DNA from: Parasitella parasitica
Taxonomy: Eukaryota; Mucoromycota; Mucoromycetes; Mucorales; Mucoraceae
Length of the DNA stretch: 64,000 bases
Assembly: GCA_025201805.1 (NCBI GenBank)
Contig: MU619264.1
Coordinates: forward strand, 171,002 to 235,001
Direction of reading: 5' to 3'
The notes under the pieces are model-generated. The model ran no database searches, was not told the DNA's origin, and worked only from the letters and a program-made list of their open reading frames with translations. The translations under genes and the position numbers were made by a program. Numbering within the stretch: the stretch's first letter is position 1; the number at the start of each line of letters is the position of its first letter. Below, piece by piece: positions 1 through 64,000 of the stretch.

Positions 1-1203
1 TCAGAAACTGCAAAATGATAGTATGGTGAAAAAAACTTAACCTTCGCTTCACTACGGCGAATTTTTTCGGCTCTTCGTTCTAATGGGGGTGAACTGCTCG
101 TCTTACATTTGATAAAACCAATTTAGCTTTGTGTCTGGTTTATTTAGTTCTGTTATCCATCCATAAATTTTCTGCGTGCATTTAATATTGTATTTGGTGT
201 ATTTCATAAAAGATTACGCAGTGATTGCGGTATCTTTATTAAAAAACTCTCTATAATATTATATTATGTCTAGGCTTCATTCAGCTCCGAGTATTTCTTT
301 TATCTCCAAACCGTAAGCTTTGAACTTGATTTCATCTCTCGTTTGTTGTGTTTCTTTTGATAAATGTAGCAGCTCATATATAAATGAGTTGTTATTATCT
401 TTAATTTAATGATGATATACGTTTATGATGAAAATAAATCAAAACAAATGTACCTATTATTTGGGAAGATCAGTAGTCATTTAGTCTAAAATATAAAGCT
501 ACAGTAAGATGATAAAATATGCAAAGCAAGCAGCATCGCATCACATTTATTCCGATCTTCAATATACTACTGTAAAAAACTAGATCTTCAGATGTCTAAA
601 TTTGTTCAACAGAAACGATTCAGTACCAAATCTTGAAAGGCTCACCATCTAAACCAAAATTTATACGACTTTGATAATTATAACCGTTGAAAGTATGACG
701 GTAGGCAATCTATAAATATAGCCGAAAAAAAAAAGTAATGTAACCACTCATATCCATCTTTAAAAATTTCGATTAAATTTGACCTTGATTAGTTTGTAAT
801 ATGGAGAAACTAGGGCATTTTGTAAGCATAAACTCAATTTGCAATCATTCATCCTATATCGGTCAGCTGTCAAAATCAGACTACAACAATTGAATTTCAA
901 TTCTAGGCAGCAAAATCTATAGATTAATCAAGGTATCTATGAAACTAGCTAAACAAGAGGCTATTCTTATGGCACATCAGCGATCAGCCGAGTAAATGTA
1001 TACAGATCTAAGTTGATACTTCACCATCTGTCAGATCGGAAATTGGAAACTGGCTAATGACGTCGCAAACTTCTATAACCCCAGGCTGTGAATAGGCTAA
1101 TTGAAAAATAACATGAGTGAAAAAAGAGAAAAGCGCCGCCTTCAACATCTCTCTTTATTGTTCTCCCCTCTCTCTTTATTTTCTCTAATCTTTCTATATA
1201 AAA
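1..1203. other. AT-rich intergenic DNA upstream of COX5
   Basis: I see no supportable gene here. The stretch is AT-rich with many stops in all frames. The last 60 bases are pyrimidine-rich (CT/CTTT runs at about 1140-1195), typical of the region just before a fungal start codon. The promoter of the cytochrome oxidase gene should lie in the last few hundred bases. Confidence 0.5.
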
Positions 1204-1836
1204 ATGCTTCGTACTGCTGCTGTTCGCACCCGTGTTAGTGCCACCCGTGTCATCGGTCGTCGTAACGCTTCCAGCAATGTTACTGTTCAAAACATTGAGA
1301 CCCGTTGGAAGACCCTTTCCACCGCTGAGCAGAACACCATTGCTAAGCAACTTGAAGAAGCACAAAAGGGTGATTGGAAGGCCCTTTCTCTTGACGAAAA
1401 GAAGGCTGCCTGTAAGTAAATTCAACCATACGCTGCGCAATCATTTATTGATGTTGTATTTAGATTATATTGCCTTTGGAGCTCATGGTCCTCGTGAGCC
1501 TTTGACCAAGCCTGGCCATGGTATGAAGGTTCTTGGTGGTGTTGCTGGTGTCCTTGCTGCATCTGGCGCTCTCTTCTATGCTATTCGTGTTAATGGTAAG
1601 TACAATTTCTTTTATTTTACTACCGGTGGATGATTGTGTTTTGCTTTGTTACGGCAATTTTTTTTTTTTTTTTTTTTTTTAATACTTTTTTCACTGTAGG
1701 TCAAGAAACCCCTCACACTATTAGCAAGGAATGGGAGGAACAAACCAACGAGTATCTCAAGAGCCAAAACTCCAACCCTATTTCTGGTATTTCCTCAGAA
1801 GGATACAAGGGAACTGGCTATGTTGTCAGCAAATAA
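1204..1836 (+). CDS. COX5: Cytochrome c oxidase subunit IV/5 family (COX5-like), nuclear encoded
   Basis: Subunit of respiratory complex IV in the mitochondrial inner membrane. Three exons, 1204-1411, 1464-1595 and 1700-1836, give 158 residues, close to the family size. The start is supported by an Arg/Ala/Thr-rich N-terminus without acidic residues (MLRTAAVRTRVSATRV), a classical mitochondrial presequence. A matrix-side segment with the ETRWKTLSTAEQ stretch follows, then one hydrophobic helix (GGVAGVLAASGALFYAIRV, near residues 95-115) and a C-terminal tail in the intermembrane space. Intron 2 carries an unusually long run of 23 T at 1658-1680 before its acceptor. The TATATAAAA at 1195-1203 touches the ATG, so it cannot be a normal TATA box for this start. 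Family assignment is by recognition of the protein; splice sites are GT-AG and keep frame. Confidence 0.9.
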
Positions 1837-2716
1837 ACAACATTTTAATATTATTTACAACTACACTCAAAAGAAAATTATATATCACGTTTTAGAGTTT
1901 TTTGCTTGTAAAGCGTCATGTTTGTTATAAAAGAATCAAAAGCTATTTATAAATATATAAAAAAAAGGGCATTCTCATTACAGAAAATCGGATAATATCA
2001 CTTTCGAGGTTATTAGTAAGGTCAAAAACCTGACTGTAGCCATGGGATGTCGACAATAGCGTCAATTGACATTCAAAGACATGTCTGTTGTTTATATTCA
2101 TATTTAAAAATGGTTTGCATGTCGGATAACTCTGCTTAGATTGCCGTAATCCATGATTTTATATACCGTATCTTTCAAAATAAAAAGAGACACTATTACA
2201 GATCTAAGGTCCTGAGGAGTATTCAACTATTATATTCTATGTGGTATGGTTAATAATATAAGGAAAAAAAAGTGCCTCAAAAACCATCAATAAGTCTAAT
2301 ATAATGGTTGAGATGCCTTTTGGATGAACTAAAGCTCTGCATTTTCAATAAATTAGGCTTTACAAGGCCTTGAACCATCAACCGAAACGACATTCTTTGA
2401 TAGGAGATCCAGTACGTTATCAGATGATACACAATACTTGCATGGGATCAGCTTGTATTATAGCTTTAATTAAGGTTAGTTTATCAAAGAATAAGCTTAT
2501 TCTTCAGGGATTATGGCGTGTCTTTCAGTCTTTACCCTCCAGCATCAGCCTGTTTATTAGTTGATAATATTTGAGAAGAAACAGATCAACTTTGAGTAAA
2601 GCTTTTCATAATCTGACTGTCAAATCGCAGTAAAATTTATCTCGGTAGGGTTGTAGTGAAAGCAAATTTTATATTTAAACCTTGTTGATACTTTATATAA
2701 AACCCTCACTAATACC
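1837..2716. other. Intergenic DNA between COX5 and prefoldin 5
   Basis: AT-rich spacer holding the 3' region of COX5 and the promoter of the prefoldin gene. A 64-residue ATG-started frame at 2370-2564 has no recognisable features and AT-rich, spacer-like composition, so I do not call it. No RNA gene or repeat was recognised. Confidence 0.4.
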
Positions 2717-3479
2717 ATGTCTCAACAACAGCAAGTGGACATTGGCGATTTAGATTTGTCCTCTCTTCAGCAAGTCAAAACTCAATTAGAAGAGGTTTAT
2801 ATCGGATCAATAAATGAGAGATGATCGAATTTGAATGTTAAAACGAACAAATAGGAATTAAACCATTTGACTCAATCGTATAACAAACTTAAGGGCGTTC
2901 AAGGACGATTCAAAGACTGTGTTGACAGTGTTGATTCACTGAAAGCGGAGGAGGCTGACGGTAAGTTTGTCCACGCAACGTACGGCGTGAAGAAGCAGAT
3001 TTCTGACGCGTTCACTAATAGATAAGACTATTCTTGTACCCCTCACATCATCTATATCCTTTTTTTATTTCATTAATTAACAGCCACTAATAATATGACA
3101 GCGTGTATTATATAACATGTCCTTAACCTATATCACACCTCTATGTCCCAGGTAAATTAAGCAATGTTAGCAAGGTCATTGTAGATGTCGGTACTGGCTA
3201 TTACGTTGAAAAGGTAATCCGCCTTGATGAACATGCAAATACTAATCACTAAAATACATGGAATCACAGTCTGTTTTGGACGCTGCAAAGTTTTATAATG
3301 ACAAGGTTGGCTATGTTAAGAAAAACCTCAGCACGCTTGAGAAAACCATTACAGACAAACAAAGCACGTTGAGAGGTAACTTCTGAGGAGCTTTAGACGC
3401 TAAGAACGCTTATACTAAATGATTGCATGCAGCCATTGTCAATGTTATGCAGGATAAAATACAAAAGGAACAAAAGTAG
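2717..3479 (+). CDS. GIM5: Prefoldin subunit 5 (GIM5/PFD5), with a U12-type intron
   Basis: Alpha-type subunit of the prefoldin hexamer, which hands unfolded actin and tubulin to the CCT chaperonin in the cytosol. Six exons: 2717-2794, 2855-2960, 3022-3053, 3139-3213, 3270-3375 and 3433-3479, total 147 residues, normal for the family. The conserved core is clear: [15 protein letters not shown] and then [13 protein letters not shown], flanked by N- and C-terminal coiled coils. The junction of exons 3 and 4 falls inside TSS/LYVPG and can only be made with an AT-AC intron (3054-3138), described separately. Intron 1 has a weak donor, GTTTAT. All other introns are GT-AG. The exons are too short to show as long open frames, so automatic callers may miss this gene. 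Confidence 0.9.
3054..3138 (+). other. U12-type (minor spliceosome) AT-AC intron in prefoldin 5
   Basis: The intron starts ATATCCTTT, an exact match to the U12 5' splice site consensus, and ends CACAC with terminal AC. A branch site GTCCTTAAC at 3119-3127 matches 8 of 9 positions of the U12 consensus TTCCTTAAC, with 12 nt from the branch A to the exon, inside the 10-16 nt window expected for this class. No GT donor exists that would keep the conserved TSS/LYVPG sequence, and reading through meets an in-frame TAA. All of this is directly visible in the sequence. Confidence 0.9.
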
Positions 3480-3609
3480 ATGCTCTTTTTTTTTTTCAGG
3501 AACCATCATTCTTTATGAATTTGCTTGAAAGTGCACATCCAAAAAATAAAAGCGGGAGTTCATTTTTTGCTAATTTGATTTCGTGTGTGGAGCCTTCCTA
3601 ATGAGTGTT

Positions 3610-3616
3610 TATAAAT
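3610..3616 (+). promoter_or_regulatory. TATA box of the formin gene
   Basis: TATAAAT lies 68 nt upstream of the formin ATG, followed by a pyrimidine-rich stretch. The spacing is like that seen at two other genes here (18045 and 32647), which supports a real core promoter element. No transcript data are available. Confidence 0.5.
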
Positions 3617-3683
3617 TGATGGCACCCCTCTCCTTAATTTCTCGCTTCTTTTTCTCTCTACACATAATTCACTGTGGGGGAAA

Positions 3684-6600
3684 ATGGACCTCTTCAATCG
3701 AAGCAAATCAAAAGGGAAAAAACGACCAATTATCGATGCACCTCTAATACAAACAACGACGACAACCAATACCTTACAAACATCCCAAGCAGCCGCACCC
3801 CAATCTCCAAAAAGTCCTCATCAGCAGGACGACTATTTTGCAGCAGGTACCGTTTCTCATCGATTTAAATTTAAGGCATATTGGTTTATAAACCTAGTTG
3901 AAGGATAGGTCGTCTAGTGGATAATGCTTCGACCATCAGGAGCTCTCAGTCGTCCTCCATACCAAGCACGGACAGCGATTATTATACCAGTGTGGACGCC
4001 ATGTCTGAAACTGAGATAGAGGACTTTTTTGAGAGAATGCTGGTGAGTATCAGTGGGCATCAAAAAGGAATTAAACTGACATGTACGTGTAGACGAGAAG
4101 AGGGATCTATGATAACAACGCTCGATTGAAAATGTCTTCGTTTCCAATGGAAAAAAAGAGATTTATGGTTTCTCAAGACATACAATCGGAGACCAATATA
4201 CCAGCAGTGCCTTCATTGAGACGAGGACTAGACAAAAAAGCAGATTATCAAGGGGAAAGCAAAGGCCCGGAATACTATGTCGGAAAGCTAACAGATATGT
4301 CAAAAGGCGTCAATGCCAAAGCTGTGTCGCATCTGGCGGTTGGATTAAGAACGATGCCATTGAGGTCAGTAGTCGTGTCTGATGATAATAATGATCTCTC
4401 CTTAATTTGCGCACGTAATATAGCTGGGTTCGCCAATTCATTGATATGCAGGGTTTACAAGTCATCACCGACTTGTTGAAAGCATTCAACAAGAGCAAAT
4501 ACAAGTAAAATTCCAGCAATGGGCCATGTTTGATTGACACTAATACACATAATAGGCAAGATTTGAGCCTGTCAGTCGAGGCAGACATTCTAAAGTGCTT
4601 CAAAGCGCTGCTCAACAATAGGGTAAAGTACCACCTCATATATTACATGCTGAAGGTTTCTAATTTTGGTAATTTTGCAATTTCAGGTGGGAGCACGAGA
4701 GGCCCTGCAACATCCTCAATGCGTACAAGAGATCGTTCATTGTATTGTCTCGCCATCCATCAACTCACGGCGGTTGGTGTGCGAGGTGCTTGTATTTATG
4801 TGCTATTACGAAGTACCTATCGGCCAAGACTTGGTGCTGAAAGCCATGGATCAATTAAAAGAGAAGCGAAAGGGATTAGGCAGATTTGATGCCTGGTTGT
4901 CAGCACTCGAAACGACATTGAGCGGCCGTGGAAGGATGGGAAGCATGGTTGGTGCAAGTGAAGATTTCAAAAGAATGGCAGCCTCTGGCCCGCCTGATGG
5001 CCAGTTGACCGAATACGCAGTAAGTTTACATTATTTGACGTGGCACAAACAATTAAGCAGAGTTTCTCTAGTTGTACAACATGATATTGGTCAATGCAAT
5101 CATCAACGTTGTCGACGATCCTGAAATCAGAATCCACCTTCGAAATCAAATGACGGCATCAGGGCTAGAGAGGATCATGGAAAGGATGAATGAAGCGTGC
5201 GACGAACATGTGGACCGCCAGATAAGAGAATTCAAGACGTTGGCAGAGAACGACCAGGACGACGTGATGGAAATGTACCATGAGCATGCTCTCAGTAACC
5301 AAAATAATCCTAGAGATGTGTTTGAGTGCATTTTGACGAGCGTAGAAGGAACGAGGGGTTACGATTTTTTCTTGAGCTGTCTGCAGCATTTGCTGCTTGT
5401 CAACAATGAGGAATCTGGCGTTAAATCGAGATATTATCAAATTATCGATAATCTGGTTGCACAAGTGGTTCTTGACAACAAAGGCTTAGGAGAGGATTTC
5501 TCTGCTGATTACTCAACGACCGTCCAACATTTGATTAATAAATTTGCAGATCAGGATCAGCTGAAAGCGACGCTAGAGGACATCAAAGAATTACAGCGAA
5601 ACTATGACGAATTGGAGCGCGAACGAGATGTACTTCGCGAGCAATTATCGCATCAAGGAGGTAATGTCACAATCACTCCTGCGTTAATCAATACTTACAT
5701 TTCATTTAGATGCATTGGAAATTGTGCAACTCAAGGAAAAGACGGTGTCGCTGGAGGATTTGCTGAGGATGTCTCGCCACACCATTTCCACGCTGCAAAG
5801 GAAATTGAGAGATCTACAAAGCGATTACGAAGCAAGTTTAGAAAGGGCAGAGCGACAGATGGAGGAATTTTCAAAAGTCGTTGGTGGCGAAGACGATACA
5901 GACGAAGGAGATGTGGTAGTGTCTCGGAAGAGTATTGCTACTGCCTTTGGACGAATTCGCGCTCAAGAAACACTAGAAGGTCGCAATAAAAACACTGCGA
6001 AACTAGATACCTCCGAGTTTGCCGGTCTTTTCTTGGATAACAATGACAGCAAGCATAAATCAATAGCATTGGGATTCTCAGAAGAATTCAAAAGTCAATT
6101 GGCTCGCCAGTTTGGTTCAAGCAGTGGGCTTGGCGATTTCGTGCTCCCAGGTACAATGCCACTAATGGGATCTGCTGCAAGACGTTCCAACAACCGTCGT
6201 AGACATATACAAGCAGAATTTGCACCACTTGCTTCTCCGGAAGAAGCTTTGATTGAGGAACCAACTTTACCTAGTCAACGCAAAGATCCAATAGAGGAAA
6301 ATAAGAAGAGCCCGAGCCCCTCAAAAAGCACATCCGTTAGCAGCAAAAAAAGTATTGATGATAGGAAAAACAGCTATACGATTTCCAAAGAAGATAATGA
6401 TAGTGGCCAAATTATTTCACCCGTAATTACATCTATCGATGAACAAGGAGGATTACAAACATCTGACACAACGACTCAGATTGATCAATCAAGTATACCC
6501 AAATCGAGCATTAGTGACAATCCACCACCTCCTCCTTCACCACCAGTTACAGCAAATGTTCCGCCTCCACCTCCACCACCTCCACTTCCGCCATCAGCGA

Positions 6601-8696
6601 TGAGCAATAATGTGCCTATACCTCCACCTCCACCTCCACCACTTCCTCCCTTGTCAGGATCAACAACAGACCTCCCTAAAACATCCAATATTCCACCAGC
6701 CCCACCATTACCCGGGAATGAAGCAACGTTACCCCCTCCACCACCTCCTCCACCATCAGTTCCTTCACCGCCAGCCACACCAGGTGTGGCAACCAACATG
6801 GCTGCTCCTCGCAAATATCTCAAACATCTGCCATCTGTTAAAACTCGCCAATTACAATGGCAAAAGCTTAGCGCGAACCGTATTGGCACAACATTGTGGA
6901 AATCAGCGGCGGATGAAGAAAAAGAAGAAGCTTTGGAGTCCTTGTTTGACGCCGAAGGCATTTTCGATCGCATGGAAGAGGTGTTTGCTCAAAAGATCAT
7001 TGCTCCTAAACCCGCTGCTAAAAAGGAAAAGCGTCCAGAAATATTCATTATTGATGCCCGTAAAGCGTACAATATCAGTAAGTGTGCACGATTGTTTCGA
7101 TACCTGCATTGGACCTAATCCTTCTTTTGAACAAAAAAAGGTATTGCAGTGCTTGCCAAGTGCAAAAACGTTCCCTTTGAGGATTGCAAGAAAAAAATAT
7201 TGGCATTTGACGAAAAGTTTTGTACTGAGGTCATGCTGAGGAATTTATTAGCAAATGCTCCTTCCCACGACGAAATGGGCAAGTTGTCTGTATTCTTGAA
7301 AACAGCGTCCGAAGAAGATCTCGAGTGTCTGTCAAAGCCGGATGCATTCTGTGCAGAGGTAAAAAGTTGCTTATTCTATTTACGATTCACTGTTGCTCAT
7401 GCGAGCCCCTTTTGTAGATTATCTCCATTGATCGGTTCAAGGAACGTCTTGCCAACATGCTTTTTATCACAACTTTCCATGAAAGAATCACTCAACTGGG
7501 TAGAAACATGGCTAATGTCATGGATGCTTCAACAATGTTGAAAGATTCTCAATCATTCATCGATTTTTTGAACGTAAGTTGTAATTGTAAAGTAAAATGT
7601 TCATTTACTCAACCGCAACCCAGATCATTCTAATGGTGGGCAACTTTTTGAACGGCACTAACTTTCAAGGTGGTGCCTTTGGTATCCGTATCAGCAGTAT
7701 CAATAAGCTCGTGGATACTCGAGCAACTAGTAACGACACTACATTGCTGCATTTCTTGTGTATAATGATCGAGGAAAAATTCCCAGATATCAGTAAAAAT
7801 CTGTTGAAAGATCTCGAGCTTTGTGGAGAGGCATGTAGAGGTAACTTTGTATTAACATCATATATGATATCTCGAGTCTTACAAATGACAACTATCATTT
7901 TAGTAAGCATTCAAGACTTGATCAAAGATTACAACGAGCTGCGTGTTGGGCTTCAAACGTTAATTCATGAGCTTGATTGCCACTACAGCCATGATTACGA
8001 AGCCATGCCCGGAGATGGCTTCGCATCCGCCATGTATAAATTCCGTGATCGTGCCATTGAAAAGTTTGATCAGCTTGAGGTGAGATATACTTCTATGGAT
8101 GTCGCTTATAAGGATGTTGTTTCGTATTTCGGCGAAGACCCTGGTAATATGAAACCAGACGAGTTCTTTGGTATTTTCCAAACATTCACATCGAGCTGGA
8201 ACAAGGCGAAATCTGATATCGAAATGCAACAAAAGAAGAAGGAACAAGCAGAAAAGGCGAGAGAGTTACAAGCTCAACGTAAAATTCGCCTCAATAACCG
8301 ATTGGATATTAAGGATGGTAAGCATAATGAACTATAATAACAAACTTGACAAAGACTTGACATCGTTTAAAAAAAAAAGGTGTATCTGAAAATCAAGAAG
8401 ACAAGGACATTATGGACAATTTATTACAGAAATTACGATCCGGAGAGATGGCTACAACTTCATCACAAAGAAAGATCCGTAGAACGTCCATTAGAGAAAG
8501 AAGAAAATCACGAGCAGAATCTATGGTAGTGAAAGCTGAAGATTTACTACGACATATACAGAATGAGGAAGAATCACCACCACTACCAAGAGCTGCAAGA
8601 AGTGGATCTAGGAGGTTTACAAGTTCTGAGCGTATGAAAAAGTTGGCTTCCCTGGCTGATAACAATAACGGGGAGGAAGTTTCTGTTAATATATAG
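3684..8696 (+). CDS. Diaphanous-type formin (GBD/FH3-FH1-FH2-DAD), 13 exons
   Basis: Nucleates and elongates unbranched actin filaments at growth and septation sites, as an effector of Rho GTPases. Exons: 3684-3846, 3909-4042, 4093-4364, 4424-4504, 4556-4622, 4687-5019, 5072-5660, 5710-7077, 7141-7358, 7418-7573, 7624-7840, 7904-8317 and 8380-8696; 1442 residues. A GTPase-binding/FH3 armadillo region (about 95-500, with TRRGIYDNNARLKM and SWVRQFIDMQGLQVI) is followed by coiled coil (480-650). FH1 has at least four long proline runs (818-907). FH2 starts at RKYLKHLPSVKTRQLQWQKL and contains GNFLNGTNFQGGAFGI. The last exon encodes an autoinhibitory DAD: the core IMDNLLQKLRSG, then basic RRTSIRERRKSR. 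The domain order is complete, so it should be Rho-regulated. Exon 2 could also start at 3918; both acceptors keep frame. Confidence 0.95.
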
Positions 8697-9446
8697 ACAT
8701 CTATGCACTGTATATGTTTATGTTTACTGCTACTTATTACCGCTTCACTAATAATCAAACTAAGAATGCACGCATGAATAAAGAAAGATACAGAGTAAAT
8801 AAACCAGGAATAATATCTATAGCTTGCTGTTCTATATATTTTCATTATGATGTGCAACACGTATACTTGAATGAGAATCATGTCGAAAAATATCAGTGTT
8901 TAGAGTTGTTTTCAAAAGGACATCCTAATATTTTAAAAATCTTTATACACATTCAGTAAATGTTGCAACTCCCTGAGCGAATTTGAAGGTTAATGTGCCA
9001 ATTTGAAGTGTTTTGCCGCATGTTTGCAGCACCAGTTATTGGCCTCTTAAAGCTTTACATAACAGCTCATCAATCTCAAATTCTTTCAATATTATAAGCT
9101 TAATAAGTTGAAAAAAAAAAAAAAAAAAAAGACAGAATAAGGCCTGTGTGAAGCATGTAACAACACATTTCAAATGAGAAATAACCCTGGGTTTTAATCA
9201 GGTGAAATTGTAAATGTAATAGGTATAAACGTTGGTCTTCGTGTTGATTGTTGTTCCCTTTCCTCTTTTCTTTTGAAACAGTTTTCTGTTGGTGCTATTC
9301 AGTAATAGAGAGCCAAAAAGCTAGACTTTTCAAATCCCTTGTTTTTCCGGCAAATAACACACTAGTTACCATGTAAGACATGCTCAGCTTGACTCCTTTC
9401 CGGCTTGTATGTAGCTAACCAAGAAAACTTTAGTACTTTTATATAA
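8697..9446. other. Intergenic DNA between formin and Sec16
   Basis: Spacer between two tandem genes, with an A-tract of about 20 at 9111-9130. A likely 5'UTR intron of Sec16 is visible at 9373-9414: GTAAGA donor, CTTGAC branch, GTAG end. If it is not spliced, the leader has a minimal start-stop ATG-TAA at 9371. Nothing else recognised. Confidence 0.4.
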
Positions 9447-12400
9447 ATGGCTTCTAACAAAGGGGAACCCGACGCATCCTCGTTGTTTCGAGATTTACCT
9501 AGCGATGACCCGTTCAGCCAGTTGCAGGAACAACAGCAGCAAAAGCAGCAACAGCAGCAAAATCCTGCCTCGGAAGCAGTAGCAAAACTAGACGATAAAC
9601 AAGCTGCTGTCGCCCAAAAGCAGCAATCTACATCAGTGGCAGGCGATGCCTCAAGTTTATTCGGTAACAGTGGAAGTGGGAGTGCTGATTTATTCTTTTC
9701 ATCTGCCACCGCAACTGCTCACACTACTTCGCAACCCGAAGCAGGCAACGCGTCTGCAGCTTCATTTTTTCAGCAAGCACCCAACTCCTTTTTTGATGGT
9801 TTGAGTCAAAATCAGATTTCAGATTTGACTCAGTCAAATGGTCAAGAGAGCCAAACACAGCAATCAGCTACCCCTGCTTCTTCTTTGGCTCAAGCTTATG
9901 ACCCGAATGTCTATGGTAACTATGATTATAGTCAACAACAATCAGAGCAGTTGCTAGGCGACGGAGGAGAGCAGCAACAATACGACGAATCTCAGTGGAT
10001 CCAATTTGACCCTAATCAGCATTATTACTACGACGAACAAGGTCAAGTTCATTATTACGACCCCAATACCAATCAAGAATATGACATGAGTCAATATGAT
10101 TACCAATATGATCCTCAGTATGCAGATTATTATGCTCAGCAAGGGTACGACCCTAATGCTTACGCTGCCGTTGATAACACTGGTACAGCCGACCATCAGC
10201 AACAGCAAGAGCAACAACAAGAGCAACAGCAACAGCAGCAACAGCAATATACGCCAGTTCAAGATAGCTATGATCCTAATGCGTATGCGCCTAGTGTCGT
10301 CGATCCTCAGCATCTTCAGTCGGCTACTGCTATAGCTCCTCCTGCCAGTAATCAGCAAAATTATTATTCAAGCAATTATGCAACTCAGCCAAACGAAATG
10401 AACCAGTATCAACAGAGCTATCAGCCTCAATCATACGCCTCTGTCAATAATACAGTTGCTCAAGTACCTGCCCAAGTTCAGTCTGAGCAAACGATTAGTG
10501 CTCAACACTATGCAACTGACGAACAGCAAGAACAAAATGGCGTACAAAGTTATGCTCCTGTAGACGCACCTATTGACCAACAACAAACTTTCAACTATCA
10601 ACCATATGATTCTACTACTGTCATCGCCACTGCGATTGCTAATGACAATAGTATTACTGACTTTCAACAGCAGCAATACCATCAAGATAATGCGTATGCT
10701 CCAGCTGAGCTCAGTAATAGCAATTATTCTCAAATTGACACAAATTTTGAAGCCGAAGATTTGCAACAGTATCAACCACCTCCTCCTCTAAGAGATGTTG
10801 GTCCTCCCAAGAATGCTTTATCTCCACCCCCTCCACCGCCTAAGCAAGAGACGAGTTCACTTGCGCAAGGACCTACCCCATTACCACCAAGATCAGCTGT
10901 TGTCTCTCCTCCCCCGGCCAATACCCTATCTACAACCATTCCCCAAAGAGATTCATTCGATTTGAACGATGTATCCGAGCAATCAGAACAACATTACCAA
11001 GGACACGAAGCACCCAAAGAAGATTTGAATGATCTGGACGATCTAGTGTTAGGCGGTTCTAAAAGTGAGCAAGTATTTGACAAGACTGATCTTTCGGCTG
11101 CGACAGACGATAGATACGGCTCTCAGGAGACAGCAGATAATTTAGAGCAGCCTACAGAGCAATCAGGACATGTAAGTGGTGATCCATCGGTCCTAACTTT
11201 TGCCACTGAAGATCAAAAAGTGCCTGAAAAGGAGACCATGGAGCCTCAAATTACTGCGCAGCATGGACATCTGAACCTTGCTGCTGAACCCTCAGAGGAA
11301 TCCAAATCAATCACTCAGTCAACTGTGCCTGAGGAGCAAAGTCTATCAAATGTTTCCAGTGTACCGGATCAATCTGCCACTTATGACTTTAGTTACGGCT
11401 ACGAACCTTCTGCTCCATCTGCCGAGAATACTCACGAATCTGATCAAGCCATTAGCTTTGAATCTCATCCTGTTGCAAATTATGAGCCTCCAGAAACTTC
11501 TGTATTCGATCCACAACAAACAACTGCCTATGAGCCAGATCACACTGCTAGTTATGAGCCGACTTCAACGTATGAGCCTCCTCAACAGGAAGCTGCGAAC
11601 TATGAAACTCAACAGCAACTAAACAATTATGAGCCTCAACAAGTTTCTGGTTACGAACCTCAACAAACTAGTTCGTATCAAACTTATGAATCATCGGCTG
11701 GTTACACGACTCAATCGACTAATGCCTGCGACCCATCCTCTGCTACTCTTGTCGCAGGAGGTTATGAATCACAGGACCAAAGTGGAGGCTATGATCCGAC
11801 ATCAACTAATTATAACACCACATCTTCACCACCTTCTCATGCGGGATCCGTTAGGAGCGTTGCTTCGCCTCCACCTCCAATGCAGCAAAGCTACTCACAG
11901 AGAGCCAACGGCATTACTGAACAGGACCGCCGCTATCACAGCGGTTCTCCCTTTGCGGGTCGCTATGGCAACTCACAGTATCCGACAATGGAAAGATCTG
12001 CCACAGTGCCGCCACCAATAACTGAGCGTATGGCCTCGCCTAGACCTCCATTGATCCCTTGCCCTGATCGTCTTTGTGAAGGAGAAAACAAACCCAAAGC
12101 CAAGTTTTGCTGCGAATGTGGTCGTCCCTTGGCTGGTATTTCTAGATCCACCACGCCTTCGGCTATATCGCCAAGCACCTATAGTCATAATGTGGAAGGA
12201 TTTAGCCCCATGTCCTCTGCTGTATTTGGTGCGGCTGCAGAACCTCCCTCTTATCGCACTGCGCTTGACGACAAAAAGGATGCTATGGTAGCTAGCTTGA
12301 AGCAGTTTGTAGAGGGCTCTGTAGTCATTCAGAGCAATTTGGACGACCAAGAAAAACGTAAACGTGCTTTGTCATACATTGAAAGTCGCTTGATGTCTTT

Positions 12401-14816
12401 TGATAGCAATGAGGAGAGTAAGGCTCTTTTGTGGCGTGTTGTTAAATCAATGATGGAGCACCAGGAAAATATGCTGGGTGATGGGTAAGTGTTACAGAAG
12501 GAGAGAAACTCAACTAATCGTTCATTGACACGCCGAGTAGTGGTGAATTGGATAAATCTATCATTGCCTTGGTGTCATCTGCAGCCGACAACAGCACCAG
12601 TCATGCTTCCGCTGGACGCTTGGATGAGTTGGAGGCTTTCTTGACTAAAGGCGACCGCGAAGGGGCATGCCAATTCGCTAAAGATTACGATATGTGGGCT
12701 CATGCTTTGGTCATTGCCACTAGCGTAGAGGATGACCTTTTCAAAAAGACTGTAACTCAGTTCATCCATAGAGAGCTGTTCTCTTCTGATGCTGAGCTGG
12801 CCCCTCAGATCCCCGGCGACAAAAAGGCATTGCGTATGTTGTATTCCGTTTTCAACGGTGCCGGTGCAAATGCGGGTAAGACAAGAGCTATTCTTATGAT
12901 CAAACATTGACCACAAGTAACCAAAATCACCAACAGTTTCTGAGTATGCAAAGACGACTTTTTCTAGCGAGGCCGTATACACAGAGGAGACACTGCATGG
13001 GTGGCAATCAGCGTTGTCATTGGTTTTAGCCAATCGCTCTGCCAATGATCAAGCAGCTATTCAGGGTCTCGGTGATCAGTTGAATCTGTTGAACAAGAGT
13101 TATGAGGCCCGTTTATGGTAAGACATCATGATTCACGATCTGTTTGTTGTTGCTAAATCACATTTTAGCTATCTGTTATCACCCGACGTGTCTGGTCTAG
13201 ACAACAGCAAGATGATAGGCGATGACATGTACACGGATCTGGATGCGCTGTACCTTCTAGAGTTGTACGAATTCACATCAAAGGCTTCGGTCCAGCAAGA
13301 TTTCAAGTTGATTTTAGCTTGGTGGCTTACTGAGCTCGGTTTTGTCAAAGAATCAAAGGAATACATTGACTCCATCGGCCAAAACATTGATGCCTCTGCT
13401 CTTGACCACCTAAAGCTCATTGGTGATGTTGGCGCTTCTGAATGGTAAGTTATTTGCGTTAGTAATGATAGACCTGTTCTTTCTAAATGCCTATAAAACA
13501 TGCAGTGAGGACGTTACATCTTTGTTGAATAGACAAAACTTTGATGCATTAATTGGTGCGATTGAAGAAAAGGTGAATTCACAGTCTAGTTATTATGGCT
13601 ACGGTGGTCAAGGTTAGTTGTGTGTGTGTATCGTAGAACATATCATTCACATCTTTAAACACGAAATTTTTCTAGGCTATAGCGTCAGTCAAACACATGC
13701 TTACACTGGAGAAGAGACAACAGGTGATTCCCTTCAACAGGATGGGCTTAATTACGGTTATGGGTATGGGGGCGGTTACATTGAACCTGCTGATGCCACC
13801 AGGCCTCCGGCTCCTACTGTTCCTGCTGCTGTAACATCTCCATTTGGAAAGTCAAAAAGCATTCAATCACCCTTCCAGGCTAATGTCCAGCCGGTATCAT
13901 CACCATTCGGTATCCAGAATAGATCTCCTGCTGGTGCTGCCACTGCAGTTACGTCTCCGTTTGGTCAACCTACTTCTGCAACTAATGATAGTAGTCATGG
14001 TGCATGGTGGGCAGGATCAGATGCCAACCAAACCGAAAATCAGCAAAACAGTTATCAACCGTACCAGCCTGAAACGGACGCTAGCACAAGCTATCAGCCT
14101 GATGCATACGCACCTGCAGATACAACAACAGCATCAGCGTCAGCACCTACAGAAAACACAAAAATGTCATCTTGGGGCGACGACGATGAAGATTTAGGCT
14201 TCGGAAACTCCAAATCCAAGAAGAAGTCAGATAACGACAACGATACCAAGACAACCGATAGTACAGTGAAGGAAAAGCCCAACCAAATAGACGACATGAA
14301 GGACAAAGAAAAGACTGAAAAGACCAGCGGTGGTGGTTGGGGTATATTCAGTCTCTTTGGCCGTAAAGAAAAGGACCAAAATACTGACGAAAAGAAGGCT
14401 GTGAAGGCTAATTTGGGCGAAGAAAATGCATTTTATTTCGACGAAAAAGAGCAGCGATGGGTCAACAAACTTGTAAGTTGTATATAATGTCTCCAGAGGG
14501 GGGGTTTTTTTTTACTAATAGATAAAAAACCAAATAGAATGATTCAAAGCCTGTTGCTGCTGCGCTTCCTCCTCCTCCCAAAGCCGCTACACCACAACCT
14601 CCTTCCGCCGCTCACCCTATGGCCCCTCCTTCAATGGGACTAAAGCCAAGCAGTATCCCTCCTCCCCGTATTGGTTCCGCACCTAATGTACCATCCATTT
14701 CGGGCGGAACTCCTCCCGCATTTAGCACACCACCAGCCGGTAAAAGAGCAGCAGGTGGTTCCAGAAAACCAATGCGGTCCCGCTATGTAGATGTATTCAA
14801 GACAGATCAAGCGTAG
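9447..14816 (+). CDS. SEC16: COPII coat assembly protein Sec16
   Basis: Scaffold of endoplasmic reticulum exit sites that gathers Sar1, Sec23/24 and Sec13/31 for COPII budding. Seven exons: 9447-12484, 12541-12875, 12937-13117, 13169-13444, 13506-13612, 13676-14472 and 14538-14816; 1670 residues. The long N-terminal half is low-complexity, rich in Gln, Tyr and Pro, with WIQFDPNQHYYYDEQGQVH and many YDPNAYA or YEPQQ repeats. At about 870-895 four cysteines in CPDRLCEG..FCCECGRPL look like a small zinc ribbon. The conserved helical ACE1/Sec16 central region spans about 1010-1310 (GELDKSIIALVSSAADNS, YTDLDALYLLELYEF). The C-terminal third has SPFG repeats, GWGIFSLFGRKEK and a proline-rich tail ending in RYVDVFK. 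It ends convergent to SWI3 with 132 nt between stops. Confidence 0.93.
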
Positions 14817-14948
14817 CTCTCTTTAAAAGAGTGCCAATACTAAATAAAATTTATACGCTATCCCATAAAAATAACCTTCACAGACGTGTATATGTGTGTG
14901 TGTTTTATTTCCTATGTTTATTTAGAGACTATATATGTTATGATGAAG

Positions 14949-16731
14949 TTAGAGAGTAAGGATAGCTTGGGATTCTTTCTCTTCTTCTTCCATGGCAGAA
15001 GAAGGGTGTGATAAACCAGCTTCATCAAAGTTTGACAAATCAACCAAACGGTAATCTTCTCTAAATAATGTAGTTTGCACAAATTGCTGTAATTGTTGTG
15101 GTGTCCATCCGTCTTCAACTGCCTTGTCAAGGCCACCTCGTCTCTCGATCTCTTTCTGTAGTAATGCTTCTGATTTTTTAACCGCTAAACGGTAAGTAAA
15201 GATGTCTCTGCGTTGCTGTGTGATGGACTCTAACTCATTATCTAAAACTGCTTCCAAGTCATCAAAGTAATTCATCTTTAGCTCCAATTTCTTGACCTCC
15301 GTATCGACTACTGAATGCACAAGGCGGCGGATCTCGCGCTCTTCAATATTTGACAGAGATTTAGCCTTGGCAGCAGCAGAGCCTAATGCGACAGAGGCTG
15401 CTTTTTCAATGGCTGTGCGAGGCTTCTTTACTTCCTTATCGACCTCCATATCATCAACATCTGGCTCACATTGGCCTCTCTTTTTTGCTTGTTGCTGTTC
15501 CTGACAGACAATTGCAGCATCTGCAGCAGCAGACGCTACTTTGGGATCGACAGCAGAGGCCAAGAAGGTTAAAATCGACATGACAGGGTTGTCCGCTTGG
15601 GAAAAAGGTGTGCGCTTGTGTTGCAATACTGAATGGTGCTCGTCTTGGTCGCGGTAAGGTTCGTCAATTGGCATCTGCAAAAAGTGGCATATGCATTGTT
15701 CTCGAGTTTTGGTGCCAACGTATTCTGCAATTGTGTTCCAGTCGTCGTCGTACAGCTCGATAGCTTCCAGCAACAATAATGTTTCTTCGTCAGACCACGC
15801 TGCTTTGTCCTCGCTGCCGTGTTTGTAAGCATCTAATTCGTATTTAATAAAGTCGCTGCTGAAACTCGTAATGGGAAAGCGTCCATCCTTGTAACAAAGA
15901 CGACAAAGGTCCATATTTTTGGTTTTTAGACTATGGTAGCGCTCGCGAGAACAGTCGGCTCCACAGGTGTTGCAGTGGTATTGTCTAGTGTCTTTACCAG
16001 AATTGGATTCAAACACTTTCTGCCGTAATTCGACGTTCATTGTGGATGGTTTAGGTGCGTTGGCGGCTGCTACGCTTGGCTTGATGTTTGGCTTGAAAGG
16101 CGCAAGGCCGCGGGGTGTGTCTGCTGTTACTCTAAAATGTCCTGTGAATGGAGGGCCTACAGAGGAAGGCCATGTTGAAGGATCGCACTGTTATATAGAT
16201 TTGTATCAATGAACGCTGATGCTTTTCACTGTTGTGTTGACTACAAACCTCAAAATTGATTAATCCCCATTGTTCCAAGAACGCGTGCACTCTCATAATC
16301 GCACACACATCACCGGCCAAGTTGCGTCTACAAGCAGTGACAGCTAGATATTCTTTAGGGTTAAGGCGATAAGTGTTAATCATGAAATCACGATAATCCT
16401 GGTAAATCAAGGGCGTCTTAGAGAGGTTATTATTGGTAAAGAATTCTGGTAGAGAAACGCGTTCAATGTTGTGAATCGAGTTGATGTCGAACCAAGAGGT
16501 GTAGTGTGGAATATTGACAGGCTGTGTTTGGTCAGCAAGGTATTTACGAGCTTCTTCTAGTTCAATGTTGGCGCGAGGAGAAATTTGGTCTTGTTCTGAT
16601 TTCTTGGCTTCAGGCTGCTCATTCTTTACGGCGCCTTGTTGGGCCAACGGATTTTGCTGGTCGTTGGTGTTTGCAGGAGGCGATGATGGAGTAGTGTCCA
16701 TAGGAGACGTCTTTGAGATTGGCTCTTCCAT
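14949..16731 (-). CDS. SWI3: SWI/SNF-RSC subunit Swi3/Rsc8 (SWIRM, ZZ-like, SANT)
   Basis: Core scaffold subunit of the SWI/SNF (or RSC) chromatin remodelling complex. Two exons, 16731-16249 and 16187-14949, with a GT-AG intron at 16188-16248; 573 residues. A SWIRM domain lies at about 70-161 ([17 protein letters not shown], then [20 protein letters not shown]). A ZZ-like zinc finger follows at 231-265 ([26 protein letters not shown]) and a SANT domain at 290-336 ([32 protein letters not shown]). Near the C-terminus is an amphipathic coiled coil for dimerisation. The domain order is exactly that of the SMARCC/Swi3/Rsc8 family; I cannot tell which complex it serves. It faces a small gene starting near 17003. 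Confidence 0.93.
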
Positions 16732-17002
16732 TCTTCTTTTTCACGATTGTTTCCAAGGTATGAAAAAACACTTTTTTTTTTTTTTTCTCATTTGGATGCG
16801 TTTGGGCTGATTGTAAAGTGACGTAGAAATAAGTGGCACAATGATCACCCAGGAGAAATCGAGGATCTCACTTCTTTGGAGACCTGGCAGAAAGCACTTT
16901 TACAACATGTGTAAGCAATTTTCCTTGCATGCAATGTTAATACATCCAATACATACAAGAAAATGCAATGAAATATTGACATTCACAAGCGTCAACGCCC
17001 TT

Positions 17003-17340
17003 AGATGTCGTCGTTTTCCCACCATCTTCCTGAAGGCGAGTACTGCATATTCTTTTATGCGTACCACTTTGAATGTATTCTACAAGACATCCTCAAATCA
17101 AGTGATAACGAGGCCGACAACATTGCAAACGAATGTAAGCATCCACCCATGGGCTAGGTTGAAAAAGGCAAGATACAACCAGGCCCAAAAGAAGTTCAGA
17201 GATACATGCCTAGTAGAGAGTTGGACCCTCCTCGTCGCCCGCCTGCCTGCCCCTCAAACGAACGCAGCAGTAGTATGAAAATAATAAGCAGACTCCAAGG
17301 TAGTAAAAAAGGTCCAAGAGTTATCAGAGTTGGTAGATGA
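17003..17340 (+). CDS. Small spliced orphan gene, divergent from SWI3 (5' end uncertain)
   Basis: Not recognised. The best reading has an exon from ATG 17003 to 17134 (SSFSHHLPEGEYCIFFYAY..., LQDILKSSDNEADNIA) joined by a GT-AG intron (17135-17182) to an exon at 17183-17340 (CPKEVQRYMPSRELDPPRRP, ending RVIRVGR). The same frame also continues upstream through a possible first intron (GTGTAAGC donor near 16910 to CCCTTAG just before 17003) into HPGEIEDLTSLETWQKALLQ, so the protein may begin further upstream. No ATG in that frame was found there, so the start is unsettled. Charged, helix-prone composition looks protein coding rather than spacer. It probably shares the promoter with SWI3. No function proposed. 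Confidence 0.4.
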
Positions 17341-18130
17341 CATTTTTGACATTTAATGCTCAGTCCGTTTATACAAGCAAAACCTATACGTATCAACTCA
17401 TTTCTCCTCTCAAAGAATTGTTTTGCTGAAGATGGGATTCAAACCTGTTGCCTTTGAGACACTGACAACCATGTGACTCAAAAAAGGACACGATGGACTT
17501 AAAGCGGATGAAATCATGCTTCGAAAGGTCAAGCATTGTTGTACTTGATTTAAAAAGCCTCGTGGGATGATTTTAGGAGAAATGATACATATGTCTTTAT
17601 CCACATTACAGCGGTGGAAATGCCGGGTTGGACAATCACTCCACATTAATTCACCACAACAGGAGTCATATTTTTTATATGGTGAAAATGAGCTCTTGTT
17701 GCTAAAAATACCCCTAGAGTAAAAATAACTGTTGTGTATTTAAAGAAAAAAAAAACGATTTGCATTCACTGTGCAAATGATTATATTCAATTTAGGGCTA
17801 TATGCTGTGGAAAAAGAAAAGCACCACCCAGCAGCAATAGCAGCAGTAGCTTATTTGTCATTTTGTACATGTACATTGTATTATCACATATCTTGTGATG
17901 AATAAAAGAGAGACATACGTTCTGGTAACACAAATAGAATCAAAGTCGAGATTTATTCTTGGCTTCTTTTTTAAGAAATCGAGGGCTTAAGATTTGGGAA
18001 TCTAGACAGACCCGACAATCAAGATTTTCCCTGAAAAAAAAACATATAAAAGGAAAGGCAAATTCCAAGAGTTGTGTTTTGGTTTCTTATTTAATTTTTA
18101 CACTACCAAACACAAGCAATATTAGCAAAA
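17341..18130. other. Spacer with promoter of the 59-residue ORF
   Basis: No gene recognised apart from the core promoter of the following small ORF. The sequence around 17430-17445 (GGGATTCAAACC on this strand) resembles a tRNA T-arm in reverse, but no paired tRNA cloverleaf can be drawn around it. Confidence 0.4.
18045..18052 (+). promoter_or_regulatory. TATA box of the 59-residue ORF
   Basis: TATAAAAG sits 79 nt upstream of the ATG at 18131, followed by a pyrimidine-rich stretch and an A-rich start context (AGCAAAAATG). The arrangement matches the promoters at 3610 and 32647. Confidence 0.5.
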
Positions 18131-18310
18131 ATGTTCGTTTTCTTCAGTAATCAAAAGCGCAACGTAGAAACTACATCAAAGACGACACCGTCAGACACTG
18201 GAAATCGCTCTAAAGAAACAGAAATAAAGCCTAATCAGACCAGTAATTTATCATTCACAAATACCTATGTTTCTTTCCCAAGTTTGGATCCACCTCCAAA
18301 AGACAATTGA
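18131..18310 (+). CDS. Orphan small protein, 59 residues
   Basis: A single-exon ORF too short for most gene callers. It begins MFVFFSNQKRN, is rich in Ser, Thr and Lys in the middle, and ends FPSLDPPPKDN. There is no signal peptide, zinc motif or membrane segment beyond the short FVFF start. Support comes from context: a good TATA box 79 nt upstream, a pyrimidine-rich leader and an A-rich start context. The composition is soluble and disordered. Function unknown; it could be a short-lived regulator or a chance ORF. Confidence 0.4.
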   Translation: MFVFFSNQKRNVETTSKTTPSDTGNRSKETEIKPNQTSNLSFTNTYVSFPSLDPPPKDN

Positions 18311-18934
18311 CTGGTCTGGCTCTAATTAAGCACCATATACCTTTTTTTACTTGCATTTATTATCTTTAAGCTAAATCAAACAATCACATATGTACAAAAC
18401 TATATTCACCTTCCCCTTACAATCCTTTCCGTATTGACAACAACTTTTCTTATGGCAGTTTATTTTATCCTTATTTATGTCTACATATACCTGAAATCTA
18501 CTAATAAAAAATTATGTGTAAACAACACAAAACGCACTGGCATTATTTACAATGTGATACAATACAATAGGCTGACTTCACGACAATTCTTTCAATAGAT
18601 GAAAGTTCCCCTGCGACGACAACATTGAATCATTCGCTAAAAAGGGAAAATATACATGTAATCAGGGCACTCGCTTCACGTTGCAAATGACGACAAGACT
18701 GTAAAATGTCCAAAATCAAAATACAGTAGTTTGTTACATATTTAGAAACTACGGTAATTTGAATATCCTTTTTGTTATCATCGAATTAGAACTGGATAAG
18801 ACAAAACATGACAATGAATAAATTCGAGGGTTAGCTAAGATAGCAGCTGTTCAAGTTTTCTTTTTTTTCCTTTTTTTTTTTTTTTTTCATTCTACAAACC
18901 TATTATATACATTGCATATGATTATCAAATCATC
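18311..18934. other. AT-rich spacer between two orphan ORFs
   Basis: No gene recognised. Contains a pyrimidine run with long T-tracts at about 18858-18887, shortly before the next ORF. Confidence 0.4.
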
Positions 18935-19276
18935 ATGTCAATAACAACATCAACAAAGAATGCACAATCCCTGGAGACCAAGTTTTCAGATATGAGCCTG
19001 AAAAACAACGATTACAATGATCAGCCATTACGACGTTCAACCTACAATATTCTTGAAGCTTACGATAATAATATACCCCCAAACTCAAACTTGATGGACT
19101 CTTATTCAATCCATCCGCTTGAAAAAGTGTCTGATGGCTACTTTATGGATCTAGCTACTATTTCATTTAAACAAGAACCTCAAGGAGGTTTGAATACTAT
19201 GATGGAAGATCTTAGTTTATCTCCAAATGATAGCAATGCTACGCAGCTGCGAAGATCGATGCCATATTATGTCTGA
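18935..19276 (+). CDS. Hypothetical protein, 113 residues
   Basis: Intronless ORF starting MSITTSTKNAQSLETKFSDM. It is polar, with Asn- and Ser-rich spacing, LRRST near residue 33 and LRRSMPYYV at the very C-terminus; both look like basophilic kinase sites (RRS/T). An acidic stretch, MMEDLSLSPNDS, lies between. There is no membrane segment or cysteine pattern. A T-rich tract and a TATATAC stretch precede the start. Codon choice resembles the real genes more than the spacer. No family recognised. Confidence 0.45.
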   Translation: MSITTSTKNAQSLETKFSDMSLKNNDYNDQPLRRSTYNILEAYDNNIPPNSNLMDSYSIHPLEKVSDGYFMDLATISFKQEPQGGLNTMMEDLSLSPNDSNATQLRRSMPYYV

Positions 19277-20796
19277 AAGCAATAGCAAATTGACTTGTGT
19301 AGTATATGTAGAGTTTAATTTCTAAATAATAATAAATGAAACCCGGAAATGGTACCATTTCGTAATACTATACAACTTCAATCATGGCTGGCAAATATCT
19401 ATATTGTTGAAACATTACAGCTCGATATGCCATTCTTCTTTATTCTGTGCAAAATTAAAGCATGCTATATATCAAGACAAGCAGTTCACAATATATCCCA
19501 TGCTCCTTGTACAAGAGCTTCATTATAGCCAATTTATTTAGTTTCGGCTCTATGATATGAGTGGGTAGGATTAATTACAAAACATAGGCGATGAGCCAAC
19601 GCTAACAGAGGACCAATCACCAATTGAGATTTGGCACTAAACTCTTCAAATGAGATGTAGTATGTGTTGAGAAAAGGTACCTCTGAGTTTGAATTATATT
19701 ACCTGCTTTGATCTTCCTTCTCCATACCCATTTTTTTGACATCTCAAAATTGTTTTATAGACGCTACACAACAGTTCATTAAGTTAACCTTATTTACACC
19801 TCAAAGTTCACTAGTGCAGAATTGAATGACAAATCTTTTGGTTTCACTTTAGAATTGATTCTTAAAGGATCCACGGAGTAAAATCCAAAAAACCTTTAAA
19901 TGGTTTTTCGGCCAAAAGTATAATTATATTGCAGTAAATATTTTATCTAATAATTTCACATTTACAAACGCATTTCCACAATTATTTTGAGCTTATAAAT
20001 ACCATAATGAAAAATCTCGTTTTGGGGGTGAAAAATTGAGATTTGTGAAATCGTTGCCTCGAGCCTTACAGACCCTCATGAAAAATCTTGGTTTTGGGCG
20101 GCTTTTACACCAGACAAAAGGATCACTGGAAAATGCTTAATAAGCTATTTTCGAGTCATAGAAGTCGATTCTGCGTGTTTTCAGGGCGAAAAATCGCTTT
20201 GTTCGTGAGATACAGCTGATTAAAGATTGCAATTTGTTGTGCATTAACAGCTTGGAAATTGAGTAACTCGATAAATCACGTATTAGCCTTGGGATTTTTA
20301 GATTGTAAATCATTCAAGGGATTGACAATTTTGTATAGAATTCACATGTTACTGTAATGCTGATGGGCAATGTTGTAAGCACACCCTTTTAGATCATGCA
20401 TTCTATAAGTTTAATGCATTAGTATTACTATTAGGGTGAAAAATTACACATACTTGCTGTACCTGCAAGTGTCTGCCACTTTGGTCATTTACTACACATC
20501 ATATGGTTATGTAAACACCTCCGAAATGAATGTTTTCTGCTTTTCATGAGATACCAAATGCTTTTAATCACATGGAAAAATATCTACTGCTGTAATTTCT
20601 GACTTGAACAAAAGAATACAGCAAAACCAAACATTAAAACTCTTTGATCTGTGAAGCCTCTTGCTACTGCCTCTTTGCTACTGCCTTGTTTCTGCTATCA
20701 TGTATGGAGTTTCAAAGCCATCCACACAAATTATCGTGAAAAACTTTTTTTTTTCTCCATCTTCTTTTATATTTGACGTTTTTCCAAAATTTTGAA
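19277..20796. other. Gene-free spacer with short dispersed repeat units
   Basis: No gene recognised. Two related units, ATGAAAAATCTCGTTTTGGG (near 20006) and ATGAAAAATCTTGGTTTTGG (near 20077), suggest a decayed repeat. Similar AAAAATC..TTTTGG strings recur near 39478 and, in reverse, near 48657 and 54830. The last 60 bases are the leader of the methyltransferase gene. Confidence 0.35.
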
Positions 20797-23383
20797 ATGG
20801 GATTCGGTAGAAAGAAGCGTGGAAACAACAAGAAGGTAATTGGGAAAAGCCGATTTATAGGTAGACAAAACTGATTCCGTAATAGAACGTCGAGACGAAT
20901 TCTGCTTCTGCTCCTGACGGTTCCGAGAAGATCCAAAAATTCTTTGATGAACGCAAGCCATATGCCGTTATCGAAAGAGACAATGAGAACTTTAAAAAGT
21001 ATTACAAGGTAATGAAAATGCTTCAATGTGCTGCTGTGAAATCTATGGGACTAAACTACCCTCCTAGGCGCAAAATCTTATGTCTGAACAAGAATTTGAC
21101 GAATTTTATAATCATCTCAAGATCATTTTACCTAGTACTTTCCGTATCACTGGTAGTAGAGCGTAAGTTGTGTGTGTGTGTGTGTGTAGATTTACCATTT
21201 GAATACGGGTTTCAGTTTTAATGTATCTCTATAGTGCTGCTATGGAGATTTTGAATGTTGTTGAAAAGACCTATGTCCCCAACATGCAAGATGTTGTTAT
21301 TGATGGTGTCAAAATTGAACCTCCCAAATCACTGCCTTGGTATCCCGACAACCTAGGCTGGCAAGTCAATGCTCCCAGGCTTGTGATCAAGAAATCACCT
21401 GAATTTCAAAAGTTCCATAGGTTCATGGTAACAGAAACAGAAGCTGTAAGTATTGGGCTCATTAATTGTCTCTCATGAGATGCTGATCGTATGTGTGTGA
21501 TGGAATGATAGGGTAATATTAGCAGACAAGAAGCTGTCAGTATGGTTCCTCCTCTTCTGATGGACATTAAGCCTCATCAATGGGTTCTTGACATGTGTGC
21601 TGCACCAGGCTCAAAAACAGCGCAAATCATTGAAGCAGTTCACTCTAATGATAAACTGAATGAAATGCCTGGTAAGTGTCTTTTTTCCGTACATTTATTT
21701 CAATGTATAGAAATTTCGACTGACATACGTGTATACATAGCCGGTCTTGTTGTTGCCAATGATGCAGATTATAAGCGTAGCCATATGTTGGTACATCAAT
21801 CCAAGAGATTACAATCACCTTGTTTTATGGCTACAAACCATGATGGTGCACACTTCCCCAACATCCATGTGCCTTCTGAGGATGGTAGTCCTTGCCCTGC
21901 TGGCTGGCAGTTTGATAGAGTGCTTTGTGATGTTCCTTGCAGTGGCGATGGTACTATTCGCAAGAACGAAAAGATTTGGGAAAACTGGAGCCCTGTCAAT
22001 GGCCTTTCTCTCCATAGCACTCAAGTTCAAATTTTTGCTAGAGGCTGTCAGCTGGTCAAACTTGGTGGCCGTATTGTCTACTCTACTTGCTCGTTCAATC
22101 CCATTGAAAATGAGGCTGTTGTTGCGGAAGTGCTTCGTCAAACCAAGGGCGCTATCCGCCTTGTAGATGTTTCTGCATCTCTGCCTGAATTGAAACGTAA
22201 GCCCGGCTTGAGCACCTGGAAGGTGACCACCAAAGAAGGTGAATTTATCGAGTCTGTGGACGATATCAAGGACATGAGACAGCGCAAGAAACACACTTCT
22301 AGCACATTCCCTCCAACTACTGAAGAGGCCAAGAAGATGAATCTGGAGAGATGTCTTCGTATTTACCCCCATCAACAAAACACTGGTGGCTTCTTTGTTG
22401 CTGTATTCGAAAAAATCAAACCACTGACAGCTGCTGATCGTGTCACACTTGCTAGACAAAAGGGCGTTAAGATTCAGGAAGCCGATATTGAGGAAGCTAA
22501 AAAGGAAATGGACATCAGCGCCAAGGAGATCATCCCTACCAAGCGTGCCAGTTTGGATGAAGCCGCTGACCAAGAAGAGAATGCCGCTTCTACCAAAAAG
22601 ATCAAGAGAGATACTGATGCTGCTGAAAAGGAGGAAGGGGAGGTGAAGCTTTACGAAGGCAAGCCCAAAAGAGACGTTCCCGGTATCAAAGAAGCACCAT
22701 TTGAGATGATGGCTGCAGACTCACCTGATCTCAAGGAGATTACAGAGTTCTACGGTCTTGATCCCAACTTTCCTCGCGATCAGTTCTTGCTGCGTTCCGA
22801 TGGCAACGCCAAAGGTCGTAGTCTTTATTTTGTATCTAGCTCCATCAAGCGAGTTTTGGAGTCCAAAGATTTCTCTCGTCTTCAAACTGTAAATACTGGC
22901 GTTCGCTTGTTCGTTCGTCAATCGTCACCTGTTGAAAACGGCTCTCCTTTCCGCCTGACATCGGAGGGTATGTCTATCTTGGACGCTGTCGTGAGCGATA
23001 AACGTCGCCTCAGTGTAGATATGGAGGTGCTCAAGGTCTTATTAGCAGAAGCTTTCCCAACTTTGGAGCAATTCCCTGAAAATTTGAGAGAAAAGGTGCG
23101 CGCCATGGAATCTGGTTGTTGTATTGTGCACGTCGAAGATAGTCAAGAAGAGGTCAGAAATCTAACTGCTTCTCTTATTTTGCCTGTTTGGAAAGGCAAA
23201 AACTCGCTCAACGTTTTGCTTAACAAGACAGACAAGAAAGCTTTGTGCCAACGGATCTTTGGTATCATACCCGAATCAACACCTGAGCATCTTTTACAAA
23301 GGTCTACTGTACGTCAGGTTCTTAAAAACGAGCAAGATGCTGCTGCCGCCGCAGATAACGATGAGATTACCAAAGAAACTTAA
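20797..23383 (+). CDS. TRM4: tRNA (cytosine-5)-methyltransferase, Trm4/NSUN2 family
   Basis: SAM-dependent enzyme that makes 5-methylcytosine in tRNAs, in the nucleus. Six exons: 20797-20835, 20886-21008, 21068-21162, 21235-21445, 21512-21671 and 21741-23383; 756 residues. The N-terminus is basic (MGFGRKKRGNNKK). The SAM-binding motif LDMCAAPGSKTAQIIEA is present. Both cysteines of the RsmB/NSUN mechanism are there: DVPCSGDGTIRKN (about 271-285) and the catalytic YSTCSFNPIENEAVV (about 322). IYPHQQNTGGFFVAVF closes the methyltransferase domain. A charged linker with IKRDTDAAEKEEGE separates it from a C-terminal PUA-like part. The last intron (21672-21740, 69 nt) is in frame without a stop, so retention would only add 23 residues. 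Confidence 0.93.
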
Positions 23384-23620
23384 TAACATTTTAGCTATTG
23401 CATCCAAACAACATATATTCTGTATAATAAAAAAAAATTATATTTACATTCTAACGCACATTACTGCGTAATTTATGCATTTTTTCATGGCTACTAAGGG
23501 TCAGTTTAATGTTTAATTCTGTAATGTTACATACGCGTTGTATACATGTATAGCAGTAAATATTTGCCAATGTGAAGCACATGTTTATTTAAAAGAAATA
23601 CGATATATAATATTAATACT

Positions 23621-24978
23621 TCAAGTCGATGCGGTGGAGTAGTCTTCTGCATCTCTCGCAACAGCACCTGTCTCAAACCTTCGAGGAGGAGATCCTACTA
23701 AAGTTGCTGCTAGTCCACCGTCTGACGATGATATTTGACGTTGAAAGAATAAGGAGGGTCGTATTAATGGCGATGATGAAGAATGTGCGGAATTCTTGGT
23801 TTTTGTTAGATGTAATCATTATACATTTAAAGCGTGTCTATATTACAATACCTCTAGATTATCTTCATCTAATATCGTCTTTTCACGATTGTGGTGATGT
23901 GATGTGTCTTGATCATCCTGTATCTCCTCCTCTTCTTCTTCAGACGTGGTTGTAGTGGTTGTCGTTGTTGGTACATTGGATAAACCAAGCATTTGTAAAA
24001 CTTCATTTTCCTCTACAGCAACGCTTGCTTCTAAATTCGAATATGTTCTGCACAATGGACATGAAAAGCCGGGATAGTTTTGCGTCAATAATGGACGCAG
24101 ACATCTGTAATGGTATATATGCGAGCACGGTGCGATGAACAGTGCTTGAATTGGCGCGATGCAGTATAAACAAATGCAGCATTCCTGGATTTCTTCTGCA
24201 GATGTAGATGGCGTCTTTGTAATTTTGATTTGATTTTTTAATTGTTGAAATGCGGCTAAATTGTAGGTATTTGATGATGCTTCTTGCCACTCCCGGCGGT
24301 TCACTTCCAAACGCATCCTAACAGCCCGGTACATGGGTTCCAGGCCACCTTTATAATCCACACCTAGCTGAATCAAATCACCATCAACCACCTGCTGTGG
24401 TGTAGCGCTTTCTGTATTGGCTGCTGCAAGTCGTATGTGATTCACAAACGTACCGCTTGAGGAACCAGAGTCCTTGATATAGATCTGTGCTTTCTCTCTC
24501 AAGTTAATTTCGGCACATGCATACATAAACTATTATTAAATACCTTGTCATCTTCGTCAGATAGCCATATCTCTGCATGATATCTACTAACCACTTTACT
24601 TTTAAATGATAACCGGTCCGAAACAACAGTTCGGTCTGAATAACGGCCTAATTTGAGAACGGAACCTCCGCCTTCAAGCTCACGATCAACCACATCAAAC
24701 ACAAAGCATCGATTGGTCATGCCAACATTCGGTACAAGTCTAATATGAACTTTTTTATGCTCAATTGCAGGTATTGCTATCGGTGGTGTTGTCGATAAGG
24801 TAGACGAGGCGGTTGTAGGTCGTCTCAGGCTATTGAATCGCCTTCCAAGCTCAGATGTTGCATGAATGGATGATGAAGATGGTAAATGTAAACTTCGAAG
24901 TCTTCTCGCTGTGCGAGGTAAAGGCATATTAGCGATGGCAGTAGCAGCTGCTGTGATTGATGATTCTGTATTATCCAT
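23621..24978 (-). CDS. FHA-RING E3 ubiquitin ligase, Dma1/Dma2-like
   Basis: Predicted ligase that reads phospho-threonine through its FHA domain and recruits an E2 through RING; relatives (fission yeast Dma1, budding yeast Dma1/2, human RNF8/CHFR) act in the spindle checkpoint and septin or mitotic-exit control. Exons 24978-24544, 24493-23852 and 23794-23621; 416 residues. The N-terminus is Ser/Thr-rich. FHA spans about 100-215 (LKLGRYSDR, KVVSRYHAEIWL, DSGSSSGTFVNHIRL). RING is at 250-293: CCICLYCIAPIQALFIAPCS, then HIYHYRC and CPLC. The tail has eight Thr in a row and an acidic run of Glu. The third exon (NSAHSSSSPLIRPS...) is inferred from an in-frame donor at the end of DEDNLE; without it the protein stops two codons later at VL. 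Confidence 0.88.
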
Positions 24979-25199
24979 ATCTAAGATGCCTTAAAGCAGC
25001 ACAAATTTATAGTAAAAAGAAGAATGAAAAAGAAAAGAAAGAAATTCAAGGGATTTTATATATGTACAGTGTATGTATGTAACAGGCAGCCCTTCTTGTT
25101 CAATGATGTCTCCTTTTTTTTTATTCTTATTATACGTGATTCTCTTGTATGAAATATATTGCTAGTCAAGAATCTAATCCAAACTGGTTGATAAAGCTG

Positions 25200-26359
25200 T
25201 TAAAAACCGTATTTTTTGGCTGCTTCTCGTCGAGTCTTTTTATTCGCTGCAAACATTTCATCCATTTTCTCTTGATTGTTGACAGCATGAGCAGCTAATG
25301 CCATGATGTTGTTCTTTTTCATTTGTAGTTTGCTAGCCTGCATCTGCGCATATATATATATATATATATTTACAGATAATATGGGAATTAGCAACATTTA
25401 CGACTGATTTGATTTTCAACCTACTGTAACACCATTATTAAATTTAGGCGCGGCGATCAATGCTTGTGCTTGTCTCCATTCTTCAGATAGTAGCATGTCA
25501 CTTTGATTCACATCTTTGATTTGAATATTACCTTCTCCTCGACCTCTTTTGCCAACCAATTGTTCTAACTGATGCATCCCTTGTGTATTAGTACATTGCA
25601 TTGAAATTAACAAGGCATTCAACCTACATCGGAGTCATCCTGTAGACTGTCAACATGGCTGGCTTCTTTATGTTGATAATACACAGATGCATCTGTTGAG
25701 TACATGGCATTGGGATCATAAGCATACATGTCAACTGCTGATATATGTGTTTCTTGTTGCTCTGGTTCTACTGATGGAGTTTCTACCGAATATAATGGGC
25801 CAGTAGCAGTTAAAATCGATTTTGCTGGTGGTTGAATCCTGGATTCTTGTTCTTTTAAATCTTTTCCAATGCGGAAAAATGATCCCGTAAATTTCTTGGT
25901 TGGTATCGCTTCTTCTTGTTCATCCTCATCCAAATCTTCTTCCGTTTCATCTACCTCTTTCTTCTCTTCTTCCTTGTCTTTTTCAGCTACTTTGGTGGGG
26001 TTTGCTTCGACATCCTGTTCTTGAGAGCTCACCTTTTCCTTACCCTTCAATTTCTTGGATAACGCATGAGGAGTAAATGCTTTATCTGTTGTTGCCATGG
26101 ATACAGAAACTACTTTGCGATTTTTGGGAGCAGGTAATAAATCTGCAAGACCTAATCCTACGGTGGTCTTTGGGCGTTTTCGTTCTTGCTCTCGCTCTAA
26201 ATCATCTTGCTCATCATCTTCTAATCTTGGAAGTGCAATAGAAACAGTCTTCTTGGGTGATGGTAATAATGAAGATAGTGATCGCTTTGTTTGCTGTGGT
26301 TGTTCATGATCTGAATCTTCAGACTCGGAGCTGCTACCGTAATTTGGTACTAAAGACAT
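25200..26359 (-). CDS. PRCC-like nuclear protein
   Basis: Homologue of the PRCC protein, a splicing-associated nuclear factor in animals with a conserved C-terminus. Exons 26359-25624, 25579-25425 and 25343-25200; 344 residues. The start MSLVPNYGSSSESEDSD was preferred over an ATG 12 codons upstream because Y(G/D)SS-acidic is the family N-terminus. Visible are LPSPKK and LLPAPKNRK repeats, an acidic centre, the WRQAQALIAAPKFNNGVT segment and the conserved ending RREAAKKYGF. The first intron is only 44 nt and the second holds an (AT)10 microsatellite at 25350-25369. The gene is divergent from WDR75 with 250 nt between starts. Frame closure supports the splice sites; exon 3 could alternatively start 6 nt later. 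Confidence 0.8.
25350..25369. repeat. (AT)10 microsatellite in PRCC-like intron 2
   Basis: Ten AT units close to the 3' splice site of the intron. It is likely length-polymorphic between strains. Confidence 0.8.
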
Positions 26360-26609
26360 TTGATGAAAAGACGCTCTCCTGTATATGCATTTCAAAATGT
26401 TGCTTTGTTTATCAAGAGGAGACTATATCAGTGACGATTTTCAGTCACATCGTTGGAAGAAGACGAAGAAAAAAAAAAAAAGAAAAAGGTTTTCTGAAAT
26501 GACAGGACCAGATAGACCTTTGTTCTCAAACTATACATCATACAACTTGATATTTATTCTTCACAAAAGAAACTGAAATCTCGACTAAATTTTGAATACT
26601 CAAAAATCA

Positions 26610-29503
26610 ATGCCCTCTACTCGATCTCAAAAGGCAACACTTGTCAATGATGTTGAACATTCAAACAGCCACAAAAAGCACGAATCACCAAATAAGATTG
26701 TCCATTCAAAAAATGCTGGAGGCAACATATCAGAGTACCCTGTCGAATTCACAAGAGATTCCAAGTAAGTATATATCTGTTGGTTCAATTCATAAAGATA
26801 ATTTAACCAATTTCTCAGGTATTTCTTTTCATCTGTCGGATCTTGTGTAAAAATTTTCAGCATGGCAACAGGAGCCGTTGTCAAGGTGCTATCACAGTCG
26901 CCTGCCTCTGGTGGCCACAGCAGTAAAATTACTTGTGTCGCCTTGAATCCCAAGAATCATCTTCAGTTGTACACAGCCAGTTTGGATGGCAACATCAAAC
27001 TATGGGATTTCAATGATGATATCTTATTAAAGACATACAATGTAAATGCACCGATTCAATCTATGGTTCTGTCCCCCGAGACTGCTGGATATGCTTACAT
27101 TGTCGTTCAATCAGAAGAAACAAAGGACAAATTATCAGATAATACCATTGTATATCGCTTTGCATTTGGCAACTCGGATGAACCGGCTCAACTACGTCGC
27201 ATTTGCTCATTAAAAGACTGCACTACAATTGACATCGCCGAGGATGGCAAATGGCTTGCGTTCGGTGCTCGCTACAAGGCCTATGTATGGCCTACCAATA
27301 AATCAACTGAGGATGTACCTGAAACACAAATTAGACACCATGTGTTTGTTGAACAAATTACAGTATTAAAGTTCCATCCTCATAAACCGATTTTAGCTGT
27401 GGGTGACAAATCTGGTAAGATTACTTGTATTGCCAACTACAATTCTGAGGACACCAAGGATCATGTCAGATCAATTCACCATTGGCATCATCTTCCCGTG
27501 GGTTGTATTACATTCATGGCAGACGGCTCATACATGTTGTCTGGTGGTGAAGAATCTGTGATGGTTATTTGGCAACTGGACACTGGCCATAAGCAATTTC
27601 TACCTAGATTGGGTGGCAGCATTGCCTCTATCACTATTTCTCCCAACCATAGATTCTACTGCCTTGGCTTGGATGATAACTCAATCCGTTTAGTGAATAG
27701 TGTTACGCAGAGTATTGAACAAGTGATTCAGGGCCTTCAATATGGTAATTTTACTTGGAAAGTCACCAATGTTAATGTATCTAATACTGTATTTGCGTGT
27801 GCAAATGTTTAGCTCAAGCTGATAATGCGTTGAATCCCCTTTCTACTGGACTTATTATCGAACCTCGTAATCATCATATTGTGTTGAACGGTGTTCAGGG
27901 TAGTCTCCAATTTTACAATGCGGTTGCTGATAGTCATGTTATGGATCTGGAGGTCGTGCCTATGAATCGGGTAGTGCGTGCAGGTGAAAAGGAGATTATT
28001 CATGCTCATGTAGCTCATGTTGCTTTCTTACATAACGGCGAATGGATGGCTACGGTAGATATGCGTGATGATAAGGTCACAACTCCTGAGCTCTTTTTAA
28101 AGTTCTGGCGCTGGGATCCTGATACCCAAGGCTATAAGCTCCATACACGTGTAGATTACCCCCATATTAAACCCATTACATCATTAATATTCAACCCTGT
28201 TTCCCGTCAAGGACCTATGGCCATCACTACTTCCGAAGACAAGACCTTCAAGGTATGGAATTTAAGTACTGATCTCGGCCGTAGCTATCAGAATGGCGAA
28301 GCTGCCTGGGTTTGCAGATCTGTTGGTGTATATCGTGATAGTGTACCTTGTACTGCTTCTTTCTCAGAAGATGGCAGTATCCTGGCTGTTGCTTTTGGCC
28401 AAGCTACCACTATTTGGGATCCCTATTCAAACTCGATTCAGGCCATACTTGCACAGCCTAACCCTGAAAACATCGAAAAATTAAGCTTTTTGGGTGAAAA
28501 CTGTCCATTCTTGATTGCTAAATCCAAATCTCATCTGTATGTGTGGAATATTTTAACTTGTAAAGTATGGTGGAGCTATAAGGTCTCTGTGGATCATCTT
28601 GCCATCGATACTGTTTCAAATCTATTTGCTATTGTACGTAACCACCCTCGTACCAACGAATCTCGCATCACTGTATTCGAACCTAAATCGCCTGTGCCTA
28701 TTGCATTGCAGCATTTGAAGTATACTTGTCTCTCTATCGCATGGCTTCCTAAAGAGCAGCAAGAAGAAAACACAGCTACATTGTCTAGTGCATTACTCTG
28801 CCTCAGCAACAAATATGAAATGATTATCCACACCATCAAGTCCAGATCAGCATTGAACAGCAAATTATTAACTAAAAATGAGACAATCGCTGCCTCTGTT
28901 TCGCTGGATGATAACGACAGTACAGACATAAGCTTATTAAATGACATGTATGGTAAACGTGAAAATGAAAAGGAGACAGATGAGCAGACCCGAATCCGTC
29001 TTAAAACTGTACAAACCATGCGTGAAGAAGCAATGTCAGCAAATAAGAAGGACAGAGCAACTAGACGCAAAGAAGACGGCGATGTATCAGGTTTATCTGC
29101 ACCTAGCCATGTCCTTCCTGGCGTGGAGACATTATTCGATACATTTATGTCTTCAATTATGACGCTCCGCATCAGCGAAGGCTCAGCATCGACTACTGAA
29201 GCCATGGAAATAGATGGAGATGACGAGACAATGAATAATGATTTACGGGAACAAGAACAAGACAATTTATTACTACAAGATAACATCACAAAATCTGTCA
29301 ATCATGACCTCCCTTCATTAATTAGTTATTTCGCGCATAAATTAGGTGAGCTAATATTTAAATGCTATGTTATTCATGATCTAACATCTCCTTGTATACT
29401 AGAACGAAATCCTGCATCCAATAATGCCAACAAAAAACAAGATTCCTCGTCAGATGATGATGATTCGGACGAGGAGGAAGATCCTGCAAAGATTGATTGG
29501 TAG
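26610..29503 (+). CDS. UTP17: WDR75/Utp17 (Nan1), t-UTP subunit of the SSU processome
   Basis: Component of the t-UTP complex, which links RNA polymerase I transcription with early 18S pre-rRNA processing in the nucleolus. Exons 26610-26764, 26819-27744, 27813-29345 and 29403-29503; 904 residues. Two WD40 propellers are visible, for example HLQLYTASLDGNIKLWDF, MLSGGEESVMVIWQLDTG, FLPRLGGSIASITISPNHRF, AITTSEDKTFKVWNL and AVAFGQATTIWDP. The C-terminal helical tail contains the family-typical APSHVLPGVETLFDTF, and the protein ends in an acidic DDDDSDEEEDP stretch. The last intron (57 nt) is in frame and stop-free, so a retained form would carry 19 extra residues; a good CTAAC branch argues that it is spliced. 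Confidence 0.9.
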
Positions 29504-30059
29504 AAAAAGATAAAAAATGAACATAGACGACTTAAAAACACTCACCAAGTACAATCAGCCATTACAACATCGACACTTGTTAATAAATAGGCCCTTTTAA
29601 AAATAAAAAAAAATAAAAAATGTAGCATTCTATGCTAAAGTGTATAATAATTTATTGACTTTAGCCAACGCAATACGCTTTGTTATAACAACCATTCTAA
29701 AGAAAAATATTTCAAAAATCTGATTATTCTCTGTTAATAAGTTTTCATTATCAAATAACTCTCAAGCTTGTTGTGTGTGTTTTTTGATATATAACAGTTT
29801 ATTTTATGAGTTCAGGTTATATAAAAACATTTTTGCTTCACTAGTCAGCCAAACTTCAAAGTATGAGAATAATACCAAGTTACAAGGTATAATACATTAC
29901 ATTTTATTTTCGAGTGTGGAGGCGCTGTTTCCTCCCCCAATTGAGCAATCCTGGTTAGGTATGAATAATTAAGTTAAATGAAATAAGTTTTCAGTTGATA
30001 GCGAGGATTAGTATTTATTTGAACAGCTTTTTTGGGAAGATAGGAAGGGGATACAGCCA
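29504..30059. other. AT-rich 3' region of WDR75 and spacer
   Basis: No gene recognised. An A-rich stretch at about 29597-29620 lies after the WDR75 stop. The sequence becomes CT-rich at about 30070, where a LINE remnant begins. Confidence 0.4.
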
Positions 30060-30955
30060 AGAAGCTTCTTGTACGGGATGTGTTCTACTTTGATTCTGAA
30101 TCCCAAATGCTTCGTGTTCGATCTTCCTTGCACCAATGTTACCATCCAAATATCGCCAGAACTGTTGCTCGTTTCGTTAGACACCACCGGTTACGCTTCA
30201 AACCCTTCTTTTTACAACAGTGCGCCTTCACTCCGCGACCCACATTAGCGGATACCCTTTCCTCTTCCTTACCCCGTTCTGTCTGCGATTTCTCCTGTCA
30301 CCATCCCCATCACCATAATGTTCACCGGGTCCACCCTCCCGTTGTCGTGGTCGGCTCCCACTCAACAGCATCCGTTACTTCAAGAAAGTCTCCTCTCTGT
30401 CCTTACCGCCTCTCGCCAACCCTTTACTTCAACCACATCAACGGCGCTCCTTTTGGTCTGCGTCTATTCCGACTTCTGCCAGAACCGTTTGATATCGGGC
30501 CATCCATCATAAAATCCCATCCCGGTCTCTACTACATACTCATATTCCTCAGGACCATCCTTCTCCTAACTGTACCCTTTGCTTTGCCTCTTCTACTGAG
30601 ACTATTACGCATTTCCTCTTCCCTTGCCCCCTAAATTACTAGTATGGCGCGAGATATATCAAACCTACATCCATCCTTAAAACCTCTCGGATGCGGTTCT
30701 TCTCCACTTTTTGCAACAACTCTTACTTTGCTCTCCTCCCCCTCACAATTGTGATGCCTCACTCCCTCTTACCAATCCCTCTTTTCATCGACTCTTTGCT
30801 GTCACTCTTGTCACTATTTGGCATACACACTGGCGCTGGATCTTCGCCCGAATCCCTTTTCTCTCTTTTCTGTCACTCATTACGACATCTTAAGGACTTG
30901 AAATAAAAACCGAAGCACGACTCCATTGCAAAAAAAAAAAAAAAAAAAAAAAAAA
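30060..30955 (+). mobile_element. 5'-truncated, degenerate LINE (non-LTR) retrotransposon with poly(A) tail
   Basis: The 3' end of a non-LTR element. Base composition changes sharply to C-rich compared with its surroundings. Translation gives fragments in more than one frame of the region after the reverse transcriptase core: DVFYFDSESQMLRVRSSLHQ first, then a zinc-type C-x2-C-x9-H-x4-C (CTLC...HFLFPC) at 30571-30627 in a different frame, followed by an IWHTHWRWIF-type segment near 30820-30850. Frameshifts and stops break it. It ends ATTGC followed by 26 A at 30930-30955, the usual LINE 3' end. The catalytic domain is missing and no clear target-site duplication was found, so it is dead. Confidence 0.75.
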
Positions 30956-32732
30956 GATAAAAGTTGAGCTTTGCAATTTGGATCAGGTTGAAACCAGAAA
31001 GATGGTTTATTATAAGAGACATCCTATCAATTACTTCTATTTTCTAGATAGAATCATCGATGACATTTAACTTTAGATCCGATCAGGAACAGTTGCCATG
31101 GCAACTGAGTTGAGATAGTGGTAACCATGGTATTCTATGGATACAACAAACAGGCCCTTATCTAAGGAGATAGTAGTTTCATCTACTTGTGTTATACAAA
31201 AGCATAGCGTGTTTAAAAAGAAGTAGCATTATATATGCTATAAGGAAAGACTCATTGTTCGACACTTTTATCTTAATGCTCTCCATCAGGCATCATAACT
31301 GGAAAGATATAGTATAAGTGAGTGCTTAACATTCAATTAGTTTACCTAGAAAATCTTTAAAAGATGATTATTAGCGAGACAATCCCATAGCAACAAAGAG
31401 CATTTCCGTTCTAATAAAACTAAATGGCAATAAACACAAAATCTATGTTGTTGTAACAGTTTTTCTTTTGGAAATCAATCGTTTACAAAAACTGGTCGTT
31501 TTAATTGGAGAAGAGAATGCCCCTGACAGCTAATTTATGGCAAGTATACGCTGAAGCGTAATTCAGATTGATTCGCTGTCTCTTTGCAAGCATTCGTTCA
31601 TCATAGGTTGTTGTAAATAAGCACTGAATACAGTGCGTTAGAACTAATGAAAATGTATAAGGGTACGCAATATCTCAAGCACAAGTTGTTAATATTAAGC
31701 AAAAGAGGTCCATATCGATCTGTTTGGCTGCCACTTTTCTATACTTAAGTACTTGATTATAGTGTATTTCAAGTGGTTTTTGCATTTACAGACGAGTAGA
31801 CAATAAATGTATTCATATTTGACAAAATGAGGCATCTAAATTTGGATTAAATCCCTTTTTTTCCAAACAAAAAACTTTACATTTCAAAACAACAAACTAG
31901 TAGCACAAACTTGGGCGTATATTATCGCGTTGTCATACCTACCGGTATAAGCTGAAAAAATGGCTGGCATGTTTCCAGGTCTCTGAAGGCATTGATATGT
32001 GATACAAATACCTTAACCTAATCGGAAAAGGACCCTTTGTACGACAGGAGTTATAATTCATTGAAATCATAATTATATTTGAAAATTTATAGGATAACAA
32101 GTAAAATCTTCAGAATCGTGCAATACCTTGTATCTCTGAAAAAAAATTCAATTTTATTATCAATCAGAGATTTATTTGACTCAATTTATCATACAAGGGC
32201 AAAAGAGCACTTTTGTCTTGCAAATGACGCAACTCCGCGAGAGGGATGGTTTGCCCAATGAAAAAATGAAACAGACAAAAAGTGTCAAAACTGAAACAAC
32301 ACACAATTATTCAGCAAAAAGCTTTGTGCTGCAAGAGGTGTAAAGCAGAGAGATATTCCGTTTGAAAAAGCAATAATAAACCAGCATATAGCCATACGAA
32401 ACAAAATAATTTTGATACATAAGACACTGATATAAAACGAGAATGATTCGATTTGTAATGCTCGTATCCCCGTCTTGTCTGTCACACATTGGGAGTATAA
32501 TCCCTTTTCTAAAAGCCTTTTACTGAGCACTGCTCATTCGAGAATGATGGCGTGCTCAAGCTCAAGAGGAGTTTGGTGGCCAGTGTGATTGGATTATTAA
32601 GCTGCATTTTGTAACCCGGCAGCACAGTTTTATTTTTGATCCACGCTATAAATACACTGTAGACCTTTTTTTCGATTTCCCTTAATCTCTCTCTTCTTCT
32701 CATCAACTGCAATAACCACATATAATATATTC
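30956..32732. other. Gene-free spacer and OPT promoter
   Basis: About 1.8 kb of AT-rich DNA with no recognisable gene. A 16-nt perfect palindrome, AGTTGCCATGGCAACT, occurs near 31092. The end carries the OPT promoter with a TATA box and a pyrimidine-rich leader. Confidence 0.4.
32647..32654 (+). promoter_or_regulatory. TATA box of the OPT transporter gene
   Basis: TATAAATA lies 79 nt upstream of the inner edge of the ATG at 32733 and is followed by TTTTTTTCGATTTCCC and CTCTCTCTTCTTCTC tracts. Sequence context only. Confidence 0.55.
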
Positions 32733-35067
32733 ATGGAAGTGGAAAAGAAAATCGCTTCTGTCTTTGAGTCAACAGAAACATTTGGTGGCAACAGTGATTC
32801 ATCTGTCGAGAAAGCTACTATCCACGAAGTGGATCCCATTGAAGATTCGCCCATTGAGGAAGTCAGATCCAGTATCCCGCCTACAGATGATCCCACATTA
32901 CCCACAGCAACATCAAGGGCCTGGTTTTGGGGTATTGTTTTCTCTGCAGCCATCTCATTTTCCAACCAGGTAATGTGTGTTTGTCGGATATTCGATCACA
33001 TAGCTATGTGCTGACCAGATTATTAACGTTGGCATTTTATATGTTTAGTTTTTCTGGTTCCGTGCTAATCCGCTGACCATCAAGGTCATTGTCGTACAGT
33101 TGCTTGCTTTTCCTGCTGGTAGATTGTCTGAGAAGATTCTTCCCAATTATAGAGTACCATTAGGCCGCTTTAGTTTCAATCTGAATCCTGGTAAATTCAG
33201 CGTAAAGGAACATGTGTTGATCACTGTCATGGCAAATGCGGCTGCTACATCGTTTGATGCTATCGATATTATTGTAGTGCAAAAGTTGTACTATAACCAA
33301 GATTGGGGTTTCGGCGGCGGTATTCTCTTGGTGCTGACTACTAGTCTGTTGGGGTTCGGTTTTGCTGGTGTGTTGCGTCGGTTCCTTGTGCGTCCTGCTG
33401 CCATGGTTTGGCCCATCAACCTGGTCAATGCCACTCTTTTCCATACCTTGCACAAGGAAGTCCCCAAGGACGTCCAAGATGCTGAAGCGCTTCATCCTGG
33501 CTTGAGAATGAGCCGTAACAAATTTTTTGTAATTGCATTTGTGGCCTCATTCTGCTGGTACTTTTTCCCTGGCTACATTATACCGGTTTTAACATCTGTT
33601 TCCTGGATTTGCTGGATTAAACCTGACAATGTCCTTGTTTCTCAAATCGGTAGTGGTATTAATGGCCTTGGTATTGGCAGTTTCACTCTCGACTGGAGCC
33701 AACTTGCTGCATGGTATCCTAGCCCTCTTGCTATTCCTTGGGTTGTTCAGGCTAATATGTTTGCTGGATTTGTCTTTTTTATTTGGATCTTGGTCCCCAT
33801 CATCTATTACACTGACACATGGGAGAGCAAAAAATTCCCCTTTTACAACACAAATCAATACGATATTTGGGGAGCTCAGTATAACCGTAGTCGCGTGCTC
33901 ACTCCTGACCAATATCTGGACGATGAAGCATATCTTAGTTACTCCCCTATTCGTATCACTGGTTTCTTTGCTATCTGCTATGGCCAGGGTTTAGCTGCGT
34001 TGGGTGCTATCATTACTCATACAATCTTGTATAACGGCAAAGATATTTGGAATCGCATCAAGAGCGCCCGTCAGGCTGATGATGATATCCACGCCAAGCT
34101 GATGGATCAATACAAGGAAGTTCCTGACTGGTGGTATTTTGCGTTGTTTGTGTGTGCTCTCGGTGCTAGTTTTGCCACGATCGTCTGCTATCCTTCTGAT
34201 ATGCCTTGGTGGGCTCTGATTATTGCTGTTGTGCTTGCCTTTGTCTGGCTTCTGCCCATTGGTATTATTACTGCCATTACATCCCAAGCTCCCACTATAT
34301 CCATGATTACTGAATGGGTCTATGGTGCTATTCGTCCTGGTCATCCCATTGGTAATATGATCTTCAAGACATATGGCTATATCACTGTCCGTCAGGCCCT
34401 TTTGTTTGCTCAGGATTTGAAGCTTGGTCATTATATGAAGATTCCTCCTCGCGAAATGTTCTCTTTCCAAATTGTTGGTACAATCATTGCGTCCTTTGTT
34501 TCTCTTGGTACGACCAATTATTTGCTAAACTCCATTCCTGATATTTGCACTCGTGCTGCTTATCCTTGGACATGTCCCAATGCTGGTCTCTTTGGCGCCT
34601 CTTCTGTGATTTGGGGTCTTATAGGTCCTGGTAAATTCTTCGACTCGTCCTCTCTGTATGCAGGCCTCCCCTATTTCTTGCTTGCTGGTTTTCTTCTTCC
34701 CATACCCATCTGGCTTTTGTCTAAGAAGTTTCCCAATACTTGGGTGGCAAAGATCTCTGTTCCAGTCTTCATGCTAGGTCCCACTCCTTATCCTCCTGCT
34801 CCTACCAATGTTGCCCCATGCTGGACCTTTGTCGGCTTCATCTTCAACCATGTTATCAAAAAGAGAGCCAATGCTTGGTGGAAAAAATACAACTACGTCC
34901 TATCTGCAGCGCTAGATTCAGGTGTCGCTATCTGTGCCATTGTTATCTTTTTTGCGTTCCAGAACACTGAAATCAAATTCCCTGCTTGGTGGGGTAACAA
35001 TGCTGATTCCGTAGATCAATGTCCTTTGGCTATGGCCAATTGGACGGGTGTTGATGTCTACGCCTAA
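32733..35067 (+). CDS. OPT-family oligopeptide transporter
   Basis: Proton-coupled importer of small peptides or glutathione-like substrates in the plasma membrane. Exons 32733-32969 and 33049-35067; 751 residues, typical for the family. After an acidic cytosolic N-terminus (about 65 residues) come many hydrophobic helices. Family marks include LNPGKFSVKEHVLITVMAN near the start, DWSQLAAWYPSPLAIPW in the middle, GQALLFAQ-like RQALLFAQDLKLGHYMKIPP, and the C-terminal PGKFFDSSSLYAGLPYFLLA and WKKYNYVLSAALDSGVAI. The first intron splits the first membrane helix (SAAISFSNQ/FFWFR). It has its own TATA box. The exact substrate cannot be read from the sequence. Confidence 0.93.
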
Positions 35068-35695
35068 AATCCCATTATATAGTGTTTATTCATTAGCATA
35101 TCTTATAATATATTTGTATTTTTATACCCACAAACACGCTACGTATTAGCACCTTACGCTATTAATCTAATAAACGAACATTGTTCAATTTACAAAATGG
35201 CTTGATTGTGTCTCGCTTGTTTGGCGTTGCGGGGCAGCTTAGGCTATTTGCCCTTCTGGAAAATATTGTGGTGAAAAAGGTCTAGATTCCCTTTTTCTGA
35301 TAATTTATACTTTTTTGTGTGCATTCGCCTATCTTGCGAAGATTCAGAGTGTGATTTTATACAAAGCATATTGAAAGAAGAAGAGGAGGAAGCTCAATTT
35401 ACGGCATGCTAAATACTAAATACGCAGATACCCGGAAAGCAAGAAGGCTGCATAAAACATCGCATACATTTCTCACATATCTACAGGGAGAAATATAGCG
35501 GTATAATGAGCGGCAAATAGGGAGCCACTAAACTGTTGTAGCGTGTGTTATGCACAAAGTAGCCACGTATCAAAACACATGTAAACAATAGAAATAATGC
35601 AATGATATAATCTTGGGCAATAGGCATCAGTGTGTGTAGCAAATTGTTGTTGGAGAGCAACACGTGATGGGATGGTGCATAAGGGCATAGATGTA
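35068..35695. other. Spacer upstream of the palindromic MITE
   Basis: No gene recognised. An 86-residue open frame crossing into the palindromic element on the minus strand (35481-35741) gains its start from the repeat and is not credible. Confidence 0.4.
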
Positions 35696-35904
35696 CACCT
35701 TTTGTGGAAATAATTGGCACACCCAGTGAAAAAAATGGCACACTTTTAATTTTTTATATGGCACACTTTTAATTGGCACACCTCAATTAGTACGTATATT
35801 TTGTATTATAAAATATAGGTGTGCCAATTAAAAGTGTGCCATATAAAAAATTAAAAGTGTGCCATTTTTTTCACTGGGTGTGCCAATTATTTCCACAAAA
35901 GGTG
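35696..35904. mobile_element. Palindromic (foldback) MITE, Tc1/mariner-like, with perfect 88-bp arms
   Basis: Arms at 35696-35783 and 35817-35904 are exact inverted copies of 88 nt, checked base by base, around a 33-nt AT-rich loop. The element starts CACCTTTTGTGG and is flanked by TA on both sides (35694-35695 and 35905-35906), as expected for a TA target duplication of the Tc1/mariner superfamily. Inside each arm the strings GGCACAC and ACTTTTAAT recur, so the arm itself is built from short repeats; ATTGGCACACCCAGTG resembles a transposon end. It has no coding capacity and needs a transposase from elsewhere. Perfect arms suggest recent insertion or gene conversion. As RNA it would make a very stable hairpin. 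Confidence 0.85.
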
Positions 35905-35906
35905 TA

Positions 35907-36364
35907 TTCAAGTATACAGAAAGATCCACATGTAGTATAGCAGTACTGGATGAACTAGCTCATGCAGTACATTCGGAATACATTACATATTTCTTGGCTT
36001 TTTATATGCGTTTCAAGCTTGTGTTTAAAAAATCTTCTTTTGTTTTCTTTTGATGTATCACAAGGTGCCGATGGCATTTTTGATACCCTTCTTCTTGTAC
36101 ATCACCGTAAAGTATATCAGTCATTTTCAGCCCGGTTTAAAATCCTGAGTTTAATTGATTTATATAATAATGATGTTAAATAAATAAGATGTTAAGGTAT
36201 ATATGCTCTTTCAATGCGAGAGGTATGAATGCAACAAAGAAGGGAGGCTATTTACAAATACATACAAGAAAAAAAAAACGGCGTAAAAAAAAGACGCAGT
36301 AGATGGTAATATTGACTGTTGAAAAGATATCATAATAAAACAGCATCACTTGAGCTCCATTTCT
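35907..36364. other. Spacer downstream of the MITE
   Basis: No gene recognised; A-rich stretches at about 36268-36293 precede the 3' end of the cyclin gene. Confidence 0.4.
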
Positions 36365-37002
36365 TTAAACCATACTCATCAGCTCAAGCTCAAGAGATTC
36401 CTGGTGTTCTTCAACAAATCTGTCCATTTCTGAGATATCAACGTATAAATCAAACTATTAAATTATTGTCAGGACATTTTATTCTATCGCACATTTGTGT
36501 ATATTTATGTATAACTACCTTCAATACACCCAAAAAGCTACGTTCCATTTCATTCAGTTCTCTTGACGTATAAAGTGGGGACACAATGCGATAGATCGAC
36601 ACTGCATGGGAAGCATAATCCTCGATGTACTTTGTAGCTACAATCATGGCGGCCAAGAATAATTTGTATGGGGTATCATATTCTACTTGACATGTTAGCC
36701 ATCATCTGATTCAATTTTAAATCAAGATTTATTTTACCTCCTTGAGCTTGATCAGGCAAGTTTCTCTTGAGACGTTCAAGGTAAATGAGGCCAATCACCA
36801 AGACAGTAGGTGTAAGGCGGCATTTTTGGTAGACTAACTTGATAAATGTAGGTAGTTCAGGCAACAACATGTGCTGGTAATATCTGCGTTCTTTTGAGCA
36901 CTGGACTAAATCGTCTATATTTGAAACCATATATGAAAGTAAAGGCTCAGGACTTGATCTAAATGTCAAAGTTTGGGAGGTAGTTTCAGTGACCATCATC
37001 AT
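36365..37002 (-). CDS. Pho85-type cyclin (PCL family)
   Basis: Cyclin-box protein that likely activates a Pho85/CDK5-type kinase. Exons 37002-36738, 36685-36519 and 36454-36365; 173 residues, short but containing one full cyclin fold. The cyclin box runs from FIKLVYQKCRLTPTVLVIGL through IYLERLKRNLPD and TPYKLFLAAMIVATKYIEDY to MERSFLGVLKFDLYVDISEM, with the Lys (KRNLP) and Glu (ELNEMERSFL) positions of the family. The shape (helix 1 with S/C-RLTPTVL, then KLFLAAMIVA-KYIED) matches PCL1/2 or S. pombe Pas1-like cyclins better than B-type ones. The three Met codons at the start leave the exact initiation point open by two residues. The gene is divergent from the BioF-like gene. Confidence 0.82.
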
Positions 37003-37797
37003 TTTGATTAGTTGCTATTTGTGGTAAAGTAATGGAGGTATATAAAAAAAAAAAAGTAATAATGTAATAGAATGATGATGAAAAAAAAAAAAGAGGGAAA
37101 ATATACCAGAAGTAGACCCTATTTATACATGAAAAATCAAGGCTTCGGTTCAAAAAGAATCCTCAAACAAACAAAACAAGTTAATGATCCAAGTTTAGAC
37201 ATATTTTCTCCATTATTTATGAAACGTGAAAGGTGATTATACTCCAAGCGAGATCATTTGATAAGGGGTCTGTCGACATTTGATTATATGAGATATTAAC
37301 CATCAAAAATAACCCGGTTCTATTTTCTTTCTTTTCAGCTACAGATATTAAACCGACTGTATGCCGTATTTTACAGAGTAAGGATGATGCTGATGATGCT
37401 GATGATGCTGATGCTGATGCTGATGCTGATGATCGTTTAATTTTAATAATAATTGTTGTATTGAATTAACACGAGCGTAGTGCGTGTAGAATTACCATAG
37501 GATTTTTGCTTTTTTTCAGGCACATACATCTAAACAAATAAAAAATGTTTGTTTTGCAGAATATTATGCACCTACATCGGAAGGCCTTCTTATCAACTTG
37601 TTTCATGTACAGTGTATCTCGCTTTTCGTTTCGAATAGTAGTGGGGTGGGACGAAGATCTCTCTTTTCATATAATGCGGGTATTTAATAGTTGAAATTTT
37701 GTCTGGTAAAATTAGCGATGAGTCAGTATTCATGAAAAAAAGATTTTCCATTTCCACCCCCTTGACTCTTGGCAACCATCTTTAAAACATCAAAAAA
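37003..37797. other. Divergent promoter region with GAT/GCT microsatellite
   Basis: Spacer between the cyclin and the BioF-like gene, which start on opposite strands. It contains a trinucleotide repeat at 37383-37433 made of GAT and GCT units and A-tracts at about 37045 and 37081. No gene recognised. Confidence 0.45.
37383..37433. repeat. GATGCT/GAT microsatellite
   Basis: About 17 trinucleotide units alternating GAT and GCT in the intergenic region 0.37 kb upstream of the BioF-like ATG. It would read as Asp-Ala repeats if translated, but no gene model includes it. Confidence 0.8.
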
Positions 37798-39179
37798 ATG
37801 CATACGCTTGTACAGCAACTCGAGGACACTTTAAAAAAACGACGACAAATATCCAAGATCCGTAGATTAGTTGTAAATCCACCTAATGCCATTGATTTTA
37901 GCTCAAATGATTTTTTGGGTTTATCGCATAGCAACCATTTCAAGGCTGCTTACCTCAAGGAACTGCACCAATTGCCCACCATATTGGGTTCAACTGGCTC
38001 AAGACTACTAGATGGAAACTCTGCCTATTGTGAGCAACTGGAGAAGAAAATTGCCGACTTTCACAATAGCGAATCTGCCTTGATTTTCAATTCAGGATTC
38101 GATGCCAATGCCGGTTTATTCAGCACAGTTCCCCAACGTGGAGATATTATTGTGTACGACGAATTGATTCATGCCAGTGTCCACGAAGGAATGCGGATGT
38201 CTCGTGCAGCCAAATGTTTGCCTTTTCTTCACTCCAATGTCGCGGATTTTGAGCGCATTATTCAGTGGGCTGTTGTTCAGTATCCAGGCAAGAATGTTTT
38301 TATCGCTGTGGAGACTGTGTATTCTATGGATGGTGATATTGCCCCGTTAAATGAATTAATAGCTGTGCTTCGAAAATTTTGGCCTCTTAAAGAAAACGGG
38401 TATATCATTGTGGATGAGGTGAGTATTTGACAGCTTTCAAAACAGAATTGTATCAGTAATTTAAAAACCAGGCACATAGCACAGGTGTTTATGGGCACCA
38501 AGGGCGAGGCATTATTTCGCAATTGGGCTTAGAAAAGGAGGTTTTTGCGAGGTTGCATACTTTTGGTAAAGCATTGGCGAGTAATGGAGGCATGTATAAA
38601 CTAGTAGAGCGTAGATCTATGACCATATCTGATCAACAGCCTCTATTTAGCTGCTATTCTTGGGTCTGAAATCCTTCGACAATATTTGATCAACTATGCC
38701 AGGCCGCTAATTTATTCAACTTTTATGTCGTATAGCTCATTAGCTTCTATAAAATGCGCTTATAGTGTGCTCGAGAATGAAGAAACTATACTGGTAAGAG
38801 ACAGATGGTAGCCATGGCGTAAAGCAAAATGATTAAAAATGATTCATAGATTCAAAAACATGTACATGATATCACCCAACGTTTCAGGGACACTATTCGC
38901 TTACCCTCAGGAACACTTCTGCCATCATCCAGTCCTATTCAAGGAGTTGTGTTAAACGGCAATGCGCCTGTTCGGGCGTTAGCAGGTTACTTGAACAAAA
39001 AGGGGTTCATTGTAAAGCCTATTTGTTCACCAACAGTGCCCATTGGACAAGAGCGTGTTAGAATATGTCTTCATGGACACAACACCATGGACCAAGTCGA
39101 CAGTTTAGTCGAGGAAATACATTTGTTCTTTCGAATCAGCCCTTCATCATCACCAGTAGACGAAACGGCGAAACTCTAA
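37798..39179 (+). CDS. 8-amino-7-oxononanoate (KAPA) synthase-like, BioF family, C-terminal AKL
   Basis: PLP-dependent alpha-oxoamine synthase, most likely joining pimeloyl thioester and alanine in biotin synthesis. Exons 37798-38418, 38472-38589, 38651-38793 and 38850-39179; 403 residues. Marks: IDFSSNDFLGLS near the start, LGSTGSRLLDGNS, IVYDELIHASVHEGMRMS, VDEAHSTGVYGHQGRG, HTFGKALASNGAAILGSE (with the PLP-binding Lys in FGKAL), LINYARPLIYST, and PICSPTVPIGQERVRICLHG near the end. The protein ends ETAKL; AKL is a recognised peroxisomal PTS1 variant. The intron 38590-38650 must use a GC donor (AG/GCATGT) to keep GAAILGSE; a GT-donor alternative (38594-38639) would insert GILYL residues. A threonine-type KBL or ALA synthase role is less likely. 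Confidence 0.85.
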
Positions 39180-41343
39180 TAAAGTTACGCATAGTTTGGA
39201 CAAATATGGACGCAATTGTACAACAGCATAAATATACACTTTCCCTCTCCCACTGCTCTGCGCACCCAGTCGGTCCAGTCCGGCTCTTGGATACTTTGGT
39301 ACTTTGCATGAAACAGCCATCCTTATAATAAATTATTGCCAACATTTTCTAATTTGATACTCACGTAATATATGTCTCCTTGGTTATCTGAATCAAAGTA
39401 TAAATATTTACCTTTATAACAAGATAATGTTGTATACTTTTATGGAATTTAACCACAAAATTTGATGGGCGATACGAAAAAATCAAGTTTTGGCATTTTC
39501 CAAACAAAAAAGAAAGCAGGGATCCGACTGGGTGTTAGATGATAAGCTATCATATATGATGTATTCAGCAGACTGATTCAGTGTTATACTATGCCTCTGC
39601 ATGCATGCATATATATGCCCGCGCTGTTTGTGTGTATGCCTGGAATATACCATTTAGAAGATCAACTAGTGTTGGATCTCCAGGAATACATGTACATGAT
39701 CAGACATGCACATATATACTATATAGTTCATTTTTTTGTATGAGAGAAACGACAGAAAGAATGGTGGTTTCACTGCATATACATTCAAGTGTAATCTTTT
39801 TCACATACCACGTTTTGTGAATAAATGCATGTAATGTTAATGCTCTTTAATGCAATAGATTTTGAGCTAGTTTGAAACGTGGACATGCACCAAGGGAGAT
39901 TATGGTGATCATATTATCTCTCTCTCTCTCTCTTTCTTTCTCTTTTCACCATTATCTAATTGTTAGGTAATGCAGATATGCATATACAATAGGGCTTTGA
40001 GGTTCGATATCAGTTCATCACGCAAATAAACAAGCCCATTCAAATTCAGCGTTTTTAAAAAGTAGAATACTGACTTTTTTGGATATTATTTACACAGGAT
40101 TATAAATAAACAGCAAGCAAATATAAACAAACATGGATGATGGAATGGATATGTATAATACTCTTTTCTCGTATCACTTTCACACTACTTTTTTTGTTAT
40201 TGTACAGGAAAAGAATTTTCTATTCTTCCTTGTATCTATTGTACGTTTGCAGTGCATAAAAATTGGTGCCATAATAAGGGAGAGCATCTATTGATACTTT
40301 AACATTTTACAAAAATAATCTTCCTGTGGGAACGTGGTGGATTGCGCTAATGATCAACAGGCAAATAGTTGAGATGGATGATACAAATAACATTATTCTA
40401 AACATGAATAAAGAGTTGAATCACATTGTCGTTATTAAATAAGTGCCACTATTTGTATGTATACATAATTAAAAACCATAGATAGATAGAGACATTTTTT
40501 ATGTATACAAAACCTTTAAGTACGACAACACATGCTAAATTGTTTTATATAAATGTCTCGTCTTTTATGAGGTATATCATGTTATATAATATGCTCAGAA
40601 AGTCGTTTATCGCAACATATTCCTAATATATGATTGAAATTTATCGAGTAAGAATATGATTTTACGTTTTTGAAGGGTGTTTTATTTCACATCGCTACAA
40701 GATGCCAGAGAGCACTTAAGCATGGTGTTAAAAGATATAATAAATTTTAAATATACATAATACAGGACAATAGCTAACAAGGTAGCATTTTATACTTATA
40801 GAGAGAGTGGTAAGCAAATGTTTAGTGAGCCGATAGAATAAAACTACTATATTGTAGGTGCAATAGCAACAAACTGAAAATAAGAAAGTTTAAAAATGGC
40901 AGCTTCAAAAAAGCGTTATATCTTACACAAAGCTAAGCTGTATATGCTACAAATCGTAACTAAATATATGTTAACGATCATTTATATAATAAGTCTTGAA
41001 CAGGTTATGAAAATGAATGATCAGAATTAGCTGAAATTTTTATCGTTTCATCTATCTTGTAATAACCTGTAACTAGGCATTACATCAGCAGTGTTCACAT
41101 TGGTCACTAAATTATTTAAGTACGCTAATAATACCAAAGATAAATGAACATTAGTGAATCCACCTGTCCTTTTCCCAATATCATATATTTTATCTGATAA
41201 ATATATATCCTTGCCATCATTATCCTTAGTTTACCCAGCCTGAGCTTAAGACCCAGAACAAAATAGGTACAATTATAGATGCTGATTCCTTTATACAATT
41301 AATACGTTTAAAGAAGAATTTCATTAAATAAAAAAAATAATTA
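39180..41343. other. Gene-poor AT-rich region
   Basis: More than 2 kb without a recognisable gene. A CT microsatellite lies at about 39919-39942. Many short AT-rich strings and stops are present in all frames. It separates the BioF-like gene from a LINE fragment. Confidence 0.45.
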
Positions 41344-42655
41344 AAATGACTGTGAGCGCATAGCATTTTTCATCTGCTGCATTGCCCTAGTCAGATCGCG
41401 TAGTTTATATGAAAGAAAAACCTTCCCAAAAGACAATAAGGAAAAAGAAAAAAGTATAAAAGCATTTAGAAAAAATAGAGAGATTTAGAAACAGAGCAAA
41501 GAGACATTAACACTTTTACACGAGCAACCAATTCACCATAGAGGCGCCAGGATCTTGTGGGGTAGGAGGAGGGACTTGTTCATGGAATAAATGATTCATT
41601 TCATGCATGATCCTGCAGATTTCAGGCCAATGAACCGGCCACGGAAAGGCTTCTTGGGGATTTCGTGGTTTGTTTGGAGGTAGATGATTCAATAAATATG
41701 ATAGCGGACCATCAACTGATAGAGGCATTTGTAGTCGACTGTGCATATGAAGACAATCGATAGCATGTTTGCGAGTAAAGTTTTCGAAAGGATGGTATAT
41801 ACAGGGACTAGGAATACCACCAGGCAACCAACCAAGGCGCCAACGGAGGACTTGACTACCTTCAATATTTGTCATCGGCGAGAAGAGAATTGGGTCTATA
41901 ATCATTTCTGGGCGGCAAGCAGATATCAATTTGGAGTTTGTGCCAGTGCAAAGGGTTTCAAAGCTATCTTCAAGAAACTTTTGTTTGAGGCTTTTGAAAG
42001 TACGTGGGCCAGGATCATCAATAATCGGAGCGCATTCTTTCCATAGTGGATTGCTAGTCAATTTGTACCAATTCGAATGGCTGGCCGAGGTTTGGATATG
42101 TGGAAGTAATAGCTGAAGTAGTGTATCATCGGGCAAATCAAGAGAGCGAATCATATATTTAGTTTGGAGGATCCTAGACCTATCTGTCATTGATGGCTGT
42201 TGTACCAGATGCAACACGACTTTTGTAGAAGATTTAAGAGAACCACCGAAAATGCGACGAATACATTCATTTTGACAAGCTTCAAGTTTTTTGAAATGTC
42301 CACGATTTAGTGCACTTATAGCAAGACCATATTCCATTTGAGAACAAATCATTTGAACATAAAAACAGACTGAAAGTAATCGACTAAACCCTTTGGAATT
42401 GACACCAATTGCTGCAATTTGGTTCATAGCTTTCCTGGCTTTCAAAGTATTGTTATTGACAAGAGCAGAAACATCTACATAGCCTCCTGGTTTGAGGGGG
42501 ATTCCAAGGTATGAGAAACAAGCTTCTCGGGGTAGTGGTGTATTATAGAGAGAATATGGCTGTTTATTTAGATTTATACAGGTAAAGTGTCTGAACAATT
42601 TTTTTACTTTGTCTAAAACTAACTTTCTTTTCGTCTGATTTCCATTTCCATTTCA
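41344..42655 (-). mobile_element. LINE fragment with intact 360-codon frame (RT thumb and C-terminal region)
   Basis: An open frame on the minus strand runs from the stop near 42655 to 41516 without interruption. It contains CINLNKQPYSLYNTPLPREA, then FSYLGIPLKPGGYVD, a segment with FYVQMICSQMEYGLAI and CQNECIRRIFGG, and ends in VNWLLV. This order is what follows the palm of fungal non-LTR reverse transcriptases; the catalytic palm itself is absent. The frame has no credible ATG at its start. Downstream at 41344-41410 a further piece, RDLTRAMQQMKNAMRSQSF, may be a remnant of the original C-terminus in another frame. No poly(A) or target duplication was found. Probably a fairly young truncated copy; a domesticated gene is possible but less likely. 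Confidence 0.65.
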
Positions 42656-42977
42656 TAAGGTAAGCATATGATCTGAATTTAAATCTCCATTTGTCCACAA
42701 AAAAAATAGCATCTGTTTAGTCATGAAGTTATTGCTCAAGTAATGAAATTTGAAAAGGATTTATATACTACAAGTCAAGATATCAGGTAATACAAGTATG
42801 ATATAGCTAAATTGACATCTCTTCTCACATGCAGATGAATATAAATGCCTTGTAAATATCAATGTATATTTGTACGATTCTCATCCATTAAATTAATTAT
42901 GCTCATAAAACGCTTAACCTACATAATCAAGCAAACAAGTATTCTATAATTTAAGCAAAAACGTCCCATTACTGATT
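42656..42977. other. Spacer, possibly decayed LINE sequence
   Basis: No gene recognised. It may hold decayed sequence of the adjoining LINE fragment; I could not support this base by base. Confidence 0.3.
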
Positions 42978-44710
42978 TTATTTTTGGAATGAGATGTTGA
43001 TATGTGATTCACCCATTTGAAACCTAAACAAGTATATTAACATCAAATTATCATTTGTATGCCGTTGGACCTTACCTGTTGTATTTTCTTCTGAAAGTAA
43101 CAGCCGACTCGACACTCGAGAATGTAACCGTTGCCGAATTAACACTTGAATCCAAATTGATATCATGTGCACCTCCATTGATTTCATTCGTCATGGCTCG
43201 TATATCTTGTTCTTTTGTATCTTTGCTCAAGCCCTTGATGATGAGTATGTTTGATTTGCCATTGGTGACAATAGGCAAGACTGGCGTTGCTGTAGTTAAA
43301 GCAGAGGAGTTCTTGTTGGGAACAGTAGCTGCCCTGGATACAGCAGAGTTACCTGAATTACCTAAACGAGTTGTGATACTTGGCTTTTCATACGGCTTTC
43401 TATCAAACGGTGTTGTACTTTTTCTGTCGTAAGGTGATAATTCCCGTCTTTCATTTGGTGGCTGATATGGAATGTTTTTGGGCGGTAGGTTATTATTGCG
43501 GGCAGCAGCAGCGACGCCTTTAATTGTGATTCCACCAGCAGAAGACGAAGTAAATCTTTCCTGTCGTTTTGCTGCTCGATTCTCATAATTGCTATCTTCA
43601 GACCTGGGGCGCTTTTCTCCACTCTAATGGTTGACAGTTAATAAATAGCACAAAAAAATGAATCTTTGCAACTTTTTTACCTCGCCGTTCTTTTGTTCCT
43701 GTTTCTTTCGCATAATTTCAGTAGCTTCTCGACGTTTTTGGTCCACTCTTTGCTGCTCTTGTTGCTGAAGCTGCATTTGCCTTTGCATAAGAAGCATGCG
43801 CTGAGCCTCCATTTCCATGAACCGTTGTTGCTGTTGCTGTTGCAATTGCATCTGTTGCGACGCTCCACCAGCACCTTTGTTGAATTTTGGATTAACGTAG
43901 ATACGGTTCGAGAATGGCGGATATTGTGGGAACATGTTACTATTAAAAAATGAATACCCAAGAGGAATAAACAGCATAAATACATCATAATGAAAAGAGT
44001 AAATGTCAAAAGTAAGATGTATAAAGTCAATGTAACAATGTTGGCCTTTTTTTTTTTTCTCTTTTTTTCTCTTTTTTTCTCTTTTTTTCTCTTTTTTTTC
44101 TCTCATATATATTTTCAATAGTTGCACAGCTACGTATATATTAGTAATAAAAAAAAATTAAAAAAAAAAAAAAAAAAAAAAGAAAATGGTGAGGGTTAGA
44201 GAGGGGGTGGGGAATAGCGAAGCGCGTCAAAAAGACAACAGAGGATACAGACGGTAAAAGAAAAAAGAATAAAATTAATACTAAAACCTACTTCATTGGG
44301 ATTGGCTTTTGATTGTAAAATCCATTACGATTGTATGCATTAAACTTGTAGTTGTTGTTGTACTTGCTAAAGTTTGGTTGCTGTTGAGGTTGTCGCTGTG
44401 CGAATACTGGCTTCTTTGGCACAGATTTAACGTCGTTGGGTGTTTCTCCTTCTTCTAGGTTATTATTTACAGTTTTTTCTTCTTGTTTCTCGACTAATGT
44501 AGTCGTGTCTGATGTTAGAGTTGATGCTGGAGCTATTTCTTTAGAAGTCTGTTTTTCTTGCTCTCCTTTTTCAACTTGGGTCAACGTAGATGCGTTTTCA
44601 TCGCGAAGCTCCTTTTCCAACGCTTCCAATTCTTCGTTTGTAAGCTCTGGTCCATCGATGTCTCCCAAATCTCCAAAGTCTTCAAAATCTAACTCGTCAT
44701 CAGGTAGCAT
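42978..44710 (-). CDS. Probable RNA-binding protein with C-terminal RRM-like fold
   Basis: Exons 44710-44292, 43939-43681, 43623-43076 and 43023-42978; 423 residues. The N-terminus is acidic (MLPDDELDFEDFGDLGDIDG) and followed by a helix (LTNEELEALEKELRDENAS). A Gln/Asn-rich middle and a long Gln/Met/Arg coiled segment (MQLQQQQQQRFMEMEAQRML) follow. Next come basic SGEKRPRSEDSNYENRAAKR and Arg/Pro-rich stretches. The C-terminal 70 residues look like an RRM: SNILIIKGLSKDTKEQDIRA as first strand and helix, then ATVTFSSVESAVTFRRKYN as RNP1-like strand and helix. The layout recalls RBM33-like proteins but I do not claim orthology. Intron 1 is unusually long (352 nt) and full of A/T tracts. Confidence 0.75.
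44047..44104. repeat. Tandem CTCTTTTTTT repeat within a long intron
   Basis: Four to five units of a 10-nt pyrimidine repeat on the plus strand, inside intron 1 of the minus-strand RNA-binding gene, so the transcript carries purine-rich GAGAAAAAAA units. An A-tract lies about 45 nt away at 44148-44181 and would be poly(U) in the same RNA. Confidence 0.75.
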
Positions 44711-45793
44711 TGTTTGTATATATAAGTTTTCTTGAAGGTGAAAAAGGGGAGAAACCGAAAAAAAGAATAGAAAGAGAAATATATACTGAAAATGAGCCTG
44801 GAAAACGAGTGACCATACAATTGATTGGACTGCAGTTGTTTACGTCAAATTAAACAGAGCTTGTTAAGGAATGAAATGCCATGCTACTTATCACGGTACC
44901 TTTTCATTGTCATGGGAGTTGAATATATTTTCGACAAGACTCGACATCCCATTGATTAATATTCGTCTTGTAGCTGCAATCTGAGACGTCCACAATGAAG
45001 GGGTGCTAATAAAGAGAACGGGGGTGGTAATTAGCACTGTTGTATTGCACACAGTTACAAAGGGCTGTTTTTCCAAGTTTGATACACAAAGAGGCGCCCA
45101 TGTATTTTTTGCACTGTATATACACACAAGGATCCATTAAGCCCTAGTCCTCGTCAAATAAATAAATGTTAAATGACGATAACATCAAGATTCATCATGC
45201 TCATATCGTTTATGTTAACCGTGCTTTCCACCGAAATTTCAACTCAGGTTTAAGCAGACTTGTTTTCAAAGTACATATGTTTGTACAATTCTCGGACCAA
45301 GAGAACTGTGAACATTAATATTGCTGATACACGAAAAAGCTTATAATTCTAAATAGATTTAGATATTTTTTCTTATGGTTTTTTATTTAAATGAAAAATC
45401 ATAATACAATATAACATGTTGCAGAGGTTGATTTCAATGGACCATAGACAATATCAACTAGCAACATATATATATATGTATATATAAACGAAAAGCATAA
45501 AATGGGAGGAAGAAATGTATATATTCAAAGGATTCCATGTTGACTGAAACTGTTATAGTTAATGTGAGTGAGAATATATTCCAAACATAAAGTGAGGGTG
45601 GTACATGACAAGTTACAATTCAACTATATAAAATAGCCAAATAGAATCATCATCAAATGAGAGTTTTTTTTTGTTTTTTGTTTGTTGTTAATTTTGCTAG
45701 TTTTTTTTTGTTTTTTCTTTTTTTAAGAGAGGTTGTATATGTGAAGGAAGAAATGATTCTTGTTTTACATTTTTTGGAGTTTTAATGATTCTT
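44711..45793. other. Spacer between two minus-strand genes
   Basis: About 1.1 kb with the promoter of the RNA-binding gene and the 3' region of the Ecl1-like gene, including T-rich tracts at 45660-45726. No gene recognised. Confidence 0.4.
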
Positions 45794-46241
45794 TTAAAAG
45801 AGGTGGTCTGTATATACATTTTGTTGATGCTGCTGTTGATAATAGGAGGAGGTGCTTTCCCATGATGATTGTTGCTTAAGTGTGTTTTGAATATTCGAGG
45901 ATGATAAGGTAATTACTGAGGATGCAGAGGATGCTGATGAAAAGGAAGAAGATGATGCTTGGGAATAAGGATGATTTGATGATGTCTGGTACAATGAAGA
46001 ACGACGTCGAGGATATGGTATTTCGCAAGTAGGAGCAGGCGATGGACTGTTTTGAGCGAGGTAGGATTTTAGTTGGTGAGTATCATAAGGTTTAGATGCT
46101 TCATTTGTCTGGCAGGTAACTGAACAAAAGTTCAAGTTCTGTAATTCTAAAGCTTAATATCAAAATTAAATTGGTCTCAATAAATCAACTTACCTCTTCC
46201 TGCAATTGTTTTTCACAATAGAGACAAATGTTTAAATCCAT
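45794..46241 (-). CDS. Ecl1-family (lifespan regulatory) small zinc protein
   Basis: Two exons, 46241-46194 and 46138-45794; 130 residues. The N-terminus MDLNICLYCEKQL followed after the splice by ENLNFCSVTCQ gives a C-x2-C ... C-x3-C zinc-binding pattern right at the start. This is the signature of the Ecl1/2/3 family (extenders of chronological lifespan in fission yeast), which start MDL and carry CxxC then CSxxC. The rest is a Ser-, Tyr- and Gln-rich disordered tail with PYPRRRSSLYQTSS, as in the longer filamentous-fungal members. The first exon has only 16 codons, so the zinc motif is easily missed. The acceptor used (TACAG before 46138) is the only one that avoids a stop. Confidence 0.75.
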
Positions 46242-48846
46242 GATATGATATCAGCAAAGTTGATAAGAAGCCTAAAGAAAAAGAAAGAAAGGAATCATGA
46301 TAGAAAAGGCAGGTATTTATATGAAATAGAAATGGGCTAAAGTCACATTAATATGGATGTATAGTAAATGATGATGAGGGGTGGAAGGGGTAAGGGTTCG
46401 TACTTTATACAATATAAACATGTTTTCTGGACAAATGATCTTATTATTATTTTTTTAGGTAAGAGAGATATAATGATTATCCAGTAACACTCATTGAGGA
46501 GACTAGTGCGCCAGACTGGCCATGGGTTACGAAAGCTAATGAGCCATTATAATGAGATTAGATGGAAATCAACGATGTTGAGAATATAGCTTTAGCAACC
46601 GAGTTTTCGATATCTTTCGTACCACGAGGTCTCAAGTTTGACGATAAACGTTATCTAAAGATGCCGTTGTATATAAAATATAATCTAGACATGATAATAA
46701 ACACAAGAGCGACCAACAAGATGAAGGTGAGACGTCAATCTTTGGAGTTGCGCAACGACTACCTTTTGCAAATAATGAAACCAAATATTTTCACTATTTT
46801 GACATATACCTTTACGTGAAAAATAAAGTGGCTTAAGCCAAATAACTGTTTTTTTTACAGCAACCCATTATGAATATAAGGTTTTTCCAACTAACCTCGA
46901 CTATTCGTAGCCGTTCTAATGCATGTCGATCTGCGGAATCGTTGCATAAATCAACAAATCAAGGCAGTTTCGTCTTCCGCCATTATTACAACAAAAGTCA
47001 TATAACAGCTTGGATAATAGATTGATGAAGCTACCAACATATTTACTTATAAAAAAATATGCAGTGTATACCATGAACAGTCTTGAGAGACTTTTAAACC
47101 AGTACGCACTCATTTTCTTAAAAGTAGGATGCCATGTCAGAAACTGTAATTTCTACCAATCATTTACAGCGTATTAATGGTCATCACGACAATCTCTTTC
47201 TTGTCGTTGAAAACAACCAATCAGTGATATGTCACAATTAGAGGAATTCTGCTTTTTTATTGTATAGATTATGTCTGCTTAATGATCACCGGGGCAGAGC
47301 GAGCCTGTTGCGTTTATTGTTGTAGTTTCCCAATTGTCCTAAAGTCAGTCTCGAGATTACATATCATTGACTATATATCATTGAACTTATTTGGCATTGT
47401 TCTTAACGTGTGACGCTTCATATCAGATGCTGCTGTATTTAATTGTCTCATGATCTAAATTCTGCCCAGAACAGCTGTTTGTTTTAAGGAGGGGATTGAT
47501 TTGCGATGTTGAATCCATTTTGTATTGATCAAGTCTGTCGTAAAATCTTGAAAATAAAGTGCTGAAGAACATATAGCAAGAGAAAACAATACATTTCTTC
47601 AGTTTTTTCAATACAGTGGTTCAAGCCTAATTTACTCTATCTTGAAACCCCCTCCTACATTTTTGAAAGGATTCACGCGCTTGCGCAAAGCTAAATTGCC
47701 CAGAGAAATGAAATTAGCTTGGCTATACGTTCAAATCATATTGCAACTTTATAGTCCTTGGTGTATTTCTGAAGGCAGCTCGTTTATAGTTTTTTACAGA
47801 ATTCAATTATAATGTCAAGGCGAGCGCTTCTACCTTCTATTTTTTTGATAGTGTGTCCACAGCGTTAGATAAAACAGCCAGCAGAGTATTGTGTATAATA
47901 TTTGGATTCCAATGAATAACATATGGAGGGGCCTCTGTTACTAATTCGATAATAACATATATGATATCTGCATAGCGTCTATTTTTCCATTCACAAGAAT
48001 TCCTTACGCAGCGATCTTGAATATTTTGACTTGCAGTATTGTTTTCAGCGAGCCGGGAAGTGTGTATTTGTATTTGTATTAGTGATTCTTGGGGCTTTAT
48101 TTTTTCATCAAACCCGTGTCTGTTCAATACTTGCGTGAAATTGCAAAAGCTTGATATTGTTATACTTTAAGAACTGTAAAGAGATAAACTGCTCTATTTT
48201 GCGAATCCAAGTTACAGATACTATTACGAAAATAAATGTACAATATGTCATAGAACTTACTAAGCCCATCATTGCACTGTGCTTGCGCTTTTTTTTTATT
48301 ATGCGTGTGTCAAAAACACGTCAATGGGCTGATTTTAGGCGTGCAAAATCATTTTAAATAAATCGGCTTTGCCATTGATTCAAAGCTTGCGATCAATGTA
48401 ATTGTTTTTAAAAAGTCGCAATCTTTATTCCATATCGTGGATTATCTATTCAACATCTTGCAATAATAATTGAATAATAGAAAATGACCATATGATTAGA
48501 GCCTATTTTCTTTGTGATAACGTTTTCACTGCATATTAAGACTTATGTATCGAATGGCATCATTTTTGAAATAGCTGCTTCTGCCAAGAGGACATGACTG
48601 ACCTTCTTGTTTGCATGATAAAGTTGCGCATATTGCATGAATGACTTTGGTAAGAACGAGATTTTTATTACAAAATAAGGCATATGTCTTGTGAGAATAT
48701 CACGCAATCGGTATTAGTTTAATCTCAAAATATGCCACATGTACGGTACATACCCCCTCCCATCAATTGTCATCATAATAGATATGTATGAACCATCTTA
48801 TACTACATCTTTTATTTTACAGAATCGAATTAAATATACAGAAGAC
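46242..48846. other. Long spacer without a supportable gene
   Basis: About 2.6 kb. Two open frames, 85 residues at 46562-46819 (plus) and 96 residues at 47837-48127 (minus), have no recognisable motif, no good start context and AT-rich composition; they could be decayed genes or transposon debris. No RNA gene or repeat array recognised. Confidence 0.4.
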
Positions 48847-49841
48847 TCAACATAGAATACCATATAAAATCATCACTGAGGTAGCTGTAGCCACGCTCAA
48901 GGCAACAGCAATGGGCCCAAAGCTTTCTGAGATTCTCTTGCCAGCATTATAGAAACAAGTAGGGCAATAATCAGCTGTACAAAGCATATTAGCAAATAAT
49001 TCAAACAAGAACCCAATGAATACTTACATCCTGACATGGCTGAATAAGACTCTGGAGAGTAGAATGCGATAGATAATCTGGTATAAGGAGCCAACCAGCC
49101 GGGTTGAGCGGGAGCCGAGACGCCTCGTTGGTCATAGAGCTGAATTTGATACATGCCCATCATAAGAGGAGAGGCTGCAGGAACATCTTTGATTTGCCAA
49201 ACAGCACTCGTAGCAAGGCCAGGCATGGCAGTAATGGTATAGGTGACTTTGTTGGGTGCAACAGCAGCTAAAGTCAGGTTGGCTGGTTGAACTCGTAAAT
49301 CTGTAAATGACCAGACGAACGTGACATTTTCTCTGGAGTCAATGCGATATAATGGCGAAACTGATTTACTAGCGGTTGGCGTAACAAACGAGGCAGCACC
49401 GGGATAGACACTGTTGCCGTAACTTGCAGATGTTGGCAATGCATCCAGTGTGTTGTTGTTTGCTGCTCCGCTGTTTACAACGCCTGATTGTGTGGCATTG
49501 GAGGTACCGCCACTTAAAATCCCCGTTGCAATAGGCTGTTGACTTGCGGATATGGCTACTGACCCTGATGCGGCAGGGGGTTGTGTTGCAGAAGCGACCG
49601 GTGCTGCTACACTACTAGGTTGTACTGGAGCCGCATTTGATGTTATAACTGCATCTACATGAATCAATATTAATTAATTGTTCTTTAATCGACAACATTA
49701 GCTATTATTTTACCCTGAGGAACTAATTTAAATAAAATCCAAATGTCAGTATAGGGCTTGATAATATTGTGTCTGATCAATCACTGTACCTGCATTCACA
49801 ATTGCAATAAGAACAGCCAAAAATAAAGGAATGAGATGCAT
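48847..49841 (-). CDS. Secreted, probably GPI-anchored Ser/Thr-rich protein
   Basis: Exons 49841-49790, a likely 9-nt microexon 49722-49714, 49654-49028 and 48974-48847; 271 residues (268 without the microexon). Signal peptide MHLIPLFLAVLIAIVNA, then an Ala/Ser/Thr-rich stretch suited to O-glycosylation. A folded domain follows (SPLYRIDSRENVTFVWSFT, VTYTITAMPGLATSAVW, YQIQLYDQRGVSAPAQPGWL) with a short Cys pair, DYCPTCFYNAGKR. The C-terminus is hydrophobic (FGPIAVALSVATATSVMILY), fitting a GPI signal. The general shape resembles a fungal secreted domain family I have seen as DUF7137, but I cannot confirm this. The last exon is inferred from the splice sites at 48975-49027; reading through would change the C-terminus. 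Confidence 0.72.
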
Positions 49842-49855
49842 CTTTTTTGAATCTA

Positions 49856-49858
<3 letters not shown>

Positions 49859-49937
<79 letters not shown>
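49859..49937. repeat. 78-nt poly(dA) tract interrupted by TT
   Basis: A from 49859 to 49889, TT, then A from 49892 to 49937. It lies 18 nt upstream of the start of the minus-strand secreted protein gene, in its 5'UTR or promoter, and 0.4 kb from the divergent phosphatase gene. Assembly length may be unreliable. Confidence 0.85.
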
Positions 49938-49945
<8 letters not shown>

Positions 49946-50332
49946 TTTTTCAACACTTTTTATATGATATAAATTCCCTTTCGAGGTCTATTTTTGGTGC
50001 TACATAAGCCAAAAGAAATATTACAGGATAAGTATCCTCTAATAATAAACTTTTCAATTTGTACACATTTTAATTGTTTTCAAGGAAATAAAATGTCAAG
50101 CTATCATCTCAAGAGACATCTCGCGATCACTTGTCATAATTGTTGATTTGATACAAGTAAACTGATACCTTTTCGTATTATTTTAAAGTTGCCATGACAC
50201 TGAGTTTGAGTTTTGAATGTCATCTGATGATGATTGTAACGTTCTTTGATGTGGGATCTATTTTTACCAGCAAAATGTACTCCACATTTTAAGCTTCTTT
50301 TCTTTTCTCTCTCTTGTTTACTCTTAACAAAT
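49938..50332. other. Divergent promoter of the phosphatase gene
   Basis: Short AT-rich spacer between a minus-strand and a plus-strand gene, ending in a TTTTCTTTTCTCTCTCTTG pyrimidine leader before the ATG at 50333. No gene recognised. Confidence 0.45.
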
Positions 50333-51444
50333 ATGTCAGTCGAACAAGGTAAGTTTAGCGATTATTTTTTTTTTGGAAAGAGCATGTAAATGTCTTCTAG
50401 ATCGCGTTCAAGAATACCTCGATTTTGCAATCAATTTGGCCAAGGAAGCTGGTGCCATTATCAAGACCGCCGTTGATTTTCGCATGGCAGGAACAGGCTC
50501 AAATATTGAGCTAAAAAAAGAAAATCCAACAGATCTCGTGACAGAAACAGACAAAGCTGTTGAAGAATATATCAAGGAACGTCTTTCAAAGACATATCCT
50601 GATCACAAGTAATGCAAATATAGACAATTCTTCTATTTCACCAGTTCACCAATTTTGTATACAGATTTATTGGCGAAGAGACTTTTGCTAGTGGTACAAG
50701 GACAGAATTCACCCATGAACCAACTTGGATTGTTGACCCCATTGGTGAATATCTCATTTGCAATTGCCATTACAACATGCTAATTTAATCCACACAGATG
50801 GTACCACAAATTTTATCCATGGATATCCATTTGTCGCGGTTTCCATCGGCTTAACAATCAACAAGATCCCAACTATCGGTGTCGTCTTTAACCCTCTATT
50901 GAACGAGCTCTACTCAGCAGCCAAAGGCAAAGGTGCTTATCTTAACTCAACACAAAAGTTGCCATTGTTTAATCCGCCTCAGCCTTTGGTTGACTTGTCT
51001 CATTGTTTGATTGCCACCGAGGCTGGATCCGATAGATCAAAGTCTGTCATTGATGCTAAGATTGCTGCCATTCACGATATGCTTCAAAAGAAATCAGATA
51101 GGAATCCTTTTGCTGCTGAAGCTCATAGTGTTCGAACCACCGGGTCTGCTGCATTGAATTTATGCAACGTGGCCAAGGGTATCATTGATGTTTATTGGGA
51201 AGTCGGATGTTGGGAATGGGATGTAGCTGCTGCAATTGTTATTGTTACAGAGTCAGGCGGCCTTGTTCTAGAAGGCAATAATGACAAATTGAATTATGAA
51301 CCTGTCAATATCTTTTGTCGCAAGTATTTAGCTATTCGTGCTGCAAGAGACAAGGACAGTCAACTGGAAATCGCTTCTCAAATGAAAGATTTGATCCCTA
51401 CTATTGACGCACCTCGTGCTCGTGTTCCTGGAGGTTTTGAATAA
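50333..51444 (+). CDS. Inositol-1-monophosphatase
   Basis: Mg-dependent phosphatase that releases free myo-inositol from inositol-1-phosphate; cytosolic. Exons 50333-50348, 50401-50608, 50665-50744 and 50798-51444; 316 residues. Family motifs are intact: NPTDLVTETDKAVEEYI, IGEET (metal-binding Glu), WIVDPIDGTTNFIHGYPF (motif 1, residues about 97-111, split by an intron after DPI) and GCWEWDVAAAIVIVTESGG (motif 2, about 240-258). The first exon codes for only five residues (MSVEQ) plus one base. It ends 77 nt from the stop of the convergent anchor-type gene. The C-terminal extension after the domain (DAPRARVPGGFE) is polar. Confidence 0.93.
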
Positions 51445-51521
51445 TAAGACTATCATATAGAATAAAAGATTTTGATGTAAAAAGTAATGTCAAAGTAAAT
51501 TTTGTAACTTTTATTAAGACT

Positions 51522-54224
51522 TTAGAATTCATCATTTTCGCTATCATCTTCGTCTTGATCATCCTCATCCTCATCCCAATCCTCCTCATCATCACCATCT
51601 TCATCATCTTCATCATCTTCATCTTCGTCTTCATCTTCATCATCTTTATCGTCGTCATTTTCGTACTTTTTGCCTTTATACTTGTGGTGTTCGTAATCGT
51701 CGTCATTTTGTTCAAATTTACCGTTGTATTCATTTTGATGATCTATATCGCATTCCTCATCGAACTGATTATTGTCATACAACCCAAATTCAACATCGTT
51801 CTCAAAGTTGTCATCATCATTACCATCGTAGTATTCTTTTCTATGATGATGGTGGTTGTCGTCTTCACAGAATAAAATTTCTTCGTCGTGGTCATATCCT
51901 TGATGGCATTGATATTTAGTCATTGTTTCGCGATGATGATGAGTATGACATTCCGTGTCTATTGAATTAGTATTAACTAAGTGTATACGTAGCATTTGCT
52001 TCCCAACACATGCCTGTTTGAGATGAAAACATTGAAGGAACTGAAAATGAATTAGTATGGTGCGTTGGAGATTCAGTTGAATCTGTAATATCTCCACTGA
52101 AGCTATAACTGCTTGAACTGCTTGAACCGCTTGAGCTCATTGAACTGCTTAAATTGCTTTCAGAGCTGCTTGAGTTGCTCTCTGTATTAATGCTCTCTTC
52201 ACTACTGCTACTACCGCTCGCTTCACTTCTACTACTGCCGTTATTTTCAGTCCTATTGCTGCTGCTATCTTCGCTGTTGTTACTGCTCTCGGCGCTACTG
52301 CCGCTTTCGCTACTATTGCTGTTCTCATCACTGCTACTACTCTCATAACTGCTGCTACTCTCATCACTGCCACTGCTCTCAGCACTGCTGCTAATCTCAT
52401 CACTGCTGCTACTCTCATCACTGCTACTGCTACTGCTCTCATCACTGCTAGTACTTTCGGCACTGCTGCTAATCTCCTCACTACTGCTACTCTCCTCGCT
52501 GCTGCTACTCTCCTCACTGCTGCTACTCTCCTCGCTGCTGCTACTCTCCTCGCTGCTGCTACTCTCCTCACTGCTGCTACTCTCCTCGCTGCTGCTACTC
52601 TCCTCGCTGCTGCTAATCTCATCGCTGCTGCTAATCTCATCGCTGCTACTAATCTCATCGCTGCTACTGGCAGAGCTACTCATTGAACTAACACTTTCAG
52701 AACTACTTGAGAAATCGGGGGGCAAAGGAATAACATCATAAGTGTCATCCAAAAATATGGGAACACAGACATTTGTTGTTAGACAACTACCGCCGATGGC
52801 TTGATAATCGTGAATCTCTATGCCACTTCCAGCCCAGTGATAGTTGTTTGCAAAGACCTGTCCAGCAAAAGCACCTGTGTTAGAATCTAGAATATCACCT
52901 ATTGTATTAAAAGATAATCCGTTATTAGCACTGAGATTCTACTGATTTCTGCGCGTATGCGTATATAGTTGTACATGTACCTTCTGGCATCAGAGTCAGC
53001 CCCCCAAGTTGACCACCTGTGTTTCTGTTGACCTGAAAAGAGCCACTGGTATAATAACCCTCATTGTCTGCAGGATAAAAGTTGAGAACAGTACTGCAGA
53101 CTGTCATGCTATGACTTGGCAGATTTCCTTGGATTGTGATGGCAGTGTTTACCAAAACGGGAATCTATATATTGAATTTGCTTATTAGATACAGTTACAT
53201 GTTCTGGACCGATATATGATCTTACATTGATAATCAATCGAGAGGGCCAAGACATGCCTATAGGACCATTCCAGTTACCCTTTCCAAAGTAAATAGCATC
53301 CGGCGACGAAAAATTGGGGCTGTATGTGCAATTGCGGCAAGTGCCAAATGTAATAACTTCGTAGTCAATGACAGTATCCGCAAGTCTCGTCAGTACGCCT
53401 TCCGAATCGAGATGCAGAGTGGGTGGTATCACAGAAAATTGCTGAGAGGCAGCAATGGCATTCAGCTGTACCTGAGTGAAATTAAAATAGCCTGTGCCTC
53501 TATCGTTGTATACGGGACATCCACTATCTTGCTGCACTATACTGCTAATGTCAGCACCTGCTGGTAGGAATGTAGCTCCATGTACGTGTATGTCACTATA
53601 TTTGTAATCAGAGCCCCAAGTACCCAAAACGAGGCCATAACCAGCCAAATTGTTTTCGACGTCGGTACAATCTGCACCATGATTAGCATTGACGGTGTAG
53701 GCATGCGCTGAAAAGGCTCCTCGTACTGCAAGTGGGCCTAGGATATCTTGAGCCTCTGAAGTGATAAAGTCACCAAAGAATACGGCATTAAATCTATTAT
53801 ACTAGCATATCTGGATTATTATGACTAGAAACTTTATATTTATTTAATCACTTACAACTTGTGTTGCTTTGCTTGAACTACACGCAAGACCTACTCTTGT
53901 AAGATTTCCTGCCAAATTCTTATCAAAATATGGTACGTTTTTACGTGGTGGCGGCGAAGGGTTAGGTGTTTCACTTTCATCATCTATTATGGCTGATGTT
54001 GTTGATCTCAGTCCACTCTCTGATGTTGTTGTAATTCTTGGTTCACATATCTGTTGATGATGGTGGTGATTACGATGGTGCTTGTGATGTTGTTGCTTGT
54101 ATTTTGATTCATGGCTAAGCCAGCTTTTCCAATTACTCTTTTTTTTCCAGAACTTATCCCACGCTAGTGTTTCTTGCACTGCTAGCAATGCTATCGCAGC
54201 TAGCACAAGTATTATAGACTTCAT
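51522..54224 (-). CDS. Secreted choice-of-anchor-A-like protein with Ser/Glu repeats and acidic tail
   Basis: Exons 54224-53856, 53801-53226, 53164-52981, 52898-52014 and 51958-51522; 816 residues. Signal peptide MKSIILVLAAIALLAVQETLA, then a His-rich linker. The folded domain begins FNAVFFGDFITSEAQDILGP and AVRGAFSAHAYTVNA and continues to GAFAGQVFANNYHWAGSGIE; this looks like the choice-of-anchor-A adhesion domain known mainly in bacteria and found in some fungi. Next comes about 200 residues of Ser with SSSSEE hexapeptide repeats, then an Asp/Glu/His-rich tail ending DEDDSENDEF. The last intron (51959-52013) requires a GC donor (AG/GCATGT). There is no hydrophobic C-terminus, so it is probably soluble or wall-bound. 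Likely extracellular, possibly calcium-binding; function not known. Confidence 0.75.
52470..52665. repeat. 18-bp minisatellite coding SSSSEE (minus strand)
   Basis: About eight to ten near-identical 18-nt units (CTACTCTCCTCGCTGCTG on this strand) inside exon 4 of the anchor-type protein, flanked by diverged units that read SSSDEI and SSDESS. Units differ at single silent or Glu/Asp positions, which points to in-place expansion. Confidence 0.85.
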
Positions 54225-55252
54225 ACGAGTATGTTTAAGGAGGCTTGTTTGATATAGATTTAAACAAAAAGGTGAAAAGAGAGATACAGATTAATTGATC
54301 GTTCGCCAAGTTATTTATTATTTTTTTTTGCGAGAATATTTGAAAATATGTCAAATATTTGGTATGTAAACAACAGGAATATATGTCGAGAATTGGAATA
54401 CATTATAAACAGAGAGGATATATGGTAGAACTGGCTGTAATGGCGCTGGTTAACTGCATTTCAAGGATATATAATATTATTCTTATTTTAAGGTTCATTC
54501 GAAAGCTTCAAACTATAATAGCGTGCTATACTCCATATTCTAAAATCGATTTGTGCAATGTGAGCACGATGAATACAAAGTTTAAACAACAGCTCAAGCT
54601 TGGTCCTTGTAAATTTGTGTTACAAATATTAAAAAGTTGCAACACAATTATTGACATTCAAGCAAATTTCAGTATACTATGGAATTTACTACGAAAATAT
54701 ATTTGTTACTATTTTTTATACTAATAGCGTCTGAATCATTCCTAAAAATCCATTAAGGGCAAATTGCGTTACAGTTCATGTCGTAATTGATCTGCTACTC
54801 CATAACTCAAACTCTTGACCTTTGATCGCGTTTTTGGCCGAATCAAGATTAAATAGGTTCCTCACTATCGTAAATTTATTTTTGGTACATTTGTATAAAA
54901 TAAAGGATAAATATTTTGATCATGATTTTCATGAATGTCCTTATGCAGCCGTAATTGGGATAACCTAGTGTTACTATTTTATGTAAACCCTCCAGAGAAA
55001 AATTTTCTTGCTGCTAGTAACTAAGACTACTTCGATTTGTACTTCATTTGTATATGATTAGCGTATTTAGTATTTTATATAATAAAGCAACATATGGACC
55101 AGGAAAAGATCTTTTTTTTTATTCCTGTCCTCTAATACACGTCTTTAATATTTGATTTATCATATATATTTACCAAATAATACAGATAACCCTGATCAAG
55201 ACACGGAGTCCTTCTGAACATTTCGTAATCACCATTCACATAATAGCACAAA
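54225..55252. other. Divergent spacer of two surface-protein genes
   Basis: AT-rich promoter region between the anchor-type and the mucin-like genes. A 121-residue open frame at 54359-54724 is Ile/Tyr/Lys-rich as expected from AT-rich noise and is not called. No other feature recognised. Confidence 0.4.
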
Positions 55253-57587
55253 ATGAAGCGTTATAGCGTTGAATGTATGGCCTTGTTACTCATATTGGCA
55301 TACATCTACGGAAATCAAGCTACTGCAGTTATGGTAAAAGGTATTTCTCAAGCAATGATTGGAATTATGTATGTATATTCATTTGTTAAGCAGACTGTGA
55401 GAAGCTTGATACAATCTCCCCCAGAAAATACTATCTCCAGCTTTCTAATTTCAATTGCACAGGTAAATATATTATATTTAATATATTAATGTAGCACTAC
55501 TAATGATCCCTCTTAAAGCTAGGATGGTGACAACAATAAATGGCAAGAATAGATTAATTGAACGAGGACTGGCAGATCTGGGAACTCCTACAGAGACTAA
55601 GAATTATGGCACTTACAAGACTAGCCAAGATAGTGCAACCAAAACTAACACTCATTCAGTATCGGACACTCATGCTGATGAGACATACAAGGGTAGTTCA
55701 GGACAACAACAAGGCAATACCTCTAGCAAACATCAATCTAATACCAGTAGTGACGATAGTAATCAAAACCACAACGTAGTAGACAATGATACAACTCGCG
55801 GTAGTGGCGCTTTTAAAGAAAAGCCTACCAATTCATCTAATAATTCTTATGAAAGCGCTCAACCAACTCAAACAGAGAAAGACTCTGATAATGGTGATGA
55901 GAGCCCCTCCCATACAAAAGAGTATGCAACAGACGACGAAAAAAGTAGCAATACCAATACTCACGGCCATGCTACATCTTCTGTAAAGAAAGATGATGAT
56001 CCAAATGACGACCCAACAGATGCAAGCCCTGCTAGTGCTACTCGCGACTATTCGCGTCAAAACACATCTGAAGTACTTGCTGAACCTACTACTGAAGAAG
56101 GTGCTAGTGGTAGCCATGAGCATGAACGTATCACTAAATGGCAATCTCTTAGTATCACTGCTGAATCCACTTTTAATAACGAACCTGCCACCACCACTGC
56201 AAAAGAAGAAACAACAAGACGTTGGAAAACTACATATGGTGAGCCTACACACATCATAGTTACGACAGCCAGTGACATTGCATCCAAAGAATGGGAAAAG
56301 ACTACTACTACTACTACTACTACTGCCGTTACCATGGATTGGAAACCAGTTGCTACTGACCATGACAAAACCGCCACTACTTGGAAGCCTACAGCAACTA
56401 CTGATGACCCCGAAAGTTTGAGTGCCACCCAAGTTAAAGAGGAAACAATCACATCTATGTCCAAACCTAGCGCTGCAACCGAAAAAGTGCCAGCAACAGA
56501 AGAAACACAAAAAACAGACATAAAGACAACTACAGTCTCTATTTTATCGTCAGTAACAAGTGTTGATAATGCTTATTTATCTTCATATTTATCTGGCATC
56601 CTTAACACTGATTCTGCAGCAGTTCATCACCAGCAGACCGCTTCACAAACTATTACTACCAATATCGCAATCAATGAAATAGCTTCCTCTGCTGCGGCTG
56701 CTGCTGCTACCACATCCGATCGTTTCCAAGCTATCAGTCATGCCGTAACATCTAATACAGAGCACCTCTCTTTTGCAATGGCAGACTCGCCTGCAACTAA
56801 CAATGCAGAGACCTCTCAAGATATAACGCCTACTAAATCAAGCAGCTCCATCTACTATCCTAGTTTTACTCGATCTTTTTCGGTTGCTTCATCGACTGCC
56901 ACCCCAATGCTAGTCTTGGGGTCATCTACAGAATGTACATCTGACCCTCATGCTGTTGATGAAAAGTGTACATTCGAGTACTTTTGTAACGCAGCCACGC
57001 ATTCGTGCGTCTTTCTGTTGCAAAATGACAGCGCCTGCTATGAAAGCTTCCAATGTGCCTCTAGCTACTGCACAGATCACATTTGTGCGGCAGCGCCTGA
57101 AGCGGTGCAGCCTAACCAGGGCGGCAGAATTGCTGGTGCAACGGTTGGATGTGTAGTTGGAGCAGCTATTTTGTTGTTTGGGCTTATTCGTTGGCGTAAG
57201 CGCTCTCAGACAATTAATCGTAGAATGAACAAATTCCACAGCAATGCGAGGCCCTTCTATGATGCAACTACGACCATCTTGCCAGCTATTGGGAGCACTG
57301 TAACGCCAAATTACACCAATCAAGGCGCTACCCGGCTTTCAAAATACAACTTTTTGGCTCACATGCTGAATCCAGAACCCCCAATGACAGGACAACAACA
57401 ACCATATCGATCTGCTTCAAATGCCGATCATTACGCGATCCCGGCTGCAGCTGCAGAAGGAGGGGCTGCTATGGTCGAACAAGTAGACTACAACCCTTTC
57501 AGAGCCCTGCACACTGATTCATGGACTGAAGAAGACCACCAGTCTCTTGAAAGATCAGAAACCAAGACATTCTACAGCTACATCTAG
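55253..57587 (+). CDS. Mucin-like type I membrane protein with Cys-rich juxtamembrane domain
   Basis: Exons 55253-55340, 55394-55462 and 55519-57587; 741 residues. N-terminal signal sequence (CMALLLILAYIYGNQATA), then a short part with two cysteines (KDCEKLDTISPR, LSNFNC). About 450 residues of Ser/Thr-rich, repeat-poor sequence follow, including eight Thr in a row. At about 524-578 eight cysteines form a small domain (CTSDPHAVDEKC, FCNAATHSCVF, CYESFQCASSYCTDHIC) resembling dickkopf-type cysteine domains. One membrane helix (GRIAGATVGCVVGAAILLFG, about 587-611) is followed by RWRKRS and a cytosolic tail of about 130 residues with YNPFRAL. The layout is that of fungal surface mucin sensors such as Msb2 or WSC proteins; no orthology claimed. 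Exon 2 was chosen because it alone keeps frame and adds cysteines. Confidence 0.75.
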
Positions 57588-57984
57588 GCTTTCTTGGCGA
57601 AAACTACAAAAGTTGCCTAATTTGGGACCTGCGCAAAATTTCAGTGTTATTCTATAAAACAATAAAAACGATGCTGTGTTATAAATAGCAACAGACATGT
57701 CAAGCGCTTGGACAATCAACTATTTACAATGTAATGTTATTATATAATATTGCTGTTGTTGTAGCGCGAAAGCACCACTAAAAATAGCATTGATAATAAT
57801 CATTTATTAGTGGAGTTCTGTCTGATCCAAAAATACTGATAACCTTTTTTTTTTTTGCACCACCACATCGTTTGCAATTAATTTTCCTTTCTTCTTTTGT
57901 CTAGTTACTTTTTTCATTTTTTTCATTTCTTAATTTTTCTCCTCTTTTTCCCTTTCGCTTTCTTTCCACGACAATACCAAAAAA
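57588..57984. other. Spacer and NIPA promoter
   Basis: Short intergenic region. A strong pyrimidine tract (57895-57968) precedes the NIPA ATG, typical of a fungal leader. No gene recognised. Confidence 0.45.
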
Positions 57985-59830
57985 ATGAATTCAACAAGTG
58001 GAAATTCGACAGTGAATCCACTTGGTTTGGCAGCGGATGCGCATGGCTCTTTGTACAAGCTAATTGGTGTCACCTTGGCTATTTGCAGTGGTAAGCAGGC
58101 ATAGAAGTGTCCAGAGTGTGTGGCCTCAAACCAACATTTTTTGCTGTGTAGGCGTGTTCATCGGCAGCAGCTTTGTATTCAAAAAGAAAGGCCTACTTCA
58201 GTCGACAGAAAAATCAGGTAGTCTAATTTTGATCAATGTAAACACTTATGCATTGTAATTGACATGTTCAATTTCTTTGTTTTGAAGGAGGTGTTGCAGG
58301 CGAAGGGTACGGCTACCTCAAATCGCCCATGTGGTGGACTGGCATGATACTCAGTAAGTCTCTCTCTGAGAGTTTCTCACTCTAGTTATTCATCGTTATT
58401 TTAGTGGTTGTTGGAGAAGCCTGTAACTTTGTAGCCTATGCTTTTACGCAGGCCATTCTCGTAACTCCTCTGGGCGCATTGAGCGTTGTGCTATGGTAAG
58501 GATAAAAGAACATGGCTCCAGAAAGTAGAAAATTAATGCCTTGTGTGCAAAAAAAAAGTGCTGTGCTGTCGTCCATCTTCTTGAAAGAAAGACTGTCATT
58601 CCAAGGAAAGGTGGGATGTTTGCAATGTGTCTTGGGTGCTATTATTATCGTCATGCATGCCCCGGAACAAGGCGCTGCTGATACCTCTATCGAGACATTT
58701 AAAACCCTTATGCTGTCGGTTGGTAAGATGCAAACAAGCGCATTGTTGATTCCTTTTTTTTTTACTCAATTCATTCCGCTTATAGGGTTTATCGTTTATG
58801 CGTGCATTGCAATCGTTTTGTCGCTATTTCTAGTGCTTTATTGTGGACCCAGATGGGGGAAATCAAACATGTTGGTCTACATTAGTATATGCTCGCTTAT
58901 TGGATCTTTGTCGGTCGTTTTCACACAGGGCATTGGCGGTGCGATCGTTCATTCATTCACCGTAGAAAACCAATTCAAAAACTGGTTTGTATATTTGGTA
59001 TTGATCCTGACACTTGTCACCTTGGCCATTGAAATCATCTACCTCAACAAGGCGCTAAACATCTTCAACACTGCTGTCGTCACTCCAACTTACTATGTTA
59101 CATTTACCACGCTCACCATTGTCAGCTCAATTGTATTTTATCGTGGTTTTGACGCATCGCCGGTCGACATCGTCACTTGTGTGTTTGGGTTTTTTATTAT
59201 TTGCTCTGGTGTTGCATTATTACAGCATTCGCGTAGCGAAAAGAGCAGGGGAGAGCCCTTGTTGGGAGGCACTGCTAGCCCGCAGGAGAGTTTGTTGCCT
59301 GTATACGACAACGAAAAATACTCAACATCAGAGGAAGAAGTGAATCACATTGAGCATGCTGAAGAAGGAGGATCTTCGTCCGCAGATCAACACCGATATC
59401 CATCGCATGCTAGAAAAGATTCTTACTTGTGGCATAGATCTCGACCCTCACTAGATGACTATAAAAAGGTGGATCTTACTCATTCCCGAAATCAGAGCTT
59501 TACAGAAAATATCGGTTTAGACACCATCAAGTATGAGAAAACACCTCATCATGACTTGGTTAGAGATTCAGGTATGTAAAAAGAAAATACAAGCTAGATA
59601 CTGTATTTGACAGCTGACATAACGTATCAGTTGATATGCTTGTAGATCATAGCGTTGAAGAATCAAACATCAGCAGCAATTCACACAAAAATAGACGTGC
59701 GCAGGACACACTCGATTCCATTAGCAGTATACGATTGGGACTAAACAAAAAGAAGGGACAAGACGATAGAAAAGGATTGATGAAAAATACTAATGAATAT
59801 TGGGATAATGACGAAAATCATTTGATTTAA
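57985..59830 (+). CDS. NIPA-family magnesium transporter
   Basis: Polytopic membrane protein of the NIPA/DUF803 family, magnesium transport across plasma or endosomal membranes. Seven exons: 57985-58090, 58152-58217, 58288-58353, 58405-58495, 58559-58722, 58786-59571 and 59631-59830; 492 residues. Family marks: LYKLIGVTLAICSGVFIGSS and FVFKKKGLL in the first helix pair, WWTGMILMVVGEACNFVAYA, ILVTPLGALSVVL, SSIFLKERLSFQGKVGCLQC, GAIIIVMHAPEQ, and NTAVVTPTYYVTFTTLTIVS. After nine predicted helices comes a polar cytosolic tail of about 190 residues with acidic and Ser-rich parts. The last exon is inferred from a donor just before the first stop (DSG/VDMLVDHSVEE). It is followed convergently by the ADF-H/PH gene. 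Confidence 0.92.
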
Positions 59831-60178
59831 TAAAATAGATACCCATATTATAGATGCACTGATTAGTCCAACTTTGGATAGGCAGATGCGAAAACCATCA
59901 ACTATGGCTTATCCATGCTTGTAAGCAAATGATCGTATTTATGCTTAGAATATTTGCATATGTAAATATATATATATATATTAAAAAAGAAGGGTATTGA
60001 CGCCTGTTTGGCTCCTTTTTCAAACTGAACTGTTTAAAAGCGAACATTTACGCATATATGCATTTATGTTTATATCAAAAGAGGAGTTATCTATAAGCAT
60101 GTAATAGCTCACTAGTATGGTGGTGACGGCGGTGGCGAAGGGTATTGGTATACGGTTATCAAATATTTTACATACAAA
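59831..60178. other. 3' region between two convergent genes
   Basis: Short AT-rich stretch with a TA microsatellite at 59966-59981. No gene recognised. Confidence 0.5.
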
Positions 60179-62501
60179 TCAGTCAGACGAAATCAATTCT
60201 TTGAGAGTTGCATATATTTGATTTCCAAACTTCTTGTCATCTGCCAGCAATTGATAAGAGTTGCCTTGTTCAGTGTAGATTGTGTATGAATTGGGCACAT
60301 ATGTATCATCATCCTCATCAGAAGGAGCAATACGTTCAACTGTAGAAAGACTCACAAAAGACATTGCTTTTTTGCTCTACGAGATGATATGTACACATGA
60401 CGATGAATAAAATAAAACATAGTACTTCTCTCTAATAAAAAGCTTACCATTTCATCTTTGTATAATAGTAAACTATGGCTGTTGATTTCGAAATAACGGC
60501 GTTTCCAAAACTATCGCATATATAAGTACATCAGAAGTGATCCATTAATGAACACTTACAGGGCTGACATTTGTTTGTGCAGAGATGAAACCTGTCATCA
60601 ATACTGCTGTGGACGTTGTTGCCTCTTTTTCCTTGGTTACAGCAGGCAAGTCGATTACGGAGGTTACAGAGGAAACCTTGAATTAAAAGTAACAGCAGAG
60701 ATTAGTAATGTATACCATTAATTATGTGCAACCATCATTTTTTGGATGGGATGCTTACCTCTACGTTAGGCGGGGCTACTGATGGCTCAGAAACAGCCAT
60801 AGTCAAAGGTGCTGCCTTGTCTTGCTGCGTCTTGATTACAGGAGCTTCACTGCTCTTCTGTTTCTCGGCAAGAGGTTCTCTTTTGATGGGCAACGATCGC
60901 TCTGTTGCGGTAGTGGAAGACTTTATGTTTGATGTTTTGAGCTGCACCATTTGTACTGGTGATTGAAAGGAGGGGCTAGCTGAACGTTCTGGTATCTGTA
61001 TCTTTGAGAGCACAGGTTTCCTGAACTGCTGCAAAGGTTTTAACGCCTTTTCATTAGGCTGTGTTGGTCTTAAATCTATGTTGTTTGGTTGTGAGGATGG
61101 CTGCTGATCCTTTTGAGTTTGCTGTTCCTGCAGCTTCTTCAACTTGCGCTGTATTAATTCTTGCTGCCATCGAGGCAGCTCTTTTTGCTTTGCAGTCAGT
61201 TGTGGCTGCACCAAAGGCTTCGTTACCTCTTTTTCATGCTTTGAAGTCATTTTTTGTTGGGAAATAGGTTCTTTTTTCTCGTCCTCTTGCGTTGCAGGCA
61301 TATCTTGTTGTGATGGGGATGTCTTTTTCTCGTCTTTTTGCTGTGCAACATCCTGTTGTAGCAAAGGAGATGCTTTCTTGTCTTCTACTTTTTCCGGATT
61401 CACAATCTTTTGCTGTTCAATTAAAGATTGTTTTTTCTCTTCTTCTCTTTTGAACCGCTCTTCTTGTTGATCTCGTTGGAATTGACGGAATCTTGCTTCC
61501 TCTAATTCCTTCTTTTTAGACAGTTGGAATTGCAACATGGCTTCCGTGTGATCTTGAAGTCTTTTGCGCTCTTGTTCATCAACCACTGCATTAAACGTGT
61601 TGTTGTCTGCTGCAATAGCAAAGTAATTGAAATCAGGATTAGGGTTGTATGAAGAAGAGGCTACAGAAGTAGGCGTAGAAGGAGTCGGTGTTGCAGTCAT
61701 GCGGTCGGATCCATCCTCATAGAAAGAGTAAGGCTCCTCTGTTGCACTCAAATGGATCTTCAAGTTTCTCTCAGACATTGGAGAAGGTGACGAGGGTGTT
61801 AACGGAGAATATGTGCCAGATCTTCGTCGCCTTTGCTGTACAACAAATGAGGCTCTTTTCAAAGCTGTGCGGGGCCGATTGGGCACTTGATTCTGTCCTA
61901 GTTTCAACCTAGTCCGTACATTGCTATCGCTTAAATCTGATAGACTCGATGCTGTGAATTGAGCATGAGAGAGTTCTAAAACAGCAGCTACAGATCGACT
62001 ATGTACAAGAGCTCGAGCTATAAAAGATTCAACGTTAATATATGCACATAATTTTGTGTTATTATATACATACCTCTTCTCACCCCACTGCAATTATTGA
62101 AACAGGGATTAATACTTTTTGCCCCTTGGTTTCATACATTAAAATGAGCTTACCTAACACTATCAGGAACGTAAGTGATCTGGATGAACTTGTCCTCGAT
62201 CCGAACAAAGCCAAACAAAATTTCGTTTGTCAGACTCGCTCGAAATTCACTGTCATCAGTTAGTACAAGTTTCAAATGATGCATAGGCAAATAAAAATAT
62301 ACCTTAAGCCGTGAACGCCACTGGCATATAATGAGATGACATCTCTTGTATCTCTGTATCCAAGAATCAACCTAAACGTCTCTTGGGTCAGTAACAGAAT
62401 GCAGCAATGTCACACCCGCTGTATACATACCAGTCCGTAGCTTCTTCTTCTATAATGGATACGTAAGCATTGAGTATACGAGGGTCGCTGATATTACACA
62501 T
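60179..62501 (-). CDS. Actin-binding ADF-H protein with coiled coil and C-terminal PH domain
   Basis: Eight exons: 62501-62431, 62371-62303, 62249-62154, 62087-62074 (14 nt), 62017-60759, 60676-60560, 60510-60448 and 60376-60179; 628 residues. Residues 1-120 form an ADF-homology domain of the coactosin/Abp1 type: NISDPRILNAYVSIIEEEAT, DWLILGYRDTRDVISLYASG, then VHGLSEFRASLTNEILFGFV and FIQITYVPDSVSGVRRARAL. The middle is low-complexity and then a long Gln/Lys/Glu coiled coil (about 240-400). The last 125 residues are a PH domain: GFISAQTNVSPFWKRRYFEI, SLLLYKDEM and YTIYTEQGNSYQLLADDKKF. This would tether actin regulation to phosphoinositide membranes. All exon joints are GT-AG and in frame. 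Confidence 0.8.
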
Positions 62502-63507
62502 TTTGTATTGATGAAACGAGAGAGAAAAAAAAAAAAAGAAGAGAAAGATGCAGATTTTAATTAAAACAAAATACTAAACTATCATACAAAAAAAGTTGTC
62601 TGATTTCTTTTATTGGCTGTGTCACAATATGGACAGATTTGTTGCAAGTTTACCTGTGGCGACATGCTTGAGGAGTACCTACTAGTACCACCACTACAGA
62701 TTTTTGCACGAGGCTATTTGGATGCATACATTTTGAATGTAAACGGTACTTTGAAAACGTGATATGCACTATGATTGTATTTCTCATTCACTGCGTTCCC
62801 TGTAATAAATGTGCCCTGATGTTTGGACAGCACATCAAAGCACAACAAGGGAGCAGATCATGCCACAAATATTACGATATGGAATCCTGGGTAACCTCTA
62901 TATATACGACATTGCTCATTGTTTATTTATCACATGCAGTAGGAAATCGTTAGTCTTGGTTTTTTTTTTTTTTTTGCTTCTGGATCTATTTTTTGCTTTC
63001 TTGATTAATGAACGACATGCAAGTGTGATCATCTTTACGTGCATTACATGTACCAAAACGGACAACATGTGTATCTATGTACAGAATTTGTCAAAATAAA
63101 GCCATGATTCCAAATTGACATGATTGGAATTATACAATTTTTTTTTTGTTACTTTTTTGCTTTCTTTCGTCTTCTTTGCATTAGACTAGATGATCGTGTT
63201 TCGTAAACAATCAATGACATGTACATATTATATCAACTATCCAAAAAGAGGTACACATGCAGAATTGCGAAGATCTACTTGCTATATTTACAACATCCTT
63301 ATTGGGATATGTTGCCGTACCAAGATCAAAAAGTCGCCAATATATTTGCACTAGGTCTGTCAACCCTTTGTGTTTACCGCATTGAAAAATATGCTAAAAA
63401 AACAAACCGAAAGCCAACGATATGCAATAGCCTCATTCGCTCAGGACAATTATTTTACGTATAAAGAGTAATTTATTCGAAAACTTTTTACAATATTAAT
63501 ACACTCT
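62502..63507. other. Spacer between ADF-H/PH gene and the lyase gene
   Basis: About 1 kb holding the promoter of the ADF-H/PH gene and the 3' flank of the lyase. An 81-residue open frame (63219-63464) lacks recognisable features. T-tracts at 62960-62975 and 63140-63150. No RNA gene recognised. Confidence 0.4.
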
Positions 63508-64000
63508 TTACAATCTAGCCTTTTCAGTCTTCTGCATCCAACCAAAGTCTAACTTTGTCCTTCCTCCAGGAGTAATCATAACATTAATGACACAAGTTTC
63601 ATCCTTGGCAGCCAAAGCTTCCTTGACAGCCTTTGCCAATTCGACTCTGTTCTTTACAAACCACCCCTTACCACCGCAGGCCTCTGAAATCAAATCATAG
63701 CGAGTCTCTACGGAGAGAGATGTAGTGGGTAAAGTGCCGTCCTTAAGAGCAGCATGGTATTCCTCATCTTCTAATCCGTGGTAAATGCCGTTATTGTTGA
63801 TTACAATGATTAAAAGTGGCAAGTGAGAGCGGACAGCTGTTTCTAATTCCATGGCAGAGAAGCCAAATGCAGAATCGCCTACGATACTGACAACTCGCTT
63901 AGCATTTCCATAGTACGATTGAGCGCCAATAGCGTAACCCATGCCGACACCCATAGTAGCACCCGTACCAGCATCTAAGCGATGTCTAGGCTCATTGACA
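63508..64000 (-). CDS. 2-hydroxyacyl-CoA lyase / oxalyl-CoA decarboxylase, C-terminal part (runs off the window)
   Basis: Thiamine-diphosphate enzyme that cleaves 2-hydroxy-fatty acyl-CoA or decarboxylates oxalyl-CoA. Only the last 164 residues are in the window; the frame is still open at the right edge. Visible are PRHRLDAGTGATMGVGMGYA, the ThDP-Mg motif GDSAFGFSAMELETAVRSHL ending NNNGIY, and a final QKTEKARL. The ending ARL fits a peroxisomal PTS1 variant, the known location of this family in eukaryotes. The two activities cannot be separated from this part alone. No intron is seen in the visible portion. Confidence 0.88.
   Translation of the reverse strand, partial: VNEPRHRLDAGTGATMGVGMGYAIGAQSYYGNAKRVVSIVGDSAFGFSAMELETAVRSHLPLLIIVINNNGIYHGLEDEEYHAALKDGTLPTTSLSVETRYDLISEACGGKGWFVKNRVELAKAVKEALAAKDETCVINVMITPGGRTKLDFGWMQKTEKARL

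Follow-up and report, generated by a model that had tools for sequence, protein, structure and literature searches.

The prefoldin subunit 5 (PFD5) gene of Parasitella parasitica occupies positions 2717-3479 (+) of the window, by which we mean the whole 64,000-nt stretch of DNA analysed here, and consists of six exons and five introns. Four of the introns are short (56-61 nt) and have GT-AG borders, and the third is predicted to be an AT-AC intron of the U12 type. The features of the gene are as follows:

2717..2794, + strand: exon 1 of the gene model, with the ATG at 2717
2795..2854, + strand: intron 1, GT-AG, 60 nt, phase 0
2855..2960, + strand: exon 2 of the gene model
2961..3021, + strand: intron 2, GT-AG, 61 nt, phase 1
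3022..3053, + strand: exon 3, just 32 nt, encoding 11 residues with the first codon split
3054..3138, + strand: intron 3, predicted U12-type AT-AC, 85 nt, phase 0
3054..3062, + strand: U12-type 5' splice site ATATCCTTT, whose TCCTTT is able to pair with AAAGGA of U6atac
3119..3127, + strand: putative branch site GTCCTTAAC, with the probable branch A at 3126, able to pair with GTAAGGA of U12
3137..3138, + strand: 3' splice site AC of intron 3
3139..3213, + strand: exon 4, which begins LYVPGKL
3214..3269, + strand: intron 4, GT-AG, 56 nt, phase 0
3270..3375, + strand: exon 5 of the gene model
3376..3432, + strand: intron 5, GT-AG, 57 nt, phase 1
3433..3479, + strand: exon 6, stop codon included

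The very small exon 3 is thus flanked by one GT-AG intron and one AT-AC intron. U12-type introns of the AT-AC subtype have a 5' splice site reading (A/G)TATCCTT and a branch site near TTCCTTAAC, located about 10-20 nt before the 3' end. All three sequence features of the subtype are present in PFD5 intron 3, namely the donor, the branch site at the proper spacing, and an AC end that restores the reading frame. The branch site has 8/9 letters of TTCCTTAAC, the intron ends ...CACAC at 3138, 12 nt beyond the presumed branch A at 3126, and the exons on either side read TSS | LYVPGKL in phase 0. The initial annotation had described a perfect U12 donor, an 8/9 branch match, a branch-to-end distance of 12 nt and an AC end, and each was found again, with ATATCCTTT at 3054 and GTCCTTAAC at 3119-3127. 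TATCCTT followed at intron-like spacing by TCCTTRAC occurs only once in the window, in this very intron, while shuffled windows contained on average 0.02 such donor-branch pairs, with one or more pairs in 2 of 100 shuffles. Within 200 nt of the window's four other copies of ATATCCTT and its one GTATCCTT, at most 6 or 7 of the nine branch letters could be matched.

Once all introns are removed, the AT-AC intron included, the gene encodes a protein of 147 amino acids that is identical over all 147 residues to the public P. parasitica protein P0001. The product matches the prefoldin alpha family both in Pfam (Prefoldin, PF02996, 99.3 bits, residues 24-144) and in the NCBI model TIGR00293 (105.9 bits against a cut-off of 53.9), and it aligns without a gap at the junction to the solved PFD5 chain 7wu7_5, which we take to be the human PFD5 chain and which reads LVPLTSS|MYVPGKL there. 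With intron 2 kept, there are 14 in-frame GT-AG, GC-AG or AT-AC border pairs, among them a single GT-AG pair (3036-3174) and no GC-AG pair. If the intron-2 donor is fixed instead, two in-frame GT-AG models that skip exon 3 become available (2961-3151 and 2961-3184). The 3036-3174 model deletes the conserved core, as do both exon-skipping models, and of the two models scored against Pfam Prefoldin the 3036-3174 version reached 59.0 bits as opposed to the 99.3 bits of the AT-AC version. The claims that splicing restores the TSS/LYVPGKL core, and that no GT-AG alternative does so, therefore both hold: the first agrees with the phase-0 model, the Pfam score, the gapless alignment to the PFD5 chain and P0001, and the second with the loss of TSSLYVPGKL in all three in-frame GT-AG alternatives tried.

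The PFD5 models of related organisms bear on the same question. We examined 120 listed matches of 900 in the database, of which 53 were Mucoromycotina by name or rank and 67 were others. Among the matches listed, exactly the segment around intron 3 is missing or garbled in 24/53 Mucoromycotina models and in 0/67 of the others (Fisher p 7e-11, on the assumption of independent models, which does not hold). The 53 rows include four Umbelopsis and P0013, placed by rank, all of which are intact at the intron site; without them, 24/48 of the models listed are broken, these 48 rows being presumably Mucorales by taxonomy. The count of 24 leaves out P0088, which a regular expression had classified as broken and which is intact by eye (TLIPLTSSLYVPG).

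The broken models fall into several kinds. Eleven of the 24 lack exon 3 and continue at GKL, the outcome expected from use of the AG in CCCAG|GT, two resemble the 3036-3174 intron, two join DKTIL directly to LSDVEK or LSNVEK, and nine contain what appears to be a leaked intron tail. The residue preceding LYVPG in these tails is Tyr eight times and His once. Such residues are expected since a phase-0 intron ending in AC gives a codon NAC, although NAT would encode them as well, whereas Lys, Gln or Glu would be expected from an AG end. Three of the nine tails (Mucor plumbeus, Mucor saturninus and Choanephora cucurbitarum) carry FLN or VLN four codons upstream of the junction, in agreement with an in-frame TTCCTTAAC/GTCCTTAAC branch site; four others are too short to contain a branch site, and the two long tails of P0048 and P0062 show no in-frame branch site. 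For six species (P. parasitica, Mucor lusitanicus, Helicostylum pulchrum, Thamnidium elegans, Choanephora cucurbitarum and Rhizopus microsporus), an intact PFD5 record exists next to a broken one, so that the annotation rather than the genes appears to be at fault. The two P. parasitica records, P0001 (correctly spliced) and P0031 (which skips exon 3), differ in PFD5 by about 11% over the aligned residues; their assemblies may therefore come from distinct strains or species.

On the basis of these protein models, the best reading is that an AT-AC intron is probably present at the same place of PFD5 in many Mucorales, and the comparison with other Mucoromycota that had been proposed for this gene fits such a shared intron, in both the broken models and the leaked tails. 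The prediction that gene callers restricted to GT-AG would break the gene stands for 24 of the 53 Mucoromycotina models, but P. parasitica P0001, apparently from this same assembly, is already correct in public. The same models could be read in another way, as traces of a major spliceosome that removes a GT-AG intron with other borders, i.e., 3036-3174, or 2961-3151 with exon 3 skipped, since both are in frame and their equivalents are what the 11 skipping models and the two 3036-3174-like models resemble. However, these borders delete a core that is conserved in solved PFD5 chains, lower the Pfam score to 59.0 bits in the case of 3036-3174, and leave the donor and the branch match unexplained, which makes this explanation highly improbable.

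If the AT-AC intron is genuine, the minor spliceosome should have left its components in the genome. In the 30.7-Mb assembly (232 contigs), Rfam models gave one good match each for U6atac (64.5 bits), U12 (49.1) and U4atac (47.9); with cut-offs of 33, 53 and 53, respectively, U6atac is above its cut-off, and U12 and U4atac are just below theirs. None of the three gave a match above the cut-off in 14 control genomes, and weak control matches, with E up to 1, were seen for U6atac in 8/14 genomes and for U4atac in 1/14. The U6atac search returned three further weak matches, one of them the U6 gene, a full-length U6 snRNA match (85 bits) at L004 1476-1590 on contig C31. The GTAAGGA region of U12 is intact and can pair with TCCTTAAC, and the GAAAGGAGAG region of U6atac is intact and can pair with the donor, both pairings being short. 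U4atac and U6atac form a duplex of 18 base pairs, interrupted by a single bulge, at -26.9 kcal/mol, a value that none of 1000 shuffles reached, and this duplex includes a U6atac C (u in the Rfam consensus) that is matched by a G in U4atac. The last stem of U12 has 12 nt compared to 43 in the Rfam model, and the second half of U6atac is divergent by eye.

Less was recovered of the other components. No credible U11 gene was obtained with the Rfam model, for which 39 of 2584 first-look candidates were scored. A U11 5'-end motif, allowing up to three mismatches, gave 22 matches in the genome and 30 for the control; one of the 22 has an Sm-like site within 200 nt, which is too close (offset 26). 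The U11-48K zinc finger (25 positions) gave one partial match with E 0.7, below the cut-off, in a search where a prokaryote control passed the cut-off, and the CENATAC/CCDC84, SNRNP25-type ubiquitin and SCNM1 families had no match in the genome, nor in any control. The initial annotation had proposed a working minor spliceosome, to be judged by the four minor-specific snRNAs and by proteins of the U11-48K type. This proposal is supported, short of proof, by U12, U4atac and U6atac and by minor-type motifs in excess genome-wide; U11 was not found in our searches, which were insensitive. On the protein side there is the sub-cut-off U11-48K match, and the silence of the CENATAC, SNRNP25 and SCNM1 searches is shared by the controls. 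The total absence of minor-spliceosome components, which would speak against the proposal, is not what the U6atac, U12 and U4atac matches indicate.

Taken on its sequence, the segment 3054-3138 is almost certainly a genuine minor-spliceosome (U12-type) AT-AC intron of PFD5. What can be read directly in the genome are the splicing signals, the protein core that splicing restores, and the genes of the partner snRNAs; expression of the snRNAs and splicing of the intron in vivo are what we infer. In the proposed mechanism, the 5' site would be recognised by U6atac and the branch site by U12, in each case through base pairing, and the minor spliceosome would then ligate exon 3 (32 nt) to exon 4, in phase 0. 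Full-length PFD5 would depend on minor splicing because the ninth codon of the retained intron is a stop.

Two explanations that accept the AT-AC borders have to be weighed against this reading. The spliceosome in charge cannot be told from AT-AC ends alone, and the intron might be removed by the major (U2-type) machinery. However, U2-type AT-AC introns have ATAAGT-like donors, whereas this intron has a full U12-type donor and branch site in a genome with U12, U4atac and U6atac genes. Although U2-type AT-AC introns are described in humans (PMC8280824), we consider one at this site barely conceivable. The second explanation is vestigial machinery, in which the snRNA genes and the intron remain, splicing works poorly, and most PFD5 is intron-retained or mis-spliced. 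It draws on the failure of our admittedly insensitive searches to find U11 and minor-specific proteins, on doubts in print about the atrophied U12 and divergent U6atac of Lichtheimia (PMC4133162), and on Apophysomyces, without U12 or U4atac found (PMC5604411). However, the strict motifs and the U4atac/U6atac duplex have been kept, and intron retention would truncate a conserved protein, so that vestigial splicing is very unlikely.

The relatives invoked here allow a closer comparison of the snRNAs. In Lichtheimia corymbifera, stem III of U12 is described as atrophied, U4atac as not found and U11 as found (PMC4133162). Lichtheimia and Parasitella are alike in the short last stem of U12 and the divergent second half of U6atac. 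They differ in that Parasitella has a U4atac that pairs well with U6atac, and in that U11 was found in Lichtheimia and not in Parasitella, where our searches were insensitive (PMC4133162). For Apophysomyces assemblies, no U4atac or U12 is reported (PMC5604411), which speaks against complete conservation of the machinery across the order.

PFD5 does not seem to be the only gene with such an intron. The strict pattern TATCCTT-(26 to 86 nt)-TCCTTRAC, whose limited length makes the counts a lower bound, had 18 matches in the genome and 1 for the reversed control. TAT was preceded by A in 13 matches, by G in one, and by C and T in two each, a skew that was not built in because the pattern treats A and G alike. 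Three doubtful A-type matches were left out (L016, which is short, and L017 and L023, which lack a suitable 3' end), and ten candidates were spliced, i.e., the nine A-type matches other than PFD5 and the single G-type one, with acceptor and frame chosen by eye among the open options. The peptides were searched against Pfam, and two also against solved structures. The following candidate AT-AC introns lie in genes resembling known families:

L010: Alg6/8 glucosyltransferase-like
L011: inositol polyphosphate kinase-like
L019: PP2A methylesterase-like
L020: TBC1D20-like
L022: RNB exonuclease-like, by our own reading a Dis3-type exonuclease
L024: Dcp2-like

Homology extends across the predicted junction in five of the ten (Alg6/8, RNB, Dcp2, PPME1 and TBC1D20). 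The alignment there has no net gap for Alg6/8 and Dcp2 (Pfam) and is gapless for TBC1D20 (solved structure), while PPME1 shows a gap of two residues close to the junction and RNB has net insertions. L007, L011 and L014 have family matches restricted to one side of the junction, and L015, the single G-type match, and L021 have no family support in Pfam. Without the three doubtful A-type matches and L015, the ratio becomes 10 A to 0 G; in the chosen frames, seven of these ten A-type introns are in phase 1, two in phase 0 and one in phase 2.

Two looser patterns were also run. TATCCTY ... TTCCTTRAY gave 77 matches and 4 for the control, but about 60 were, by eye, copies of a dispersed repeat, which made the pattern unsuitable for counting introns. 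The repeat contains about 84 conserved nt, TATCCTCGATTTTGACC...CATTCCTTGAT (e.g., L048, L049, L052 and L053, at about 1501-1584), with a further copy outside the window, but on the contig that holds it, at C28:256058-256141. The second pattern, TATCCTTT ... CCTTRAY, gave 34 matches and 8 for the control, with A before TAT in 22, G in 5, T in 4 and C in 3. The frequency of G is similar to those of C and T, so these relaxed matches give no sign of an excess of GT-type minor introns, and at least one G match among them, L087, looks like a possible intron.

Minor introns in Mucorales are already known, and the PFD5 intron of P. parasitica is an added example. Phycomyces blakesleeanus and Rhizopus oryzae belong to the same order as P. 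parasitica. Like Parasitella, they have U12-type AT-AC introns in print, and minor snRNAs are marked present in them (PMC2846911). Based on ESTs, the AT-AC:GT-AG ratio was 9:8 by one scoring method and 8:12 by the other in Phycomyces, and 1:2 and 1:3 in Rhizopus, in contrast to the 13 A : 1 G among strict-motif matches in Parasitella (PMC2846911). Prefoldin is absent from the text of that paper. Among the matches listed for openly licensed PMC papers, we found none on a PFD5 AT-AC intron, and one listed paper combining prefoldin, U12-type intron and AT-AC has prefoldin in its reference list only. Beyond the order, Rhizophagus irregularis and Basidiobolus meristosporus likewise retain minor introns, with 205 and 249 predicted, respectively, as opposed to the 18 strict-pattern matches of Parasitella, 13 of them A-type, which are a lower bound; phase 1 is the commonest in Rhizophagus, as it is among the A-type introns of Parasitella (PMC10639083). 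Mucor lusitanicus and Rhizopus microsporus are among the species of the same pan-eukaryotic survey (PMC10639083).

The A:G ratio of 13:1 differs from the 9:8 of Phycomyces with a Fisher p of 0.02, in a comparison of a strict pattern with EST-based introns. With small numbers and some doubtful matches, the strong A-type skew of the minor introns in P. parasitica is only suggestive. Nor would such a skew be without precedent, as 77% AT-AC among minor introns has already been reported for Blastocystis (PMC10639083). An end state of this kind might be expected if GT-AG minor introns are readily converted to major ones and AT-AC introns cannot be. A tentative extension, which we hold to be somewhat less probable than its opposite, is that the surviving minor introns are almost purely AT-AC, the GT-AG ones having been lost or converted to major introns and the AT-AC ones, among them that of PFD5, being trapped by the poor recognition of AT-AC ends by the major spliceosome, so that a handful in core genes would keep the whole second spliceosome alive.

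The AT-AC intron would account for the wrong PFD5 models of Mucoromycotina (24/53 among the matches listed), which suggests that the annotation of Mucorales should allow AT-AC introns. Located in a housekeeping chaperone gene, apparently common to a fungal order and part of a small, AT-AC-skewed set, the PFD5 intron offers a clean, small case for why minor spliceosomes persist.
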